Source: Tateyamaria sp. syn59
GTDB taxonomy: Bacteria > Pseudomonadota > Alphaproteobacteria > Rhodobacterales > Rhodobacteraceae
Assembly: GCF_007995245.1 (NCBI RefSeq)
Contig: NZ_VCBA01000006.1
Location: forward strand, 1-64,000
Direction: 5' to 3'
DNA: 64,000 bases
Position 1 is the first letter of the stretch. Each line of letters starts with the position of its first letter. The translations under genes were made by a program, and so were the position numbers. This document shows, piece after piece, positions 1 through 64,000 of the stretch. The notes beneath the pieces are model-generated. The model worked only from the letters and a program-made list of their open reading frames with translations. It searched no databases and was not told where the DNA came from.

Positions 1-463
1 GCAGGGCTGTGCGCGCAAACTCAGCAGGTATCTGTTCAATTTCTTCCAAAGTGAGCCGACGACATGCGACGGATCCAACCTGCAAATCGCTTGGCCCCCG
101 GGGGACGCTGATCGGAGGGTGGGCCATTGCACCAGCATGGCCAAGCTGCAACCACAGATGAGCGTTGCACTTGCCCCCAGCTTCGGCGAGGAACCGAAAC
201 TGGGTAGCGTTCACGTTATCACGCAAGACTAGATTGCCTGGCTTTTCCGCGCCGATCGGATCACCCTGAACTTCGCCAATGATCGACAAACCGAGACCGC
301 CTTCGGCCCAGATACCGTACAGATCGATCTGCTGTTGGCTGGGATTGCCCGCGCCATCCCCGAGAGAATCTGACATCGCTGGCTTTGCGATCCGGTTCTT
401 GAGAACCGCTCCGCATGGTAGCTCAAGCGCATGGGACAGCTCTGTATGTTTTGATGTCGTCAT
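1..463 (-). CDS. NADH:flavin oxidoreductase, old yellow enzyme family (partial, N-terminal part)
   Basis: An open frame on the minus strand runs from ATG at 463 to the left edge with no stop, about 154 codons. It therefore lacks its C-terminal half in this window. The translation has the look of the N-terminal TIM-barrel part of old-yellow-enzyme flavoproteins: an 'LKNRIAKPAM' stretch near residue 21, then 'LYGIWAEGG', 'SIIGEVQ' and 'LWLQLGHAG', followed by 'LTLEEIEQI'. Such enzymes bind FMN and reduce activated alkenes or related substrates with NAD(P)H in the cytoplasm. No clear Shine-Dalgarno precedes the ATG, so the start is tentative. The family call is from recognised motifs only. The FMN- and substrate-binding C-terminal half cannot be checked here. 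Confidence 0.72.
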   Translation of the reverse strand, partial: MTTSKHTELSHALELPCGAVLKNRIAKPAMSDSLGDGAGNPSQQQIDLYGIWAEGGLGLSIIGEVQGDPIGAEKPGNLVLRDNVNATQFRFLAEAGGKCNAHLWLQLGHAGAMAHPPISVPRGPSDLQVGSVACRRLTLEEIEQIPAEFARTAL

Positions 464-1068
464 AGGGCCGATCAAACTGCTCGTGGATTGGTCATTCCCG
501 GAAACCATCGCGATTTCGCTTAGTTCGCAAGGCTTCAATCAGAAAGCTTAGGGTTGAATCGGACAAGACTGCGCACTCTGAGTTTATCGCAGACCGGCCC
601 AAACCTGCCTTTGGCGACTGGGTGTCTATGCTGCGATGCAGCCCGTCAGAGGAGACATTCGCTACGAGCGCGAAGACAAGAGCTAGTCGAACTCACGGTG
701 TGCGGGAATTCCCGACGTTGGGTTTGTCCATGTTGTTGTCGCAACAACCTTTCGCAGCTACGGCAGAGCATGGACCGCGCGGCAACAGGTACCGGCAAAC
801 CTGTCATTGATGGGCTCATGATCTTCCCAGCTTGAGATCGTGCAATCACCATATCCGGATGGCGCAAAATAGACCCTAAAGAAGGCCATCGTTTAGCTTG
901 ACACCCATCATGTCGGCTTAGACGATTGGGGTTACAAACAAAACTATAGGTTGAACTGTACCAAAAAAGGTTGCACGCTTACACTATCTGAGTCTCATCA
1001 GAGCTAACTTACACTTATTTTTTGATAAAAATTTGGGCTCTTAATTGGATAGTCAAAATTTCATTTCG
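464..1068. other. Non-coding stretch with a dispersed repeat remnant
   Basis: No convincing gene was found in these roughly 600 bases. Short open frames here lack good ribosome sites and family resemblance. Around 595-670 lies a degenerate copy of an intergenic sequence type seen elsewhere in the window: a 'GGCCCAAAC' start, a 'GCAGCCC' core and a 'GACATTCGC' end. The last 150 bases (about 900-1068) are AT-rich and lie directly before the CHAT gene, so they probably hold its promoter, but no confident -35/-10 pair was assigned. Confidence 0.5.
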
Positions 1069-4000
1069 ATGTATCTAAGGGCGGTTGCCTCAAAGTTAGC
1101 GGAAGCACTACTTTTTTGTGCTTTTAATCTCACCATTCTCTTGGCGAGTCCTAGTTTCGCTGAAACTGCTCTCGATCGGAGCTACAACTTGTCACAAGCA
1201 GGCCGCCTGGTTGAAGCGGAACAAATACTGCGAAGTGAACTCGCTCGATTAGGAACCAACCAAGTAGACAGCGAATACAGCCTAAAGCTGCTCAATAATC
1301 TTGGGGCTATTTTGAGCAATCAGGGGAGGCTTGAAGAAGCACTCATAGTCTTTGAAGATACCTATCATCGGAGTGCTAGAGCGCTCGACTTCAACCATAA
1401 CGACACGCTCATAGCACTCGGAAACTATGTTTCGACTCTTGTAGATCTTGATCTCGTTGAACGAGCACTTCGCGAACTCGAGGACTTCAAGCAACGCAGC
1501 AAAACGAAAGACGAAGATCCGACAAACGCGACAATTTGGGCCACAGACTATCAACGTGAATTAGCAGCACGTTTCGGTGACTTCGAGCAGGCGCTAAACC
1601 TGTGCAAGGAATGGAAGGCGTATTCAGTCAAATTGGGGGCTGAACCTTCTTCAGTAGTTGCACTGGAGTACACTTTATACTGTTCAGCGTATATGTATTC
1701 GACCGGACAGGCTTCGGCGGCAGAAAGCGAAATCGTATCGGCGATAGAACTCGTACCTGTCGTCAACGCAGAGAATTCGTCGATCGTCATGTCCTTATAC
1801 CATGACTTGTCCCAATTACGCCGAGCTCAGGGACGTATTGCTGAAGCGGCACGAACCCTTGAAGATAGCATCATAGCCGCAGATCGCGCAGGACTGCTTC
1901 ATTCGACCAATACCGGGATCGGAAGCCTGCTAACGCTATCCGAGATCTACTTCGACATGGAAGATTTTAGATCTGGGCGCAACACCTCCGAGAAGGCGAT
2001 CGAAGTATTACAAAGTTTATCAGGCGGAGTGGGATTTCCACAAGACGACCCAGACTATCTTCATGCGTATGCAGCATTCGGTTTTTCACAAGTCATTTTC
2101 GAGGACCCAACGTTAGCTCTTGTACCCTTGCAATATGCCTACAACGAAATGTTCAGCGTAAGCATGAACGCGCTAAGTCAGTTTGAGATAGCTTTTCTCT
2201 ACGGGAAAGCGCTTAAAACGCATGAATATTTCGAAGACGCGATCATTCTACTGGAAGACTTATTGCAAGCACAGATGCAGTACTTTGGGGCCTATTCCAC
2301 TAACCTTTTTCGTACACAAGTTGAAATCTGTAGCGCGAAACTTGCAGTGGGTTTTCAGATCTCTGACGCGCAGGAATGTGAGCTAGCAATGGGGTCTCCT
2401 GCACGGGAAGACCCATTCCACATTCATTCCGAAATTGAGCTTCTGAGATCCATATTAAAGTCGCAAAGTGTGGTAGATGCTGTCGATTTAGTGTCAGACA
2501 TTCATGACCGAATGAACGCCGTGTTTAGTGATGAAGATGAACACTTGCTTTCTCATAAGCTGCAAACCCTAGGTGCAGCGCTACTAGAAAGACTCGGGAG
2601 GGAACAAAGGCTCAATGCAGATCTTCATGCGAGCCTCTCGGTTAAGCTATTGAGAATATTGAATTGGATCGACGAAGCGGGTAGCCCAAGAGGCCTTGGA
2701 GTTGGATCTGCTGCACCCGAGTTAGTTGAGAAACAGGCCTTACTATACCGTGTAAGACAGAGACTGTTGGCTTTGAGTTTGTCCTCAACTGAATACCAGA
2801 CAAAGCGAGAGGAGATCACAAGACGGCACATCGCGTTGGGAGAAGTATACGATGAACTGTCTACTTTGGATCAGACTTCTTCGGTCTTCGAAAACTCGGA
2901 GACAGAGGAGTCCGAGCCATCGAACGATGACATTGCTGGGTCGATCGAACATGCTGGCACACTGGTTCTCTACCGCCTCCTCGCGGGGAAATACTATGCC
3001 GTAGTCCTAACCACTTATGAAACAACAGTTTTTCCTTTGGAAATTGAACTGAAGGAGCTAAACAGTCTGGTTCGATCGGTAAGGCCTGGTGGTGCAAGTT
3101 CATATTTCGAAGTTGGCAAGTCGGCCTCTGAAGAACTTTCGGTGAGTGCGCATTTTCTTCATGAAGCCATATGGCAGCCGATTGCCTCACAAATTCATAC
3201 TGAAGATGTGACTATACTTCCTGATGGGGTCCTATCTCAGTTTCCATTTTACCTTTTGAAGCGATCCCAGGATCATTTGGAGCCAGATTGGCTTTTGTTC
3301 GACGATATTGTCATTACCTATGTCCCGCGAGTCAGTGACGTCTTTTCACATGTTGGTCGAGGTTCAAAGCTTGAACGAAACAGAACTCTGTTCGCTGTAG
3401 GTGATCCGAAACTCGGCAAGTGCAATCAAGAACTTGTTCAGTCGGATGTAGGTTTCTCAGATGACGCAGTCTTTGTGCTTCCTAATTTCCTTAACTGCTT
3501 CTTTCGCAGTCTGCCAGAAGCCCAGCAGGAGGTTGAAGACATATCTAAGCTATTTGAGCATGATAGTGTAGATTTGCTGATTGGGTCTGAAGCATCCGAA
3601 GCTGAGCTGAGGAGACATATCCGCATAGGTTCACTCGAGCAAGCATCAATACTTGTGTTTGCTACTCATGGTGTCTCGGCTGGTGAGTTAAGCTATGTGA
3701 TCGATCCACAGAGGTTGTTTGACAAAGAAGGGTTTGGAGTTGGGACCATTGGCCCATCGGCTGTCGACATTGCACGTCAAACAACTGATATGTCCGAAGA
3801 TGACTTGAGCAAGTTAGAAGGAGCGTTAGTCTTTAATTATTTTGACAGAAATGTTCCTGATAAATACAACCTTTCCGCAGCGGGACTTCTACTTTCAACT
3901 TATCATGCAGGCCCAGAGGTCGATACTTTCAATGACGGTTTCCTCGCAAGTTGGGAGATCGCGAGTATCCCTCTTACCGCTGATATAGTCATATTGTCCG

Positions 4001-4278
4001 CTTGCAATACTGCTCCTTCCAGTCAGTTTGTTGATGACAGGCAATTCATCGGTTTAGTCTCGCCCTTCTTAGATGCTGGTGCAAGATCCGTCCTAGCAAC
4101 GCACTGGGCAGTTGAATCTAACGCGTCATCCAGTGTTTCTAGGAGCTTCTTGCAACAAACTCTAAATGACGGCACAGAGCCGGCCGTTGCTTTGCGAAAC
4201 GCGCTTCGTGAGCTACATGCAAGAGTAGACAATCCCTATCTATGGGCACCATTCTTTTTCGTCGTGGGCGGTCGGTAA
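1069..4278 (+). CDS. Exported TPR-CHAT domain protein (caspase-like protease fold)
   Basis: The 1,069-residue protein begins with a plausible signal peptide (hydrophobic run ending 'SPSFA'), so the ATG at 1069 is preferred over the TTG eight codons upstream. Residues about 30-480 are helical TPR-like repeats. The C-terminal part is a CHAT domain, the caspase-related peptidase fold usually found behind TPRs. The expected catalytic dyad is visible as His867 in 'FATHG' and Cys979 in 'LSACNT'. Its base composition is clearly more AT-rich than most of the window, suggesting transfer. The next gene starts 33 bases later and encodes another exported protein, so the two probably form one unit. CHAT proteins elsewhere act as separase-like or effector proteases. 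An exported form would act outside the cytoplasm; its target is unknown. Confidence 0.85.
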   Translation: MYLRAVASKLAEALLFCAFNLTILLASPSFAETALDRSYNLSQAGRLVEAEQILRSELARLGTNQVDSEYSLKLLNNLGAILSNQGRLEEALIVFEDTYHRSARALDFNHNDTLIALGNYVSTLVDLDLVERALRELEDFKQRSKTKDEDPTNATIWATDYQRELAARFGDFEQALNLCKEWKAYSVKLGAEPSSVVALEYTLYCSAYMYSTGQASAAESEIVSAIELVPVVNAENSSIVMSLYHDLSQLRRAQGRIAEAARTLEDSIIAADRAGLLHSTNTGIGSLLTLSEIYFDMEDFRSGRNTSEKAIEVLQSLSGGVGFPQDDPDYLHAYAAFGFSQVIFEDPTLALVPLQYAYNEMFSVSMNALSQFEIAFLYGKALKTHEYFEDAIILLEDLLQAQMQYFGAYSTNLFRTQVEICSAKLAVGFQISDAQECELAMGSPAREDPFHIHSEIELLRSILKSQSVVDAVDLVSDIHDRMNAVFSDEDEHLLSHKLQTLGAALLERLGREQRLNADLHASLSVKLLRILNWIDEAGSPRGLGVGSAAPELVEKQALLYRVRQRLLALSLSSTEYQTKREEITRRHIALGEVYDELSTLDQTSSVFENSETEESEPSNDDIAGSIEHAGTLVLYRLLAGKYYAVVLTTYETTVFPLEIELKELNSLVRSVRPGGASSYFEVGKSASEELSVSAHFLHEAIWQPIASQIHTEDVTILPDGVLSQFPFYLLKRSQDHLEPDWLLFDDIVITYVPRVSDVFSHVGRGSKLERNRTLFAVGDPKLGKCNQELVQSDVGFSDDAVFVLPNFLNCFFRSLPEAQQEVEDISKLFEHDSVDLLIGSEASEAELRRHIRIGSLEQASILVFATHGVSAGELSYVIDPQRLFDKEGFGVGTIGPSAVDIARQTTDMSEDDLSKLEGALVFNYFDRNVPDKYNLSAAGLLLSTYHAGPEVDTFNDGFLASWEIASIPLTADIVILSACNTAPSSQFVDDRQFIGLVSPFLDAGARSVLATHWAVESNASSSVSRSFLQQTLNDGTEPAVALRNALRELHARVDNPYLWAPFFFVVGGR

Positions 4279-4311
4279 TTCACAACCTAAAAACAACTGT
4301 TGAGGAACAAC

Positions 4312-4770
4312 ATGAAACGTCGTGAGATTCTTTTTGCATTACCTGCTATTACGTATGCTTGTGCTTTCCCAAAGAGAGTACTGGCGCAGGGAGACGAAGA
4401 AATTGTAATTGAGTGGAGATTATTGCCCGATCAATTGGAACTTGTCCCGGACGACGCCCCCCTTGAGGAAGGCGAACCAGCAGATACTAGGAACCCCCTC
4501 CTCGTTGGTGCCATCGTTTTAGTGGGTGCTTGGGCAGCTCCAAAGATCGCTCAGGCTGTTCTTGATGTGTATCATCGATACCAAGGCGGTGGTGTGATTA
4601 TCGATTTGAGATCGCTACCACTCGTTGTCGAGACTAGTCCGCGGATACCGCCCGGATTTGCTTTGATAATTTCGGATGACGGGGCGGAGACGCTAAGCTT
4701 AGGTGGCGTTGACCCACTCAAACCAGATGATCTTGCAGAGTTTATCGCCAATGCAGCCAAGGGCGGATAG
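4312..4770 (+). CDS. Small exported protein downstream of the CHAT gene
   Basis: A 152-residue protein of unrecognised family. The ATG at 4312 is chosen because a GAGG ribosome site lies just upstream; a TTG at 4300 is less likely. The N-terminus has a twin-arginine ('KRREIL') followed by a hydrophobic run and a 'VLAQ' cleavage-like site, so Tat-type or Sec export is plausible. A second hydrophobic segment at about residues 62-82 ('VGAIVLVGAWAA') could anchor it in the membrane. It shares the AT-rich composition of the CHAT gene and is separated from it by only 33 bases. It may therefore be the CHAT protein's substrate, partner or membrane anchor. That role is inference from position only. 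Confidence 0.7.
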   Translation: MKRREILFALPAITYACAFPKRVLAQGDEEIVIEWRLLPDQLELVPDDAPLEEGEPADTRNPLLVGAIVLVGAWAAPKIAQAVLDVYHRYQGGGVIIDLRSLPLVVETSPRIPPGFALIISDDGAETLSLGGVDPLKPDDLAEFIANAAKGG

Positions 4771-5264
4771 TAGAGCGTTAGCTAACCTAGGCGGAACGGC
4801 ATGCATCAGACTTTTTCCCATTACTATGTAGAGGTTGAGTTGGAAAGTTCGTCCGACATGGTATTGCCCTGACATTCTGAACAAAAATAAGACGCGCTCA
4901 CTGTGTCCACGCATATGAGTTACTCTCGAAGTATCCTCTGTGTCGCGAACAAGTAGCAAGCCTCGCCGCCGCCGTGTCCCGAGCGAAAGGCCACTCCTCA
5001 CGCCGCAAGGCGATACGGAAACGATGCAGGCGCGGCGATTTTAGTGCTACCAGCACGAGCAACATGTTCAGATGTCTTCCGCTATGGGGCTGGTTCCGGA
5101 CCTAGGAGCAAGCGCAGCATCTGTCTGAGTGGGGTCGGATACCTGGGCGGGGACGGCCCAAATCTGACCTTGGCCGTGACTGCCTGCGCTGCATCGCAGC
5201 TTCCTCAAAGCAGACATTCCCCGAAGTTGGAACAGGGGCGGCCTGACCGCCCCTTTCTCTAACA
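4771..5264. other. Intergenic stretch with a dispersed repeat copy
   Basis: About 490 bases between the convergent CHAT pair and NTF2-like gene hold no gene I can support. A copy of the dispersed intergenic sequence lies at about 5150-5225 ('GGCCCAAAT', 'GCATCGCAGC', 'GCAGACATTCC'). A perfect 7-bp hairpin at 5235-5253 closes the region. The DNA before 5040 shows nothing recognisable. Confidence 0.45.
5235..5260 (+). terminator. Hairpin with short T-rich tail
   Basis: GGGGCGG at 5235-5241 pairs perfectly with CCGCCCC at 5247-5253 across a five-base loop, and TTTCTCT follows on the plus strand. It lies between the plus-strand CHAT pair and the minus-strand NTF2-like gene, so it could separate the convergent units. 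The T tract is weak, and the hairpin is also the end of a dispersed repeat copy. Confidence 0.4.
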
Positions 5265-5678
5265 TCAGGCCCAGCCTAGTTGGGCCAACGCATGACTGTC
5301 ATTCCAGATCTTGGTCATGTGCGCGATTTTGCCGCCAGCAAATTCCATAACATATACGTAGTCTGACGCGACCTTGGCGTGGGTAGGATCGACCGGGCCG
5401 CCTGGTCCGGATTGTGTGCCGTGAAACACAGCAAAGGCCAGCACGATGCTGCGATCTTCGTCGGATGCGAACCCTTTCAGCTCGTAGTTGCCATCCGGGA
5501 TCGGCGTCAGCAGGCCCTTCATCCACTCTGTATATGCTTCCAACGTGTGTGTGTCCGCCAGCGCGCCGGACTGGCAAGCAAAACTCGCATGTGCGCTGCA
5601 ATATGCGGCGCACTCATCCCAGCCTTTACCGGTTTCGCAGGCTTCAAAAAAGGCTCTTGCTGTCTCTGTCATGCTCAT
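5265..5678 (-). CDS. NTF2-like / SnoaL-like family protein
   Basis: A 137-residue protein with the size and layout of the NTF2-like (ketosteroid isomerase/SnoaL) fold: an N-terminal helix ('ETARAFFEACETG'), a 'YTEWMKGLL' helix, then strands ending in 'VYVMEFAGGKIAHMTKIWND'. The last pattern is typical of the family's C-terminal sheet. The ATG at 5678 has AAGGAG seven bases upstream; an internal ATG two codons on is also possible. Members of this fold are small cytoplasmic enzymes or ligand-binding proteins, and no specific substrate can be deduced. It stands alone, divergent from the cyclase gene at 5800. Confidence 0.75.
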   Translation of the reverse strand: MSMTETARAFFEACETGKGWDECAAYCSAHASFACQSGALADTHTLEAYTEWMKGLLTPIPDGNYELKGFASDEDRSIVLAFAVFHGTQSGPGGPVDPTHAKVASDYVYVMEFAGGKIAHMTKIWNDSHALAQLGWA

Positions 5679-5799
5679 CGCGTTTCTCCTTGTGTGCGAC
5701 CTTGGGACAATCCCCTGGTGTCATGCAAAGAAGTTACGAAGCCGCGGAGAACGGCGATATCCTTCAAATGAACCAATTGATGCAGGAGGGATGTAGGGT

Positions 5800-8700
5800 A
5801 TGGTCCTCCAACATTTTACCGAGGAAATTATGTCGGACACGGCACAATCGATTGAACCACTATCAAAACGGGAAGCTGAAGTGGCCGCCGCCTATGCGGA
5901 CGGTGCCAGCTACAAGGTCATTGCCCGTGACCTTGGTATATCTCCGACCACTGTTAGATCTCATTTGCGCACGGTCTATGGCAAGCTGAATGTCACATCG
6001 AAAATCGCTTTGGCGCAGGTATTGGCAGATCCGGAGGTTAAATCGGCTGGACACCAGGATGCAGCCGCGCTGACCGCCGATCTTGCGCTGGAACTGGACG
6101 AAGCCATGCGGCGCGAGCGGACGATGGCGCGCGTTCTGCGGATCATCAACGAGAGCAGTGGCAACCTTGATGACGTTATCGACGAGGTGCTGGAGCAAGC
6201 GCTTGAGATCTGCGAGGCGGAGTTCGGCATTCTGATGGCGCATCACGGTGATTTCACCTTCACAGAGATGCGCTCCAGCCACATAAGCGCGCCTTTTGCC
6301 GCGTGGTTGTCGGAACAAGGAGTGTTCAACCCAGGACCAGAGACCGCCGTCGGGCGCGCTGCGCGGTCACTGAAGCCAGTCAGCATCGCGGATGTGAATG
6401 CCGAAGACGTTGCATACGAAGACAATCCGCTGCGCTTTGCGACCGTCAAGTTTGGTCAGGCGCGGTCGCTGGCGGCGATCCCTATGACAGCAGGCGGACG
6501 GTTGATTGGGGTCTTCAGCGTGTACCGGACCCGTGTGCACCCGTTCAATGACCGCGCGCTGGAACTGGCGCAGACTTTTGCCGATCAGGCGGCTATCGCA
6601 ATTGAAAACTCCGCGCACATCACAGAAATGGAAGCCCGGCTGGAGCGGTCGTCTGCGTCCCGCGAAATTTTGGACGCGATCAGTACGTCGAGCGATGACG
6701 AAGGCCCAGTGTTTGACGCCATCCTACGCAATGCTGCCAAGCTTTGCGATGCGCCGATGGCCCGCTTGGAATTGGCCGACGCTGCGCGGCGGACGCATTA
6801 TTGCGCGGCAGCGTGGGGCGATGAAATGCGGTCGTTCAAAGTTGGCGAGGCGCTGCCGCTTGATCAACCTAACGACCTACCGACCGCCATTCGCGAAGGT
6901 GTGGTGCGCCATATCCATGACCTGTCGAAATCGGAGCTATATCTAAGCGGCAACCCGACACGTGTGAGGATGGTGGAGGAAGAGGGTTACCGCACCTATT
7001 TGTGTGTCCCTTTGGTAGCCGAGGGTATTGGTATCGGGGCAATCGTTCTAAGCCGCCGCGAGGTTGCACCATTTTCGGACGAGAGCATCGCGCTGGTCCA
7101 GAACCTTGCCATTCAAGCTGTGATCGCGATTGAGAATGTCCGCCGATTTCGCGCCTTGCGGGATCGACTGGAAAGAGCAGCTGCCACGCGTGAAGTCCTG
7201 GAAGCGATCAGTGCTGCAAGCGACGACGAGAGGCCCGTCTTTGACGCCATTCTGGGTAATGCGCGCAAATTGTGCGAAGCGCCCTTTGCGGCCCTCATAT
7301 TGGGATGTGAAGGTGACGACCACCAGACCATGGTCGCGCACCACGGCGCGCTTCAAAGCACCGAAGACTTTTACAGTCAGGGTCGTGTGCCGATGGATCC
7401 GGACAAGTCCTTCGCCGCGCGCGCGATTGTCGAAAAGCGCCCCGTGCATCTGCATAACATGATGGACACCGATCAGTACCGTGCGGGTGTACCGAACGTT
7501 GTCGAACTCTGTGACGTGCAAGGCATTCGCACCAACCTATTTGTTCCGCTCATTCGGGATGGGGTTGGCGTCGGCTGTTTCATCATCTTTCGCCACGAAG
7601 TGCGGCCCTACACTGATGAACAAATCGCGCTGCTCGAGACCTTTGCGACCCAAGCCGTCATCGCGTTGGACAATGTCCGGCAGTTCCGGGATCTCCGGAA
7701 GCGTTTGGACAGAGAGGCCGCGACGCGGGAAATCCTGCAAGTCATCAATCAAAACCGCGATGATGCGCAGCCTGTGTTTGACACAATTCTGAGGAACGCC
7801 ATTGACCTGTGCGGCGCGAGCGCTGGTGCACTGACGCTGGGGGCCAAGGGCGATACGCACCAACGCATGGCCGTCTCGCGGGGCGTGAGCCAGGCAACGC
7901 TTGACGTCTACGCGCGCGGTGAGGTGTCGATGGATCCCCATATCTCAATGGCGGCCAAGGCGATCCTTTCCGGCGAGGTCGTCCATGTGGCGGATATGGC
8001 GGACACGGACGGGTATCGCAGTGGCGTGTCGCACTATACCTCCGTTGTCGACGACACCGGTATCCGCACCAATCTGTTTGTGCCCTTGATGACACCCGAA
8101 GGGGGCGAAGGTGTCCTGGTGCTGTTCCGCAAAGAGGTGAAGCCCTACACGCCAGACGAAATTGCGCTGGTCGAAACCTTTGCGGCACAGGCCGCGATTG
8201 CGCTGGAGAATGTGCGCCAATTCAGGAACTTACAGGCAAGGACATCCGAGGTTCAGAATCTGAACGCATCGCTGGAAGCCAAGGTAGACGCGCAGGTTGT
8301 TGAACTCGAGCGGATGGGGCGATTGAAACGTTTCCTTCCCGCCGCCGTAGCGGACACTGTTGTGTCCTCGGGCTCTGAGAAGATGCTGCAAAGCCACCGT
8401 GCATTATTGGGTGTCCTGTTTTGCGACATTCGCGGCTTCACCGCGTTCTGCGAAACGGCTGAACCCGAAGAGACGATTGAGGTCTTGCAGACCTACCATG
8501 AGGAGATGGGAAAACTGATCAATGAGCATGGCGCGGGTGTTGATCTACGCATGGGGGACGGCGTCATGGTGCTATTCAACGACCCGGTCCCTTGTGATGA
8601 TCCTGCCGGAGACGCTGTGCGTCTTGCCATTGCGATGCGTGCGCGGATGGCTGAGCTGTGTAGGGGGTGGAAGCGGCTTGGTCACCGCCTTGGTTTTGGT

Positions 8701-8952
8701 GTTGGCGTCTCGCTCGGCTACGCCACTGTTGGCCTTGTCGGGTTTGAAGGGCGGTTTGATTACACTGCGTCCGGCACCGCAATCAATCTTGCATCGCGGC
8801 TGTGCGACGAAGCGATCGACGGTGAAATCCTGCTCAGCACACGAGCCGGAATTGCTGTCGAGGATATTTTTCCCGTCGAGACCCGTGGGGAACTTACTCT
8901 GAAAGGGATCCGCGAACCTGTCGAGGTTTTTAGGCTGTCGGGAGAGATTTGA
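5800..8952 (+). CDS. LuxR-type HTH / four-GAF / class III nucleotide cyclase fusion
   Basis: A 1,050-residue protein. Residues about 20-75 form a LuxR/GerE helix-turn-helix ('LSKREAEVAAAY', 'TTVRSHLRTVYGKL'). Four GAF-like repeats follow at about 115-260, 285-440, 465-620 and 640-800, each ending in a similar 'FA.QA.IAIEN' segment, with a helical linker after them. Residues about 865-1045 are a class III adenylate/guanylate cyclase domain with metal-site Asp in 'FCDIRGFT' and 'MGDGVMVLF', and 'INLASRL' near the end. The purine-selecting lysine usual four residues before the second Asp is not seen; Leu occupies that site with Arg next to it, so substrate is uncertain. AGGAGG lies ten bases before the ATG at 5800; an ATG at 5830 with its own GAGG is an alternative. 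A DNA-binding domain on a multi-sensor cyclase is unusual. Confidence 0.88.
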   Translation: MVLQHFTEEIMSDTAQSIEPLSKREAEVAAAYADGASYKVIARDLGISPTTVRSHLRTVYGKLNVTSKIALAQVLADPEVKSAGHQDAAALTADLALELDEAMRRERTMARVLRIINESSGNLDDVIDEVLEQALEICEAEFGILMAHHGDFTFTEMRSSHISAPFAAWLSEQGVFNPGPETAVGRAARSLKPVSIADVNAEDVAYEDNPLRFATVKFGQARSLAAIPMTAGGRLIGVFSVYRTRVHPFNDRALELAQTFADQAAIAIENSAHITEMEARLERSSASREILDAISTSSDDEGPVFDAILRNAAKLCDAPMARLELADAARRTHYCAAAWGDEMRSFKVGEALPLDQPNDLPTAIREGVVRHIHDLSKSELYLSGNPTRVRMVEEEGYRTYLCVPLVAEGIGIGAIVLSRREVAPFSDESIALVQNLAIQAVIAIENVRRFRALRDRLERAAATREVLEAISAASDDERPVFDAILGNARKLCEAPFAALILGCEGDDHQTMVAHHGALQSTEDFYSQGRVPMDPDKSFAARAIVEKRPVHLHNMMDTDQYRAGVPNVVELCDVQGIRTNLFVPLIRDGVGVGCFIIFRHEVRPYTDEQIALLETFATQAVIALDNVRQFRDLRKRLDREAATREILQVINQNRDDAQPVFDTILRNAIDLCGASAGALTLGAKGDTHQRMAVSRGVSQATLDVYARGEVSMDPHISMAAKAILSGEVVHVADMADTDGYRSGVSHYTSVVDDTGIRTNLFVPLMTPEGGEGVLVLFRKEVKPYTPDEIALVETFAAQAAIALENVRQFRNLQARTSEVQNLNASLEAKVDAQVVELERMGRLKRFLPAAVADTVVSSGSEKMLQSHRALLGVLFCDIRGFTAFCETAEPEETIEVLQTYHEEMGKLINEHGAGVDLRMGDGVMVLFNDPVPCDDPAGDAVRLAIAMRARMAELCRGWKRLGHRLGFGVGVSLGYATVGLVGFEGRFDYTASGTAINLASRLCDEAIDGEILLSTRAGIAVEDIFPVETRGELTLKGIREPVEVFRLSGEI

Positions 8953-9140
8953 CTGACCTCTGCACATGATGTGACGATGAGTTAGACGCGCCGCGCCATT
9001 GCGTACGGCCCAAACCGGACTCTCGATACTCTTGATAGATGCTGCGTTTGCAGCCCGCATTGCCGCCATTCGCTGCACGCGCAAGATATCCGGATCGATG
9101 TGCCTGATGACACGGTCATCCCCAGAGCCCGGACGAACCG
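8953..9140. repeat. Short intergenic stretch with dispersed repeat copy
   Basis: Between the cyclase gene and the convergent regulator lies another copy of the dispersed intergenic sequence at about 9003-9070 ('GGCCCAAACCGGAC', 'GCAGCCCGCATTGCCG', 'CATTCGCTGC'). No hairpin with a T run was found. Confidence 0.4.
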
Positions 9141-10715
9141 TCAGTCTGATATGGGCTTTGGCAGATCGGCCATTTCAGGTGGAAGATGGACGACAAGACC
9201 TGCTTTCTTCCATCCGTCAAATGCCTTTCGTACCAATGGACCGGTGAAGTAGTTGAACACCATTTCCTTTGGGATATCAGCTTCAAAGTTGGGAAGGATC
9301 TGAAGGAGTGCAATCCGCGCCTGTTCGGCGGCCTCGCGGTTTCCCAACTCCGCGTGAAACCAGACCTGATGCGCGTAGTACCAGGGGAAACCGGGCATCG
9401 GGACTTTCTCGATTTCCAGCAGGGCCGCCTGCCAGAAATCACCAAGCGCGAACCGCCAGGCGTGGGCGTAGTGATACCAGCCGGGGTGAATAGGGCTGAG
9501 GTCAATAGCCTTGTCCAGAAGCGGTATCGCATGATCGAACTCGCCCAGAAACGCGTGACAATGGCCGACCTCGGCCAGAATATCGGCATGGCCCGGGTTG
9601 AGCTGCAGCGCAACGTTCGCCGTCTCCCTGAACCCGGGAAGGTCACCCGTGTGGAATTGACACAGCGCGAGCGCCATGCGGGCAAATCCGCTTCGTGGAT
9701 CGCACTCTACGCCCCGCCGCGCTGCATCCAATCCAAGTTGTGGCGCATTCACGCCGGGACGCTCGTTCAGATGATATCGCTTCTCCTCCAGAAGAATAAG
9801 GGCATAAGCTGCCCACCCATCCGAGGCGTCAGGGTCGGCCTCCAGCAGGACAGGCAACCGCTCTCGCAACTCAAAATGGAGCCTGGGGTCGTAGGTCTTG
9901 TAGAACTCGTAGAATTGCGCGACCGCGGCGTAGACATCCCAGGTTTGGGTCTGACCACTTGCCGCGCGCCGTCGGACGCGCGTCCCGACATCGCCGTGCT
10001 GCGAGGCGATGCGCCCGGCGGTCAAGAGACCAATCTCGTTCTGTACCTCGAAGATCTCTTGAAGGTCCCCGGAGCGGTCGAATTGTTCCATCAACGCGAT
10101 CTCACCGGTGGAAACCTCACTGACCTGCACCGTGACGCGCAGGCGTTCGGGTGAGCGGCGCAAACTGCCTTCTATGACAAAGTCAACGCCGTATGTCTGA
10201 GCGATCTCGGCTTGGTCCATGTCATTAGCCTGAATGTGCATGGCCGTCATGTGAGACAAGACGCGGAGGTTGCGAAAGCGCGTGAGGCGCGACGTGATCT
10301 CTTCGCTGAAACCGCCTGCGATCCAGCTATCGTCCACCGTACTGAGGCTACGGAAAGGCAGAACCAGAATGACTGGGGGTTTCCTTTGTGGGCCTGCGAC
10401 GCTCTTGCCGTGCTCAACGGCAACCGCCAAACGAAACCCGACGCCATGGACCGTTTCAATGATGCGCTGCTCTGATCCTGTATCGCCCACCGCGCGACGG
10501 GCTTCTTTCAGGGCCGTCGAAAGGGTTGCATCCGTTATGATCCGTCCATCCCAGACATCTGCGATCAGATCGTCTTTTGTGACCACATCTCCATCGGCTG
10601 AAACCAGTGCTTGCAGGATGCCTGCCGTCTGACGCGTCAACCGTCTGGTCGAGTCACCTTGAACGGCGGTCATCCGGTCGAAATCGACAGCGATATCGGA
10701 CAGCACAATCTGCAT
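9141..10715 (-). CDS. Winged-helix (CadC/OmpR-type) regulator with TolB-like and TPR regions
   Basis: A 524-residue protein. Residues 1-95 form an OmpR/CadC-type winged helix ('LTRQTAGILQALV', 'LIADVWDGR', 'ETVHGVGFRL'). Residues about 110-240 resemble the TolB-like N-terminal segment seen in this regulator class ('ILVLPFRSLS', 'GGFSEEITSRLTRF', 'FVIEGSLRR'). The remainder is TPR-like ('LNPGHADILAEVGHCHAFLGEFDHAIPLLDKA' region). No membrane segment is evident, so this is a soluble type, unlike CadC. The ATG at 10715 begins directly with the winged helix. The divergent homocysteine methyltransferase-like gene starts 126 bases away and could be a target; that is inference from position. Confidence 0.85.
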   Translation of the reverse strand: MQIVLSDIAVDFDRMTAVQGDSTRRLTRQTAGILQALVSADGDVVTKDDLIADVWDGRIITDATLSTALKEARRAVGDTGSEQRIIETVHGVGFRLAVAVEHGKSVAGPQRKPPVILVLPFRSLSTVDDSWIAGGFSEEITSRLTRFRNLRVLSHMTAMHIQANDMDQAEIAQTYGVDFVIEGSLRRSPERLRVTVQVSEVSTGEIALMEQFDRSGDLQEIFEVQNEIGLLTAGRIASQHGDVGTRVRRRAASGQTQTWDVYAAVAQFYEFYKTYDPRLHFELRERLPVLLEADPDASDGWAAYALILLEEKRYHLNERPGVNAPQLGLDAARRGVECDPRSGFARMALALCQFHTGDLPGFRETANVALQLNPGHADILAEVGHCHAFLGEFDHAIPLLDKAIDLSPIHPGWYHYAHAWRFALGDFWQAALLEIEKVPMPGFPWYYAHQVWFHAELGNREAAEQARIALLQILPNFEADIPKEMVFNYFTGPLVRKAFDGWKKAGLVVHLPPEMADLPKPISD

Positions 10716-10841
10716 AGCCCCAAGGCTACCTTCTTACGGCTTTCGGTGAAAGCTCGGCAAAATCTCAAACTCTTCTCAGACCATCCTCAAGCTTGGCATC
10801 CCGTCCTCGCATAGGTCCTCTTCCAACAGAAAGGACAGACC

Positions 10842-11774
10842 ATGAAATACCGCAACGCACTACCGCAGATGGCAGGACAGAAGATGATCACGGATGGCGG
10901 GTTGGAGACGACCCTGATCTTCCACGACGGGATCGATCTACCGTTTTTTGCCGCGTTCAAGGCGCTCGAAACCGATGCGGGGATCGCCGCGATGGACGCC
11001 TATATGGAGCGTTTCGCCCAGATCGCCGTTGGGGCCAAGCGCGGTTTCATCATGGATACGCCCACATGGCGGGCCAGCGCCCGGTGGGCTGCGGACCTTG
11101 GTATGTCACAGGATTCTCTGCGTGCCGTCCATCGCGAGGCTATTTGCACACTCAACCGTCTGCGAGATCGTTTCGAAGCCAGTGAAAGCCCTTTCGTCAT
11201 AAACGGTGTGATAGGCCCGCAGGATGACGGCTATGCGCCCGCACGGGTTCCGAAGGCCGTGGCGGCTGAGGCCTATCACACCGCACAGGTTGGTTGGTTC
11301 GATGAGTTTGGCGCGGACATGGTGTCGGCAATCACAATGACCTACGCGGATGAGGCCATCGGTATTGCCAGCGCTGCAAAGACATTTGGGCTTCCGGTAG
11401 CCATTGCCTTCACGGTCGAGACCGACGGGCGCTTGCCTTCTGGCGAAACTCTTGGCGACGCGATCCGCGCGGTGGATGAAGCGACGGAAACCTATCCAGC
11501 CTACTTCATGATCAACTGCGCGCATCCAGATCATTTTGCCCATGTCCTGCATGGCGACTGGACGCAGCGGATCATGGGCCTGCGCGCCAATGCCTCGCGC
11601 ATGAGCCATGCCGAACTTGACGCCTCGGACACGCTTGATGACGGCGACCCCGTTGAACTCGGACAGCTCTATGCGGGCCTCTCGCTCCTATTGCCGAACC
11701 TCACCGTGATGGGTGGCTGCTGCGGTACCGACCACCGCCACGTCGCAGCGATCTGCGAGGCGACCAAAACTTGA
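10842..11774 (+). CDS. Homocysteine S-methyltransferase family protein
   Basis: The 310-residue protein begins with the family's 'ITDGGLETTLIF' segment and ends with 'GGCCGTDHRH'. The Cys pair there, together with the Cys in 'MINCAHPDH', forms the zinc site that activates the thiol substrate. Enzymes of this family (MmuM/BHMT type, Pfam S-methyl_trans) transfer a methyl group, usually from S-methylmethionine or betaine, to homocysteine. The length matches the stand-alone MmuM type. AAAGGA lies upstream of the ATG. The methyl donor cannot be told from the sequence. It is divergent from a winged-helix regulator. Confidence 0.9.
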   Translation: MKYRNALPQMAGQKMITDGGLETTLIFHDGIDLPFFAAFKALETDAGIAAMDAYMERFAQIAVGAKRGFIMDTPTWRASARWAADLGMSQDSLRAVHREAICTLNRLRDRFEASESPFVINGVIGPQDDGYAPARVPKAVAAEAYHTAQVGWFDEFGADMVSAITMTYADEAIGIASAAKTFGLPVAIAFTVETDGRLPSGETLGDAIRAVDEATETYPAYFMINCAHPDHFAHVLHGDWTQRIMGLRANASRMSHAELDASDTLDDGDPVELGQLYAGLSLLLPNLTVMGGCCGTDHRHVAAICEATKT

Positions 11775-11888
11775 ACACCCGAAATGCCGGGCGCTCCTGC
11801 GTCCGCATCCCAACAGCCGCCTGCAGAACCTCCTGCATGCGTTCTGTGACTTTGACTGAACGAAGCTGAACACCTGAAAGGAAAAGAC

Positions 11889-12563
11889 ATGTTCAAACCA
11901 ACTCTATCCACACTGGCCTTTGTGGCCTCCACCGGTTTTGCGATGGCGGAGGGCGCGCCGATGTCCTTCGACGTCGCCGAAGACCTCACGCGCTTTGTTT
12001 TCGCGGCTGAACCGGTCTTCGACGACGGGATGCCCGCCTACGGCAATGCTTTCGTGACCCAGGGCTACATCTACGAAGACGGCACGCTCGATGGCGGCGC
12101 TGAGGGCACCCTTGCCGATGGCAGTCCGGCCTTTCCTGATAAGGTCATCGGTCGCTGGACCTGTGACGGGTTCTTCGTTGGAGACGGTGCGCGCACCCTG
12201 ACCGGTGCCTGGGTCATCTCGCGCCAGGTCTTTGAGTTCGACAGCGGCGAAATCCTGATCAACCAGGGTGCTGAACTGGCGGATGTCGATGTGGCAGGGC
12301 CCCGCGCCATCACCGGGGGAACCGGCGCATACGCCCATGTTGGCGCTGAGATGACGCAAACCTTGCTGGGGATGACCGACGGCTTCGGTGTGCGCCTGTC
12401 CATCGAGATTCCGGGCGAAGAGCACGCTTCGATCTCGCCGGAGCACGAGGCTCAAGGCTGGCATAGCAGCTACTTCGGGCACATCGACGAAGCCGACCAC
12501 ACCGAATGGGATTCGGGTGTGCCGGTGGGGCCGATGGATCAGGTCACGTTGCCTACCTCCTGA
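11889..12563 (+). CDS. Secreted protein, possibly allene-oxide-cyclase/dirigent barrel-like
   Basis: A 224-residue protein with a clear Sec signal peptide ('LAFVASTGFAMAEG', cut after about residue 22). The mature part is acidic and rich in beta-type repeats. Around residues 137-150 'AITGGTGAYAHVGAEM' resembles the 'GGTG.Y..A.G' turn of allene-oxide-cyclase-barrel and dirigent-like proteins. That fold assignment is tentative. AAAGGAAAAG lies just before the ATG. It sits in the same direction as the methyltransferase and acetyltransferase genes, 66 bases before the latter. A periplasmic location is expected; function is unknown. Confidence 0.7.
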   Translation: MFKPTLSTLAFVASTGFAMAEGAPMSFDVAEDLTRFVFAAEPVFDDGMPAYGNAFVTQGYIYEDGTLDGGAEGTLADGSPAFPDKVIGRWTCDGFFVGDGARTLTGAWVISRQVFEFDSGEILINQGAELADVDVAGPRAITGGTGAYAHVGAEMTQTLLGMTDGFGVRLSIEIPGEEHASISPEHEAQGWHSSYFGHIDEADHTEWDSGVPVGPMDQVTLPTS

Positions 12564-12628
12564 TGGAAATCGAGAATCCCCTGTCCGCCGATCGGGCGGA
12601 TGGGGGCAGAAGAAAAAAGAGAGAGACC

Positions 12629-13240
12629 ATGAAAGACACTACCGACCATGCACTGCGCCCAGCGAGACACGAGGATGGTGAAGACCTCGCTCGCCTGATC
12701 GACATCGCCGGTGAAGGCATTCCTTCTTGGTTGTGGGCACAGAGTGCCGACGGCGACCAAACCCCGCTGGATGTTGGTACTGTGCGTGCGCGCCGCGAAC
12801 AGGGTGGATTCTCTTACAAGAATGCCATCGTAGCTGAACGCGAAAACCACGTGCTGGGAATGGTTCTTAGCTACCCGATTGCTTCTGCAGATGAGAGCGC
12901 GTCGGTCGATCTGCCAGCACCCATTGTGCCGTTCGTTGCGCTGGAAGCGAATTCGGTTGGCACTTGGTACGTCAATGCGCTTGCGGTGCGCGCCGGGTCG
13001 CGGGGATATGGGATTGGTACGACATTGATGGCCAATGCCGAGAAACAAGCCCGCGATGCAGGCTTCGATACTGTCAGCATTCAGGTCTACGCGCAGAACA
13101 CTGCCGCGGTCCGGCTCTATCGGCGGCTTGGATACGAACTTGTCGCAAGCGCACCGGTCCTGAGCCATCCCTGCCAACCCTACTACACAGGCGATGTCTT
13201 GCTCCTGCTCAAAGCTATCGCGCCTCACAAACAGTCTTGA
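12629..13240 (+). CDS. GNAT family N-acetyltransferase
   Basis: The ATG at 12629 is chosen because an AGAGAGA purine-rich site precedes it and the protein then begins 'MKDTTDHALRPAR', the usual first strand of the fold; longer starts read into an intergenic stretch. The 203-residue product has the acetyl-CoA motif A as 'ALAVRAGSRGYGIGTTLM' and the C-terminal 'AVRLYRRLGYEL' signature. Family members move an acetyl group from acetyl-CoA to an amine on a small molecule or protein. The substrate is unknown. The di-haem peroxidase gene starts 24 bases after its stop, so the two may be co-transcribed. Confidence 0.88.
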   Translation: MKDTTDHALRPARHEDGEDLARLIDIAGEGIPSWLWAQSADGDQTPLDVGTVRARREQGGFSYKNAIVAERENHVLGMVLSYPIASADESASVDLPAPIVPFVALEANSVGTWYVNALAVRAGSRGYGIGTTLMANAEKQARDAGFDTVSIQVYAQNTAAVRLYRRLGYELVASAPVLSHPCQPYYTGDVLLLLKAIAPHKQS

Positions 13241-13264
13241 CCAGTTCCAAGGAAAGCTCAGACC

Positions 13265-14722
13265 ATGCTCGCCCATAAACTCCTCCTGCCGTTCGCATTT
13301 CTCGCGATTGCGGGCGTGACGACGATCGCGACGTCACAAGCCGATCTACCAATTCTGCCCGCGCCATTGTCCGATGACAGCTTTCTCTACGATGGAACAC
13401 CTAGCGACCCGCTTGTCGAACTCGGGCGCAATCTCTTCTTCGACCCGATCCTTTCGGGCAACCGCAACATCTCTTGTGGGACCTGCCACGATCCAAGATT
13501 GGGATCGGGCGACGGTTTGGCACTTGGTATCGGCGAGGGTGGTGTGGGTTCCGGTCCCGACCGCCGAACCGAAACCGCCGTGACCGGCCGCGTACCACGA
13601 AATGCGCAACCGCTCTGGAACATCGGTGCGCGCGAGTATGTATCGCTATTTCATGACGGCCGAGTGGAATGGATTGAAGACGGCATGCGCATCCGGAACC
13701 CCGCAGGCGACGACTTGCCGGAAGGCGTATCGGACGTTTTGGTCGCACAGGCGTTTTTCCCGGTAACCTCCCCCATCGAAATGGCGGGGCAGTTTGGCGA
13801 AAACCCGGTCGCAGAGGCTGCCTTTGCAGAAGATCGCCCACAGGTCTGGCGTATCCTCGCGGCACGTGTCGCTTCCGTGCCCGCCTATCTGGACATGCTC
13901 AAAGAGGCCTATCCCGAAATTACGATGCCTCACGACGTGACGTACACCCACTTGGCTGAAGCCCTTACCGCATTTCAAACAGTGGCGTTCCGGTCCGACG
14001 AAAGCCCGTTCGACGAAATTCTGCGCACCGGCGACGTTTCGACCCTGTCTGTCGATGCGAGAGCGGGATTATCGTTGTTTTACGGGAGAGCGAATTGCGT
14101 GTCGTGTCACAGCGGGCCTTTACTGACCGACCACGACTATCATGCCATTGCTATGCCGCAGATCGGCCCCGGCAAGGGTCACGGCGGGGATTTCAGCTAC
14201 ATTGCCGAGACAGGCCTTGCTGGCCGAACCGAGGATGAGGGACGGTATCGCGTTAGCCGAGACACTGATGACCTGTTTGCTTTCCGGACACCCTCACTAC
14301 GGAATGTCACTCTTACGGGCCCCTGGGGTCATAGCGGTGCCTTCGATGAACTAGAAGAGATGGTGCGCCACCATTTGAACCCAATCGAAAGTCTCGAGGG
14401 CTTCGATGCGTCCGCCGTCGTTTTGCCACCCTTGGACCAAGTCATGCGCCTTTCTGGCCGCGGCTCGGAATTCGGATACGGACCGCTGGACCCTAGCCAG
14501 GAAGCGGCCTTTGATCTCAGGGACACTTGGGTGATTCAATCACCGGTACTCAGAGAACGCATCGCGGCCGAGAACGACCTTCGCGCATTCCATTTGGCCG
14601 ACGAGGAAATAAGACAACTCATCGCTTTTCTCGAATCCCTGACAGACCCCTCTGCCATCAACAGGTCCGATCTCGTTCCCACGGAGGTTCCGTCGGGACT
14701 GGCACCGCAACCGACCAGGTAG
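13265..14722 (+). CDS. Di-haem cytochrome c peroxidase / MauG-like protein
   Basis: A 485-residue exported protein with an N-terminal signal ('LLLPFAFLAIAGVTTIATS'). It has two c-type haem sites: 'CGTCH' near residues 71-75 and 'CVSCH' near 279-283. The spacing and the 'LGRNLFFDPILSGNRNISC' lead-in are typical of the bacterial CcpA/MauG family. The length is longer than simple CcpA (about 340), as in the larger MauG-like group. In the periplasm such proteins reduce peroxide or oxidise protein side chains using electrons from cytochromes. AAGGAAAG precedes the ATG. Its partner substrate cannot be named. Confidence 0.9.
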   Translation: MLAHKLLLPFAFLAIAGVTTIATSQADLPILPAPLSDDSFLYDGTPSDPLVELGRNLFFDPILSGNRNISCGTCHDPRLGSGDGLALGIGEGGVGSGPDRRTETAVTGRVPRNAQPLWNIGAREYVSLFHDGRVEWIEDGMRIRNPAGDDLPEGVSDVLVAQAFFPVTSPIEMAGQFGENPVAEAAFAEDRPQVWRILAARVASVPAYLDMLKEAYPEITMPHDVTYTHLAEALTAFQTVAFRSDESPFDEILRTGDVSTLSVDARAGLSLFYGRANCVSCHSGPLLTDHDYHAIAMPQIGPGKGHGGDFSYIAETGLAGRTEDEGRYRVSRDTDDLFAFRTPSLRNVTLTGPWGHSGAFDELEEMVRHHLNPIESLEGFDASAVVLPPLDQVMRLSGRGSEFGYGPLDPSQEAAFDLRDTWVIQSPVLRERIAAENDLRAFHLADEEIRQLIAFLESLTDPSAINRSDLVPTEVPSGLAPQPTR

Positions 14723-14877
14723 TTTCGATCACTGCTCTGAACACATATGGATAAATACAAATCGCTATTTGCGGCGCAGTCTTGTTGGGAACGAAAACAA
14801 ACCGGACGGTTGTGGTATCAATCCGCGTCAACGTCAGGTTGTCGTTGTGGAGGGCATGGCGGATCGGAGGATGAGTC

Positions 14878-15510
14878 ATGGAAACACCAAACTTACCTGC
14901 CATTCGGGCGCTTCGCCCTGCCTGGAACAAGGGCCGCATCGTTGGATAAAAACGCCCGCTGAAGCCAAAGCATGTCTGGGCGATCCAAGTTCGGCTCGAA
15001 CTGGCAGAAAACCATCGCGATCTCGCCCTGTTCAATATGGCGATCGACAGCAAACTTCGAGGCTGTGACCTGGTGAAGATGAAAGTCGTCGATGTGATGG
15101 CATCAGGTCAGATCAAGGAACGCGCATCTGTCCTGCAAAGCAAAACGCAGAAACCTGTGCGCTTTGAGATTTCCGAAGGCACTCGGGCCTCGGTCGAAAA
15201 GTGGATGGAAGACGAGCTCATGGTCGGCTCCGAGTACCTTTGGCCTGGTCGCTTCCACGAACGCCTCCATATCTCGACACGCCAGTATGCGCGGATCGTC
15301 CGCGACTGGGTCACATAAATTGGTCTGGAGGCGAGCGCGTATGGTACGCACTCGATGCGGCGAACAAAGGTGACGCAGATCTACAAGAAGACCGGAAACT
15401 TGCGGGCGGTTCAGCTTTTGCTTGGACACACCAAGATGGACAGCACGGTGCGGTACCTAGGCGTCGAACTTGAGGACGCGCTGGCAATCGCTGCGGCTAT
15501 TGAAATCTAG
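14878..15510 (+). pseudogene. Solo tyrosine recombinase, copy 1, interrupted by two in-frame stops
   Basis: This stretch is a diverged duplicate of the intact recombinase gene at 16267-16902, alignable codon by codon with no frameshift apart from one codon missing near the start. It is broken by TAA at 14947-14949 (codon 24, where the intact copy has a Gln codon) and TAA at 15316-15318 (codon 147, where the intact copy has Ser). The sequence between and after the stops still encodes the catalytic core, including 'SKLRGCDL', 'GTHSMRR' and 'LLLGHTKMDSTVRYLG'. The same CGGAGGA ribosome site and a related downstream hairpin are retained. The frame has been kept while stops arose, which suggests recent loss. 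Confidence 0.85.
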
Positions 15511-15518
15511 CAATTTCT

Positions 15519-15540
15519 GGGTCGCCTTCACAGGCGGCCC
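15519..15540 (+). repeat. Stem-loop after recombinase copy 1
   Basis: GGGTCGCC (15519-15526) pairs with GGCGGCCC (15533-15540) across a six-base loop, one pair being T-G. It starts nine bases after the pseudogene stop. The matching hairpin behind copy 2 differs at several bases but keeps pairing, including one C-G to T-A change, so the structure seems conserved rather than the sequence. No T run follows. Confidence 0.55.
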
Positions 15541-15607
15541 ATTCCGGACATTGAGCGATGATTGTGGTCGCTGCGGTGCGGCCCGCCGAAGCGGACATTC
15601 CCTTTGC

Positions 15608-15898
15608 CTACAAATGCCGTTCAACATCCATGCTCTGATGGAGAATCCTGATGATGGCGATCACTTCGCCACGGGCTTGGAAATAGATCGCATGCCTGCC
15701 TACCAGCGCCTTGAGATATCCCGCTCGGATCAAAACCGGGCGGCCGTCTCGTTCTTCCGCGGCAATATCTTCGAAAACGTTGATGATGTCGTTGGTGTAG
15801 GCCTCAGCCTGCTCGACTGACCATTCTCGCGCCGTATAGGTCCAGATATCCTCCAGATCCCCTTCCGCCATCGGCGAAAGCACGTATTGCAGCGGCAT
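15608..15898 (-). CDS. parE: ParE/RelE-type toxin
   Basis: A 96-residue protein of the RelE/ParE toxin superfamily: 'YVLSPMAEGDLEDIWTYTAREW' at the start, a basic 'GRPVLIRAGYLKALVGRHAIYF' middle and 'IRILHQSMDVERHL' at the end. The last is the usual ParE tail ('ILHQRMD...HL'). ParE toxins poison DNA gyrase; RelE relatives cut mRNA. The ParE form is favoured by the tail and by the ParD-like partner. Its ATG shares a base with the stop of the antitoxin gene (TGATG), so translation is coupled. It lies between the two recombinase copies. Confidence 0.9.
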   Translation of the reverse strand: MPLQYVLSPMAEGDLEDIWTYTAREWSVEQAEAYTNDIINVFEDIAAEERDGRPVLIRAGYLKALVGRHAIYFQARGEVIAIIRILHQSMDVERHL

Positions 15899-16143
15899 CA
15901 GGTGCTGGACTTCTGACGCATGCGCGCTTGAAACGCCTCACGGTCAAAGGTGCGCGGCTCACCCGAGTTCTCGCCAGCAATCAAAGCATCCCTAAGAGCT
16001 TGAACTTTGGTTTCATGCTCCTCGAGAAGCCTTAGGCCTGCCCGGACGACGTCACTGGCTGAACCGTAGCGCCCATTGCTAACCTGGGATTCGATAAAGC
16101 CCGCGAAGTGGTCCCCGAGGGACATCGATGTGTTCTTTGCCAT
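15898..16143 (-). CDS. parD: ParD-type antitoxin
   Basis: An 81-residue protein beginning 'MAKNTSMSLGDHFAGFIESQV', the ribbon-helix-helix layout of ParD, with 'GRYGSASDVVRAGLRLLEEHE' as the following helices and a flexible acidic-basic tail that would wrap the toxin. The ATG at 16143 is preferred over a longer frame because AGGAGA sits just upstream. ParD binds ParE and represses its own promoter, which should lie in 16144-16240. The gene order antitoxin-toxin and the one-base overlap are standard. Both recombinase copies flank the pair. Confidence 0.9.
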   Translation of the reverse strand: MAKNTSMSLGDHFAGFIESQVSNGRYGSASDVVRAGLRLLEEHETKVQALRDALIAGENSGEPRTFDREAFQARMRQKSST

Positions 16144-16266
16144 ATGCTGTCTCCTGCTAACCACCTATACCAATATTCGGTAATTTTCAATACTCGCGTG
16201 AAGTGGTATGATCTCATGTCAGCGAACTGACGATGGGGTGGCATGTGGTGGATCGGAGGATCAACC

Positions 16267-16902
16267 ATGGAACCTACCCCAAACCTACCTGCCATTCGCG
16301 CCTTGCGCCCGGCCTGGAACAAGGGCCGCATAGTCGGCCAGAAGCGACCACTCAAACCTAAGCATGTGTGGGCCATACGTGTCAGGCTTGAACTCGCCGA
16401 GAATCACCGAGATCTAGCGCTCTTCAATATGGCCATCGACAGCAAGCTTCGGGGCTGTGACCTTGTGAAAATGAAGGTGGTCGATGTCATGGCATCGGGT
16501 CAGATCAAAGAACGCGCATCCGTTCTGCAAAGCAAAACCCAGAAACCTGTACGATTTGAGATATCGGAAGGCACACGCGCCTCGGTTGAAAAATGGATGG
16601 AAGACGAGCTGATGATCGGGTCTGAGTATCTTTGGCCAGGCCGTTTTCACGAGCGGCTCCACATCTCGACCCGCCAGTATGCGCGGATTGTCCGGGATTG
16701 GGTGACGTCGATCGGTCTTGAGGCCAGCGCCTACGGAACCCATTCGATGCGGCGGACCAAAGTCACGCAGATCTACAAGAAGACCGGAAATCTACGCGCT
16801 GTTCAATTGCTGCTTGGGCATACCAAAATGGACAGTACAGTCCGATACTTGGGCGTTGAACTTGAGGACGCTCTTGCAATCGCCGAGGCCATTGAAATCT
16901 AA
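16267..16902 (+). CDS. Solo tyrosine recombinase (catalytic domain only), copy 2
   Basis: A 211-residue tyrosine recombinase that is essentially the catalytic domain alone; the N-terminal DNA-gripping domain of phage integrases is missing. Catalytic residues are visible as Arg62 ('SKLRGC'), His159 and Arg162 ('THSMRR'), His185 ('LGHTK') and the nucleophile Tyr194 ('VRYLG'). CGGAGGA precedes the ATG at 16267. Short integrase-like proteins of this type occur in several copies in many alphaproteobacterial genomes; what they recombine is not established to my knowledge. An inactivated duplicate lies 750 bases upstream, with parDE between. Alternative roles are island maintenance or a domesticated recombinase. 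Confidence 0.88.
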   Translation: MEPTPNLPAIRALRPAWNKGRIVGQKRPLKPKHVWAIRVRLELAENHRDLALFNMAIDSKLRGCDLVKMKVVDVMASGQIKERASVLQSKTQKPVRFEISEGTRASVEKWMEDELMIGSEYLWPGRFHERLHISTRQYARIVRDWVTSIGLEASAYGTHSMRRTKVTQIYKKTGNLRAVQLLLGHTKMDSTVRYLGVELEDALAIAEAIEI

Positions 16903-16909
16903 AAACTTC

Positions 16910-16931
16910 GGGCCGTCATCGCTGACGGCCC
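16910..16931 (+). repeat. Stem-loop after recombinase copy 2
   Basis: GGGCCGTC (16910-16917) pairs perfectly with GACGGCCC (16924-16931) across a six-base loop, seven bases after the recombinase stop. It is the counterpart of the hairpin at 15519-15540, with a compensating base-pair change. It may be a weak terminator or a recombination-related site; no T run follows. Confidence 0.55.
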
Positions 16932-16954
16932 ACAGCTGCCATTAACGAAAGCCA

Positions 16955-17518
16955 TCAGTTGCTATTCGTGCAGCCCACATTGCCGACATTCGCTGCAACA
17001 CGACTAAGAACCAGAGGAATAGCATGTGGAAGCTCCGCATGAGCTACACTAGGAATGAAACCGAGGTTGCAGATTTCGCGAAAAACGCCGGAATGTGACA
17101 CCAAGAGGATGTTTCTCTCGATTGGTAACGTGCTAAGCGCTTCAGTGACGCGACGCCGGAAGTCATCCTCCGTCTCACCAAATTTAGGGTCTTTCTCGAC
17201 ACCTCGTTGCGATTTGGGGACACCTTCATAAACGCCCCAAGCTCGTTCAGCCAATTTGGGCTCTAAGACGAAATCATGATCGCCAGTTGCGCGAAACGGC
17301 GCAATTGTCATTAGGCATCTAGTCAGCGGGCTGCATACGATCATGTCAATCGGATACTCTTGCAAGGCAGTCGCCGCCAGGTCCGCTTCCGTTTTTCCGA
17401 TATCAGAAAGCGGAATGTCCGACTGCCCCATCGTCAGCCCAGCACTGTTCCAAGGCGTCCTGGCGTGTCTGAGGAAAACCAGCGATATCGGCATCTTCAA
17501 CGCAGAGCTTTGATCCAT
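16955..17518 (-). CDS. Histidine phosphatase family protein (third gene of HD-NTase-phosphatase operon)
   Basis: A 187-residue protein of the histidine phosphatase (phosphoglycerate mutase-like) superfamily. The N-terminal catalytic motif reads 'FLRHARTPWN', with Ala where 'RHG' has Gly. 'LAERAWGVYEG' supplies the acid Glu, and 'LLVSHSGVFREI' the second histidine. It could remove phosphate from nucleotides, sugars or proteins. It starts nine bases after the stop of the nucleotidyltransferase gene and is the last gene of a tight three-gene operon. A common nucleotide substrate for all three enzymes is a reasonable guess. The start could also be at the internal Met nine codons in. Confidence 0.85.
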   Translation of the reverse strand: MDQSSALKMPISLVFLRHARTPWNSAGLTMGQSDIPLSDIGKTEADLAATALQEYPIDMIVCSPLTRCLMTIAPFRATGDHDFVLEPKLAERAWGVYEGVPKSQRGVEKDPKFGETEDDFRRRVTEALSTLPIERNILLVSHSGVFREICNLGFIPSVAHAELPHAIPLVLSRVAANVGNVGCTNSN

Positions 17519-17527
17519 GCTCTCAGC

Positions 17528-18481
17528 TTAAAGCAGGAGCGCTTTGACGACATCGTGCTCTGCTCCAAGCTCATCCATCAACATGTCGAGCAGATCCTTT
17601 TTGAACTCGCGGGCCTCGTCGGACAGGTCCTGATAAGCGGCGGTTTGCAAACCCTGTTCGCCTGGTAGCTTGAGCTGCGTACGGATGTCCGCGTCATCGA
17701 GTTGGGCAAGAAACCGGCCGTATCGCCCAAGCGGCTTTTCCATTGCCGGGCCAAAAATTGCCTGCAAACGCGCGATCGTCGACATTGCAAAGAGCTCTTC
17801 AAGCCTCTGACGCTTCTCAGCGACTCCAAGTCCTTTCGTCTGGCTGACAGCTGCGACCCCACCCAGGTAAAGAAGCATGCGGGAAAACCGCAGCTTAATG
17901 AGCCGGATCGCTCTCGGCTTATCCGCGGTCGCCGTCTTATGCTCGAAGTCCACACAGATCGTACGCCAGTACCTGATCACGTCATTCAGCAAAAAGAGGC
18001 TTAACTTGTGATCGCCTAAGTCGTCTGCGACGTAGCGCTCTATCAACCGGGAGCGCGTCTGCTCAAACAGCTGTTGATTGAAGGTCCACTCACCTTCGAG
18101 CAGAAACAACATGCGACGTGTGATGAATTCGTTGGTGTCCTCGTCTCCCCCAATGGTCCTAAGGAGATTGTTGATCTTCAACGGGTTCTCAAAAACGCCC
18201 CCATGAGCGGGCATGACAAGCCCAATATCCTTCAGCCTTGACCGATAGGCGTCCTGCGCCTTGCGCGCGTCGGAAATCGTGATCTTGCCATTGATCAAGA
18301 AAAAAAGGTCTACATCTGAACCACTTGTGCACTCCCGCCGGGCGACACTTCCGTTTACGCCGATAAGATAGTTCGGGTGGTCCCCAAACATGTCCGTGGC
18401 GATTTTCCGCATTTGTTCCAGTTGGCGCTCGGACTCGGTTTTGCATGCCGCCAAGATCGGCGACGTATCACCACTCTTCAT
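17528..18481 (-). CDS. Nucleotidyltransferase-fold protein (second gene of operon)
   Basis: A 317-residue protein. Residues about 35-75 contain the pol-beta-type nucleotidyltransferase signature: Gly44-Ser45, then Asp56 and Asp58 in 'TSGSDVDLFF', which bind the metal and nucleotide. The rest is helical ('LLNDVIRYWRTIC', 'KLRFSRMLLYLGG') and may form a helper domain as in DUF294/GlnD-like proteins. Such enzymes add NMP to proteins, RNA or small molecules. The gene follows the HD gene by four bases and precedes the phosphatase by nine. That pairing suggests a transfer and removal cycle or toxin-antidote logic. The substrate is unknown. Confidence 0.85.
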   Translation of the reverse strand: MKSGDTSPILAACKTESERQLEQMRKIATDMFGDHPNYLIGVNGSVARRECTSGSDVDLFFLINGKITISDARKAQDAYRSRLKDIGLVMPAHGGVFENPLKINNLLRTIGGDEDTNEFITRRMLFLLEGEWTFNQQLFEQTRSRLIERYVADDLGDHKLSLFLLNDVIRYWRTICVDFEHKTATADKPRAIRLIKLRFSRMLLYLGGVAAVSQTKGLGVAEKRQRLEELFAMSTIARLQAIFGPAMEKPLGRYGRFLAQLDDADIRTQLKLPGEQGLQTAAYQDLSDEAREFKKDLLDMLMDELGAEHDVVKALLL

Positions 18482-18485
18482 CGCA

Positions 18486-19577
18486 CTATCCCTGAATGAG
18501 GTCTTCGAGCTTCACGGAATAGCGAGAGCGGGTCTGCTTGTATCGTGCGTCGATTTGATGGGGGCCAGCAAGTTCAACGCTTTCGTCCACGAAGAACTTA
18601 CGATCATTAATTTTGACATCAACGGTCAGCCAAGATTTCGGCAACCGAGAGCGTAAATCGTCCTCGTCGTCGAGAACGATATTCAAATAGGAAAAGAGTT
18701 CCGCATGCGAAGCCCTAAAGCTTCTCTCGGTCTTCAGAAAATCCTCTGGACCAAATTTGTCGATGTTGGCCGCCATGTAGGACTGAGCGACCGTATCAAG
18801 CAGTCTGCCAAGCGGAGCATTGATCACCAGATTATAGACACTGTTCTTTAATGACCAAAAATCATCGAAGTCATTCTGGGGCAGTCGACCTGATGTGGCC
18901 CAACGCCTGACTGCAGCGCTTGCACTTCCAAAGGCGGACCTCGGACCAACGAATGCCCGACATCGCGTGATGCCTTCCAGCGTGTCGATATTGATCGGCG
19001 CAGAGAACAAGAACGCGTACTTTCCATCATCTTGCCCTTCAATCAAAGCAAGCACGTCATCGGGCTCAACATCGAATTCCTTCAGGATATCGAGAATCTG
19101 CGACCCAAATCGGGTTGAACCTTTGACGATGTCTCGGGTGGTCCGGTGATGGTTTATCCCAAATCGTTCTTCAAAAACGGGTTCTAACGTATGAGACAGC
19201 GGGCCGTGTCCGATATCGTGAAGCAACGCGGCGCAGACAAGCGTCTTGCGGTCTCTTTCTTCTATCTCAACCTCAAGGGCATAGGTTTCAGCCAGCTTCG
19301 CCACACCAATCGAATGTTCTCTGCGGTTGTGGCGACGCCGATGGGGCTGTCTACCCGACCCTTTTTTTGCGTAGTCGATCGCACCCAAAAACCCAATGCC
19401 CTCCAACCGTCTTAGAGGCACAGTGTGTAACAGCGCGTTCGCAACGCGATCTCTAAGACGAAGGTCTTCATCGGAGCGCAAAGTCGGTGTTGCATCAACC
19501 ATATGCATCAAAGTCGGTGCGCAAACCCGCCTTGGGATGCACTCACCGTCTTGCTGATGGTTGCACTGGATCTGCAC
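18486..19577 (-). CDS. HD-domain hydrolase, dNTPase/SAMHD1-like (first gene of operon)
   Basis: A 363-residue protein with an HD phosphohydrolase core: His88 in 'RREHSIGVAK', His120-Asp121 in 'ALLHDIGHGPLSHTLE', and a later Asp in 'INIDTLEGITRC'. The 'LLHDIGHGPLSH' form is typical of dGTPase/SAMHD1-type enzymes that strip triphosphate from dNTPs. The chosen start is GTG at 19577 because AAGGAG lies ten bases upstream; ATGs at 19508 and 19502 are alternatives without a visible ribosome site. It leads a compact operon with a nucleotidyltransferase and a phosphatase. SAMHD1-like enzymes starve phages or viruses of dNTPs, so a defence role is plausible but unproven here. Confidence 0.85.
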   Translation of the reverse strand: MQIQCNHQQDGECIPRRVCAPTLMHMVDATPTLRSDEDLRLRDRVANALLHTVPLRRLEGIGFLGAIDYAKKGSGRQPHRRRHNRREHSIGVAKLAETYALEVEIEERDRKTLVCAALLHDIGHGPLSHTLEPVFEERFGINHHRTTRDIVKGSTRFGSQILDILKEFDVEPDDVLALIEGQDDGKYAFLFSAPINIDTLEGITRCRAFVGPRSAFGSASAAVRRWATSGRLPQNDFDDFWSLKNSVYNLVINAPLGRLLDTVAQSYMAANIDKFGPEDFLKTERSFRASHAELFSYLNIVLDDEDDLRSRLPKSWLTVDVKINDRKFFVDESVELAGPHQIDARYKQTRSRYSVKLEDLIQG

Positions 19578-19656
19578 CGAGTATCCGCTCCTTAGTCTCT
19601 CTTTCCACCAACATAGGATGAAAATTCCGCTGATACGATGCCCTTATTGGGATTCC

Positions 19657-20178
19657 CTAGCGTTCTAAGCCGAAATCGTGCTCTGACGCCCCACATTTCA
19701 AGCAAAACTCAACGCCCCAGTTCTCATTGTAGGTCCAACCACCTGCCCAACCGCAGGACGGACAGAACTCATACGCCTCCACATCACCCCAGTTCCAGGG
19801 GCTTACCAACTCCGGAACAGCATCACTATCATAGGACACAATTTCGAAGGGATCCTGCCCCACCGTGATGTAACTTTGGGGCACATGCCGCTTTCGCACC
19901 TCAATGACAACCTGGGGCTCAATGAAAAACCACTCACCAAGCTCGGAGCGGCATGCTGAGAACTCCTGATGAAGGCTCTTTTCGAGGGCGCGCCCTTCGC
20001 GAGGGTCATCCCCCTTGATCTCTCCCATCAGCGCAAGCCTCTTGGGGTTGCCGGTTTGCAACTGGCCAACACGGCGTCGCACATCCAACGAGAAGCCGAT
20101 CTTTATGAGCATTGGTCGGCTTTCGTCCGGCGCCTCTTCAGTTACAAAGTAAACGGTCACTCCCACTCCGCTACACAT
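19657..20178 (-). CDS. GIY-YIG (T5orf172/MUG113-type) nuclease-like protein with zinc ribbon
   Basis: A 173-residue protein. The N-terminal half has the T5orf172/MUG113 form of the GIY-YIG fold: 'VYFVTE', then 'IKIGFSLDVRRRVGQLQTGNP', and 'EKSLHQEFSACRSELGEWFF' with the catalytic-type Glu and Arg. The C-terminal 60 residues carry a four-cysteine zinc ribbon ('CPSCG' and 'CLKCG'). GIY-YIG domains of this class occur in phage and defence genes and are presumed to cut DNA. The gene is in the same direction as its neighbours but has 32-79 base gaps. It may be a stand-alone island nuclease; the target is unknown. Confidence 0.8.
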   Translation of the reverse strand: MCSGVGVTVYFVTEEAPDESRPMLIKIGFSLDVRRRVGQLQTGNPKRLALMGEIKGDDPREGRALEKSLHQEFSACRSELGEWFFIEPQVVIEVRKRHVPQSYITVGQDPFEIVSYDSDAVPELVSPWNWGDVEAYEFCPSCGWAGGWTYNENWGVEFCLKCGASEHDFGLER

Positions 20179-20210
20179 GAAGGAACAAGGTCGTCAAAAG
20201 AGGCCCGGCT

Positions 20211-21482
20211 CTACGACGAGAACTTTGAAAACAGCAGGCGTTGAGGCGGTCGGACCAGGGTGTCCGACACTTCGATCATCGTGCTCGGTTTTTTTCGTCC
20301 GCCGCCTTTTTTCTCTATTTCCAACTCACCATCAGCAGCAAGCTTCTGCAAAACACGGAAAATCATTTCATTTTGGGCGGCTGTCAGATTTCCGACCTGT
20401 GACAACAAAGCTTCAACCATCAAGACACGATTGGTCATGTTATCCATCACCCGGCTGGGTAATTCATTCTCCAACTCCTTGAGGAGTTTTGCCTCGTCAT
20501 CATCACGGAATGAGAACAATGCGTCTTTGCTTTCAGCCAGCCGATGATCAAAACCAAGCTCAAAAAGGCTGCCCTTTCCGATATGCCGAAAATGGTTCTG
20601 TTGATCCCAATGGACCGAGAGCATCTTATCGCGTGCCGCCTGGTGTTTCGACAAGTGTGCAAGCAGCATCCAGCGTTTGTCCGTTTTGGAATACATCATG
20701 AACGGGGTGAAAAAATGCGCTCCACTTTTTCTGGCAAGCGTCTCCATGATCGCGCGCTGTGCCGTTGCGCGCCCGAAGTTCTCGTCATCCTTCAGCTCAT
20801 GCCAGGTTTTGACAAAGCTGTCGCTCACACCAAACTGCCGCAACCCGTCCAGTCCGCTCCCATCCGTGCGCAGATAGTTCAACAGCGCATCGATTGAGAA
20901 CGTAAGAATGGCTTCGGGCTTGTCTAATGTGGAGAAGATTTGCTGAAGGCAATGCACTGGGACATCTACATAGCCCCACTGATCGAGGACGAAGAAACTA
21001 CGACCTTGGCGCTGCCGTTTCTTAATATCGGCTAGTACCCTCGGTAGCAGCTCTTCGAAGACACCAGTCTGGAGGATGATCGTGTCATCCAAGCGCTTTG
21101 CAAACTCACTTTTGAGGAGCTCGTCGCGCAAGGCTGCCATGTGCAGTTTGTTAGCATCGCTGAAATAAAATTGCGCTGCGATCTCCAGCGGCTTATGGCG
21201 ATCCGCATTCACACGGACCCTGGCTTTCTCTACCGCATTGAGAAGCGCAAAGGGGCTTCCGTGGCGGATTTCGTTGCCTTTTTGATAAAGTCCGCCACCG
21301 CAAAACCCGTCCACAATTGTGATCCGCAGAGTATCCATGCGCCGGCTGGCTGTGACCGTATCAAAATAAACGTCGAGGTATTGCTCGATGACCTCAAGTT
21401 TTCGTTCTGTATGCGCTTCGATCCCGGGAAGAGGTTCGCCTATTTTCCATTTGAAGTTCTGCTTCTTCGCCATCTTACCCAA
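20211..21482 (-). CDS. tcmP: Three-Cys-motif partner protein TcmP
   Basis: A 423-residue protein matching the TcmP family in opening and core: 'HTERKLEVIEQYLDVYF', 'ITIVDGFCGGGLY' (a Rossmann-like 'DGFCG.G' loop), and 'FFVLDQWGYVDVPV'. TcmP proteins are nearly always encoded beside a three-Cys-motif (phage Gp37/Gp68-like) protein, as is the case here. The fold suggests a methyltransferase-like nucleotide-binding core, but the family's reaction is not known to me. A C-terminal region of about 100 residues ('LLSQVGNLTAAQNEMIFRVLQ') could be a helix-turn-helix-like add-on. An internal Met at residue 4 is another possible start. Confidence 0.85.
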   Translation of the reverse strand: MGKMAKKQNFKWKIGEPLPGIEAHTERKLEVIEQYLDVYFDTVTASRRMDTLRITIVDGFCGGGLYQKGNEIRHGSPFALLNAVEKARVRVNADRHKPLEIAAQFYFSDANKLHMAALRDELLKSEFAKRLDDTIILQTGVFEELLPRVLADIKKRQRQGRSFFVLDQWGYVDVPVHCLQQIFSTLDKPEAILTFSIDALLNYLRTDGSGLDGLRQFGVSDSFVKTWHELKDDENFGRATAQRAIMETLARKSGAHFFTPFMMYSKTDKRWMLLAHLSKHQAARDKMLSVHWDQQNHFRHIGKGSLFELGFDHRLAESKDALFSFRDDDEAKLLKELENELPSRVMDNMTNRVLMVEALLSQVGNLTAAQNEMIFRVLQKLAADGELEIEKKGGGRKKPSTMIEVSDTLVRPPQRLLFSKFSS

Positions 21483-21544
21483 TCAACTAAATGAGTTTGC
21501 ACTAAACTGAACAGTCCTGGTACAAACACAAGATGCGAGCAGCC

Positions 21545-22321
21545 TTAAAGCTGAATTTCTGCCGGCATTTCATCCCAAGTCTGGCCGCGATAGCTCCGTC
21601 CATTCATCTTCTTTGAGCGTCGTTTGTTATCTTTCCCCCAGGTTCCCCATTGCTTGAAAAAGAATGCGGTTCCATGCTGCCGACAGACATCATGAATATC
21701 GTCGATCCATTCCTCTTTGATCGGACGGGCAGATCGACCGCTTTCGCCACCGACAATCGCCCAATCGATATCTGTCAAATCAATTTTGCCAACACTGTCG
21801 ATCAGCGGCTCAAAAGAGATGAAACGAATCCGAGCTGGGACTTGTCGCAGCTCATCGATACGGTGGACAACGTCCTGCCCTTCAACGCTGGTTCCCAACC
21901 ACACATTGCGCAAAGGATCAGCGCAAATATCACGTAACATCTCTGCCATTCGATCCGGTCTTTTGGTCAAAACCTGATAGTGGTGGCGTGGCGTGTCTGA
22001 CATCACTTGCCAAACGTCCGCAACAAACGAACCCGAAACGTCAGGGTGGAATAGATCGCTCATGGAATTTACGAAGATCTTGCGTGGTTTCTTCCACTTT
22101 CTTGGGATTTCGAGGGACCTGCGATCTTCGTGCACGACACCATTCCAGATCGTGCGCCTACCAGATTTCCGGGTGAGCCCCTTATATTTTTCCACACCCA
22201 TGGCTTCCAAGCGCCTGGCCATATTCATCGCATAGCAGTTTGTGCATCCAGCAGACATAATCGTGCATCCGGCTACCGGATTCCATGTTGCATCTGTCCA
22301 TTCGATTTGCGTTTCAGCCAT
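21545..22321 (-). CDS. Three-Cys-motif / phage Gp37-Gp68 family protein (DUF5131)
   Basis: A 258-residue protein starting 'IEWTDATWNPVAGC' and carrying the signature cysteines in 'GCTIMSAGCTNCYA'. These resemble a radical-SAM iron-sulfur motif and give the three-Cys-motif family its name. Other family hallmarks are 'FVNSMSDLFHPDV', 'VLTKRPDRM', 'WLGTSVEGQ' and 'IVGGESGRSARP'. It lies upstream of, and in line with, TcmP with a 62-base gap, so the pair is intact. Family members are common in phages and islands. A radical-SAM-type modification of a nucleic acid or small molecule is inferred, not shown. Confidence 0.88.
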   Translation of the reverse strand: MAETQIEWTDATWNPVAGCTIMSAGCTNCYAMNMARRLEAMGVEKYKGLTRKSGRRTIWNGVVHEDRRSLEIPRKWKKPRKIFVNSMSDLFHPDVSGSFVADVWQVMSDTPRHHYQVLTKRPDRMAEMLRDICADPLRNVWLGTSVEGQDVVHRIDELRQVPARIRFISFEPLIDSVGKIDLTDIDWAIVGGESGRSARPIKEEWIDDIHDVCRQHGTAFFFKQWGTWGKDNKRRSKKMNGRSYRGQTWDEMPAEIQL

Positions 22322-22615
22322 TTAGCTTCTTTCGTCATCGAGATAACCTCGTGCAGACGCTATCTCTGACAGAACATTTAGGCAACAAATATGAGGACGT
22401 GACCGTTCTTACCGTCCTTTGCTGCCATTGGCCGAAGGTTTGCTACGCTCCGGCGCAGCCCGCCAACATCGCTATTCGCTGAACATGCCTGATCTGACGA
22501 AGTGCGTAGGTCGGGCTCCGCAATGCAAAAGGACTCCTTGGGTTTAGCTGTCGATTGGACGGCATGACCACGTCGACTAACGCGTCAAGGACGCAAAACC
22601 TTGGCTCGCTGGATC
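22322..22615. repeat. Intergenic stretch with dispersed repeat copy
   Basis: Nearly 300 bases between the three-Cys-motif gene and the ImmA-like gene hold no gene. At about 22428-22480 is another degenerate copy of the dispersed intergenic sequence ('TTGGCCGAAGG', 'GCAGCCCGCCAACAT', 'ATTCGCTG'). No promoter was assigned. Confidence 0.4.
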
Positions 22616-23179
22616 CTAGTATTGGCGGGCTCCGAGTTGTCTCTTTACGCCCGTCTTACCGATCCTCCATGTGGCCAGCTGTCGGCTCACGCCGTAGTGA
22701 TTAGCTACACCTTGAGCATCCAAGCCAGCGCCACAGTGATATAACAAGCCGTCGCGGGGTAGGAGCATACATCCCGCAAGCCAGTCGGCCTCTTCTTCAA
22801 ATTCCTTCGGGTAGTCACTCAAGAGAAGCAGTCCACCGTCAGAGCGGTCTGCGCGGTTGGGCTTATGCCTTAACTCGATGTGTGACCATTCGTGCATCAA
22901 GGTGTTTGCCTGCCTCCCAACCGGGTGGCTAGAGTTGACGATTATCAGCGTCTTCTCGTCGACTTTAATTGTAACGCCAGACCAGCTGTCAGGATCCACG
23001 ACGGTAAGCTGGTGAAGATGTCCCAAATCGATGTCGGGGACATCGGCAGGTTCCCACACCAGGATTCCAATCCTCTGCAAAAAATTTCTTGGCTCCAGGC
23101 GATCACGCGGGCCGAGGCCAGCCGCTGCCCTATGCTTCAGCGCGAGTTTTTCAGCTTGAGTCTTGAACCCGCGCCGCAT
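22616..23179 (-). CDS. ImmA/IrrE-family metallopeptidase
   Basis: A 187-residue protein with the zinc peptidase motif 'LMHEWSHIELRH' (HExxH type) and a downstream Glu in 'EEEADWLAGCMLLP', the layout of ImmA/IrrE (Pfam DUF955). Its ATG lies two bases after the stop of an XRE repressor gene. In ICEBs1 and many phages such an enzyme cuts its XRE partner after a DNA-damage or other signal and so turns on the genes the repressor silences. Here the divergent genes beyond the repressor are the ubiquitin-like operon, the likely controlled unit. Confidence 0.88.
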   Translation of the reverse strand: MRRGFKTQAEKLALKHRAAAGLGPRDRLEPRNFLQRIGILVWEPADVPDIDLGHLHQLTVVDPDSWSGVTIKVDEKTLIIVNSSHPVGRQANTLMHEWSHIELRHKPNRADRSDGGLLLLSDYPKEFEEEADWLAGCMLLPRDGLLYHCGAGLDAQGVANHYGVSRQLATWRIGKTGVKRQLGARQY

Positions 23180-23181
23180 CC

Positions 23182-23517
23182 TTACAGGTTCTCTCTGTCA
23201 CGGAGGGCTTCTTGCGCTTTCAGGATCATGCCGCCAAGCGCCGTCGCGGTATCGATGTGCGTGGCATCTTTTTTACGGAATTGTACGGATGCGGTTTCTG
23301 CCGGCTTTCGTGTAGGCTGCATCCCAAGGAACCGATTAGGGTCTTCACCTAGCCAATCACAAATTTTCGCGAAGGTGGCCAGGTCGGGAACGTTCCCGTT
23401 CTCGACACGGGAGAGCGTCGCAGGACTGATCCCAATCTCTTTAGCCGCTGCTCGCACTCCAAGTGTTCCGCGGTGTTCGATGATCATTTTCCCGAGATTC
23501 TCGATACTTAGAGTCAT
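23182..23517 (-). CDS. XRE-family transcriptional repressor
   Basis: A 111-residue protein with an XRE/Cro-type helix-turn-helix at residues about 5-60 ('GVRAAAKEIGISPATLSRVENG', 'FAKICDWLGEDP') and a short C-terminal tail. ATG at 23517 gives the usual start just before the HTH. A TTG at 23535 close behind an AGAGGA is possible. It forms a two-gene unit with the ImmA-like peptidase and is divergent from the ubiquitin-like operon. Three near-identical palindromic sites lie in the shared upstream region (23572-23628) and are the obvious candidates for its operators. Confidence 0.85.
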   Translation of the reverse strand: MTLSIENLGKMIIEHRGTLGVRAAAKEIGISPATLSRVENGNVPDLATFAKICDWLGEDPNRFLGMQPTRKPAETASVQFRKKDATHIDTATALGGMILKAQEALRDRENL

Positions 23518-23571
23518 AGTGCTTTTAACGCACAAGATTCCTCTTGACGGGTCATGTCTGTGCTCCTAAGT

Positions 23572-23628
23572 GTTTCTTTAATGAGACGTTAATCGTCTCT
23601 TTAGTGTAACGCGTTTCTTTCGTGAGAC
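23572..23628. promoter_or_regulatory. Array of three operator-like palindromes
   Basis: Three 16-base sites fit GTYTC-N6-GAGAC: 23572-23587 and 23613-23628 fit exactly, and 23595-23610 ends GTAAC instead of GAGAC. Their starts are 23 and 18 bases apart. They sit between the XRE-ImmA pair (minus strand) and the multiubiquitin operon (plus strand). They are best read as binding sites of the XRE protein for auto-repression and for control of the divergent operon. Confidence 0.65.
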
Positions 23629-23703
23629 ACTTGAATCACTGAATATGCTTGCCGTCAAGCTTTTTGAAACGCGGCGTGGGGCAGTAAAACAAGGAGCTAC
23701 GGC

Positions 23704-24381
23704 ATGTCAGAAGCCGCTCAAGAAGTCGAATATGACCTGACAATCGACGATCAGAATTTTCGGACGTACGACCCTGTCATCACCGGTCGCGACATTCTCG
23801 CGATTGCGTCTCACAGCCCGGCATCGGGATACACTGTAGTCTCGATCATCGATCGAGGCACACAGTCCATCGGCCTCGATGAACAGGTCGATTTGCGCGG
23901 AACCGTTTCGCAGCGCTTCCGATTGTTCGAAGGCGACAGGCTCTTCCGCGCCATGCTAAACGAAAGGGAAATCGTTTGAGGAGAAGGGCAGATTTCCGCA
24001 CTGGAACTTCGCTTGATCGGTGACATCCCAGATGATGAGGATCTGTATTTTGACTCCAAAGGTGATCGCGTGATCGAGGATGACGACATCCTTTCATTGA
24101 AGCCGAAGGGTGTTGAGAGGTTCCGGTCGGGCGATCCGAAGGATCAGACCGTCGATGTGGTCCTGAATGGCGAAGTCATCACGGTTGAGAAAGGGCGCCT
24201 TTCCTTCTCGGACCTGGCAAAACTCGCATTTCCGAAACTCTTCGGAGGGGCTCTGATCTGCTTCACGGTCTCATTTTCGAGGGGGCCGAAGCGACGTAGC
24301 GAAGGCGTCCTCCTCGAAGGAGGCAAAGTTCGCGTTGTCGAAGGGATGGTCTTCAATGTCTCAGCAACTGATAAATCGTAG
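23704..24381 (+). pseudogene. Multiubiquitin-domain protein, interrupted by an in-frame TGA
   Basis: A 226-codon frame starts at ATG 23704 and ends at TAG 24379-24381, with one internal TGA at 23977-23979 (codon 92). The reading frame is the same on both sides. Three ubiquitin-like (Multi_ubiq, beta-grasp) units can be read: residues about 7-72 ('YDLTIDDQNF...', 'VDLRGTVSQRFRLF'), about 73-137 (across the TGA, 'ALELRLIGDIPDDEDLYF', 'LKPKGVERF'), and 141-222 ('VDVVLNGEVITVEKG', ending 'FNVSATDKS'). In this family Trp is common at the interrupted position, so TGG-to-TGA is the likely change. No terminal Gly-Gly is present. Either the gene is dead, the N-terminal 91 residues act alone, or the TGA is read through. 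An internal TTG at 24013 lacks a good ribosome site. Confidence 0.75.
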
Positions 24382-25543
24382 CGCCGATCTTCAGCGCCTT
24401 GTCTCGGAAGGCTATGCGGTCAGCGTTTCCGAGGGTCACCTGTTGGTCGAGGAGATCCCCTACCTCGATCGACATGGGGCCGTTCGCCGTGGCGTCTTCG
24501 GTTGTGCGCTCGATGCTACTTCGGAACGTACCGTTGCACCTAGGGATCACGTCATGTCGTTCTCGGGCGACGAACCGCACGACAAAAACGGTAACCCACT
24601 TTCTGCGCTCGGGAGGACGAGTCCGAGATGCACAATGGTTGGATCGATTGCGTTCCAGCACGGCTTCTCGAACAAGCTACGCGATACCAGTGGAGGACAC
24701 AGGGGCTATGCGGACTTCTACGAAAAAGTGCGCACTTACGAGGACATAATCCTCAGCGAAGTCCACGCATTGGATCCGACGGCGACAGCAAGGGTTGGGG
24801 CGATGCCGCCAACTGCCTCGGAGCGTGACCCGTTCGTCTTCCCCGACAGCGCATCAGCCCGAGCAGGTACAACGAAGTTGGCGAGCGTTTTCAAGCGAGA
24901 AGTCATTGCCCACATCGGCTTGGGTGGCACCGGCGCTTACATCCTGGACCACGCGACGAAGACACCGGTGCTCAAGAACCATTTGATCGATGGTGACCGA
25001 CAGTATCCTCACAATGCGTATCGATCGCCCGGCACCCCGTCGCTCGAGGAAATGCAACCACCACCATTCAAAGTGCATTACCACGCTGCACGTTACGGAC
25101 GGATGAAGCGGAACATCGTGCCGCATCCCACGAAGCTTACTGCTGCAAATCTGGAACTTCTCGAGGGGGTCACATTCGCTTTCCTGGCAATCGACGCGTG
25201 TCCGGAGAAGGCCAACATCGTTTCTGAGCTCGAGCGCAGAGGCCTGCCCTTTGTCGATGTCGGAATGGGTTTGCACCTCAGCAGCAATGGTATCGGCGGA
25301 ACCCTTCGGGCCGTCTTGAGCACAAAGGAGAACAGGGGCTCGGTCAGGCCCCATATTCCCCTAGATCCCGGCGGTCGAGAAAACATTTACGAGAACAACA
25401 TCCAGATCTCGGAATTGAACTCTCTGAATGCCGACATGGCGGTTCAGCTTTGGAAGGGTTTTCGAGGCTTCTACGCCAATTTCGCCGAACCGATTTGGCA
25501 CTATCAGATCGAGACGCGTCAAATGATAAGAAGTGCAGCATGA
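24356..25543 (+). CDS. E1-like ThiF-family protein with N-terminal DUF6791-type region
   Basis: A 395-residue protein starting at ATG 24356, inside the last 26 bases of the multiubiquitin gene. Residues about 1-170 resemble the N-terminal region paired with ThiF in ubiquitin-like operons ('SADLQRLVSEGYAVSV', 'DKNGNPLSALG', 'DYEKVRTYEDI'-like). From about 180 comes a ThiF/E1 adenylation domain: 'HIGLGGTGAYILD' nucleotide loop, 'LIDGDRQYPHNAYRSPG', and 'FAFLAIDACPEKANIVSELE'. E1 proteins adenylate the C-terminus of ubiquitin-like proteins. A free catalytic cysteine cannot be assigned with confidence, although one lies in 'DACPEK'. Its stop overlaps the next start (ATGA). It should pair with the multiubiquitin protein. 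Confidence 0.85.
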   Translation: MSQQLINRSADLQRLVSEGYAVSVSEGHLLVEEIPYLDRHGAVRRGVFGCALDATSERTVAPRDHVMSFSGDEPHDKNGNPLSALGRTSPRCTMVGSIAFQHGFSNKLRDTSGGHRGYADFYEKVRTYEDIILSEVHALDPTATARVGAMPPTASERDPFVFPDSASARAGTTKLASVFKREVIAHIGLGGTGAYILDHATKTPVLKNHLIDGDRQYPHNAYRSPGTPSLEEMQPPPFKVHYHAARYGRMKRNIVPHPTKLTAANLELLEGVTFAFLAIDACPEKANIVSELERRGLPFVDVGMGLHLSSNGIGGTLRAVLSTKENRGSVRPHIPLDPGGRENIYENNIQISELNSLNADMAVQLWKGFRGFYANFAEPIWHYQIETRQMIRSAA

Positions 25544-25986
25544 CCCCAGTCGAGATGGAAATCACGCCGAGGTTTGTCGAGTTCATCCCAAAAGACTTGG
25601 AGGAAGGCGTACTCTATATCTCAGGCGAATACGCGACGACCGCGCATCCGTGCGCCTGTGGATGCGGAGAGAAGGTCGTGCTCCCGCTCCATCCGACGGA
25701 TTGGAGACTGAAATTCGACGGGAAGGCCATCACAATACGGCCATCCGTGGGGAACTGGGGCTTCCCATGCCGATCTCACTATCTGATCACGGATAACCGC
25801 ATCGAATGGGCGGTCGATTGGACTGACGATCAAATCGCCGCAGGTCGTCGGCGCGACACGCGCCGGAAGTCTTCTTGGCATGCGAAGGCGCTGCCATCGC
25901 CAGCGGAACACACCAAGCGGGCCGTCCCTCAAGGCAATTGGCTGCTGCGACTATTTCAACGAATGAAGAATTGGTCCCGAAAATAG
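25540..25986 (+). CDS. DUF6527-type metal-binding protein of the ubiquitin-like operon
   Basis: A 148-residue protein whose ATG overlaps the stop of the E1-like gene (ATGA), showing translational coupling. It opens 'ITPRFVEFIPKDLEEGVLYIS' and has a cysteine cluster 'HPCACGCGEKVV', then 'PSVGNWGFPCRSHY'. The Cys/His pattern suggests a zinc site. This is the pattern of the DUF6527 family that accompanies multiubiquitin and ThiF genes. Its role (E3-like adaptor, protease or substrate recognition) is not known to me. The C-terminus is basic. It ends the operon unless the small basic gene 68 bases later is included. Confidence 0.8.
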   Translation: MTPVEMEITPRFVEFIPKDLEEGVLYISGEYATTAHPCACGCGEKVVLPLHPTDWRLKFDGKAITIRPSVGNWGFPCRSHYLITDNRIEWAVDWTDDQIAAGRRRDTRRKSSWHAKALPSPAEHTKRAVPQGNWLLRLFQRMKNWSRK

Positions 25987-26054
25987 ATGCTTCGACGTCG
26001 GAACGGGCCATCAAAGGAACTCACTCTCACCGACAAACACGAGGAACTCGAGCA

Positions 26055-26312
26055 ATGCCGAAAAGAACGCGATCAGAATCCACCGGCAAACGCGCCGCAT
26101 CTGCCGCAAGCAAGACGCTCAGAAGCCGTACCGCTAGCAAAGCCGCAAAATCGGCGGCGGGGTCTGCTCTGACGCAGGTGCGAAGCAAGGAAGTAACCAG
26201 TAAGAAGGCTGCAAGCGCGGCCTCAAAAACACTCCGGAACCCAAGGGCGTTTAAAGCCGCCAAGTCAGCGGCAGGGTCCGCCTTGACGCAGCGTCCAGGG
26301 CGAAAAAAGTAG
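26055..26312 (+). CDS. Small basic Ala/Lys/Ser-rich protein with an internal duplication
   Basis: An 85-residue, strongly basic protein. Two copies of a roughly 28-residue unit are visible ('AASAASKTLR', then 'KAAKSAAGSALTQ') at residues about 13-40 and 52-79. GAGGA ten bases upstream supports the ATG at 26055. The composition suits a nucleic-acid-binding or unstructured protein. It lies 68 bases behind the ubiquitin-like operon in the same direction and 285 bases before tRNA-Pro. Whether it belongs to the operon is unclear. No function is assigned. Confidence 0.55.
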   Translation: MPKRTRSESTGKRAASAASKTLRSRTASKAAKSAAGSALTQVRSKEVTSKKAASAASKTLRNPRAFKAAKSAAGSALTQRPGRKK

Positions 26313-26597
26313 AAAGTCCACTGACGGAAAGTGCTTCGAAAACCCAAAGCTGCTCTGGAAAACAACGAAGCATCTGAGATCTGGGTGACTTAGGTCCGCT
26401 TTCGCGGCCCGTTCAGACCCTTTCCGCGTTGCGGCTAAAGTCTGGTTCCTGCCCCCAACGCTAGATGAAAACCCGCTGAAACAGGACCCAAAAAGCGCTC
26501 TTTTGTTTTCAACCAGTTGGACAAAGTGTGTGCAGATAGAGGACACTTTGGTGGTTCCTGGGACAAAGTCCCTGCAACTCTACAGTCATTGAGAATC
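26313..26597. other. Island/tRNA junction with short direct and inverted repeats
   Basis: These 285 bases lie between the last island gene and the 3' end of tRNA-Pro. No gene is seen. Near the tRNA are GGACAAAGT at 26519-26527 and again at 26561-26569, CAAAGTGT at 26522-26529 facing ACACTTTG at 26543-26550, and a GGGAC-AAA-GTCCC hairpin at 26560-26572. Clustered repeats of this sort are compatible with integrase arm sites, but no matching left-end attachment site was found. Confidence 0.4.
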
Positions 26598-26674
26598 TGG
26601 TCGGAGTGAGAGGATTCGAACCTCCGGCCCCTGCCTCCCGAAGACAGTGCTCTACCAGGCTGAGCTACACTCCG
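26598..26674 (-). tRNA. tRNA-Pro (anticodon CGG)
   Basis: The minus strand folds into a complete cloverleaf of 77 bases including encoded CCA. The acceptor stem CGGAGTG pairs with CACTCCG, the D arm GCTC pairs with GAGC, and the anticodon stem CTGTC pairs with GGCAG around the loop TTCGGGA (anticodon CGG). The T arm GGAGG-TTCGAAT-CCTCT follows. No intron. Its 3' end points at the accessory island to the left, the usual orientation for integration. Confidence 0.96.
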
Positions 26675-26689
26675 ACCGTGCGAGGCGCA

Positions 26690-27673
26690 TTACTCCGGCG
26701 TGCGTTCCTTGGCAAGAGGCTTGTCGCGGAATCGCCCGGTGGTCATCATGCTGCTCACCCGGAATGTGCCGGGTGTCCCGATGCGACTGCGGGTGCGTAG
26801 AACGGGCGTGTTGTCGGAGTTGCCGGATGTGCTTTCGCGGAACACGATGAACAGACCGGATGCAATGATGATCGCGGCGCCAATGCCGGTGTAGATGTCC
26901 GGTGTCTCGTCAAAAAAGATCAAGCCGTATGCGGTCGCCCACAAGATCTGCGAATATTGCATGGGCGCTACGATGGCCGCTTCGCCTGTCTGGTAGGCCG
27001 CAATGATGAACCGCCCGGCAATCCACGCCATGACCGAAATGATGGCCAGCATGGCCAGATGCTCACCCGGCATTGGCTGATAGACGAAAAACAGTGCAAC
27101 CCCCATGACCAGGAAGTTCCCAACCATGGGATAGAGCAGCAAGACGACTGTACGTTCCTCCGCTCCGATCTTGCGGACCACGATTGAGGCAAACGCACCG
27201 GAAAAAGCGGCAAGGATTGCCGCCGCGTGGCCAAGCGTCAGATCCGTCGTGCCGGGTCGGAGCACCACCATGACGCCCAACAGCCCGACAATCACTGCGA
27301 GCCAGCGCGGCAGCCGCACCTTTTCGCCCAGGATCGGAATAGAAAGAACCGTGATCAACAAGGGCGTTGCAAAGAGGATCGCATAGGTCTGCGTCAGCGG
27401 CAGCGTCGAAAAGGCATAGAACGCCGACACTCCGGTGATCACTGCGCCAACGGTTCGAACAGCCATCCACCAGGGATGCACCGGCACGAGAGTGCCAGGC
27501 TTGGCATCGCGCATCAGCATGATGGTGGCCAGCGGAAAGCTGAGCAGCACGCTGAAGAACACGATCTGGATCGGTGAGTAGGTCGCACCCAGCGTTTTGA
27601 TGAACACGTCGTGTGTTGAAAACAGCCCGAAGGCGATCAGAGCCAGCACGGCCCCTTTGGCATTGGCGGACAT
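26690..27673 (-). CDS. EamA/DMT family transporter
   Basis: A 327-residue membrane protein with about ten hydrophobic segments in two repeated halves, as in the EamA (drug/metabolite) family. The first begins 'GAVLALIAFGLFSTHDVFIK' and the second begins near residue 150 ('LTLGHAAAILAAFSGAFAS'). A proline- and glycine-bearing helix 'LPLTQTYAILFATPLLITVLS' is typical. It sits in the inner membrane and exports or imports a small metabolite that cannot be named. A hydrophilic tail of about 40 residues follows the last helix. It lies next to tRNA-Pro and before leuB, all on the minus strand. Confidence 0.9.
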   Translation of the reverse strand: MSANAKGAVLALIAFGLFSTHDVFIKTLGATYSPIQIVFFSVLLSFPLATIMLMRDAKPGTLVPVHPWWMAVRTVGAVITGVSAFYAFSTLPLTQTYAILFATPLLITVLSIPILGEKVRLPRWLAVIVGLLGVMVVLRPGTTDLTLGHAAAILAAFSGAFASIVVRKIGAEERTVVLLLYPMVGNFLVMGVALFFVYQPMPGEHLAMLAIISVMAWIAGRFIIAAYQTGEAAIVAPMQYSQILWATAYGLIFFDETPDIYTGIGAAIIIASGLFIVFRESTSGNSDNTPVLRTRSRIGTPGTFRVSSMMTTGRFRDKPLAKERTPE

Positions 27674-27855
27674 TGCGATAGGTTCTTTGGTGGTGTCTCT
27701 GGTTCAATAGCGACACCAGTGGGATTGTCTACACACCTGTACATGACGCTGAGAAAGAAACCGCGCGTTGCTCAAAATTCAGCCCGGTTCCCGAGGGCCA
27801 CCCGGTGGGTTGAGCCAGGACGGCGCATGGAACCTACCGCGCGCCGCGCCAAAAG

Positions 27856-28959
27856 TTACAGGCTTGCGTCCAGTGCTGCGAGGATCGCATCACCCATTTC
27901 AGCCGTGGACAGGGGCGTGCCACCCTCCGGACCCATCAGATCGCCGGTGCGTGCGCCATCGGCCAGCACCTTCTCAATAGCACCTTCCAGGCGTGCGGCT
28001 TCTTCCCCGTGATCGAAGGAATAGCGCAGCGCCATGGCAAAGCTGAGCATACAGGCGATGGGGTTCGCCTTGCCCTGACCTGCGATGTCGGGAGCCGAAC
28101 CGTGGACGGGTTCATACATTGCTTTGGGACGACCGTTTGCCATAGGTGCGCCAAGGCTGGCCGAGGGCAGCATGCCGAGCGAGCCGGTCAGCATCGCGGC
28201 ACAGTCAGACAGGATGTCGCCGAATAGGTTGTCGGTCACGATCACATCGAACTGTTTCGGGGCGCGGACAAGCTGCATCGCGCCGTTGTCGGCATACATG
28301 TGGCTGAGTTCCACCTCGGGGTAGTCTTCGCCCACCTTGGTTACGACCTCGCGCCACAGGATGCCGCTTTCCATCACATTGGCCTTCTCCATCGAGCAGA
28401 CCTTTTTGTTGCGGCGCATGGCAAGCTCGAAAGCCGAGCGGGCGGCGCGTTCGATCTCGGATTCGGTGTAGCGCTGGGTGTTGATGCCAACGCGCTCGTT
28501 GCCTTCTTCGATGATCCCGCGCGGCTCACCAAAATAGACGCCCGAGGTCAGCTCGCGCACGATCATGATGTCGAGGCCAGCAACCACATCCTTCTTCAAC
28601 GAGGAGAAGTCGGCCAGAGCGTCAAAGCACTGCGCGGGGCGCAGGTTGGAATAGAGGTCCATCTCTTTGCGCAAGCGCAACAGGCCACGCTCGGGCTTCA
28701 CTGAGAAGTCCAGATCGTCGTATTTCGGGCCGCCCACAGCGCCCAGCAGGACGGCGTCGACCTCTTGCGCCTTCGCCATCGTGTCGTCATGCAACGGCAC
28801 GCCGTGCGCGTCATAGGCGGCCCCGCCCACAAGGTCGGTCGAGACGTCAAATGCGAGGTCGCGCTTCGCGCCGTACCAGTCGATGACGCGGACCACCTGG
28901 TCCATCACTTCCGGGCCGATGCCGTCGCCCGGCAGGATCAAGATCGACGGATTGGACAT
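27856..28959 (-). CDS. leuB: 3-isopropylmalate dehydrogenase
   Basis: A 367-residue protein of the normal LeuB length. It opens '[21 protein letters not shown]' and carries '[11 protein letters not shown]', the substrate arginine segment '[21 protein letters not shown]', and the metal site '[28 protein letters not shown]' in the C-terminal half, followed by '[18 protein letters not shown]'. It oxidises and decarboxylates 3-isopropylmalate with NAD+, the third step of leucine synthesis, in the cytoplasm. leuD and leuC lie upstream in the same direction, with two unrelated genes between leuD and leuB. Confidence 0.97.
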
Positions 28960-28992
28960 GGGCGAAACTCCTTTGATTGCTTGGGGTTTCGC

Positions 28993-30027
28993 CTACTCAC
29001 CACCGCCCGCAGGGTCAAGGGTAAGGTCCGCCCAAACCAGCCTGTGACGGCTCGCGGCTGTAACCGTTTCGGTGAACGGGTCATCTGGCGCCGGCCACAT
29101 CACACCGCTGTCCACAACGCGCCAATGTGTCGAGGGCAAAATGTAGCTGACCCGCAAGTCGCCGGGCACTGGATCGGTCCAATCGACGGTGTCGGTGCCT
29201 GCGTGTCCTCGCGGGGACAGATCTGTCAGGCGCCGATCGGCCAGCAGGTTGCGGATCGCACGCTTGAGCCCGCTGCCATCGGCCGGGTCGAGGTTGGCAT
29301 CGCCTGCAATGATGAAAGGGCCCGTGGGCGCAGTGCCAACAGTGCCGTCCAGAACGTGCTGCCAGAGGCGGATTTCGTCGTGGTTCCGCTTGCCGTTGCG
29401 ATCCTCAGGCCCGTCGAAGACGGGTGGGCTGGCGTGGAAGGTCATCAGTTGGAAGGGGCCGTTTGTCGTCTGGATGGGCACGATCCAGTGCCCGGTGGTT
29501 GAGAGGCGCTGGGCAGCTTGTGCATCGGCAGACGGGAATGGCGCGCCGTTTAATTGCGGCAGCAGAGCATCCGGCAGGTCGGTCCATAGCAGGGCCGATA
29601 GGTCCTGTACCCCACTGGGATCAAAGGGAAAGCGGGACAGTATCGCCATGCCACCTTGCCCAGAGAAACGACCATAGCCCTGCGCGTCGCGCGGGCCGCC
29701 AAGTCGTCCGTCGCCATCCATATCGAGGCCGGTCGGCAGGCCCGTGTTGGGACGGAGGGCGAAGTGGTGGGGGTATCCGGCAGCCTTGGCAAAACGGCTG
29801 AGGGCTTCGCCTGTCAAATCATAGTCGATGCTTTGCAGGGCCAGAACGTCGGCATCTGCATGTGCAATGACGGCCAAGATTGCAGCGATCTGATCGTCCT
29901 CACCGCGCGCCAGATCCCGCAGAAACAGGCCCGGTCCATCGCGTTGCAACTCGGTGTTGTAGGTGGCGATGCGGATCGTCTCCGCCTGCGCCATGGCCCC
30001 GCACGGCAGGGCCATGAGGGCTGCCAT
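28993..30027 (-). CDS. Exported endonuclease/exonuclease/phosphatase (EEP) family protein
   Basis: The ATG at 30027 shares a base with the stop of the upstream gene (TGATG). It gives a 344-residue protein with a short export signal ending 'GAMAQA'; a slightly longer start inside the upstream gene cannot be excluded. The EEP fold is seen in 'IRIATYNTEL', 'DVLALQSIDYD', 'MTFHASPP', 'IAGDANLDP' and 'TDTVDWTDP'. The usual metal-binding Glu after 'LQ' is Ser here, and the terminal 'SDH' is not typical, so nuclease activity may be altered. It is placed between a membrane-protein gene and leuB on the minus strand. Periplasmic phosphodiesterase activity is a guess. Confidence 0.8.
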   Translation of the reverse strand: MAALMALPCGAMAQAETIRIATYNTELQRDGPGLFLRDLARGEDDQIAAILAVIAHADADVLALQSIDYDLTGEALSRFAKAAGYPHHFALRPNTGLPTGLDMDGDGRLGGPRDAQGYGRFSGQGGMAILSRFPFDPSGVQDLSALLWTDLPDALLPQLNGAPFPSADAQAAQRLSTTGHWIVPIQTTNGPFQLMTFHASPPVFDGPEDRNGKRNHDEIRLWQHVLDGTVGTAPTGPFIIAGDANLDPADGSGLKRAIRNLLADRRLTDLSPRGHAGTDTVDWTDPVPGDLRVSYILPSTHWRVVDSGVMWPAPDDPFTETVTAASRHRLVWADLTLDPAGGGE

Positions 30028-30920
30028 CAGGCCAGCAGCATATCCGCGTCGGCGTTGGCGTAGGCCCGCTTGCGCTGGTCCTTGATCATCTCGGCGATCC
30101 GCTGCATCGCGATGCCGCGCATGATCATGCTGGCAGGAAGGAAGGCCCATGCGCTCATTGTCCAGATCAGGGTTTGCGGGTTCTCAAGCGTGATCGGGTT
30201 TAGCAGGTCCGCCGCCATCTTGACCACCGCCGGAATGAGGAAGGGCAAGAGGAACCCAAGCGCGATATTGATCCGTGCGTCGCGGTTCAGCCGGTAAAGC
30301 ACGTCACCGCCCGCTGTGGGGTCAAAGAGGGGCAGGTTGACCCACACGTTGAAGGAACCGTTGCGCGCGGGCCATCCCAGGACGCGGACAAGGAACAGGA
30401 ACATCGCCATGGCGGTCAGGGAAATGAGGTAGGACAGGCCAGCGGCGGTGCGGACGGACTGCACGATGCTTTCGTGCGAGTCGGGCGGCAGCATGAGCAC
30501 GACGAGGCGAACAGGACTGTAAGGAAAGTCGATGCTGTTGCCGATGATGGTGCCGACGGAGGTCAGCGCATTGGTCAGGAGGGTCGGGTCCGTCTTGCCC
30601 CGGCAGATCATGCTGAGCAGGAATACGGTCGAAAAGAGCGCCAGGAACCGAAGACGGTTGAACGGGGCGGCGTCGCGAAACTCAACGATGCTGGGGCTGC
30701 GCGCATTATATTCGATAAAGGTCATGATTGCGGCAAGAAGTGCAATCAAAACAGTAGCTTGTGATGCTTCCATAGACACGCCGGGCACAACAAGCCCCGG
30801 TATGGCGATCATCAAAGCCACCAGCAATCCGCGCACCACGGCGCCTGACATTCGTGCAATCACGTCTTTCGATCCCTTCAAACTGGCCAGCCGCGATGCG
30901 TTGCCGCGTGCTTGTTCCAA
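30027..30920 (-). CDS. Conserved multi-pass membrane protein of unknown function
   Basis: A 297-residue protein with about six hydrophobic segments, such as 'GLLVALMIAIPGLVVPGV', 'ATVLIALLAAIMTFIEY', 'FLALFSTVFLLSMI' and 'LISLTAMAMFLFLVRVLGW'. The C-terminus is charged. It is not recognised as any characterised family. The start may be TTG at 30920 or ATG at 30851; neither has a strong ribosome site, and the longer form is listed because the extra segment looks coding. Its stop overlaps the start of the EEP gene, so the two are translated together. An inner-membrane location is expected. Confidence 0.7.
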   Translation of the reverse strand: MEQARGNASRLASLKGSKDVIARMSGAVVRGLLVALMIAIPGLVVPGVSMEASQATVLIALLAAIMTFIEYNARSPSIVEFRDAAPFNRLRFLALFSTVFLLSMICRGKTDPTLLTNALTSVGTIIGNSIDFPYSPVRLVVLMLPPDSHESIVQSVRTAAGLSYLISLTAMAMFLFLVRVLGWPARNGSFNVWVNLPLFDPTAGGDVLYRLNRDARINIALGFLLPFLIPAVVKMAADLLNPITLENPQTLIWTMSAWAFLPASMIMRGIAMQRIAEMIKDQRKRAYANADADMLLA

Positions 30921-31078
30921 CTTGAACCCACCGGGTTAGGCGGGTGCCTCATTCTCGACACATTTGTGCCTTGATTGCCCCGGTGTCTCAAGCTCAGGGT
31001 TAATCAAACGTTAACGATCTGGCTTTTTGAGGGTCCGTGTGGTGCGTTTGTGCATCATTTCTGAGGCGGGATTTTGGC

Positions 31079-31106
31079 GGGGCGCAAGATATTGTGTTTG
31101 CGCCCC
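31079..31106 (-). terminator. Hairpin downstream of leuD
   Basis: GGGGCGCAA at 31079-31087 pairs perfectly with TTGCGCCCC at 31098-31106 across a ten-base loop. It lies 53 bases beyond the leuD stop, in a 238-base stretch without a gene. No run of T follows on the minus strand, so termination by this structure alone is uncertain. Confidence 0.4.
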
Positions 31107-31158
31107 GAGAGGGGCATATCCGCGGCCCCTTTTATAGCATTAAGAGGTTAACGCGAGC

Positions 31159-31764
31159 TCATACCCAAGGGCGCGCCTGAGCGGCTTGTGCCTCGAACGT
31201 GTCGATGCTCGCGGCTTTCTCCATGGTCAGACCGATGTCGTCGAGCCCTTCGAGTAGGCAGTGCTTTTTGAAGGCGTCCACTTCGAAGCTGAAGCTCTCG
31301 CCATCGGAGGTCGTCACGGTCTGGTTTTCGAGATCAACCGTCATGCGGGCGTTGGCGCCCTTCTCGGCATCCTTCATCAGAACGTCCACTGCCTCTTGCG
31401 GCAGGGCGATGGGCAGGATGCCGTTTTTGAAGCAGTTGTTGTAGAAAATGTCGGCAAATGAGGTGGATATGACGCAGCGGATGCCGAAATCCTTGATCGC
31501 CCAGGGCGCGTGTTCGCGCGAGGAGCCGCAGCCGAAATTATCGCCGGCTACCAGAATCTCGGCCTTGCGATAGGCGTCCTGGTTCAGCACGAAGTCAGGG
31601 ATCTCGTTGCCCTGACGGTCAAAGCGCATCTCGTCAAAGAGGTTGGCGCCAAGGCCCGAGCGTTTGATCGTCTTCAGGAATTGCTTGGGGATGATCATAT
31701 CGGTGTCGATATTCACCAGCGGCATGGGCGCCGCGATCCCTGTGAGTGTTTCGAATTTGTCCAT
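31159..31764 (-). CDS. leuD: 3-isopropylmalate dehydratase small subunit
   Basis: A 201-residue protein starting '[26 protein letters not shown]', the standard LeuD opening; the longer frame upstream of 31764 is non-coding. It carries '[22 protein letters not shown]' and '[18 protein letters not shown]', both family hallmarks. With LeuC it isomerises 2-isopropylmalate to 3-isopropylmalate in leucine synthesis. It is separated from leuC by a patatin-like gene and a small divergent gene. A GTGGGGT/ACCCCAC hairpin lies in its upstream region. Confidence 0.96.
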
Positions 31765-31789
31765 TTTTGTTAACCTTTCGAGGGCTGGT

Positions 31790-31808
31790 GGTGGGGTGGA
31801 ACCCCACC
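31790..31808. repeat. Short GC-rich palindrome upstream of leuD
   Basis: GGTGGGGT and ACCCCACC flank a GGA/GA loop at 31790-31808, between leuD and the divergent small Tudor-like gene. Palindromes of this type recur in roseobacter intergenic DNA. It could act as an attenuating hairpin for leuD or be a dispersed repeat unit; nothing decides between these. Confidence 0.35.
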
Positions 31809-31948
31809 CTACATCTTGTGGTGCGGCGTGGCGGAGGGTCTGTGCACCATGTGTGCACAACCCGTGCAGGCCGTACACCGGTGAAGGGCGGAACCCGACG
31901 CGGGCCCCTGACGTTTGAGTGCCACTGTTATGAAAAACGGAGTTGGTC

Positions 31949-32164
31949 ATGTCATTCAGCGAAGGCACGCAGGTGGAATGGGACTGGGGCAATGGCACCG
32001 GCACGGGGAAGGTCGTGAAAGTCTACACCAAAAAGACGACGCTCAAGATCAAGGGCAGCGACGTGGCCCGCGACGCGAGCGAGGACGCACCGGCCTACAA
32101 GATTGAGCAGGACGACGGAGACGAGGTGCTGAAGTCCGACAGCGAGGTGCGCAAGGCGTCTTAA
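31949..32164 (+). CDS. Small hypervirulence-associated TUDOR-domain-like protein (DUF2945)
   Basis: A 71-residue protein beginning '[22 protein letters not shown]' and continuing '[19 protein letters not shown]'. This fits the small DUF2945/HVA1 TUDOR-like family, which has the pattern 'G..V.W..G.G...G.V' followed by 'A....Y.I...DG...L..SE...'. GGAG seven bases upstream selects the ATG at 31949. It stands alone on the plus strand between leuD and the patatin gene. Its role in bacteria is not established. Confidence 0.82.
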
Positions 32165-32181
32165 CCGGGTTATCGAAGCAG

Positions 32182-33195
32182 TCATTCTGACGTCTCCATC
32201 GGTGTTTTCTGCCACGCCAGCACGGCGTTGACCGCATCGTCGAACGCTTGCGTCGTGATCAGCGCATCCACGGCGTTGTCCATCACCGTGAAGTCGGAGG
32301 TTGTGTAGCCGTCTAGCGGAACCGGCGTGTCGAGTACGGGGTCCAGCCGGATGACATTGTTGCCCATCAGGCCCGCTGCCAATGTGCTGATGTTATCCGC
32401 GGACAGGGCCAGCGACATGTTGAGCAGTGCGGTGGATGGTATCGCGCTGCTGGCTTCGCGCGGGCGCATCCATGCCAGGGCACCCCAATCAAGCGCCGAG
32501 GGCACGTCGGCTGCGGGAATGCCGGTCTGGTCAATCCCGGTGCCGATGGAGATGGCGCCGACCTGGGCGATGTCTTTGATCAGGTTGGCGCGTCTCGCGA
32601 CCTCGATCCCGTTCAGGAGCGGGTTGTTGGCGAATGTGCCGCCATCGGCGAAGTAGCCCAAACCGTCGATCAGATGCGGCGGGAAGTAGGTTGGCGCCGC
32701 TGACGTGGCCAGCGCGGCGTCGATCAGTTTCACCGTCCATGGTGTTTCGATGCCACGGTTGTTCAGGGTTCTGGGCTGCCAACGCGGGTGCGGCAGCGCC
32801 GTGTCCTGCAGCTGGGCGGTGTTCACGCACAACAGCTTGTCACCGAATATCTCGCCGAAGGTTTTGTCCTGCGTATGGGGGTGCATGACGTCATAGAGAC
32901 CGGTCGCCACGTATTGGCACTCGAAGATGCCGGGGCCGCCTTCCAATGAATCGTCGAAAATGCTGTTGGGGGTAAAGATCGTACCTGCCTGATCTCGGTA
33001 GATTTGCCGCAGGGTTTCTGGCGTCACACCCACGGCGAGGCCAACCGATACGAGGCCCCCGGTTGACGTTCCGAACAGGCCATCCACCTCGGACAGCAGT
33101 TTGCCCGAGGTTTTCGAATTCAGTGCTTCGATGATGCGGGCGGTCATGTATCCGCGGATACCGCCGCCGTCGCAGGACAATACGTTAAAGGCCAT
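32182..33195 (-). CDS. Patatin-like phospholipase
   Basis: A 337-residue patatin. The oxyanion loop is 'CDGGGIRGYM' near residue 10, the nucleophile is the Ser in 'GTSTGG' near residue 43, and the Asp of the dyad is in 'YFADGGTFANNPL' near residue 190. It would release fatty acids from membrane lipids. GGAG upstream supports ATG 33195. In other bacteria patatins serve as effectors in nucleotide-signalling defence, but no cyclase-like gene is adjacent here; the neighbours are leuC and leuD. The N-terminus is at the catalytic domain with no signal peptide. Confidence 0.9.
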   Translation of the reverse strand: MAFNVLSCDGGGIRGYMTARIIEALNSKTSGKLLSEVDGLFGTSTGGLVSVGLAVGVTPETLRQIYRDQAGTIFTPNSIFDDSLEGGPGIFECQYVATGLYDVMHPHTQDKTFGEIFGDKLLCVNTAQLQDTALPHPRWQPRTLNNRGIETPWTVKLIDAALATSAAPTYFPPHLIDGLGYFADGGTFANNPLLNGIEVARRANLIKDIAQVGAISIGTGIDQTGIPAADVPSALDWGALAWMRPREASSAIPSTALLNMSLALSADNISTLAAGLMGNNVIRLDPVLDTPVPLDGYTTSDFTVMDNAVDALITTQAFDDAVNAVLAWQKTPMETSE

Positions 33196-33311
33196 TGGTG
33201 AACTCCGTGATGATGCGCAATTGGTCAAGTCAATTGTGCATCACCGTAGGGGACGGGCGGGGCCGTATGCAACTTTTGCGCGAAGCGCATCGCAGGCTGC
33301 CCGCCCTGACA

Positions 33312-34715
33312 TCACATCAGTTCGCGGACATCCGTCAGCTTGCCGGTGATCGCCGCAGCCGCCGCCATGCCGGGGGAGACGAGATGCGTGCGCCCTTTGT
33401 AGCCCTGACGCCCTTCGAAGTTACGGTTGGAGGTCGATGCGCAGCGCTCGTCCTCGGCCAGTTGGTCAGGGTTCATGGCCAGGCACATGGAACAGCCCGC
33501 TAGGCGCCATTCGAAACCGGCTTCCTTGAAGATGTCGGCAAGGCCCTCTTCCTCGGCCTGCGCGCGGACGAGGCCGGAGCCGGGGACGACCATGGCGCGT
33601 TTGACCTTGATCTTCTTGCCCTTGAGGATCTCGGCGGCGGCGCGCAAATCCTCGATCCGGCCATTGGTGCAGGACCCGATAAAGACGGTGTCGATTTCGA
33701 TGTCCGACAGCGGCGTGCCTGGGGTCAGGCCCATATAGTCGAGTGAGCGCTGGGCTGCGCCGACCTTGCCGCCTTCGAAGTCGTCGGCAGATGGCACGGT
33801 GGCAGTGATCGGCAGCACGTCTTCGGGCGAGGTGCCCCATGTGACAACTGGTGCGATGTCTTCGCCCTTGATCGTGATGACCTTGTCCCAATGGGCGTCG
33901 TCATCGGAGAAGAGTGTTTTCCACCACGCGAGGGCGGCTTCGAACTGCGCGCCCTTGGGCGCGTGGGGACGGCCTTTGACGTATTCAAAGGTCTTTTCGT
34001 CGGGGGCAATGAGCCCCGCCCGCGCCCCGCCTTCGATCGCCATGTTGCAGACGGTCATGCGCCCTTCCATCGACAGGTCGCGGATGGCTTCGCCGCAATA
34101 TTCGATAACGTAGCCGGTGCCGCCCGCGGTGCCGGTTTCGCCGATGACCGAAAGCGTGATGTCCTTGGCCGTAACGCCGGGGCGCAGTTTGCCCGTAATC
34201 TCGACCTTCATGTTCTTGGATTTCTTCTGGATCAGCGTCTGGGTGGCCAGAACGTGTTCCACTTCGCTGGTCCCGATGCCGTGAGCCAGCGCACCGAAGG
34301 CACCGTGGGTCGCCGTGTGGCTGTCACCGCAGACCACGGTCATGCCGGGCAGGGTCCAGCCCTGTTCGGGGCCGACGATATGCACGATACCCTGACGCAC
34401 GTCGGATACCGGGTAATAGTGAATGCCAAAGTCCTTGGCGTTCTTGTCGAGGGCGGCGACCTGAATGGCGCTGTCCTCAGTCATGTTCTTGGGGTCTTCG
34501 CGCCCCGCCGTTGTCGGCACGTTGTGGTCCGGCACGGCGATGGTTTTTTCTGGAGCGCGCACCTTGCGGCCCGCGATGCGCAGCCCTTCGAAGGCTTGCG
34601 GGCTGGTCACTTCGTGGACCAGGTGGCGGTCGATATAAAGCAGGCAGGTGCCATCGTCGGCCTCGTGCGCGACGTGGGCATCCCAGATTTTATCATAGAG
34701 CGTCTTGGGGGACAT
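33312..34715 (-). CDS. leuC: 3-isopropylmalate dehydratase large subunit
   Basis: A 467-residue aconitase-family protein of normal LeuC length. It opens '[15 protein letters not shown]' and has '[35 protein letters not shown]'-type segments. The iron-sulfur cysteines lie in '[13 protein letters not shown]' and in '[12 protein letters not shown]'. With LeuD it catalyses the second step of leucine synthesis. It is first of the leu genes here, with a patatin gene 116 bases downstream. No leader peptide rich in Leu was recognised upstream. Confidence 0.97.
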
Positions 34716-34772
34716 TTTGGTCCTCTCCCTTGGATTGGCTGTGTTTGAAATGGATGACGGGTGTGCGCGGCC

Positions 34773-34925
34773 TTATAGGCGCGCGAGCACCGTGTGCGTG
34801 GCCCCGTAGAAGCGTTCGCGCAGCCGCGCGCGGTCATCCATGTCAAAGAGGCGTGTCATGTCTGCCAGATAACGGGATTCCGTGCGCCGATCAAGCAAGC
34901 GCAATTGATCGTGTGCGATTGGCAT
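34773..34925 (-). CDS. Possible small protein upstream of leuC
   Basis: A 50-codon frame in the 238-base gap between leuC and the MscS gene. It is highly charged with regular composition ('LRLLDRRTESRYLAD', 'MDDRARLRERFYGATHT'). The translation looks more protein-like than the other frames of the gap. There is no visible ribosome site and no family is recognised, so it could equally be a chance frame. Confidence 0.3.
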   Translation of the reverse strand: MPIAHDQLRLLDRRTESRYLADMTRLFDMDDRARLRERFYGATHTVLARL

Positions 34926-34953
34926 TGCATGCTGCGCCAGAGCGGAGGGCAGG

Positions 34954-36351
34954 ATGAGCAACCACACCGAAGGCGCAGGCAACGGCATTGCAGATGCGCT
35001 GAATTCGGCGGCAGAGGCGGCGACGCTGGGCGAGACCCAGGATGGCGAGACGCTGGTTGAGGTCATCACGTCCCTGGGCGCGCTCTTGCTGGGTCACTTT
35101 GAGGTTCTGATTTCGTCCCTGCTGCGTCCGTGGGTGGCGTATCAGCTCGGCATCGCTTTGGTGGTCTTCCTGGTGGCCCACCTGCTGCGCCGCGTGCTGG
35201 GCCCGCGTATCCGGGAGTGGATGGGCACCCGCGAGGGATGGCCCAAATGGCGGATGCGGGTGCTGGTCGTCGTGCACCAGCGGTTGCGGGCGATTTTCTT
35301 TGTCGTGCTGGTCTGGCTGGTGGTCTGGTTCATGCGGGAGGTCACCTGGCCCTCCCGATCCTATGTGTTGGGCATCATTGCGGCGTTGGCTACTGCGTGG
35401 CTGCTTGTCGTTTTTGCGACGCGCCTGATCCGTTCGTTGTTCCTGCGCCGTTTGGTGCGGTATGGCGCGTCGATTTACGTCACGCTGTATATTCTTGGTG
35501 TTGTGGACGAGGCCGCAGAGCTGCTCGACGCCGCCGCCATCAGCTTTGGCGAGATGCGGATTTCGGCCCTGCTGATCGTGCAGGGTGTTGTCATCATCGG
35601 CTGCCTGCTCGCGCTCGCGCGATTTGTCACCGTCACCACCTCCAGCCGTGTGCAGTCGAACGAGGACATTTCGCCCTCGATGCGGGTGCTGATCGTCAAG
35701 GTCGTGCAGATCGTGTTCTACGCTATCGCTTTTTACGCAGGTGTGCGGGCGCTGGGCATTGATCTGACGGGCCTTGCGGTGCTGTCCGGTGCCATTGGTG
35801 TGGGTCTGGGCTTTGGTCTGCAGAAGGTGGTGTCAAACCTTGTCTCGGGCGTCATCATCCTGCTCGACAAGTCGATCAAGCCGGGGGATGTGATTTCTCT
35901 GGGCGACACGTTCGGGTGGATCCAGACGCTGGGTGCGCGCTATGCCTCGGTCGTCACGCGGGACGGGCGCGAGTACCTGATCCCGAACGAGGATCTGATC
36001 ACCGGGCAGGTCGTCAACTGGTCGCACTCCGATCAGTTCGTGCGGCTCGATATATATTTTGGCACGTCCTATGGCTGCGACCCGCATCAGGTCCGCAAGC
36101 TGGCCATCGAAGCAGCCAAGGGCGTGGAGCGGGTGCTGTCGTCCCGCCCGCCTGTCTGTCATATCGTGGGCTTTGGCGACAGTTCGGTGGACTATATCCT
36201 GCGCTTTTGGATTACAGACCCGACGGGCGGTCTGACCAATATTCGAGGCAATGTGTATCTGGCGCTTTGGGACATTTTTAAAGAGAACAATATTTCGATC
36301 CCCTTCCCGCAGCGGGAAGTGCGGCTGTTGGGTGAGGATGACGGATTATGA
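34954..36351 (+). CDS. MscS-family mechanosensitive ion channel
   Basis: A 465-residue inner-membrane protein. About five hydrophobic segments span residues 50-260 ('LGIALVVFLVAHLLRRVLG', 'IFFVVLVWLVVWFM', 'VLGIIAALATAWLLVV'). The pore helix 'GLAVLSGAIGVGLGFGLQKVVSNLVSGVIILLD'-like segment at about 265-300 is the MscS signature, followed by the beta domain ('KPGDVISLGDTFGWI'). Such channels open under membrane tension to release solutes. GGAGGGCAGG precedes the ATG. The downstream MBL-fold gene overlaps its stop by four bases. Confidence 0.93.
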   Translation: MSNHTEGAGNGIADALNSAAEAATLGETQDGETLVEVITSLGALLLGHFEVLISSLLRPWVAYQLGIALVVFLVAHLLRRVLGPRIREWMGTREGWPKWRMRVLVVVHQRLRAIFFVVLVWLVVWFMREVTWPSRSYVLGIIAALATAWLLVVFATRLIRSLFLRRLVRYGASIYVTLYILGVVDEAAELLDAAAISFGEMRISALLIVQGVVIIGCLLALARFVTVTTSSRVQSNEDISPSMRVLIVKVVQIVFYAIAFYAGVRALGIDLTGLAVLSGAIGVGLGFGLQKVVSNLVSGVIILLDKSIKPGDVISLGDTFGWIQTLGARYASVVTRDGREYLIPNEDLITGQVVNWSHSDQFVRLDIYFGTSYGCDPHQVRKLAIEAAKGVERVLSSRPPVCHIVGFGDSSVDYILRFWITDPTGGLTNIRGNVYLALWDIFKENNISIPFPQREVRLLGEDDGL

Positions 36352-37013
36352 TCCAGATTGGTGAGGCGGCGTGGCAGATCCCGGTGATGCCACGGCAGTC
36401 AGTAAATTGTTACCTGCTGGGCGACGTGCTTGTGGACGCCGGGGTGAAAATGTCGGGCCGCAAGTTGCTGGCGGCGCTGCAGGGCAAGGCCGTGTCCGCC
36501 CATGTTCTGACCCACGCCCATCCTGATCATCAGGGGGCAACGGCCGAGATGTGCCGCGCGCTGAATCTGCCGCTGATGTGCCATGGGGCCGAGCGCGAGG
36601 CGGCGGAGACGGGATATGTGCTTGGCTCCTTTCCCAATCCCACATCGGTCATGGCGCGGTTGCAGCAAAGGTTTTTTGCGGGTGAAGGATACCCTGTTGC
36701 TCGGACGCTGATCGAAGGGGATAAGGTCGGCGGGTTCGAGGTGGTCGAGACGCCCGGCCACACGGCGGGTCATATTTCGTTCTGGCGAGCATCTGACGGG
36801 GTGCTGATCGCGGGCGATGCGGCGGTAGGCATGAACCTGTTGACCACCGCGCCGCGGCTTGGCCTGCCGTTGGAGATCGCCACTTGGGATATGGACGCGG
36901 CGAAAGCGTCCATTCGCAAGCTTGCTGACCTGCGCCCGCGCCGCGTTGCCTTTGGACACGGACCGGCGGTCGAGGGTGCTGCCTTTGTCGCGTTTGCCCA
37001 GACGCTAGGCTGA
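36348..37013 (+). CDS. MBL-fold metallo-hydrolase
   Basis: A 221-residue metallo-beta-lactamase-fold hydrolase with the metal motif 'LTHAHPDHQGA', 'ETPGHTAGHISFW', 'IAGDAAVG' and 'GHGP' near the end. The ATG overlaps the MscS stop (ATGA). The family includes glyoxalase II-like thioesterases and many other hydrolases; the specific substrate cannot be named. Size fits the short glyoxalase-II-like group. Confidence 0.9.
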   Translation: MIQIGEAAWQIPVMPRQSVNCYLLGDVLVDAGVKMSGRKLLAALQGKAVSAHVLTHAHPDHQGATAEMCRALNLPLMCHGAEREAAETGYVLGSFPNPTSVMARLQQRFFAGEGYPVARTLIEGDKVGGFEVVETPGHTAGHISFWRASDGVLIAGDAAVGMNLLTTAPRLGLPLEIATWDMDAAKASIRKLADLRPRRVAFGHGPAVEGAAFVAFAQTLG

Positions 37014-37064
37014 TTGCGGAACAGGACGCAGGGCCGGGCGTTGTGTGTCCAAAGGAGACACGCA

Positions 37065-37736
37065 ATGCCACATACACTGACACTGCGCGAAGTCGCGCCG
37101 CTGACACATGACACGAACCGTTACGTCTTTGGCCGTCCGGCCAATTTCGACTTTGAGCCGGGACAGGCTGCTGAACTGACGATCTGCCGTGACGGGTGGA
37201 AGGATGCGGGTCGCCCGTTCACCTTCACCTCGCTGCCCGAGGAGGACCAGCTTGAATTTGTGGTCAAGGTGTATCCAGAGAAAAAGGGCGTGACCGAAGA
37301 GATGGACGACATCAAACCCGGTGCCGTTTTTGAACTCGACGGTCCGTTTGGTGCCATCGAGGACAAGGGGCCAGGCGTTTTTCTGGCAGCTGGTGCTGGT
37401 GTGACGCCCTTTATCGCGATTCTGCGCAACCGCGCGCGGAACGGGACCCTGGAGGGCTGCCACCTGATCTTTTCCAACACCCATGCCAAGGACATCATCC
37501 TGCGCGATGAATGGGACGAGATGGATGGTTTAACTGTCGATCATGTCTTGGCGGAGGAACATGTCGACGGTTTGCATCATGGGCATGTCGATGCCGCATT
37601 CCTGCAGGACCACGTGAAGGATATCGACCGCATGTTCTATATCTGCGGGCCGCAAGGGTATGTAGACGCGATGCGGGATGCGCTGGGCGAGATTGGGGTC
37701 AAGCACGGTAACATAGTCACCGAAGACGGATGGTGA
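37065..37736 (+). CDS. Ferredoxin/flavodoxin-NADP+ reductase-like FAD-binding oxidoreductase
   Basis: A 223-residue flavoprotein. An FAD domain ('GRPFTFTSLPEED', matching the 'R.[FY][ST].[ST]' FAD site) is followed by a NAD(P) domain ('FLAAGAGVTPFIAILRN', 'YICGPQGYVDAM'). It ends after the reductase module, with no iron-sulfur domain. AAAGGAG precedes ATG 37065; the longer frame is non-coding. It would pass electrons between NAD(P)H and a small carrier protein. A strong terminator follows directly. Confidence 0.88.
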   Translation: MPHTLTLREVAPLTHDTNRYVFGRPANFDFEPGQAAELTICRDGWKDAGRPFTFTSLPEEDQLEFVVKVYPEKKGVTEEMDDIKPGAVFELDGPFGAIEDKGPGVFLAAGAGVTPFIAILRNRARNGTLEGCHLIFSNTHAKDIILRDEWDEMDGLTVDHVLAEEHVDGLHHGHVDAAFLQDHVKDIDRMFYICGPQGYVDAMRDALGEIGVKHGNIVTEDGW

Positions 37737-37745
37737 AACAGCAAA

Positions 37746-37770
37746 GGGGTGCCACTGGCGCCCCTTTTTT
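37746..37770 (+). terminator. Rho-independent terminator
   Basis: GGGGTGCC (37746-37753) pairs with GGCGCCCC (37757-37764), with one T-G pair, across a three-base loop, followed by six T. It ends the reductase unit on the plus strand. Run A at 37743-37745 gives little help for the minus strand, which converges here. Confidence 0.85.
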
Positions 37771-37780
37771 GTTGTGAGGC

Positions 37781-37999
37781 CTAACCGGCGACGTCCCTGG
37801 GCACCGCTTCGAGCAGATCGCCGGGCTGGCATTCGAGCGCCTCGCACAGCTTGGCGAGTGTCTCGAAGCGGATACCCTTGACCTTGCCGGATTTGAGCAG
37901 GCTGAGGTTCTGTTCTGTGATCCCGATCTGGGCGGCTAGATCGCGGCCCTTCATCTTGTGCAGGGCCATCATCACGTCGAGGCGGACGATGATGTCCAT
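37781..37999 (-). CDS. XRE-family regulator (YozG-like)
   Basis: A 72-residue protein that is almost only a helix-turn-helix: 'LDVMMALHKMKGRDLAAQIGITEQNLSLLKSGKVKG' and 'LAKLCEALECQPGDLLE'. This is the short YozG/Cro type that is often encoded with a DUF2975 membrane protein, exactly as here: its ATG shares a base with the DUF2975 stop (TGATG). The pair probably controls its own expression or links membrane state to transcription. The longer frame reaching 38308 runs across the upstream gene and is rejected. Confidence 0.9.
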   Translation of the reverse strand: MDIIVRLDVMMALHKMKGRDLAAQIGITEQNLSLLKSGKVKGIRFETLAKLCEALECQPGDLLEAVPRDVAG

Positions 38000-38532
38000 C
38001 AGACGAATTCCCGATTCTCGGTCATGAGCCGTGCCGCTTCGGTCTGGATGTACCCGAAGAGCGTGAGCAAGGCAGCGGCCAGGAGCAGGAACAGGCTTGT
38101 GCCGTCTATGCCAATCGAAAGCGTCCTTTCGCCCGCGGCATTGTTCCAGGTCACGGCCAGGATGACGATGGTGTAGCTGGCGACCTCGACCACGGCGAGG
38201 GCCAGCAGCCCCTGACCGATGCGCATTATGCGGCGCGCCGTGTCTATCTGAAACGTGTCGCCATCGGCGCAGGCGGCAAGCCAGCCGCGCACGCACCAGA
38301 GCACCCACAGCAGCAGCATGTAAGACGCGATTTCAATGACCCGCCATAAGGTCACAGCCCAGACCGTCGGCGTTTCAGGGAAGTTGGCGATGTCGTATTC
38401 GTCGCGCAGATCCGCGACTGACAGACCGCCGTCGGCGATGGCGATGGAGGCGGCAACCACCAGAAGTATCAGCAGGCCGATCGTGGCCCATTCGAACTGA
38501 CGTGCGCGTTTTGTGATCAAGCTGTCTTGCAT
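37999..38532 (-). CDS. DUF2975 membrane protein
   Basis: A 177-residue protein with four hydrophobic helices ('ATIGLLILLVVAASIAIA', 'IASYMLLLWVLWCVRGWL', 'GLLALAVVEVASYTIVILAV', 'SLFLLLAAALLTLFGYIQ'), the DUF2975 layout. It overlaps by one base the XRE gene that follows. The function of the family is not known to me; it sits in the inner membrane. Confidence 0.85.
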   Translation of the reverse strand: MQDSLITKRARQFEWATIGLLILLVVAASIAIADGGLSVADLRDEYDIANFPETPTVWAVTLWRVIEIASYMLLLWVLWCVRGWLAACADGDTFQIDTARRIMRIGQGLLALAVVEVASYTIVILAVTWNNAAGERTLSIGIDGTSLFLLLAAALLTLFGYIQTEAARLMTENREFV

Positions 38533-38602
38533 CTGGATTTCCTATGGAGATACTAAAATTTAATGTAAAACAATAAAAAATGATTCGAAAGGATAAATTC
38601 TG

Positions 38603-39130
38603 ATGAAAGAGATTGTTCTCTCTGTTCTCCTTTTGGTGGCCATGGGTGTGGGGGCATGTTCGACCGTTGTGCCCAGCACATTGTACCAGATGCGCGGACT
38701 CGATCCCTTGTCCGCTGATCCTGCCGACATTGCGTTGCGCGTGGATCTGCCCGAGGGGTTTGGGCTGTTGCCGGGATCAGGTCGGTTGGAATTGCGCGCC
38801 ACCGATACGGATGGGGTGGAGTTTTTTGGCAGCTATCCGATCACGATGGTCGGTGACGTGTTGCAGGTGGCGCCTGCCTCCCATGCGGACCTGCGGGCGT
38901 TGCAGGCCGAGATTGGGGCGCGGAAGGAGGCTGATCCCGATGGTATTAGCGGCAGTCTGGGCGTCGATTTCGAACCGTGCAGCGATCTGGCTGACATCCC
39001 TGAAACGGCCCGTGTTTCGGTGGATATTCGGCTTGCTGCGGATGCGGCTTTCCTGCCCTTGCTGCGTGACGCGCCGCTGGTTGATGCGCTTGAAATGGCG
39101 GCACTCGAAGAGCTGACGCTGTGTCCGTGA
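38603..39130 (+). CDS. Putative lipoprotein of unknown function
   Basis: A 175-residue protein with a signal peptide ending in a lipobox-like 'MGVGACS', so lipidation at Cys19 is likely. The mature region has no recognised domain; it contains two further cysteines ('FEPCSDL', 'LTLCP') that could form a disulfide. It ends 146 bases before the RsfS start, in the same direction. Confidence 0.7.
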   Translation: MKEIVLSVLLLVAMGVGACSTVVPSTLYQMRGLDPLSADPADIALRVDLPEGFGLLPGSGRLELRATDTDGVEFFGSYPITMVGDVLQVAPASHADLRALQAEIGARKEADPDGISGSLGVDFEPCSDLADIPETARVSVDIRLAADAAFLPLLRDAPLVDALEMAALEELTLCP

Positions 39131-39276
39131 GCCGCATTCATTGAAATGTCATGTCAGCGTTGCTACCATTCCCATACCCCGGCGCTGCGGGTTTTGGCGG
39201 CGCGCTGACCAAGGAGGACAATGTCCTGTCATTCTCTGCTGACGCGGTTCAGACCGCTGATGGAGCCGCGGCTGTG

Positions 39277-39636
39277 ATGGCCGCCCCCAAAACGCAGGCC
39301 ACAAGCGAGGCGATCCTTGAGGCCGTGCTATCTTCCCTCAACGACGACAAGGCCGAAGATGTTGTGCAGATTGATCTGCGCGGCAAGACCGCCATGGGTG
39401 ACTACATGGTGATCTGCTCGGGCCGGTCGTCCCGCCAGGTGGCGGCGATCTCGGAAAAGCTGGTGGAGCGGCTGAAGGCGACCTTCGGCATCGCGACCCG
39501 GACCGAGGGCAAGGACACCGGCGACTGGGTGCTGATCGACACGGGCGACGTGATCGTCCACGTGTTCCGCCCCGAAGTGCGCGAGTTCTACCAGTTGGAG
39601 AAGATGTGGCAGCCCGGCGCTGCCGCGGCCAACTGA
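39277..39636 (+). CDS. rsfS: Ribosomal silencing factor
   Basis: The family core is unmistakable: 'DDKAEDVVQIDLRGKT', 'MVICSGRSSRQVAAISEKL', 'DTGDWVLIDTGDVIVHVFRPEVREFYQLEKMW'. RsfS binds ribosomal protein uL14 and blocks subunit joining when nutrients are low. The start at 39277 gives 119 residues, the normal length; an ATG at 39151 would add 42 residues of non-conserved sequence and is less likely. The rlmH gene follows 15 bases later, the usual partner order. Confidence 0.95.
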   Translation: MAAPKTQATSEAILEAVLSSLNDDKAEDVVQIDLRGKTAMGDYMVICSGRSSRQVAAISEKLVERLKATFGIATRTEGKDTGDWVLIDTGDVIVHVFRPEVREFYQLEKMWQPGAAAAN

Positions 39637-39651
39637 TCTGACCCGGCACTG

Positions 39652-40122
39652 ATGCGTGTGCATATCTGCGCGGTGGGCCGCCTGCGGGGCGGTCCAGAGA
39701 GCGATTTGGTGTCCGACTACGTCACCCGCTTTGACCGCACGGGCAGGGCCCTGGGCCTTGGCCCGCTGACCGTTACCGAAGTCGAGGACCGCAAGGGCGG
39801 CGGCATGGGTGCCGAGGCTGATTTGCTGCGTCGTGCGTTGCCAAAGGGCGCGCTGCTTTGCTGTCTGGACGAGCGCGGGAAGGTCGAGGCGTCACCCGCC
39901 TTTGCCAAGCGCTTGGCCGGGTGGCGGGATGCGGGGCGGGGTGACGTCGCCTTTGTCATCGGCGGCGCGGACGGGATTGATCCGGGGCTGCGGAGCGAGG
40001 CGGATCATTTGCTGTCCTTCGGCGCGATGGTCTGGCCGCACATGCTGGTGCGCGTGATGCTGGCCGAGCAGCTGTACCGTGCCGCATCGATCCTGGCCGG
40101 GTCGCCCTATCATCGGGTGTAA
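39652..40122 (+). CDS. rlmH: 23S rRNA (pseudouridine-1915-N3)-methyltransferase
   Basis: A 156-residue SPOUT methyltransferase starting '[11 protein letters not shown]'. Family marks are '[10 protein letters not shown]', the SAM-knot '[13 protein letters not shown]', and the C-terminal '[20 protein letters not shown]'. It methylates pseudouridine 1915 in helix 69 of 23S rRNA on assembled ribosomes. It follows rsfS with 15 bases between, forming a ribosome-related pair. Confidence 0.96.
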
Positions 40123-40161
40123 TCCAAAGGCCGCTGCGCGACGCGATTTGTTTTTGTGATT

Positions 40162-40174
40162 GGGGCTCTGCCCC
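40162..40174 (+). repeat. GGGGC/GCCCC hairpin after rlmH
   Basis: GGGGC-TCT-GCCCC lies 40 bases after the rlmH stop, in the 85-base gap before a convergent gene. A T-rich stretch comes about 15 bases later. It could be a weak terminator. Confidence 0.35.
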
Positions 40175-40207
40175 AAACCCCGTGGTATTTTCAGTCAGAA
40201 GAAGGTC

Positions 40208-40564
40208 CTAGTCCGTGGGTAGGGCGACCACTGTTGTGCCTTCGTTCCAGCCAGCGGGCAGGTCGCGCGCCTGGACTTGGACTTGCGTGGTGCCTGCGGG
40301 GATGGTCACGCCGCTCAGGGAGCGGGTGAAGGGCTGTTCGTCCACATGGGGGTGGTGCAGCACGCGCATGCCCAGCTCGTTGCCGTCCATGTCCAGCACG
40401 CGCCAGCCGTCGGCATAGTGGTCCCAGCCGGTGTCCGGGTGGCTGATGGTGACGGAGAAGCGGTAGGTGTCCGTGCCTGTCTTGGCGATGTCGACATTCT
40501 CGATCACCGGCTCTTCGGCAAGGACAGGGGTGGCGAGCAGCAGGAGGGGAATCAGGTGTTTCAT
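40208..40564 (-). CDS. Small secreted protein of unknown function
   Basis: A 118-residue protein with a short signal peptide ('LIPLLLLATPVLAEE'). The mature portion is beta-rich ('YRFSVTISHPDTGWDHYADGW', 'GTTQVQVQARDL') and contains no cysteine. It may have an immunoglobulin-like or small beta fold. No family or function is assigned. It is convergent with rlmH. Confidence 0.7.
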   Translation of the reverse strand: MKHLIPLLLLATPVLAEEPVIENVDIAKTGTDTYRFSVTISHPDTGWDHYADGWRVLDMDGNELGMRVLHHPHVDEQPFTRSLSGVTIPAGTTQVQVQARDLPAGWNEGTTVVALPTD

Positions 40565-40600
40565 GTGGGCACGTTACGGTCCGTTTGTGATGGTGTCATG

Positions 40601-41299
40601 TCACGTGTCCGTGCCCAGCAGGATGGTGCGTGAGTTCGAAGCGAATTCCCGCCGCCAGATGACCGCGAGGGTGAACATCGTTGCCGCAATCAGCGTGATG
40701 GGTCCGGCGAGCCATGCGATGCAGGCCAGCGCGAAGTAAACGGAACGCAGGCCCCGATTGAAGGACCGGGCGGCGGTGATGTTGATCTCGGCCGCCTGTG
40801 CGGCGCGGGGGCTGCAGATCGGGTCCGACGTGTCATTCGGGACAGCCGCCATCACGACGGCGGCATAACCGAAGAGACGGTTGGCCCAGACGAATTTCAG
40901 GAAAGCGTTGGTCAGGAACAAGACCACGATCAGCATCTTGATTTCCCACACGAAGGCAGGTGTCTCCGTCAGGATCAGGTCGTTGGCGATGCCCGTCAGC
41001 CGCTCCGCATTGCCGATCAGGGCCAGCGTGCCGCCGATGGCGATGACGGAGGTCGAGGCAAAGAACGCCGTGCCTTGCCGCAGGCTCGCCACGATCTGCG
41101 CGTCGAAAATGCGCGGCTCGCGCGTGATCATCTGCTGCATCCACTCGCGCCGGAAGTCGGCCATGATCTGCGAGGTCGAGGGGTGCTTGGCGCGCGGGTG
41201 TTCGATGCGCCAGCCGATGACCTGCCAGCCCAATACCAGAAGCCCGAGCGCTGCAAAGTCGAGCGGTGTGAAAAGGGCGATGCGGTCCAGCCAGGTCAT
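40601..41299 (-). CDS. DUF599 membrane protein
   Basis: A 232-residue protein with four hydrophobic segments, the opening 'FTPLDFAALGLLVLGWQ' and a conserved 'MADFRREWMQQMITRE' segment. 'RSFNRGLRSVYFALACIAWL' near the end is also typical of the DUF599 family. ATG at 41299 is preferred; the longer frame adds an unlikely N-terminus. Inner-membrane protein of unknown function, divergent from glcD. Confidence 0.85.
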   Translation of the reverse strand: MTWLDRIALFTPLDFAALGLLVLGWQVIGWRIEHPRAKHPSTSQIMADFRREWMQQMITREPRIFDAQIVASLRQGTAFFASTSVIAIGGTLALIGNAERLTGIANDLILTETPAFVWEIKMLIVVLFLTNAFLKFVWANRLFGYAAVVMAAVPNDTSDPICSPRAAQAAEINITAARSFNRGLRSVYFALACIAWLAGPITLIAATMFTLAVIWRREFASNSRTILLGTDT

Positions 41300-41344
41300 G
41301 GCTGCGGTCTTACACCGCAGCGATTCAGATTGCATCCCGGTCAA

Positions 41345-41367
41345 ATTGGTCATATTATTTTACCAAT
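41345..41367. promoter_or_regulatory. Palindrome upstream of glcD
   Basis: ATTGGT at 41345-41350 and ACCAAT at 41362-41367 form an inverted repeat with an 11-base AT-rich spacer, 17 bases before the glcD start. Half-sites TGGT/ACCA are typical of GntR-type (FadR/GlcC group) regulators, so a metabolite-responsive repressor site is plausible; the wide spacing is not classical. Confidence 0.45.
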
Positions 41368-41383
41368 CGACGGAGGATGTCTC

Positions 41384-42832
41384 ATGGAAATGCCGCTGCC
41401 TGATTCTGACGTGTTGGCCCGCAAGGCGCGTGTGGTCGAGCGTTTGCGCAATGTGTTGCCCGTCGATGCCGTCATCGATGACCCGGCAGAAACGCGGGCC
41501 TACGAATGTGATGCGCTGACGGCCTATCGCTGTCCGCCGATGGTGGCGGTGCTGCCCGCGACCACGGCCGAAGTGTCGGATGTGCTGCGCATTTGCCATG
41601 AAGAGGGTGTGCCGGTGGTGCCGCGCGGCTCGGGCACTTCGCTGGCCGGGGGCGCCTTGCCCACCGCCGATTGCGTCATCCTTGGCGTGGCCCGCATGAA
41701 CGACGTGATCGAGACGGACTACGACAACCGCTTTATCCGGGTGCAGACCGGGCGGACCAACCTGAGTGTGACCGGTGCGGTTGAGGCGGATGGCTTCTTC
41801 TATGCTCCCGATCCGTCGAGCCAGTTGGCCTGTGCCATCGCGGGCAACATCGCGATGAACTCGGGCGGGGCGCACTGCCTGAAATACGGGGTGACCACCA
41901 ACAACCTGCTGGGCGTGACCATGGTGCAGATGGACGGCACGGTGGTCGAGATTGGCGGGGCGCATCTGGATTCCGGGGGACTTGATCTGCTCGGTGTGAT
42001 TTGCGGGTCAGAAGGGCAGCTGGGTGTCGTGACCGAAGCCACCTTGCGCATCCTGCACAAGCCCGAGGGCGCGCGGCCCGTGCTGATGGGCTTTGACAGT
42101 GTTGAGGTGGCGGGCGCCTGTGTCGCCGACATCATCAAGGCGGGGGTGTTGCCTGTGGCCATCGAGTTCATGGACAAGATGCTGATCGAGGTCTGCGAAG
42201 ACTTCGCCAAGGCGGATTACCCGAAATGCGGTGCCCTGCTGATTGTCGAGGTGGAAGGTTCTGACGCCGAGATTGATGCGCAGCTTGCGCTGATCACCGA
42301 CATTGCCAAGCGCCACAACCCGGTCGCCCTGCGCGAAAGCGCGTCTGCCGACGAAAGCGCGCGCATCTGGGCCGGGCGCAAGGCCGCGTTCTCGGCCATC
42401 GGGCGCATCAGTGACTACATGTGTCTGGATGGGACAATCCCCGTGTCGGAACTGCCTTACGTCCTGCGCCGCATCGGCGAGATGTCGGAGAAATACGGCC
42501 TGCCCGTCGGCAACGTGTTCCATGCAGGCGACGGCAATATGCATCCGCTGATTTGCTATGACGCGAATAAGCCCGGTGATCTGGAGCTGTGCGAGGAGTT
42601 CGGGGCCGAGGTGCTGAAGCTGTGCGTCGAGGTGGGCGGCTGCCTGACCGGTGAACATGGTGTTGGCATCGAAAAGCGCGATCTGATGACGCATCAATAC
42701 GCGCCCGCCGATCTGGAAGCACAGATGGCCGTGAAGGACGTGTTTGACGCTAAGTGGCTGTTAAACCCTGCCAAGGTATTCCCCTTGGCGGTGTCTGAGC
42801 CGCGGCGTGGTGCGGCATTGGCAGCGGAGTAA
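41384..42832 (+). CDS. glcD: Glycolate oxidase subunit GlcD (FAD-linked)
   Basis: A 482-residue FAD-linked oxidase. The FAD-binding PCMH-type domain includes 'VVPRGSGTSLAGGALP' and 'CAIAGNIAMNSGGAHCLKYG', and the C-terminal half has 'VGNVFHAGDGNMHPLI' and 'GCLTGEHGVGIEKRDLM', the latter typical of GlcD. CGGAGGA precedes ATG 41384; the frame upstream is non-coding. With GlcE and GlcF it forms the membrane-associated glycolate oxidase that makes glyoxylate. The operon continues with glcE, a small membrane gene and glcF. Confidence 0.95.
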   Translation: MEMPLPDSDVLARKARVVERLRNVLPVDAVIDDPAETRAYECDALTAYRCPPMVAVLPATTAEVSDVLRICHEEGVPVVPRGSGTSLAGGALPTADCVILGVARMNDVIETDYDNRFIRVQTGRTNLSVTGAVEADGFFYAPDPSSQLACAIAGNIAMNSGGAHCLKYGVTTNNLLGVTMVQMDGTVVEIGGAHLDSGGLDLLGVICGSEGQLGVVTEATLRILHKPEGARPVLMGFDSVEVAGACVADIIKAGVLPVAIEFMDKMLIEVCEDFAKADYPKCGALLIVEVEGSDAEIDAQLALITDIAKRHNPVALRESASADESARIWAGRKAAFSAIGRISDYMCLDGTIPVSELPYVLRRIGEMSEKYGLPVGNVFHAGDGNMHPLICYDANKPGDLELCEEFGAEVLKLCVEVGGCLTGEHGVGIEKRDLMTHQYAPADLEAQMAVKDVFDAKWLLNPAKVFPLAVSEPRRGAALAAE

Positions 42833-42880
42833 GGGGGCCAGCCCCCTCGGCCTTGCGGCCTCACCCCCGGGATTTTTTGG
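42833..42880 (+). terminator. GC-rich hairpins with T run between glcD and glcE
   Basis: GGGGGC-CA-GCCCCC (42833-42846) directly follows the glcD stop. A GGCC-TTGC-GGCC hairpin and CCCCCGGGATTTTTT come next. The layout looks like an attenuator or partial terminator inside the operon and resembles the GC-rich palindromes common in this lineage. It may lower expression of glcE-glcF relative to glcD. Confidence 0.5.
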
Positions 42881-42891
42881 AAACAGGGAAG

Positions 42892-44007
42892 ATGGACATG
42901 CTGCGAACAGAAGAGGCGGTTGCGCAGGCGGTGGCAGGGGCCAAGGGGCCTTTGGTCATTCGTGGCGGTGGGACCCGCACGGTGGGTCGCCCTGTTTTGG
43001 GTGAGGTGTTGGATGTATCCGGTCTTTCTGGCGTTACGCTTTACGAACCCGGTGCCCTGACGCTGGTGGCGCAGGCGGGCACGCCGGTGGCGGAGATTGA
43101 GGCGGCCTTGGCAGCGGAAAACCAGCGACTTGCTTTTGAACCCTATGATTTGACGGGTGTGTTGGGCACTGCGGGCGCGTCGACCATTGGTGGGGTGATT
43201 GCCACCAATGCCAGCGGCCCGCGCCGCATCATGGCCGGGGCGGCGCGGGATTTTGCGCTGGGCGTGCGTTTTGTCGATGGCACCGGGCAGGTGATCAAGA
43301 ACGGTGGGCGCGTGATGAAGAACGTCACGGGTTACGATCTGGTGAAGTTGATGAGCGGGTCGTGGGGCACTTTGGGTGTGCTGACCGAGGTGAGCCTGAA
43401 GGTGCTGCCATCGGTCGAGGCCGAGACAACGCTTGTGATTGACGGGCTGGACGCCGCGCAAGCGGTGCAGGCGATGAGCCGCGCGCTGGGCTCGCCTTTT
43501 GAGGTGTCGGGTGCCGCTTGGGTCGGTGGTCAGGTCTGGCTGCGGCTTGAAGGGTTCGAAGGCTCCGTGGCCTATCGCGCGTCACAGTTGAAGACCCTGC
43601 TTGCCGCGTTTGGGGACATCGCCGAGACGCAGGCCGACTGGCGCACCGTGCGCGATGCAGTGCCGTTGCATGGGGCGGATGCGGTCTGGCGTATCTCGGT
43701 CAAGCCGAGCGATGGACCTGCGGTGATCGAAGCCTTGCCCGAGGGGGCTGACACGCTGATGGACTGGGGCGGCGGTCTGGTCTGGGCCGGGCTGTCCGGT
43801 GGTGACATTGCAGCCACCCATGCGCGGGTGCAGGCTGCTGTCGCGGGGATGGGTGGCCATGCCACGCTGATCAAGGGGCCGGAGCCGGTGCGCGCCGCGG
43901 TGCCCGTGTTCCAACCCGAGGCGCCGGGCGTCGCCGCACTCACCGCATCCCTGCGCCACCGGTTCGATCCCAACGGCATCCTGAACCCCGGGTTGATGGC
44001 CGCCTGA
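42892..44007 (+). CDS. glcE: Glycolate oxidase subunit GlcE
   Basis: A 371-residue FAD-binding subunit, shorter than GlcD. It contains 'PLVIRGGGTRTVGRP', 'VLGTAGASTIGGVIATNASGPRR' and 'NVTGYDLVKLMSGSWGTLGVLTEVSLKV', the usual GlcE pattern. AGGGAAG precedes the start; ATG 42898 is also possible. Its stop overlaps the next start by one base (TGATG). It works with GlcD and GlcF. Confidence 0.94.
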   Translation: MDMLRTEEAVAQAVAGAKGPLVIRGGGTRTVGRPVLGEVLDVSGLSGVTLYEPGALTLVAQAGTPVAEIEAALAAENQRLAFEPYDLTGVLGTAGASTIGGVIATNASGPRRIMAGAARDFALGVRFVDGTGQVIKNGGRVMKNVTGYDLVKLMSGSWGTLGVLTEVSLKVLPSVEAETTLVIDGLDAAQAVQAMSRALGSPFEVSGAAWVGGQVWLRLEGFEGSVAYRASQLKTLLAAFGDIAETQADWRTVRDAVPLHGADAVWRISVKPSDGPAVIEALPEGADTLMDWGGGLVWAGLSGGDIAATHARVQAAVAGMGGHATLIKGPEPVRAAVPVFQPEAPGVAALTASLRHRFDPNGILNPGLMAA

Positions 44008-44360
44008 TGGTCGTGATCCTCTTTATCATGGCCTTTGTGATCGGGCCCGGCCTGTTCTTTCTGCTGGACCGGGTGGCCGGACGGCGCTGGCCGCTCGCCT
44101 TTGTCGCGTCGCTTTTTGTGCTGGCCAGCTTCCTGTTGCGCAGCGACGCCTACCTGACCTTCCCCGTTGACGCGACGCGCGTGTTTCTGAGCATCACTTT
44201 CATCTGGCTGGGCTGGGTGGTGGTGATGGTGCTGGCCGCCCGCGCCCTGCGCGAAGCATTTCCGACACCGCGCGGGCATCGCCTTGTGCGGGCCGCGGGT
44301 GCGATGGGCACAACCGTTCCGTGGTTCGGCTTTGCCGCAGCCCAAATGATGGCGAGATAA
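44007..44360 (+). CDS. Small membrane protein inside the glc operon
   Basis: A 117-residue protein with three hydrophobic segments ('VVILFIMAFVIGPGLFFLL', 'LAFVASLFVLASFLL', 'FIWLGWVVVMVLAARAL'). Its ATG overlaps the glcE stop and it ends one base before glcF, so it is translated with the operon. No family is recognised. It may anchor or accompany the glycolate oxidase, by position alone. Confidence 0.75.
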   Translation: MVVILFIMAFVIGPGLFFLLDRVAGRRWPLAFVASLFVLASFLLRSDAYLTFPVDATRVFLSITFIWLGWVVVMVLAARALREAFPTPRGHRLVRAAGAMGTTVPWFGFAAAQMMAR

Positions 44361-44361
44361 G

Positions 44362-45675
44362 ATGCAAACCACCTTTACCCCCGAACAGCTCAAGGACCCG
44401 CAGATCGAGCGGTCGAACGAGATCCTGCGCAACTGCGTGCATTGCGGGTTCTGCACGGCCACATGCCCGACCTATCAGGTGCTTGGCGATGAGCTGGACA
44501 GTCCGCGGGGGCGTATTTACCTGATCAAGGATATGCTGGAGAATGACCGCGACCCGGACGAGAAAGTGGTCAAGCATATCGACCGCTGCCTGTCGTGCCT
44601 GGCTTGCATGACGACCTGCCCCTCGGGCGTGCACTACATGCACCTTGTCGATCATGCGCGGGAGTATATCGAAAACCGCTACAAGCGCCCCTTTACCGAC
44701 CGCGCCCTGCGCTGGGTGCTGGCGCGGATTCTGCCCTACCCGATGCGGTTCCGTGTTGCTTTGCTCGGGGCCAAGATCGGACGGCCCTTTGCCCGCCTGA
44801 TGCCCGACGCGCGTCTGCGTGCGATGCTTGAGATGGCGCCGGATCATATCCCGCCCGTCAGCCGCAATGACGATCCGCAAAGTTTTGCGCCAAAAGCGCC
44901 CCGGAAGATGCGCGTCGCGCTGATGACGGGCTGCGCGCAACGGGCGCTCAACACCGACATCAACGACGCCACCATCCGCCTGCTCACCCGGCTGGGCTGC
45001 GAGGTGGTGGTGGCCGAGGGTGCGGGCTGTTGCGGCGCGCTGACCCACCACATGGGCAAGGCGGATGAAAGCCACGCGACAGCGGCCAAGAATATCCGCG
45101 CCTGGGCCAAGGAGATGGATGGCGACGGCCTCGATGCCATCGTCATCAACACCTCGGGCTGCGGCACGACTGTCAAGGATTACGGCCACATGTTCCGCAA
45201 TGATCCGCTGGCCGAGGATGCGGCCCGGGTCGCAGGCATCGCCATGGACGTGAGCGAAGTGCTGATGAAGCTCGACCTGCCCGAAGGCACGCAGCAGGAC
45301 ATGACCATTGCCTATCACGCGGCCTGTTCCCTGCAACATGGCCAACAGATCAAAACCTTCCCCAAGGATCTGCTCAAACGGGCAGGCTACAAGGTGGTCG
45401 AACCCGCCGACAGCCACCTGTGCTGCGGATCGGCAGGGACCTACAACCTCATGCAGCCCGAGATTTCGCAGCAGTTGAAAAAGCGCAAGGTGCGCACTCT
45501 GGAGGCCAAGAACCCGGACATCATTGCCGCTGGTAACATTGGCTGCATGATGCAGATCGGATCGGCGGCCGGGGTGCCGGTCGTGCACACGGTCGAATTG
45601 CTCGACTGGGCAACCGGCGGACCGCGCCCGCCCGCGTTGGACCGCCACCCAAGCGACGTGCCGATTTTGCGATAA
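44362..45675 (+). CDS. glcF: Glycolate oxidase iron-sulfur subunit GlcF
   Basis: A 437-residue protein with two ferredoxin-type 4Fe-4S clusters near the start: 'CVHCGFCTATCPTYQ' at about residues 26-40 and 'CLSCLACMTTCPSG' at about 77-90. Two cysteine-rich CCG domains follow ('GAGCCGALTHHMG' and 'HLCCGSAGTYN'). This is the standard GlcF layout, carrying electrons from the flavoprotein subunits. It is the last gene of the glc unit. Confidence 0.96.
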   Translation: MQTTFTPEQLKDPQIERSNEILRNCVHCGFCTATCPTYQVLGDELDSPRGRIYLIKDMLENDRDPDEKVVKHIDRCLSCLACMTTCPSGVHYMHLVDHAREYIENRYKRPFTDRALRWVLARILPYPMRFRVALLGAKIGRPFARLMPDARLRAMLEMAPDHIPPVSRNDDPQSFAPKAPRKMRVALMTGCAQRALNTDINDATIRLLTRLGCEVVVAEGAGCCGALTHHMGKADESHATAAKNIRAWAKEMDGDGLDAIVINTSGCGTTVKDYGHMFRNDPLAEDAARVAGIAMDVSEVLMKLDLPEGTQQDMTIAYHAACSLQHGQQIKTFPKDLLKRAGYKVVEPADSHLCCGSAGTYNLMQPEISQQLKKRKVRTLEAKNPDIIAAGNIGCMMQIGSAAGVPVVHTVELLDWATGGPRPPALDRHPSDVPILR

Positions 45676-45750
45676 ATTGCATCCATGCCCTAATTTTGCC
45701 GCCATTCGCACCTAAACCCGACCCAACCGCGGGATCGGAGAGTGACGAGT

Positions 45751-46545
45751 ATGCGCCGATGGATGGCCCTGTTTGTACTGGCCTTGGCCATCACGACCAC
45801 CGCAGTGGCCGAGGATGGGCGGCTGCGCAGCCTCAATTCCGGCGCGGATGCGGCGGGTTGGGAGGCCGTTGGGCGCCTGAATATCGGTGGCACCGGCTTT
45901 TGCACCGGAGCGCTGATTGCACCCAACCTGGTGCTGACAGCAGGGCATTGCCTGTTCGATAAAAAAACGGGCGACCGGATCGACCACACACAGGTTGAAT
46001 TTCTGGCCGGATGGCGCAATGGGCGTGCATCGGCCTACCGCAACGTGCGCCGGGCGGTCGTGCACCCCGACTACACCTATGTTGGTCACGTGAAATCCGA
46101 CGGCGTGCGCAATGACCTTGCGCTGCTTGAGCTTGAACACCCGATCCGCGATGGTAAGATCCTGCCCTTTGCCACAGCTGCCCGCCCGCCGCGTGGCGCG
46201 ACCGTTGGCGTTGTCAGTTACGCGACAGGCCGGTCCGAGGCGCCTTCACTGCAGGAGTTGTGCCGCGTGCTGGCGCAGCAGGACGGTCTGCTCGTGACGT
46301 CCTGCACTGTTGAATTTGGAAGTTCCGGTGCCCCGATCTTTGTCATCGACCAGGGGCGCGCACAGATTGTTTCGGTTGTGTCGGCCAAGGCCGAGGTCGA
46401 GGGCGAAGCTGTGTCGCTGGGCACCTCGCTTGGCGCGCCACTTGCCCGGTTGCAGGCGGAACTTGTCGCGCAGCGTGATGACATCAGCCCGCGTATCTCG
46501 GGCGGGATGCGCCGCGACACGGGCGCAAAGTTCATCAAACCATGA
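45751..46545 (+). CDS. Exported trypsin-like serine protease (first of a tandem pair)
   Basis: A 264-residue S1-type protease with a signal peptide ('WMALFVLALAITTTAVAED'). The catalytic triad is His66 ('LTAGHC'), Asp122 ('NDLALLEL') and Ser192 ('GSSGAP', in place of the usual 'GDSGGP'). ATG 45751 has GGAG ten bases upstream; the GTG at 45742 is too close to it. The C-terminus ends 'RRDTGAKFIKP', a tail shared with the next gene. A second protease gene overlaps its stop (ATGA), so the two are made together. Periplasmic or secreted; target unknown. Confidence 0.9.
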   Translation: MRRWMALFVLALAITTTAVAEDGRLRSLNSGADAAGWEAVGRLNIGGTGFCTGALIAPNLVLTAGHCLFDKKTGDRIDHTQVEFLAGWRNGRASAYRNVRRAVVHPDYTYVGHVKSDGVRNDLALLELEHPIRDGKILPFATAARPPRGATVGVVSYATGRSEAPSLQELCRVLAQQDGLLVTSCTVEFGSSGAPIFVIDQGRAQIVSVVSAKAEVEGEAVSLGTSLGAPLARLQAELVAQRDDISPRISGGMRRDTGAKFIKP

Positions 46546-47348
46546 GGGCGCTGGCAGTCCTCCTGGCCCTTATGATGGCCTCTGTCGCGTATGCGCAAAC
46601 CTCGCAATTGCGCGCGCTTGATACGGAATACTCGGCCGCAAGCTGGAAGGCCGTGGGACGCATCGAATTTGGCGGCGGTCGCGGGTTTTGCTCTGGCACG
46701 CTCATCGCGCGTGATCTGGTGCTGACGGCGGCGCATTGTCTATACAAGCCGGGCACTGATCAACTGTGGCCCACAGACACGATCCGTTTTAGGGCCGGTT
46801 TTCGCAATGGCGAGGCGGCTGCCACCCGCCGCGCGGCGGACGCCTCTGCGCATGAACGGTTTGACGCGGTTGGTCCTCTGACAGCAGAAAACGCCAGTTT
46901 CGACGTTGCCCTGATCCGGCTGGCCGAACCCGTTTCGACCTTTGATGTGCCGCCGTTTTATGTTCACGAGGGCGCTGTGCCGCGTGGTCCGGTCAGCGTC
47001 GTCAGCTATGGGCGCGGTCGGGAAAACGCGCAATCCCGGCAGAAGGAATGCCAACTGCTTGACCAGTTGCGTGATGCGATGCTGTTTGACTGTGACGTGA
47101 CATATGGGTCGTCCGGCGCGCCCGTGTTCACGCATAAGAACGGGCGCGGGCAGATTATCTCGGTCGTGTCGGGCATGGTGGAGATCGACGGTCAGAAGCG
47201 CGCGCTTGGCATGGTGCTGCCACAGCGCGTCACAGAGGTGAAGCGCCAGCTCAGGATGCAGGTGGCGCCGCCCGTGGCCAAGGTGCGCCGCATCACGGTA
47301 GGTGGCGGTAGCCGCTCCGATACGGGTGCAAAGTTCGTACGCCCCTAG
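46542..47348 (+). CDS. Exported trypsin-like serine protease (second of a tandem pair)
   Basis: A 268-residue paralogue of the preceding protease, with a signal peptide ('AVLLALMMASVAYAQ'). Triad residues are His65 ('LTAAHC'), the Asp in 'FDVALIRL' and Ser191 ('GSSGAP'). It ends 'RSDTGAKFVRP', nearly the same tail as its neighbour. The overlap ATGA couples translation to the first gene. Tandem duplication followed by divergence is clear. Whether one activates the other is open. Confidence 0.9.
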   Translation: MRALAVLLALMMASVAYAQTSQLRALDTEYSAASWKAVGRIEFGGGRGFCSGTLIARDLVLTAAHCLYKPGTDQLWPTDTIRFRAGFRNGEAAATRRAADASAHERFDAVGPLTAENASFDVALIRLAEPVSTFDVPPFYVHEGAVPRGPVSVVSYGRGRENAQSRQKECQLLDQLRDAMLFDCDVTYGSSGAPVFTHKNGRGQIISVVSGMVEIDGQKRALGMVLPQRVTEVKRQLRMQVAPPVAKVRRITVGGGSRSDTGAKFVRP

Positions 47349-47480
47349 GGTCTTGAACGGCTAAAAATCCTCACCACATTTGTTTCATCGGATGCCCAAA
47401 CGGGGTCCGACCATAGCAACCATGCGGGTCTGTCCAGGAACGGAAGGCTCGCCGTTAATCGCTCAAAAGATGAGGATGAC

Positions 47481-47945
47481 ATGCGTACATACGACTTTGC
47501 ACCGCTTTACCGCGCAACAGTTGGCTTTGATCAGATTGCCGACCTGATGGACCGGGTCCTTGCAACGGACAACAATGCGGGCACGTACCCCCCTTACAAC
47601 ATCGAAAAAACGGACGATGATGCCTATCGCATCTCCATCGCCGTTGCGGGCTTTTCGGACGCCGACCTGGGCGTTGAGGTTAAGGAAAAGTCGCTGATCG
47701 TTTCGGCCAGGAAGGCTGATGAACAGGACAAGACCTACCTGCATCGTGGCATCGCCACCCGTGCGTTTGAACGCAAGTTCCACCTGGCCGACCACGTGGT
47801 TGTGATTGGCGCGTCCCATGTGGACGGCATGCTGCACATCGACCTGGTCAAAGAGGTGCCCGAAGCCCTCAAACCCCGCCGTATCGAGATTGCTAGCCAG
47901 AAGGCGATCGAAACGGATGTGGTTGACGCCAAAGCTGTGAACTAA
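47481..47945 (+). CDS. Hsp20/alpha-crystallin family small heat-shock protein
   Basis: A 154-residue IbpA-like protein: 'YDFAPLYRATVGFDQIADLMDRVL' at the start, then an alpha-crystallin domain ('YRISIAVAGFSDADLGVEVKEKSLIV', 'FERKFHLADHVVV', 'GMLHIDLVKEVPE'), and a C-terminal 'RRIEI' motif. It holds unfolded proteins in soluble complexes under stress. A clear terminator follows at 47985. Promoter elements were not assigned. Confidence 0.94.
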   Translation: MRTYDFAPLYRATVGFDQIADLMDRVLATDNNAGTYPPYNIEKTDDDAYRISIAVAGFSDADLGVEVKEKSLIVSARKADEQDKTYLHRGIATRAFERKFHLADHVVVIGASHVDGMLHIDLVKEVPEALKPRRIEIASQKAIETDVVDAKAVN

Positions 47946-47984
47946 GCCGACCCAAGTCCGACCTCCACCTCCACGTCGGCCGGT

Positions 47985-48016
47985 CCCGGAGTGCTCGCGC
48001 GCTCCGGGATTTTTTT
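47985..48016 (+). terminator. Rho-independent terminator of the Hsp20 gene
   Basis: CCCGGAG (47985-47991) pairs perfectly with CTCCGGG (48002-48008) across a ten-base loop, followed by ATTTTTTT. It lies 40 bases after the Hsp20 stop and before the ClbS/DfsB-type gene. Confidence 0.85.
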
Positions 48017-48089
48017 GCGCGCGACTGATCTGGCGCAAGGCGGAGGTCCAAACGATGCGCATGATCTCCGCCCGAAAGGGGACCGCAAA

Positions 48090-48608
48090 ATGCCAGCAGC
48101 ACAGAACAAGACCGACCTCGAGGCCATCTTGCACAAGGAATTCGGCAAGCTGAACATCTTGCTGGATCAGGTTCCTGCAAGTGTCGCTATGCAAAAACTG
48201 GACGATGACACCTCGATCAAGGATGTCATCGCGCACCGCGCCCATTGGATCGACTTGTTCTTTGGCTGGTACGCGGACGGGCAGGCGGGCAGACCCGTTC
48301 ATATCCCCGCCGAAGGGTACAAGTGGAATGACCTTAAACGCTACAACGCGGACCTGAGGGCTGCGCAGGCTGACCTCGACTGGCCCGAAGCGGTTGCCAT
48401 GTTGCGAGACGGGCACGCGCGGTTGCTCGAGTTTATAGAAACCCGTTCCGATGCAGAGCTTTATGGCGGACCGCTCAAGGGCGCGAAAAACACCTGGCGC
48501 CTTGGCCGTTGGGTCGAGGCAACAGGGCCCAGCCATTACCGGTCAGCGTCAAAGTTCTTGCGCAAGGTGATGCGTGACCGCGCGTTGAGCCGATCGGCTC
48601 AGCTGTGA
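48090..48608 (+). CDS. ClbS/DfsB family four-helix-bundle protein (DUF1706)
   Basis: A 172-residue protein of the DinB-like ClbS/DfsB type. Marks are 'KTDLEAILHKEFGKL', 'SIKDVIAHRAHWIDLFFGWYADG', 'IPAEGYKWNDLKRYN' and 'GRWVEATGPSHYRSASKFLRKV'. ATG 48090 fits this opening; the longer frame is non-coding. ClbS protects colibactin producers from their own toxin, but most relatives are uncharacterised. It overlaps the convergent hydrolase gene by ten bases. Confidence 0.88.
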   Translation: MPAAQNKTDLEAILHKEFGKLNILLDQVPASVAMQKLDDDTSIKDVIAHRAHWIDLFFGWYADGQAGRPVHIPAEGYKWNDLKRYNADLRAAQADLDWPEAVAMLRDGHARLLEFIETRSDAELYGGPLKGAKNTWRLGRWVEATGPSHYRSASKFLRKVMRDRALSRSAQL

Positions 48609-49360
48609 TCGACACGGGCTGACAGAAGATCGCGTATGGCCGCGTTGACCGCCGCCGGCGCGTCAAGGTTTGCGATATGCCCGGCGCCCGGAACGACTAA
48701 GTGGCGGCAGTCGGGGATCGCGTCGGCCATGGCGGTGGCCCGCGCGTGGATCCGCAGGTTTTTTTCGCCCACCATCACCGCGCATGGCATGGCCAGCGCA
48801 CCCAAATGCCGCCGTCCGTCATAGTCGGTGGCCAGGTTTAGAAGCGCATGGTTCTGCGCAGCGCTTGAACGCGGCAGCACTTCCTTCAAATAGGTTGCTG
48901 CTTCGGGAGTTTCTGCCCCCAGATGTCGCCCAGGCAACCGGGCCATCCAACGGGGTGGAATACATAGCATCGGCAACAGGCACGCCTTGATGCCCCAACG
49001 TGCCGCACTGCTGGTGGTCACGCTCGGTACTGCTTCGATCATCGCCAGATGCGACACCTCATCGCCCCAGCGCCCTGCGATTTCCAACGCAACCATGCCG
49101 CCCAGCGACAGACCGATAAGCGCATAGCGGCGCAGCCCTAGTGCGCATAAAAGCACCCGCACATATTCCGCCATCCGCTCGACACTGCTCACCGCAGGCA
49201 CTCCGCCATGGCCGGGCAGGTTCGGGATCACAACGCGGTGCGTCTTGCGAAAGTAGGCACGCTGCGGCGCCCACAGGGCGTTGTCCACACCCGCCCCATG
49301 CAGGAACACAATGGGGTCGCCGTCCCCGTCGTCGATCAGATCCGTCATGGGCACGGCCAT
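48599..49360 (-). CDS. Alpha/beta hydrolase
   Basis: A 253-residue alpha/beta-hydrolase-fold protein. The oxyanion region is 'IVFLHGAGVDNALWAPQ', the nucleophile elbow 'IGLSLGGMVALE' (Ser in G-x-S-x-G) and the catalytic His 'PGAGHIANLDAP'. It resembles the small esterase/lactonase/haloperoxidase-like group; substrate unknown. It may start at the Met five codons in. The 3' end overlaps the ClbS/DfsB gene. Confidence 0.88.
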   Translation of the reverse strand: MAVPMTDLIDDGDGDPIVFLHGAGVDNALWAPQRAYFRKTHRVVIPNLPGHGGVPAVSSVERMAEYVRVLLCALGLRRYALIGLSLGGMVALEIAGRWGDEVSHLAMIEAVPSVTTSSAARWGIKACLLPMLCIPPRWMARLPGRHLGAETPEAATYLKEVLPRSSAAQNHALLNLATDYDGRRHLGALAMPCAVMVGEKNLRIHARATAMADAIPDCRHLVVPGAGHIANLDAPAAVNAAIRDLLSARVDHS

Positions 49361-49415
49361 AGCATCCCCGGGGACGCCGGCCCATCACAAGCACACTCGT
49401 ACAGCCAGCTTTCGC

Positions 49416-50663
49416 CTATGGTGCGTCGCGCGCGCCTGCCGCCAGCGCCAGCCCGTCAGCCACGGCGGTAAACACCTCTGAAAACGAATGCCGCGCGGAG
49501 GGAAAACAGGCCCTCATCGTGTCGGTCACCATCGCCATCAGGCTTGATCCGCCTACGTAAATCACCTGATCAATCTGTGCCGCGCTGACCTGCGCCATCT
49601 CTAGTGTCTCGCCCACCCCCCGTCGCAGGGCCGCTGCATGGGGATCGAGAATGCTCCTCAGCGCGTTCGCAGGCAAAGCCGCCTCCAACCCTCGCGCAAC
49701 CTCCTCAAGTGAAATCACTGCGTCGTCGCGCCCCGAATTGGCGTCGATCTTGCCCTGTTCGACGGCAAAGGCCACGTCATGCCCCAGTTCATTCTCCAGC
49801 ACCGTGCCCAAGCGCGCCATCTTCTCCCGTTCATCGGCCATCTGCACCATGTCAGCGACCATGCGCCGGGTCTGCGCGGTATAGAGAAACGGGATCTTCT
49901 CCCATGTCGCGAGATCATTGAAAATCGCCTTGGGCGCAGGCAGGGTGCCCGGCCCTATGGCGTTCCTTACCAGCGTCCCAGCCCCAAATAGCGGCATCAC
50001 CCGGTCAATGCTGATCGAGCGGTCAAAGTCGGTCCCACCAATCCGCACCCCATGGTTCGACAGGATAGAGATCCCCTCGCCACCGGTGCGAAAAATAGAA
50101 AAGTCCGAAGTGCCCCCGCCAATATCCACGATCAGACCGGTGGCTCCGGGATGATCCAGCGCGCCCGCCGCAATCGCCGCCGCCTCGGGCTCTGGCAGGA
50201 ACGACACATCCTCAAACCCTGCCGCCAGATAACACTCCCGCAAATCCGCCTCGGCCTGCGCCTCACGCGGATCGCCCGCGCCATGAAACACCACCGGACG
50301 CCCCGACAGCGCATGATCAAACACATGCCCGGCCTCCGCCTCGGCCCGCCGCTTCACCTGCGTCAAAAACCGCGCGATGATGTCGACAAAGGTGATCCGC
50401 GCGTTCAGCAACTGCCGCTTCTCATGCATAACGCTCGTGCCCAGCACACGCTTCAACGCCCGCATGAACCGCCCCTCAACCCCCTCCAGCAGCGCGTCAT
50501 TCGCCTGATGCCCCATCAGCATCTCGCGCGCATCATAATCAAAGAAAACGGTGGTCGGCAGCGTGCTCTGCCCCGGCGCCATCCTCACCAGATGCGGCTT
50601 GCCTCCGCGCACATAGCCCGCTGCAGAATTTGACGTTCCAAAATCAATGCCCAGAGTTGCCAT
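49416..50663 (-). CDS. Hsp70-family protein (YegD-like, ATPase domain only)
   Basis: A 415-residue protein with the Hsp70 nucleotide-binding domain: 'LGIDFGTSNSAAGYV' phosphate loop, 'LPEPEAAAIAAGA', 'IVDIGGGTSDFSIF' and 'YVGGSSLMAMV'. The substrate-binding half of DnaK is absent, as in YegD-like proteins. It is cytoplasmic and probably ATP-binding; its clients are unknown. It stands alone, behind the phytase-like gene's terminator. Confidence 0.92.
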   Translation of the reverse strand: MATLGIDFGTSNSAAGYVRGGKPHLVRMAPGQSTLPTTVFFDYDAREMLMGHQANDALLEGVEGRFMRALKRVLGTSVMHEKRQLLNARITFVDIIARFLTQVKRRAEAEAGHVFDHALSGRPVVFHGAGDPREAQAEADLRECYLAAGFEDVSFLPEPEAAAIAAGALDHPGATGLIVDIGGGTSDFSIFRTGGEGISILSNHGVRIGGTDFDRSISIDRVMPLFGAGTLVRNAIGPGTLPAPKAIFNDLATWEKIPFLYTAQTRRMVADMVQMADEREKMARLGTVLENELGHDVAFAVEQGKIDANSGRDDAVISLEEVARGLEAALPANALRSILDPHAAALRRGVGETLEMAQVSAAQIDQVIYVGGSSLMAMVTDTMRACFPSARHSFSEVFTAVADGLALAAGARDAP

Positions 50664-50725
50664 GACGCGCCGTCTTGATCCTTCATTTCGCCAAATAAAC
50701 CGCCCCCGGAGGGTCGCTCAGCCAA

Positions 50726-50757
50726 CAAAAAACGCCGCCCGATCTCTCAGGCGGCGC
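50726..50757 (-). terminator. Rho-independent terminator of the phytase-like gene
   Basis: On the minus strand CGCCGCC (50756-50750) and GGCGGCG (50739-50733) form a perfect 7-bp stem, followed by seven T (50732-50726). It begins 25 bases after the stop of the phytase/esterase-like gene. Confidence 0.85.
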
Positions 50758-50781
50758 CAGCAATGTAAACAGGCAAAAAGG

Positions 50782-52953
50782 TCAGTCCACGGAGCCGATG
50801 GAAAAGAACATTGTCTCGCCCGAATGGTCATCGACACCGTCATTGTCGGTCGAAATCCATGCCGTGCCATCGGCCAGGATCGCCAGCCCCTCGACCTTGT
50901 CGAGTACATAGCCACCGGTCGAGGTCAGGTCAGGGATCAGATCACGCACCTCTTCCTTGCTGACCACTGGCAACTCACCACCCAGCGGCGCAGGTTTCAT
51001 CTCCGCCAGCGGCACACGGTAGACCTTCTTGGTCACGGCTTCGATGCCATGCTGGTTGTCACGCTCCACGATATAGACGTGATCGCCATGGGCCACGATC
51101 TCAGACAGGCCAACCCAACCCTTGGTCGGTTCCGCCTTGGGATAGTGGACTGCGCCCCATTCCTCGGTCTCAAGGTTGTAGGCCACCAGTTTCACATGAT
51201 TGGCCGGATCATCCTTCCACTCGCGCTGCACGGCCATCCACAGGGTATCGCCGACCTTGGTGATCCCCTCAAAACCGAACCGACGCTCGACCGCCATCAA
51301 TTCCGCGGGCAAGCCGATCTCTTCCTCGATGCTGCCGTCAGCCGCCACCTTGTAGATCGCGTGCGGAATGACCCGGTCGGTCCGGCCTTCGCTGGCGATC
51401 CAGAACGCATCACCATCCAGCGTGATGCCCTCCATATCCAGCTTCTGCGCAGGCCGCCCTGCGCGGGTGACGAGGGTGGCCTCGACAATCCGCGCCGGGG
51501 TCTGCGAGGGGTCAATCTTGAAGATGCGCGGCTGGAAGCCATAAAAGCTGTCGGACACGGCATAGATCATACTATCGGCGTCCGCGACCATGCCCGAGAT
51601 AGCACCCCACCCGGTCAATTCGTCCATCCCTTCGGATGTCAGATGCGGGTACACAGCCGGACCTTCGGCATATTCAAACAGCATCACATGCGCCCGGGCG
51701 GCACCATCTTCCAGCCCGTCCACCTCGTTGGCCGACACCAGCAGGTTCCGCTCCGGGATCACCACATAACCTTCCGGCCCGATGCCCGAGGGCAGCATCT
51801 GCGTCAGCACGGGGGCCTCAAGACTGGTGACGTCATAGACCCCGACGATGGACCCGCGCTCGGACCCCACAAACACAAACGGCGTGCCGCCAAAGCTGGC
51901 AAAGGTCACGCTTTCGGGCTCCACACCCTTCGCGTCCGACCGCTTGTCCGGGTAGTGCCCGATCTGCACCATCGCGTGCTCAAAGCTCACGCCGCTTTCA
52001 TAGACAATCCGCCCGTCCTTGCGGAAAATCGTCCAGCCGCGCGACCCGCCTTCGTAGTCGCCCTCGTTGGCGGTGGCAAAGTGTTCATCATCAATCCACG
52101 TCACCGCATCGGGCTCGCGCAGACGACCCATCTGGCGCTCGGTAAAGATCAGCGCCCCACGCTCGTCGGTGGCATCAATGCCTTCGAGGTCCACGGCCCC
52201 GGCCGAGAAATGGCTGACAATCGAACCATCACGCGCCACCACAACCATGTGGTTGTTCTCTTGCAGTGTGACGACCGTCTCACCCAAGGCATTGATCGAA
52301 ACATATTCCGGCTCAGGGTCCGTAGGTGCCACATCGGCCAACCCGGTCAGATCGGCGGTCAGGATGCTGTCGCAATCCAGCGACCCGTCCACCACGTCAA
52401 TCATCTGCAACGACCCGGCGGGCAGTTGCGGGATCACCCCGTCGTTCAAATCCTCGTCCCGCTCATTCTCAATCGCGACGGAGACGAAAGACCCGTCAGG
52501 TGCCTTCGCCACACTGTCCGGCTGCCCGGCCAGATCGCAGGACGCGATGACCGCGCCATCCGCCACGTTGATCGCCAGCATCTTGCCCGACGGGTTGGTA
52601 AAGCTTTCCGACGTGTTGATCCCGACAAAGGCCGTCGTGCCGATCACGGCCACGGATGTCGGCTCACCCTCCAGCGCGATATTGCCCAGGGGCTGCGGGT
52701 TCGCAGGGTCGGTGATGTCCACCCGGCCCAACGCCTCAAGCGGGCTATCGGTATAGACCAGCGTCATCCCGTCGGCGGTCACGTCGATGATCTCGGGCGA
52801 GCTTTCGCGGCTGGTGTCCTCACCTTCGGCCATGTTGGTCACGACCGGGAACGACGCGATGCGGTTGAAATGCTTGGCCGCATGGCCGTCAGCCACAGCC
52901 GCGCCTGCCATCAGGGCCAGCGCAGAGGTCATGCAGAAAAAGGGTTTGGTCAT
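50782..52953 (-). CDS. Secreted esterase-like/phytase-like protein
   Basis: A 723-residue exported protein; the signal is 'FFCMTSALALMAGAAVADG' from ATG 52953, which has AAGGAG upstream. The N-terminal 350 residues look like beta-propeller repeats ('MLAINVADGAVIASCD', 'VDLEGIDATDERGALIF'). The second half matches the esterase-like activity of phytase family ('LDMEGITLDGDAFWIASEGRTDR', 'GGYVLDKVEGLAILADGTAWISTDNDGVDDHSGE'). Such proteins release phosphate from esters outside the cell. A Pho-box-like sequence lies 47 bases upstream, consistent with phosphate-starvation control. Confidence 0.85.
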   Translation of the reverse strand: MTKPFFCMTSALALMAGAAVADGHAAKHFNRIASFPVVTNMAEGEDTSRESSPEIIDVTADGMTLVYTDSPLEALGRVDITDPANPQPLGNIALEGEPTSVAVIGTTAFVGINTSESFTNPSGKMLAINVADGAVIASCDLAGQPDSVAKAPDGSFVSVAIENERDEDLNDGVIPQLPAGSLQMIDVVDGSLDCDSILTADLTGLADVAPTDPEPEYVSINALGETVVTLQENNHMVVVARDGSIVSHFSAGAVDLEGIDATDERGALIFTERQMGRLREPDAVTWIDDEHFATANEGDYEGGSRGWTIFRKDGRIVYESGVSFEHAMVQIGHYPDKRSDAKGVEPESVTFASFGGTPFVFVGSERGSIVGVYDVTSLEAPVLTQMLPSGIGPEGYVVIPERNLLVSANEVDGLEDGAARAHVMLFEYAEGPAVYPHLTSEGMDELTGWGAISGMVADADSMIYAVSDSFYGFQPRIFKIDPSQTPARIVEATLVTRAGRPAQKLDMEGITLDGDAFWIASEGRTDRVIPHAIYKVAADGSIEEEIGLPAELMAVERRFGFEGITKVGDTLWMAVQREWKDDPANHVKLVAYNLETEEWGAVHYPKAEPTKGWVGLSEIVAHGDHVYIVERDNQHGIEAVTKKVYRVPLAEMKPAPLGGELPVVSKEEVRDLIPDLTSTGGYVLDKVEGLAILADGTAWISTDNDGVDDHSGETMFFSIGSVD

Positions 52954-52999
52954 CAGACACTCCTTCGGGATCAAATCCCGGATGCAGTGGCCGTGTTCG

Positions 53000-53028
53000 T
53001 TGACGCTGACGTAACAGTCAGATGTCAG
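53000..53028 (-). promoter_or_regulatory. Pho-box-like direct repeats
   Basis: Read on the minus strand, three 7-base units follow with 4-base spacers: CTGACAT, CTGTTAC and GCGTCAA. This matches the PhoB box pattern (CTGTCAT repeated every 11 bases) in the first two units and loosely in the third. It lies 47 bases before the phytase-like gene. Confidence 0.55.
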
Positions 53029-53038
53029 TTTTGTAAAA

Positions 53039-54016
53039 TCAGACCTGCGGCGTATGGCCCTCCAGCACCGTCCGGAACCACCCCGTATCGATGTTGCCGC
53101 CGCACAGAATGACGCCGACCTTCTTGCCTGCCATCTGAGCCCGCTCCTGCATCAACCCGGCCAGCGGCGCGGCCCCCGCGCCCTCGGCCACATTATGCGC
53201 CGCGGTGAAATAGAGCCGAATGGCCTCCGCCACCTCATCATCGCTCACTGCAATGATCCGCTCCGCCCCCTTCGAATAGACGTCAAACGCCTCCTTCACA
53301 GGTACCCGCACCGCCATCCCATCGGCGAATGTCGCGGCCGAGTTCGTCTCGATCAGCCGCCCGGCTTCGACCGACAGTTTCGCTGTCTGCGCCTGATCCG
53401 ACACGACGCCCACGACCTTGGTTGCCAGCCCCAAAGCATCCCGCGCCATGATCGTACCGCAAATCCCAGACCCGCAGCCAATGGGGACATAGACGGTGTC
53501 CAGATCCGGCTGCGCACTGAACAGCTCATAGGCATAGGTTGCCACACCTCGCACCAGCTCCGGGTGATAGGGCGGCACGATGAACAGCCCCTCGGCGGCA
53601 GCCACGCGGTAGGCTTCCTCCCGCGCGGTATCAAAATCGTCACCAAATTCCATCAGCTCCGCGCCGAACGCTTTCATCGCAGCATTCTTCTCCACCGAAT
53701 TGCCACGCGGCACATAGACCTTGGCGGTCAACCCGGCCCCCGTCGCGGCCCAGGCCTGCCCCTGCCCATGATTGCCACGTGTCGCGGTGCAAATGCCCGG
53801 AACCTCCGGATGCGTCCGCACCAGCCAATCCATGAAGGTCAGCGCGCCCCGCACCTTGAAGGCGCCCGTGGGCGTGTGGTTTTCATGCTTCACCCACACA
53901 TCAGCCCCCGTGGCGGCACTCAGCAGCGGCCAATGGTGCTGCGGGGTGGGGGCCATGCGGGCGTGAACGAAATTGGCGGCGGTCTCAAGATCGGAACGGG
54001 TCAACATGCGGCGCAT
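53039..54016 (-). CDS. Threonine/serine dehydratase-like PLP enzyme
   Basis: A 325-residue fold-type II PLP enzyme. The cofactor lysine is in 'PTGAFKVRGAL', the phosphate loop is 'IGCGSGICG', and 'TATRGNHGQG' is the substrate loop. It resembles the threonine dehydratase/EutB-like group without the ACT regulatory domain. It would deaminate a hydroxy-amino acid to a keto acid and ammonia. The start may be ATG 54016 or 54007. It follows the depolymerase-like gene on the same strand by ten bases. Confidence 0.9.
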   Translation of the reverse strand: MRRMLTRSDLETAANFVHARMAPTPQHHWPLLSAATGADVWVKHENHTPTGAFKVRGALTFMDWLVRTHPEVPGICTATRGNHGQGQAWAATGAGLTAKVYVPRGNSVEKNAAMKAFGAELMEFGDDFDTAREEAYRVAAAEGLFIVPPYHPELVRGVATYAYELFSAQPDLDTVYVPIGCGSGICGTIMARDALGLATKVVGVVSDQAQTAKLSVEAGRLIETNSAATFADGMAVRVPVKEAFDVYSKGAERIIAVSDDEVAEAIRLYFTAAHNVAEGAGAAPLAGLMQERAQMAGKKVGVILCGGNIDTGWFRTVLEGHTPQV

Positions 54017-54026
54017 CTGACCCCGA

Positions 54027-54851
54027 TCAGCCCTCGGGGTCCAGCCCCTTGCCCTCAAACCAGTCCATCACGCGCACGGCCCAGCCCTGCGGCGCCCCAT
54101 GCCCGCCCGGATGCAACATCAACCGAATGTCGCCAGCGGCACAATCAGTCCAATGACGAAACCACAGATCGCCCTCAAAACTGTTCCGCTCCGGCTGCCG
54201 GGCATCACACCCATTGGTCTCACGCAGGATCTTCAGTGACGCCCACACATCCCCTTGCACAACGGCCCCACCGCCAAAGGACCGCCCCTCAAGCGGCACC
54301 ACCCGGTCGTTCCAGCCATGGGTATGAAACAGACGCACCGGCGCATCACAGCCCGCAGGCAGGTCATCCCAGAACGCCCCGGCAAGCGGCGCATAGGCAT
54401 CGGCAAAGCCCGGCATCTGACACGCCATATCCCAGACAAAGGACCCCCCGCGCGAAAACCCGGCGAGCAGCACCGAGCCACCCTCCACACCCGTCCGCGC
54501 ACGCACATCGGCCATCACATCCGGCAGAAACTCAAAATCCTGCCGGTCATACTCCAGCCCCTTGCCACGCACGGACCAATCCCGCTTGAACCGGCGGGTG
54601 GGCTGCTCGCCATTGGGGGCGACAAAAACATAGCCCCGCGCCAACGCCTCCCGCGCGAGGCCGGAGGTCAACAAGCCCTGACCGCGCGCGCCGCCGCCAT
54701 GCAGGTGCATGACAATGCCCTTCGGCACCGCAGCCTCCGGCAGGGCCATGTGGTAACTGCCGCCCGGCACCGCACAGGCATCATCGCGGGCACCGCAGGC
54801 CAGGGCGGGTAGGGACAGAAAAGCAAACAGGACGGCAAGGATACGGGTCAT
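54027..54851 (-). CDS. PHB-depolymerase-like secreted alpha/beta hydrolase
   Basis: A 274-residue protein with a signal peptide ('ILAVLFAFLSLPALACG'). The fold marks are 'GIVMHLHGGGARGQG' (oxyanion loop), 'VLLAGFSRGGSFVWDMAC' (Ser in G-x-S-x-G) and 'MLHPGGHGAPQGW' (His). Cysteines in 'CGARDDAC' and 'NGCDARQ' probably form disulfides. It resembles poly(3-hydroxybutyrate) depolymerase/feruloyl esterase-like (LpqC) proteins. The dehydratase gene follows after ten bases, so they share a transcript. Exact substrate unknown. Confidence 0.85.
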   Translation of the reverse strand: MTRILAVLFAFLSLPALACGARDDACAVPGGSYHMALPEAAVPKGIVMHLHGGGARGQGLLTSGLAREALARGYVFVAPNGEQPTRRFKRDWSVRGKGLEYDRQDFEFLPDVMADVRARTGVEGGSVLLAGFSRGGSFVWDMACQMPGFADAYAPLAGAFWDDLPAGCDAPVRLFHTHGWNDRVVPLEGRSFGGGAVVQGDVWASLKILRETNGCDARQPERNSFEGDLWFRHWTDCAAGDIRLMLHPGGHGAPQGWAVRVMDWFEGKGLDPEG

Positions 54852-55016
54852 CAAAACGCTCCGGCTGAAATCTGCACCCACCTGAGCGCAATCGTTGCGG
54901 GCGCGCAACTCACGTCGATGTCAGTGTCGTCACGCCGTTGCAGCCACGCGCCGATGCCGTGATAAGTGAAGCGAGTGGCGGGCAAGCCCGTCAGACAAGC
55001 GCCTTGGGGGACGACT

Positions 55017-55307
55017 ATGACACGGACAGGACTGATGCTGGCAGCGGCGGCTCTCGCGCTGGCCGCATGTGACGAGACCACGCAATCGGGCGGTGTGGGC
55101 GGGCCGTTCCTGTCGCCCTTGCCGGACAACATCCTCGCCATGGCCGACCCGAAACAGGACCTCAACGCGGTCAAGGTCGACCCGGTGGACGGCTGCCTCG
55201 TCTACCGCCACGTGGGCCCGGTCGAAACCACTTTCCTGCCCCTGCGCAACAAGCAAGGGCGGCCCATCTGCACCCGCGCCCCGGCAGAAACGACGCCCGC
55301 GACCTAA
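55017..55307 (+). CDS. Small putative lipoprotein
   Basis: A 96-residue protein with a signal peptide ending in the lipobox 'LALAACDE', so it is probably lipid-anchored. The mature part is short and has two cysteines ('DGCLVYR', 'RPICTRA'). It begins at ATG 55017; the longer frame to 54966 is less likely. No function known. Confidence 0.72.
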   Translation: MTRTGLMLAAAALALAACDETTQSGGVGGPFLSPLPDNILAMADPKQDLNAVKVDPVDGCLVYRHVGPVETTFLPLRNKQGRPICTRAPAETTPAT

Positions 55308-55709
55308 CGCGAGACCTCGCAAAAGCGGTGTCGAACCCGCTTGCCACGTCGGAGTGACGTGCGCACAGAACACATCCGTTGTCTGTCTCTGACCTTGGCG
55401 GAGGAATGACCGCTGAACAGACTTGGCAAACGTTGCTTCAAAGCGCTGGCAGGACCGGAGTCAAGCCGAAGGCGCCGGTCCAACACAAGCCCGTGGGCTG
55501 GTGTTTTGGTTGCTGCGCCGAGCGGAAATTCTGTGGAGTGTGTTTGGCTGCCACAAAGCGCTGTCGAAGGGATGGTGCGACACCAGCCCACGGGCTTGTG
55601 TTGGAGCGGCTTAGCGTCGATTAGCGCAGGAAGCGGACTTTGCGAAGTCTGACCAAATTTCTGCTTTGAGCCCAAAGTGTCAGATGCTGCACAATTCACA
55701 AATGACCGC
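55308..55709. other. Non-coding stretch containing a large inverted repeat
   Basis: About 400 bases without a credible gene. The main structure is a perfect inverted repeat described separately (55479-55605). A CTTGGCGGAGGAATGACC stretch and short open frames on both strands around it code for nothing recognisable and mirror each other because of the repeat. Confidence 0.5.
55479..55605. repeat. 26-bp perfect inverted repeat with 75-bp spacer
   Basis: The arm 55479-55504 (contains ACACAAGCCCGTGGGCTGG) is the exact reverse complement of 55580-55605. The spacer of 75 bases is GC-mixed and shows no gene. It could be a small non-autonomous element, a paired-arm structured RNA or a remnant of a transposon end pair. 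No target duplication was identified. Confidence 0.6.
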
Positions 55710-56222
55710 TTATCCAGACAGCGCCTTATATTGGGCAAACCACTCAAGAGCGGCTCTTGACCACTCAAAGCTGCGAATTTCTCCTGTCGCAGCTGCGTCG
55801 ATCTTCGCAATGTGCTGTTGTTCCAGCCGAGGATGAACGAGAAGAGTGTACCGCACTAAGTGCAGAGGTAGTATCGGCCGGCCACCACCTGGGCCCTTGT
55901 CCGAAAGAAAAACTGGCGTCCAGAGCCTCCTGCGTATGAGCCGCAATAACCCTTTCCAACGTCCGATTTTAAGCAGTATGACCCTGTCCGCGCGAGCAGC
56001 GACCGCTTCAAGTGCCGCTCCGTGGTTTCCCTCAATGATCCAACTTTCACCACTGGCAAGCCTAGCAGCCTCATTCGCCCCGGCCTCGCGATTACGTGGT
56101 GCTCCGCCAGGGTAGAAGAAGACGTTATCAAGATGATGGACGGGCAAGTCGACCCTTTTGGCAAGCGCTAAAGAAAGGGTCGTTTTTCCGGATCCGGGTG
56201 CTCAGTAAATGAATACTCGCAT
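55710..56222 (-). pseudogene. Adenylate-kinase-like/topology-modulation (FlaR-type) P-loop protein, broken by TGA
   Basis: The frame from ATG 56222 reads 'MRVFIY', then TGA at codon 7 (56204-56202), then 'APGSGKTTLSLALAKRVDLPVHHLDNVFFYPGG' in the same frame to the stop at 55710. The P-loop should be 'GAPGSGKTT', so a GGA-to-TGA change is the simplest reading. The rest (170 residues) has the look of small AAA/adenylate-kinase-like proteins ('SWIIEGNHG', 'ADRVILLKI'). A start downstream would lack the P-loop, so the gene is called dead. Confidence 0.75.
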
Positions 56223-56508
56223 GGCATGATCCTTCCACCACAGCCGGGTGTTCAGCAAAAAAGGGCGCCGATTTAATGCTCATACGTTAGCAGAGGCCGC
56301 CCCGGAAGCAGACATCCGGAAGTTGTTGGCTTATGTCGGCTCCTCCGCCCAGCCGTCATCTGAGCATCTTTAACCAATGACCGCTTCGTACTGAAAGCGG
56401 GCTTCCCCGCCTACCAACAGACAAGACGACCTCACCGAAACCCGTCAAAAAGGGAAAGGGCACTGCACAGGTAGCATACCCCGCGCGGTGCCAAGTGCTG
56501 ATTCACTT
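56223..56508. repeat. Intergenic stretch with a dispersed repeat fragment
   Basis: About 285 bases before the transpeptidase gene's 3' end hold no gene. A short piece at about 56290-56320 ('GGCCGCCCCGGAAGCAGACATCC') resembles the end of the dispersed intergenic sequence. Nothing else stands out. Confidence 0.35.
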
Positions 56509-57174
56509 TTAGCTCGCTGCGGTCAGCCCATCCTCCGACGGGTACAGGAACGCCGTCGAACCCGGCGTCACATTCGGATACAGCTGGTTGATATGCGCCA
56601 TGATCATGCGCACGCAGCCCGAGCTTGCGCGCCCGCCGATGGACCGGGGGTAGGGGGTGCCGTGAATGCGCAGATACGTGTCGCGGTTGCCCACGAACAG
56701 GTACAGCGCCCGCGATCCCAGCGGGTTGCGCGGTCCGCCGTTCATGCCGTCCGCGTGCTGTTCAAACAGTTGCGGATCACGCTCGATCATCGCCTTCGTG
56801 GGCGTCCATGTGGGCCACTTGGCCTTGCGCTTGATGTTGTAGGTGCCGGGTTCATACAGGTTGCCCCGCGCGATCGCCGCACCGTAGCGCATGGCCGTGC
56901 CGTCACCCTGGATGTGGTACAGATACCGGGCCACTGCATCGACGTGGATGTCGCCAGGTTTCAACCCGTCATTGGCCTGCACCCGCTGCGGCAGAAACCG
57001 GCGATGCACGCCCCAGGGGTTCGACGTAGCAAGGTCAAAATTGGCCGGTGTGACCTGTGCGTCCCAGGCGGACCATTTCGACTGGTCGGAAATGGGCCGC
57101 GCCAAAGCGGGCCCTGCGATCGGGGCCGAGAAAAGGGCGGTGGTCGTCAGAATAAAATGGCGTCTGGTCAACAT
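56509..57174 (-). CDS. L,D-transpeptidase (YkuD family)
   Basis: A 221-residue exported protein with a Tat-like signal ('LTRRHFILTTTALFSAPIAG'). The catalytic motif is 'RIHGTPYPRSIGGRASSGCVRM', with His and the nucleophilic Cys. 'GDGTAMRYGAAIARG' and 'NPLGSRALYLF' are also typical. It forms 3-3 crosslinks in peptidoglycan or links proteins to it, in the periplasm. It stands alone. Confidence 0.93.
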   Translation of the reverse strand: MLTRRHFILTTTALFSAPIAGPALARPISDQSKWSAWDAQVTPANFDLATSNPWGVHRRFLPQRVQANDGLKPGDIHVDAVARYLYHIQGDGTAMRYGAAIARGNLYEPGTYNIKRKAKWPTWTPTKAMIERDPQLFEQHADGMNGGPRNPLGSRALYLFVGNRDTYLRIHGTPYPRSIGGRASSGCVRMIMAHINQLYPNVTPGSTAFLYPSEDGLTAAS

Positions 57175-57282
57175 GAATCGAAAATCCTCGCACTAATTAC
57201 CATCTGTGTACGTCATCGTTCGCATGTGGTGCAAATCACCTCGCGTTCGGTCACGCCGATGTGACCGAACTTCGCCAATGAC

Positions 57283-58758
57283 TTACACGCTCATGCAAAC
57301 GTATTTCATCTCCAAAAACTCTTCGATCCCGTGATGCGATCCTTCGCGTCCGAGGCCAGATTGCTTGACCCCGCCGAAGGGCGCCACCTCGGTCGAGATA
57401 ATGCCGGTGTTCACGCCCACCATGCCGTATTCCAGCGCTTCGGATACCTTGTGGACGCGGGACAGATCGTTGGCATAGAAATACGCCGCCAGTCCAAAAA
57501 TCGTATCGTTTGCCATCGCGATCACGTCGTCCTCGTCCTCGAATTTGAACAGCGGGGCGAGGGGGCCAAACGTTTCCTCATGGGCCACCTTCATGTCCTG
57601 AGTGACCCCGGTCACCACGGTGGGCTGCAGGAAGGTGCCGCCCAAATCATGCGGTTGACCCCCGGTCAGAATGGCCCCCCCATGCTCCACCACATCCGCC
57701 AGATGATCCTGCACTTTCTCAACGGCCTTGTCCGTAATCAACGGCCCGGTGGTCACGCCATCCTCAAGTCCGTCGCCCACCTTCAAACCCTCAACCGCCA
57801 CCTTCAGCTTGGCGGCAAAAGCATCATAAACCCCGGCCTGCACATAGATCCGGTTGGCACAGACACAGGTCTGCCCCGCATTCCGAAACTTACAGATCAT
57901 CGCGCCCTCAACGGCAGCATCCAGATCGGCATCATCAAAGACGATGAAAGGGGCATTACCGCCCAGCTCCATCGAACATTTCATCACCTGATCAGCCGCC
58001 TGTCGCAGCAGGATACGCCCCACCTGCGTGGAGCCGGTGAAGGTCAGCTTGCGCACAGCAGGGTTCTCGCAGAACTCCTTACCCGTCTCGGAGGCGTTGG
58101 AGGTCGTCACCACCTGAAACACCCCCGCCGGAATGCCCGCGCGTTCGGCCAGCACCCCCATAGCGATGGCCGACAGCGGCGTCAGTTCCGCGGGACGCGC
58201 AACAAAGGCGCAACCGGCGGCGAGCGCGGGTGCGGCCTTGCGTGTGATCATGGCGTTGGGAAAGTTCCAGGGCGTAATCGACGCCGCCACCCCGATGGGC
58301 TGCTTGATCACCGTGATCCGCTTGTCACGCTGATGGCCTGGAATGGTCTCGCCATAGATGCGCTTGGCTTCTTCAGCAAAGAACTCCACGAACGAGGCGC
58401 CGTAGCCAATCTCGCCCTTGGCCTCCGCGAGTGGTTTGCCCTGTTCGGCGGTCAGGATGACACCCAGATCATCCTGGTTTTCCATCATTAGATCGAACCA
58501 CTTGCGCAGCACCGCGCCACGCTCTTTGCCGGTCCACGTGGCCCAGTCCTTTCGCGCGTCGCGCGCGCCAGCAATTGCGTCTGCCACCTGTGCACGGCTC
58601 AGGTCCTGCACGTTGGCGATCACATCTCCGCGCGCGGGGTTGGTTACTTCGAACGTCCCCTCGTCACCCTCCACCCAAGCGCCATTCACATAGGCGCGCG
58701 TTTCCAGCAGCGTGGGGTCGTTGAGCATAGATTTCAGGTCGGTGGTGTGGTCAAGCAT
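57283..58758 (-). CDS. gabD: Succinate-semialdehyde dehydrogenase (NAD(P)+)
   Basis: A 491-residue aldehyde dehydrogenase. The catalytic Glu is in 'MELGGNAPFIVFDDADLD' and the nucleophile Cys in 'FRNAGQTCVCANRIYV'. Its 'ITPWNFPNAMITRKAAPALAAGC' segment and 'KQSGLGREGSHHGIEEFLEMKYVC' end are typical of GabD. It oxidises succinate semialdehyde to succinate in GABA breakdown. AAAGGA lies before ATG 58758. No gabT is adjacent, so the GabD identity rests on sequence style. Confidence 0.92.
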   Translation of the reverse strand: MLDHTTDLKSMLNDPTLLETRAYVNGAWVEGDEGTFEVTNPARGDVIANVQDLSRAQVADAIAGARDARKDWATWTGKERGAVLRKWFDLMMENQDDLGVILTAEQGKPLAEAKGEIGYGASFVEFFAEEAKRIYGETIPGHQRDKRITVIKQPIGVAASITPWNFPNAMITRKAAPALAAGCAFVARPAELTPLSAIAMGVLAERAGIPAGVFQVVTTSNASETGKEFCENPAVRKLTFTGSTQVGRILLRQAADQVMKCSMELGGNAPFIVFDDADLDAAVEGAMICKFRNAGQTCVCANRIYVQAGVYDAFAAKLKVAVEGLKVGDGLEDGVTTGPLITDKAVEKVQDHLADVVEHGGAILTGGQPHDLGGTFLQPTVVTGVTQDMKVAHEETFGPLAPLFKFEDEDDVIAMANDTIFGLAAYFYANDLSRVHKVSEALEYGMVGVNTGIISTEVAPFGGVKQSGLGREGSHHGIEEFLEMKYVCMSV

Positions 58759-58836
58759 GGTGCGTCCTTTTCGGGTCTTTTGCATGTCAAACAACACGAG
58801 CTACGCTTGTCCAGTTCCAAAGTAAGGGGGAACGTG

Positions 58837-59628
58837 ATGCCAGACATGGACGATGCCTATGCCAACGGGGCCTATATCGATGGGGCCGCCGATTACCCAC
58901 CGCGCTGGGCAGAACAGGCGGAGGCGTTCCGCAAAGCGCTCGGGCCAAGGGCGCGGCTGGGGCTGAGCTATGGCCCGTCCGAACGGATGGCGCTTGATCA
59001 CTTCCTGCCCGAAGGCGAGGCCAAGGGCACGCTGATCTTTGTCCATGGCGGTTACTGGCTGAAATTCGACCGGTCCTACTGGTCGCATCTGGCCGCAGGT
59101 GCGCTGGCGCAGGGCTGGAGCGTGACAATGCCCTCCTATGATCTGTGCCCAAACGTTCGCATCGCCGGGATCACGCAGCAGATCGCACAGGCGGTGATGG
59201 CTGTGGCCGACGGCAGCATGGGTCCGATCAGCCTCGCCGGGCATTCTGCAGGCGGGCACCTCGTGTCCCGGATGCTGGCGCCGGGGATGCTGCCCGCTTC
59301 TGTGATATCACGGCTCACCCATGTGATGTCCATCTCGCCTGTGTCCGACCTTGAACCGCTGTTGGAAACAGTGATGAACGCGGAGTTCGGCATGGACACC
59401 GCCATGGCGCGGGCCGAAAGCCCCGTGCACCAACCCAAACCGGATGTGCGCGTCACAGTCTGGGTCGGAGCCGATGAACGGCCCGTGTTCCTGGATCAAG
59501 CGCGGTGGCTGGCCGAGGCTTGGGGCGCCGAACACGTGATCACCAAGGGCGAACACCACTTCAACGTCATCGACGCGCTGGCCGATCCGGATAGCGACAT
59601 GATCCGGCGCTTGACGACGGCACGCTGA
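58837..59628 (+). CDS. Alpha/beta hydrolase, kynurenine-formamidase/esterase-like
   Basis: A 263-residue hydrolase with 'LIFVHGGYWLKFDRSYWSHLAAGAL' (HGG oxyanion motif), 'ISLAGHSAGGHLVSRML' (Ser in G-x-S-x-G) and a C-terminal 'GEHHFNVIDAL' His. The HGGYW form is typical of the arylformamidase-like group. It would hydrolyse an ester or formamide in the cytoplasm; N-formylkynurenine is a candidate. AAGGGGG lies upstream of ATG 58837. The creatinase gene follows 97 bases later. Confidence 0.87.
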   Translation: MPDMDDAYANGAYIDGAADYPPRWAEQAEAFRKALGPRARLGLSYGPSERMALDHFLPEGEAKGTLIFVHGGYWLKFDRSYWSHLAAGALAQGWSVTMPSYDLCPNVRIAGITQQIAQAVMAVADGSMGPISLAGHSAGGHLVSRMLAPGMLPASVISRLTHVMSISPVSDLEPLLETVMNAEFGMDTAMARAESPVHQPKPDVRVTVWVGADERPVFLDQARWLAEAWGAEHVITKGEHHFNVIDALADPDSDMIRRLTTAR

Positions 59629-59725
59629 CGCGCAAGATGATGATGGCTGCGGGCGATGGCGTCGCCCGCATACGCAGCCCAAACCGTCCTGCACGCCGGG
59701 ACCTTTCTGCAAAGGAGGGTCAGGC

Positions 59726-60934
59726 ATGACCGCTCGCCCCGATTTCTACCGCTTCCACAACGGCGAAAAGGCCACTCTGCCATTCGACGCCGCTGAATAC
59801 GACGCCCGCCTGACCGAGTTGCGCGACCGGATGGAAGCGCAGGGCGCCACCGCTGCCGTGCTCACCTCCATGCACAATGTCGCCTACTACTCGGGCTTCC
59901 TCTACTGCGCCTTTGGCCGCCCCTATGCCTGCGTCGTGACCGAAGACGCCTGCGTCACCATCAGCGCGGGCATCGACGCGGGCCAACCCTGGCGGCGCAG
60001 CCACGGCGACAACATCACCTACACGGACTGGCAGCGCGACAACTTCTGGCGCGCTGTGCGCGAGGTGACGGGCGAGGGGGCCGTGATCGGGGTTGAATCC
60101 GACCACCTGACCTTGCTGCAACAGGGCAAGATGGAGGATTTCCTGAAACCCGTCGCCACCGTCGACCTGTACGAGACAACCATGCGTCAGCGCATGAACA
60201 AATCCGAGGCCGAGATCGCCCTGATCCGCCACGGGGCGCAAGTGGCTGACGTGGGCGGCTACGCCATCCGCGACGCGATCAAGGCGGGTGTGCGCGAGAT
60301 CGACGTGGCCATGGCAGGCCGCGACGCGATGGAGATGGAGATCGCCAAACGCTTCCCCGATGCCGAATACCGCGACACCTGGGTCTGGTTCCAATCCGGC
60401 ATCAACACCGATGGCGCGCATAACCCTGTCACGGGCCGGATGCTGGAGCGGGGCGATATCCTGTCGCTCAACACCTTCCCAATGATCTCCGGCTACTACA
60501 CCGCGCTGGAACGCACACTGTTCGTCGAAACCGTGGATCACGCCAGCCTCAAGCTCTGGAACCACAACGTCGCCGCGCACGAACTGGGCATGTCGCTGTT
60601 GAAGCCCGGCGCGACTTGCGCCGAGGTGACGGAAGGCGTGAACGCCTATTTCCGCGAATACGATCTGCTGCAATATCGCAGCTTTGGCTACGGCCACTCC
60701 TTTGGCGTGCTGTCGCACTACTACGGGCGCGAGGCGGGGCTAGAACTGCGCGAAGACATCGACACCGTGCTTGAACCTGGCATGGTCATCTCGATGGAGC
60801 CGATGCTGACGATCCCCGAGGGGCAACCGGGCGCCGGCGGCTACCGTGAGCACGACATTCTGGTGATCACGGAGGACGGGAACGAAAACATCACCGGCTT
60901 CCCCTACGGCCCCGATCACAACGTGATCGGCTGA
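59726..60934 (+). CDS. Creatinase (creatine amidinohydrolase)
   Basis: A 402-residue M24-fold (pita-bread) protein. It resembles the characterised Pseudomonas creatinase in length and in 'FLYCAFGRPYA', 'TDWQRDNFWRAV', 'FQSGINTDGAHNPVTGR', 'YRSFGYGHSFG' and 'SHYYGREAGLELREDIDTVLEPGM'. The catalytic His232 of creatinase falls on His232 here. It splits creatine to sarcosine and urea. The metal ligands of aminopeptidase relatives are not all present, as expected for creatinase. No urease or sarcosine oxidase is adjacent. Confidence 0.92.
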   Translation: MTARPDFYRFHNGEKATLPFDAAEYDARLTELRDRMEAQGATAAVLTSMHNVAYYSGFLYCAFGRPYACVVTEDACVTISAGIDAGQPWRRSHGDNITYTDWQRDNFWRAVREVTGEGAVIGVESDHLTLLQQGKMEDFLKPVATVDLYETTMRQRMNKSEAEIALIRHGAQVADVGGYAIRDAIKAGVREIDVAMAGRDAMEMEIAKRFPDAEYRDTWVWFQSGINTDGAHNPVTGRMLERGDILSLNTFPMISGYYTALERTLFVETVDHASLKLWNHNVAAHELGMSLLKPGATCAEVTEGVNAYFREYDLLQYRSFGYGHSFGVLSHYYGREAGLELREDIDTVLEPGMVISMEPMLTIPEGQPGAGGYREHDILVITEDGNENITGFPYGPDHNVIG

Positions 60935-61053
60935 TTAAACTATGACATACAGGGTTGAATTTGTTTCACTCTTTGCAACCTGAGTTTGCGCCGCAACTGA
61001 GAATCGCGTACTCTCGGAAACGAACGGTGCGCGTTCAACAATTAGGTCCCCAC

Positions 61054-62139
61054 ATGCTGGCTGATCGCCATCCTTTTCAGGACGAACGCCTTGACGCGCT
61101 ACGTTCATATGACGTGCTCGACACCGCGTACGAAGCCGAGTTCGACAGTATTGTCGATGTTGTGGCCGACATCTGCGAGGTGCCGATTGCCCTGATCAGT
61201 CTGGTGGATGGCCACCGGCAATGGTTCAAGGCGGTCAAGGGGCTGGACGTGCCCGAAACGCCGCTTGAATCCTCGATCTGCTCGCACGCCATACTCGAAG
61301 GCGATCTGGTGGAAATCGAAGACACCCATGCCGACCCGCGTATGGACGGCAATCCGCTGTGTGTGGATGATGCGGGCCTGCGGTTCTATGCGGGCGCGGT
61401 GCTGAGGTCGCCCGATGGCCTGCCGCTGGGCACGCTGTGCGTGCTGGATCGGTGCCCCCGCACGCTTACCGACCCGCAGCGCAAGATGCTCAAGGTGCTG
61501 GCGGGGCAGGTCATGGCGCAGTTCGAACTGCGCCGCACGCTTAAGCAACAGGCCATCCTGCACAGCGAGGCGGATCACCGGATCAAGAACTCGCTCCAGA
61601 TGCTGTCCTCGCTCACCCGGTTCCAAAGCCGCGTGTCGGAACTCGACGAAACGCGCGAAGCGCTGGATGCCGTCGGCCAGCGGATCGAAACGATGGGGCG
61701 GCTGCACGAGGTTTTGCAGGCGGGCAACGTTCAAACCCATGTCGATCTGGATGACTACCTGATCCGCATCGTGGATTTCCTGACCGAACAGTCGCCGGAA
61801 CACGTGATGATCGACACCGCGCTGTCGCACATCCGCATGACCCCATCCCGGGCCGCGTCTATCGGGATCGTGCTGAACGAATGGGTCACAAACGCCTACA
61901 AACACGCATTCCCGTCAGACCGTCCCGGCACGATCCGGGTCACGGTGACGGATATGGGATCAGGGACGGCTCAACTTGAAGTGGCCGATGACGGCTGCGG
62001 CACGACGGTCGAGACGCCCACCCGCCGTTCCGGCCTTGGCACCCAGATCACTGACGCGGTCGCGCAGGCGCTTGACGGCACGCTGACGGCAGATGCCAAT
62101 GCCTTCGGCACCCGCCACCGGCTGCTTTTCGCCGTCTGA
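61054..62139 (+). CDS. GAF-domain histidine kinase (HisKA_2 type)
   Basis: A 361-residue soluble sensor kinase. A GAF domain occupies residues about 20-165 ('ALISLVDGHRQWFKAVKGL', 'LGTLCVLDRCPR'). The H-box is 'DHRIKNSLQMLSSL' near residue 205, with phospho-acceptor His. The ATPase has an N-box 'LNEWVTNAYKHAF', 'ADDGCGT' and 'GLGTQI'. HisKA_2 kinases with this layout often act in light, redox or general stress responses in alphaproteobacteria. No response regulator is adjacent. ATG 61054 lacks a strong ribosome site, but the longer TTG frame is unlikely. Confidence 0.9.
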   Translation: MLADRHPFQDERLDALRSYDVLDTAYEAEFDSIVDVVADICEVPIALISLVDGHRQWFKAVKGLDVPETPLESSICSHAILEGDLVEIEDTHADPRMDGNPLCVDDAGLRFYAGAVLRSPDGLPLGTLCVLDRCPRTLTDPQRKMLKVLAGQVMAQFELRRTLKQQAILHSEADHRIKNSLQMLSSLTRFQSRVSELDETREALDAVGQRIETMGRLHEVLQAGNVQTHVDLDDYLIRIVDFLTEQSPEHVMIDTALSHIRMTPSRAASIGIVLNEWVTNAYKHAFPSDRPGTIRVTVTDMGSGTAQLEVADDGCGTTVETPTRRSGLGTQITDAVAQALDGTLTADANAFGTRHRLLFAV

Positions 62140-62209
62140 CCACCTTTCCTTGTCGCAACCTTTTTGCAACTATTCCCTCGAATATCGGCCTGTGCCGATG
62201 TAAATGCGT

Positions 62210-62230
62210 GTTACATTGCCTATATGTAAC
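62210..62230. promoter_or_regulatory. Perfect palindrome upstream of the coiled-coil gene
   Basis: GTTACAT (62210-62216) and ATGTAAC (62224-62230) form a perfect inverted repeat with a seven-base spacer, 28 bases before the coiled-coil gene start. The position suits an operator overlapping the promoter or start of transcription. Confidence 0.5.
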
Positions 62231-62258
62231 GCAACACATTGAACGTAGGGGACATTTT

Positions 62259-63335
62259 ATGGCCGATTTCGCAAGCCAGGTGGCAGAATCTCAATCCCAG
62301 GTGGCCGAGGCGCAACAAAAAATCTCGGAACTCACCAGCCGGATCGAGGCGGCGCGGTCCAAGATGAAGTCGGGCGATGACATCTCGATGGACATCGAAA
62401 ACGCGACGCTCGAAGACGTCCATGCCCACACCGACGTGATGAACGCCAACATCGCCGAGCTGATCATGGGTCTGGATGATGTCACCGCCGCATTCTCGAA
62501 GGATTTTGAAGAGATGCGGTCCAAGACGGGCTGGGAAAGCTTCGTCGGCATCTTTGCCAAGGCCAAGTCGGAGAGCATGCGGCAGGAACGTGTGCGATCC
62601 GCGTCGATTGACGACAAGCTGCAGGACCTGATCTCGAAATCTGACGTGATCGTGCAGTTGCTGCAGGGTCAGCTGACCATGCTGGAAGACCAGAAATCCA
62701 AGGTCGAAGCCAACCTGACCGAAACGCTGGACGAACGCGAATTCACGGTGCAGGAACTGTCAGCCCTGCAAGCCGACATTCAGGCGATGGACCCGCAGAT
62801 CATCACCCTGGAAAACAAGATCGCGTCCGAAACCGACGCCGCCAAGCGCACGGCGCTCGAGACGGAACTGGCCGACCTCAACTCGAAATACAACGAGATG
62901 GTGCAGGAAGAGCAGGTCAAGGTGGCCAAGTCCCAGACGCTTGAGCGCTATATCGAGAAGGGCAAGACCTGGGTGGACAGCCTGCAAAACCAGGCTGCGA
63001 CCCAGATGGTGCTGATCAACAAGCTGCAAACGGACACCAAGCAGCGGGTTGTGCTGTATGATGCGCTGACAAAGTCGTTGAAGACAGCCCAGCAACAAGA
63101 CGTCGCGCACCGCATCAACGAGATCGGCGTGAAGACGGACCAGGAGGCGCAAACCGCCATGGCCGGTATCGGTGCGGCAACGAATGCCCGCATGGCCGAC
63201 ATGCTGGAAGCGCACGAAGACCAGATGGTCTTTGCCCGCGACGTGCTGGAGCAGAAGGCCAAGGCGGATGAGCGGTTTGCACGTCGGTTCGCGCAGATCG
63301 TGGAGAAGCACGACAGCAATGCGTATGGTGGGTGA
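62259..63335 (+). CDS. Long coiled-coil protein of unknown function
   Basis: A 358-residue hydrophilic protein with heptad-like helical sequence nearly throughout ('QSQVAEAQQKISELTSRIEAARSK' region, 'ALQADIQAMDPQIITLENKIA', 'LETELADLNSKYNEM'). No signal peptide, membrane segment or cysteine is seen. It is in the size range of TelA-like or structural coiled-coil proteins, but no family is recognised with confidence. ATG 62259 follows a purine-rich 'AGGGGA'. It lies behind a palindrome and before a chain of small genes that may belong to the same operon. Confidence 0.75.
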   Translation: MADFASQVAESQSQVAEAQQKISELTSRIEAARSKMKSGDDISMDIENATLEDVHAHTDVMNANIAELIMGLDDVTAAFSKDFEEMRSKTGWESFVGIFAKAKSESMRQERVRSASIDDKLQDLISKSDVIVQLLQGQLTMLEDQKSKVEANLTETLDEREFTVQELSALQADIQAMDPQIITLENKIASETDAAKRTALETELADLNSKYNEMVQEEQVKVAKSQTLERYIEKGKTWVDSLQNQAATQMVLINKLQTDTKQRVVLYDALTKSLKTAQQQDVAHRINEIGVKTDQEAQTAMAGIGAATNARMADMLEAHEDQMVFARDVLEQKAKADERFARRFAQIVEKHDSNAYGG

Positions 63336-63338
63336 GGT

Positions 63339-63578
63339 TTGAATAACCGCTCCAATACAGAGCCGTTTTCAGTGCGTCGTCATCGGTTCTTCAAATCAGG
63401 TCGCTTCAAGTTTTCTCTTCTTGGTATAGGTCTGATTTGGTTGTTGGCTGCAAACTGGATTGATCTCACATGGTGGTGGTATCTGCCGGGTTTTGTAATG
63501 CTGTCTGTCGGTTTGTTACTGCTGGGAGCATTTAATATGGATGCCGATAGATCCGGCTTTGGGGCTGACGGTAGATGA
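63339..63578 (+). CDS. Small two-helix membrane protein
   Basis: A 79-residue protein with a basic N-terminus and two hydrophobic helices ('FSLLGIGLIWLLAANWI', 'YLPGFVMLSVGLLLLGAF'). The start is TTG at 63339, three bases after the previous stop, with GGTGAGG very close; this makes the exact start uncertain. The translation looks like a genuine membrane protein. It follows the coiled-coil gene in the same direction. Confidence 0.55.
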   Translation: MNNRSNTEPFSVRRHRFFKSGRFKFSLLGIGLIWLLAANWIDLTWWWYLPGFVMLSVGLLLLGAFNMDADRSGFGADGR

Positions 63579-63703
63579 TACAAAAGCGCCTCTACTTGTT
63601 TCGGCGGGGTGGCGTCGCTCCGCAGACAGTTACCACCGTTCCCGGCGAGGAGACCACGACCCTTGGTGTGCTGGGCTACGCGCTTGAGGGCACATCTCAA
63701 TGA
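63575..63703 (+). CDS. Possible very small protein linking two overlaps
   Basis: A 42-codon frame whose ATG overlaps the stop of the two-helix gene (ATGA) and whose end overlaps the start of the next gene (ATGA). The overlap pattern is the only support; the translation ('MIQKRLYLFRRGG...', no clear domain) resembles no family. Confidence 0.22.
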   Translation: MIQKRLYLFRRGGVAPQTVTTVPGEETTTLGVLGYALEGTSQ

Positions 63704-64000
63704 CTCCGGGGACTATGTTAGTCTTTTTAAAGTTTGGATGCCTGTTGGCGCTTCTGACTTTGATGAACCAATGCAGCGCTGTCTTTCAGACGGAAGCGTT
63801 TTCAAGTTTAGCGAAGGATGAAGCGTTCAAGTCTCACATTTTAACACCAACAGCCATGGCGTTTTTTGCTGGGGGCGTCTTTGGCCTTGTATCTCGGCTT
63901 TGCGTGAGCGTAGTCCTTCCAGCAATCGTTGCGGTTCGACGCCGGGCAGGCATCAAAACAGATGTAAACGCGTTTGCTTTGAAACACATTTTCGAACTGG
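63700..64000 (+). CDS. Membrane protein, partial at the right edge
   Basis: An open frame from ATG 63700 to the right edge, 100 codons without a stop. It has two hydrophobic stretches ('MLVFLKFGCLLALLTLM', 'AFFAGGVFGLVSRLCVSVVLPAIVAV') followed by a basic 'RRRAG'. The upstream small frame overlaps it by four bases (ATGA). No family recognised; the C-terminus is outside the window. Confidence 0.45.
   Translation, partial: MTPGTMLVFLKFGCLLALLTLMNQCSAVFQTEAFSSLAKDEAFKSHILTPTAMAFFAGGVFGLVSRLCVSVVLPAIVAVRRRAGIKTDVNAFALKHIFEL

Follow-up and report, generated by a model that had tools for sequence, protein, structure and literature searches.

Operons that join a polyubiquitin-like (polyUbl) protein to an E1-like protein with a non-JAB domain have been in print since 2006, when Iyer et al. 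listed them as uncharacterized (Table 1, row 6e, note b; PMC1779556). They encode a ubiquitin-like (Ubl) protein of one to three domains, an E1 with an N-terminal domain "X" in place of JAB, and a small metal-binding protein "Y" with paired Cys and Cys/His residues. Regulators beside such operons are also described: a 2016 paper reports that 70% of PF14452 proteins neighbour a locus with a COG2856/DUF955 component and reads these loci as toxin-antitoxin loci (PMC4963859), and a 2026 paper finds CapW or CapH+CapP next to 219 of 544 Bub operons (PMC13373217).

Here, we describe a locus of this kind in the 56-contig draft genome of Tateyamaria sp. syn59, within a window of 64,000 nucleotides of contig NZ_VCBA01000006.1. 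As in the row 6e operons, there is a Ubl protein (three Multi_ubiq matches, interrupted by a TGA), an E1-like protein with another domain, DUF6791, where JAB would be, and a small protein with paired Cys and Cys/His, assigned to DUF6527. The locus differs from them in the interrupted Ubl gene and in the added divergent XRE-M78 pair. The original prediction held the combination of components and control to be worth testing as a distinct system. It is not a distinct one: the operon type is that of row 6e, and its pairing with the switch appears in both the 2016 and the 2026 paper. The locus thus adds one more case to an operon type in print since 2006, and a switch next to such operons has been known since 2016.

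Other described systems share parts of this arrangement. On Synechocystis pSYSX, according to the same 2016 paper, the XRE and COG2856/DUF955 pair Slr6057-Slr6056 lies beside multiubiquitin, E1, and metal-binding genes; unlike the syn59 operon, the cassette includes an E2 gene, and the pair is read as a toxin-antitoxin (PMC4963859). BilABCD also has a Ubl and an E1, whereas the syn59 operon is without the E2 (BilB) and the JAB protein (BilC); indeed, as predicted, Pfam finds neither domain in the three proteins. The closest E1 fold is that of Citrobacter Bub (PDB 9ea4, 9ea5, 9ea8, 9eae, and 9eav), whose BubCD also carries extra sequence N-terminal to the E1. However, DUF6791 has no sequence match in the PDB up to E 10, BubCD included. 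Moreover, Citrobacter Bub has a separate partner, BubB, which we take to be an E2, whereas in syn59 the E1 gene stands alone between the Ubl and DUF6527 genes. Lastly, the ZDHYS365 multi-ubiquitin domain protein (PDB 9cd2) belongs to the same Ubl family, matches over all three domains (E 1e-55), and has the identical C-terminus TDKS, but its Ubl is intact; no publication on it is among the papers listed in the literature search.

Gene arrangement and extent of the module

The genes of the locus are real, at the coordinates that the original prediction gave them. The XRE repressor and the ImmA/M78 peptidase are encoded on the minus strand (22616-23535), divergently from the plus-strand operon (23704-25986), whose order is multiubiquitin, DUF6791/ThiF E1, and DUF6527 protein (Table 1). 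The predicted overlaps of starts and stops are present: the most likely E1 start is an ATG within the Ubl frame, 26 nt before the end of that frame, and the most likely DUF6527 start is the ATG of an ATGA overlap with the E1 stop.

Table 1. Features of the syn59 locus (window positions; L012 and L013 are the loci of the two closest relatives)
Feature	Position	Strand	Evidence or remark
ImmA/IrrE (M78) metallopeptidase, 187 aa, HEWSH motif	22616..23179	-	Pfam PF06114, 6.4e-11
XRE-type repressor, 117 aa	23182..23535	-	Pfam HTH_3, 1.8e-7
Operator-like palindrome 1, GTYTC-N6-GWRAC	23572..23587	.	No full match in L012 or L013; half-sites partly kept
Operator-like palindrome 2	23595..23610	.	Pattern also matched in L012 and L013
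Operator-like palindrome 3	23613..23628	.	Matched in L013; L012 keeps half-sites GTTTC and AGAC, pattern incomplete
5' multi-Ubl part: Ubl domain 1 and start of domain 2	23704..23979	+	Multi_ubiq, 1.3e-10; ends at TGA
In-frame TGA within Ubl domain 2	23977..23979	+	Trp position in 20/20 three-domain relatives
3' multi-Ubl part: rest of domain 2 and domain 3	23980..24381	+	In frame with 5' part
E1-like protein, 395 aa: DUF6791 (about residues 1-145) and ThiF-type adenylation domain (about 170-395)	24356..25543	+	
DUF6527 protein, 148 aa	25540..25986	+	Pfam DUF6527, 1.2e-24
Module common with L013	22451..26408	.	92.4% identity; flanks differ

The explanation we favour, and consider fairly probable, is that of a row 6e operon with domain X and a polyUbl gene, controlled by a switch like CapH/CapP, moving as a single unit of about 4 kb, working in four steps, and now with an interrupted Ubl gene. 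The XRE protein would repress the divergent promoter at the palindromic sites. Damage or infection would activate the M78 peptidase, which would cleave the repressor, as in CapH+CapP, where such cleavage is activated by ssDNA; these controllers were reportedly described by Lau et al. in 2022. The E1 would then adenylate the C-terminal carboxyl of the last Ubl domain, a step supported by its residues and fold. Finally, the Ubl would be passed to targets or to itself by a route that needs no C-terminal glycine and no E1 cysteine conserved in all members; DUF6791, with its invariant H65, S105, and Y128, would most likely provide the acceptor or hydrolase site, and the DUF6527 protein would most likely be the partner that binds metal and recognises targets. 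This last step is drawn from residue conservation, since neither DUF6791 nor DUF6527 has a sequence match in the PDB, and DUF6527 has no fold match there either (best E 0.68).

The unit of about 4 kb common to syn59 and L013 includes the switch, and its flanks are unshared. A search of 19 other genomes of the genus gave no full-length match to the locus and one 63-base match (in G1125), and no E1 match was found in 50,697 phage records. All three genes are named by annotation in 24 of the 26 plasmid loci fetched; in one of the exceptions (L083) an unannotated DUF6527 frame follows, and in the other (L077) the DUF6527 frame is in two pieces flanking an IS256 transposase gene. A tRNA-Pro gene (26598-26674) stands at the right edge. 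An island bounded by this tRNA was discarded because the 64-kb window holds no long repeat of it.

The XRE-M78 pair at the operon promoter

The directly divergent XRE repressor and ImmA-type peptidase are as predicted. As in CapH+CapP, an XRE repressor and an HExxH M78 peptidase lie at the operon promoter; the syn59 peptidase is shorter, and its match to the PADLOC capP model (4.7e-10) covers positions 12-150 of 242 only. It has a CapP-like catalytic domain without being a full-length CapP, and its similarity to CapP in the PDB (7t5t) is not significant (E 0.042). Among five sister peptidases scanned, three (L020, L081, and L084), encoded in the same slot as in syn59, match capP at full length, and a fourth (L025) matches PADLOC PD-Lambda-2_B (7.9e-109), which is itself part of a defence system.

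A chance association of the pair with the operon, the outcome against which the prediction was to be judged, is ruled out. Both nearest relatives have XRE-ImmA, with the repressor at the same place in L013 (95.7% identical) and L012 (82%); the unit shared with L013 includes it; and a divergent M78 gene lies within 1 kb upstream in 19 of 44 operons. The pairing is therefore not due to chance, yet it is not new. By the same strict count, the other 25 operons have no close divergent M78 gene, so the switch is an optional part of the module.

The pair could instead be a toxin-antitoxin, its toxic partner neutralised by the XRE protein, or a self-standing defence cassette; either would travel with the operon and stabilise it without regulating it. 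The 2016 reading of the pSYSX pair and of similar loci is of this kind, the depositors of 7t5t named it "CapP toxin", and the PD-Lambda-2_B peptidase of L025 would suit a cassette. We nevertheless regard this reading as improbable: in the 19 loci the pair is divergent at the operon promoter and M78 is never downstream (0/44), a WYL regulator occupies the same slot in L018 and L078, as expected of exchangeable regulators, and operator-like sites lie between the two promoters. The pattern GTYTC-N6-GWRAC, chosen after inspecting the region, has five strand matches in the 64 kb (0.80 expected), all in the XRE-Ubl intergenic region, and this count was reached by none of 100 shuffles. Regulation of the operon by the pair is our preferred reading.

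An in-frame stop codon in the multi-Ubl gene

The predicted three-gene Ubl operon stands as regards its domains (Multi_ubiq, DUF6791, and DUF6527), but the prediction missed that the Ubl frame is interrupted. Three Multi_ubiq repeats lie in the single frame 23704-24381, and a TGA falls inside the second; downstream of it, Pfam recovers Multi_ubiq over 24013-24378 (8.5e-14), and the frame ends ...FNVSATDKS. L012 and L013 are open at this site and encode tryptophan, which is invariant among the 20 relatives whose Ubl frame reaches 205 aa or more. There is no frameshift: the stop falls cleanly on the tryptophan position.

Apart from the stop, the gene shows little decay. Compared with L013, it has 8 non-silent and 11 silent codon differences, of which 2 (one being the stop) and 4, respectively, can be placed on the syn59 lineage. 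Both a very recent break and a sequencing error are compatible with this. Indeed, the Ubl gene could be functional in syn59, with the TGA an error of sequencing or assembly, or read through; the conserved remainder of the frame, with a single other amino-acid change placeable on this lineage, and the draft state of the genome would agree with this. The clean stop at an invariant Trp position makes it unlikely in our view. Read-through as selenocysteine is also unlikely, since all eight tRNA-Sec candidates of the genome fall under the cut-off, the best by 0.1 bit only (46.9 versus 47 bits), and the top two, on which ARAGORN was run, are tRNA-Ser; the same search also gives matches in 14 of 14 control genomes.

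Because of the stop, syn59 probably does not make the full three-domain Ubl, and the module is probably inactive or dependent on re-initiated translation of the last domain. Such re-initiation would leave a working split gene, with a shorter Ubl whose last domain is intact. Coherently, one Ubl domain can suffice, as shown by relatives having the last domain only (81-88 aa, in six of the 16 plasmid loci taken first). The sequence GAGGAG overlaps the stop (23978-23983), and several non-ATG start codons are available further along the frame (ATT 23992, CTG 24001, TTG 24013, CTG 24043, GTG 24070, TTG 24097, and GTG 24157). However, no in-frame ATG occurs between the TGA and the third domain, and GTG 24070, which by eye has the best-placed Shine-Dalgarno-like sequence, would leave only the end of domain 2. 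We therefore hold a still-working split gene to be quite improbable. The apparent recent loss of a modifier gene, with the rest of the module intact, is informative about the decay or tolerance of modules of this kind.

The E1-like protein, the serine end, and the DUF6527 protein

The E1-like protein was predicted to have a DUF6791-type N-terminus, and Pfam agrees (7.6e-39); in the 402-aa ORF Pfam reports DUF6791 only, with no ThiF up to E 0.1. An NCBIfam model recovers the adenylation domain above its cut-off (PRK06153.1-4, 3.7e-109), and the domain is further supported by profile matches to TcdA, BubCD, UBA5, and MoeB chains and by fold, the eight closest structures being Citrobacter BubCD chains (E 5e-9 to 1.4e-8). 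Adenylation residues, whose absence would have spoken against the prediction, are in place: across 50 E1 sequences (one cut at a contig end), the loop glycines are kept in all, D212, R223, and K239 in 49, D214 in 48, and D280 in 47, and syn59 has every one of them.

No cysteine is common to the 50 E1s, and L027 has none at all. The best column is position 75, next to the invariant P74, with Cys in 35, His in 12, and Leu, Phe, and Tyr in one each, so a candidate cysteine is present in most members. As regards DUF6791, its predicted order (helix, four strands, helix) is suggestive of an E2/UBC fold, but it has no profile similarity to two small alignments of prokaryotic E2s, and we do not claim this identity. 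The searched literature gave no mention of DUF6791 and no functional report on this widespread ubiquitin-like family.

The Ubl protein ends in serine in 49 of 50 cases (44/44 operons and 5 of 6 more) and in alanine in one. The serine codon is TCN in all 44 operons, while the overlapping E1 codon takes all four CNT options (R 21, H 15, L 5, and P 3), which indicates selection on the Ubl itself to keep the terminal serine. Together with the lack of a common E1 cysteine, the serine end suggests that acyl transfer in DUF6791 operons dispenses with the usual glycine and cysteine. More specifically, the pathway may be able to run with neither, the serine being adenylated and the acyl group then handled within the E1 polypeptide by DUF6791, as an ester at S105, with H65 and Y128, in place of a thioester. 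We put this forward as a tentative possibility: the cysteine-free E1 of L027 is in its favour, and the Cys at position 75 of most E1s and the single Ubl ending in alanine are against it. For the DUF6791 branch sampled here, it is a concrete and testable prediction of chemistry. As a speculation, the serine end could self-close into a reactive lactone. A clean contrast with JAB-type sister operons, based on a glycine end, was dropped, as their Ubl ends are mixed: L099 and L100 have FG near the end, L121 ends DDNS, and the matched frames of L124, L126, and L129 lack a simple Ubl end. Among the papers listed in a literature search on the serine end, one contains the phrase "C-terminal serine" (PMC5515868, on mycobacterial AAA+ proteases).

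The absence of E2, JAB, C-terminal glycine, and a universally conserved E1 cysteine would also agree with no covalent conjugation at all, the three-domain Ubl assembling into filaments and the E1-like enzyme merely adenylating or otherwise modifying its end. Filaments of three-domain bacterial Ubls have reportedly been observed by Gong et al. in 2025, and the ZDHYS365 structure is of a Ubl of such a kind. This reading is unlikely, as the E1 retains its adenylation site and in 21 of 49 relatives the Ubl frame, counted from the first Met, is no longer than 110 aa, with room for one domain, so that three-domain filaments are unlikely to be the core function.

Under the favoured conjugation pathway, the DUF6527 protein, correctly assigned by the prediction, would act in the last step; the papers listed in the literature search do not mention this family. 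C38, C40, C42, C77, S79, H80, and Y81 are kept in 42 or 43 of the 42-43 sequences counted. The resulting CxCxC...CxxH signature is close, not identical, to that printed for protein "Y", C-x(3)-C-x(35-38)-H-x(2)-C (PMC1779556): the kinds of residues are the same, the last pair is reversed, and C38-x3-C42 is separated from C77-x2-H80 by 34 residues.

Gene content and extent of the locus

The five genes named in the original prediction were all found at the coordinates it claimed, namely a divergent XRE repressor and M78/ImmA peptidase (the switch) and an operon encoding a ubiquitin-like modifier (Ubl) protein, an E1-like protein and a DUF6527 protein. In our set of 44 DUF6791-type operons, the E1 gene begins before the Ubl stop, with an overlap of 26 nt in 38 operons and of 41 nt in the other 6.

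Features of the locus and of its surroundings in the window
Feature	Coordinates	Strand	Remark
TPR-CHAT protein	1045-4278		CHAT domain, 6.2e-40
Phage-integrase-family ORF	16243-16899		left of the module
Neighbouring cassette	18486-22321
DUF5131 gene	21545-22321		adjoins the ImmA gene
M78/ImmA peptidase	22616-23179	-
XRE	23182-23535	-
Multi-Ubl	23704-24381	+	frame contains TGA at 23977-23979
E1-like	24356-25543	+
DUF6527	25540-25986	+
Small ORF	26055-26312		internally duplicated; without Pfam match
tRNA-Pro	26598-26674		right edge of the module

The segment 22451-26408 aligned with L013, one of the two closest relatives' loci together with L012, at 92.4% identity over 3962 columns, while the remaining L013 flanks (3.8 kb and 7.1 kb on the two sides) did not match the window; thus, switch and operon behave as one unit. 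The small ORF also lies within this shared segment. Between the divergent XRE and Ubl genes there are three palindromic sites GTYTC-N6-GWRAC. The pattern has five strand matches in the 64 kb, all in this intergenic region (0.80 expected; five reached in 0/100 shuffles), a count that is descriptive because the pattern was picked after inspection of the region. L013 fits the pattern at sites 2 and 3 as well, L012 at site 2, and the half-sites are largely kept in the alignment with both loci.

An operon of known type and its recurrent switch

The operon set (n = 44, window included) was drawn from plasmid records, family and phylum genomes, genome contigs and viral contigs. The plasmid loci come from 26 of 115 records, hand-picked from a list spread across the ranking; a single Acinetobacter plasmid record out of 45, from sewage, was used, and a clinical Klebsiella record was omitted. 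Locus L032, whose contig ends before the Ubl gene, the weak partial match G279 and many ThiF-only partial matches were excluded; in L091 the E1 is truncated within the gene. In the search that gave these ThiF-only matches, a full-length match was present in 8/398 genomes, the window's own counted. A subsequent sample across the class (385 genomes) added 11 genomes with Multi_ubiq matches to the window's own: six DUF6791-type operons and five with an E1 resembling those of loci L099 and L100, which, judged by motif, are presumably JAB-type. With these six, the DUF6791-type operons number 50 and fell into 39 clusters at 80% E1 identity.

A survey of the neighbourhoods of multiubiquitin operons, as suggested by the original prediction for XRE-ImmA pairs, showed that the pairing recurs. 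By a strict count (divergent, E <1e-10, at most 1 kb from the Ubl frame), 19/44 operons and 17 of the 39 clusters have an upstream M78 peptidase; three further M78 genes (L082, L087 and L094) are weaker, more distant or co-directional. A WYL regulator is upstream in 2/44 operons (two clusters), and no M78 gene was found downstream in any of the 44, with less than 1.1 kb of downstream context in L018, L031 and L091. In the class sample, M78 is upstream in 4/6 DUF6791-type operons and in 4/5 of the others, one of them weak (L126, 3.3e-6). When five sister peptidases were run through PADLOC, three matched capP at full length (L020, 1e-66; L081, 2.9e-51; L084, 1.7e-53), that of L027 gave a partial capP match only, as in the window, and that of L025 was PD-Lambda-2_B. 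Between the switch and a single-domain Ubl gene, five loci (L020, L026, L077, L085 and L086) carry a small gene of the DUF2188 or DUF1508 family.

The regulatory pairing of switch and operon is real and recurrent, but already in print: according to a 2016 Synechocystis paper, 70% of PF14452 proteins have as neighbours putative toxin-antitoxin loci in which one component is COG2856/DUF955 (PMC4963859), and a 2026 EMBO J paper counts CapW or CapH+CapP next to 219 of 544 Bub operons (PMC13373217). The operon itself is an ordinary example of an already known type, described in row 6e of Table 1 of Iyer et al. 2006, which includes a Zn-finger-like protein and, in its note b, an E1 bearing a distinct domain instead of JAB (PMC1779556). 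The suggestion that components and control together may form a distinct system does not hold, since both the operon type and the pairing had been published before.

The best fold matches of the predicted E1 model (seven sequences, mean pLDDT 76, pTM 0.55) were eight chains of BubCD, the E1 of the Citrobacter ubiquitin-like system Bub (E 5e-9 to 1.4e-8, 15-18% identity). Because the rmsd is 7.7-10.1 over 259-267 columns, kinship can be claimed at the level of the fold only, from a match list that does not give the aligned residues. For DUF6527, a model from 19 sequences (mean pLDDT 79) had no significant fold match, and DUF6791 and DUF6527 had no match among PDB sequences up to E 10. Bub is said to work through ester intermediates, and Ubl filaments have reportedly been described.

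A further neighbour is a large UvrD-helicase gene, which is a second recurrent operon partner. It is found upstream in 6/26 plasmid loci, adjoining the operon in five (L015, L016, L017, L019 and L021) and more distant in L028, with alphaproteobacteria, a cyanobacterium and Acinetobacter as hosts; in L015 and L016 a PD-(D/E)XK nuclease gene lies downstream.

The Ubl C-terminus and the E1 residues

What deserves pursuit in the sampled branch is the serine end of the Ubl, together with the lack of any cysteine shared by all E1s. The last Ubl residue is serine in 44/44 operons, the window frame among them, and in 5/6 DUF6791-type operons of the class sample, L123 being the exception with alanine; a terminal glycine occurs in 0/50. 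The solved relative 9cd2 is serine-ended too (TDKS). The E1 codon overlapping the Ubl serine codon is CNT in 44/44 operons and encodes R in 21, H in 15, L in 5 and P in 3. The E1 residue thus varies within the limits set by the serine codon, which argues for selection acting on the end of the Ubl.

No cysteine is common to the 50 E1s, and the E1 frame of L027 is without any. At position 75, adjoining the invariant P74, 35 E1s have C, 12 have H (the window's among them) and single E1s have L, F or Y; the 35 with cysteine speak against a cysteine-free mechanism for the whole branch. Cysteine occupies position 278 in 22/50. H65, S105 and Y128 are invariant (50/50), and K107 (49) and K124 (48) nearly so. 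The residues for adenylation, whose lack the original prediction would have counted against it, are kept in 47-50 of the 50: the glycine loop in all, D212, R223 and K239 in 49, D214 in 48 and D280 in 47. For DUF6527, where the count covered 42-43 sequences, C38, C40, C42, C77, S79, H80 and Y81 are each present in 42 or 43 of them.

The interrupted Ubl gene and the surroundings of the module

The Ubl reading frame of the window is broken by an in-frame TGA, where the frames of both nearest relatives, L012 and L013, are uninterrupted. Among 49 aligned relatives, the position is tryptophan in 20/20 with a Ubl frame of at least 205 aa and a gap in the remaining 29. A codon comparison of this gene between window and L013 gave 11 silent and 8 non-silent differences (19 in all). 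Assigning a change to the window lineage only where L012 and L013 agree, we placed on it four silent changes and, besides the stop, a single substitution; two silent differences fall on the L013 lineage, and the others are not placeable on the window lineage. Judged from these sequences, the break looks recent, or else a sequencing error, and the function of the operon has probably been lost in this genome. A second DUF6791-type operon with an interrupted gene is that of the plasmid locus L077, where an IS256 transposase gene splits the DUF6527 frame into two pieces.

On the left, the neighbouring cassette holds an HD-domain gene, a T5orf172/GIY-YIG-type gene, a presumably TcmP-like gene (PADLOC PDC-M30A, 2.1e-25) and the DUF5131 gene (PDC-M41B, 6e-103), gene content suggesting a defence island. 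A long repeat of the tRNA-Pro end was not found within the 64-kb window. As for the 15 viral DUF6527 loci, 13 (L034-L046) have a short DUF6527 gene with no E1 or Ubl match in the flanks examined, and in four of these (L038, L039, L044 and L045) a DUF5131 gene lies ~0.4-0.5 kb upstream.
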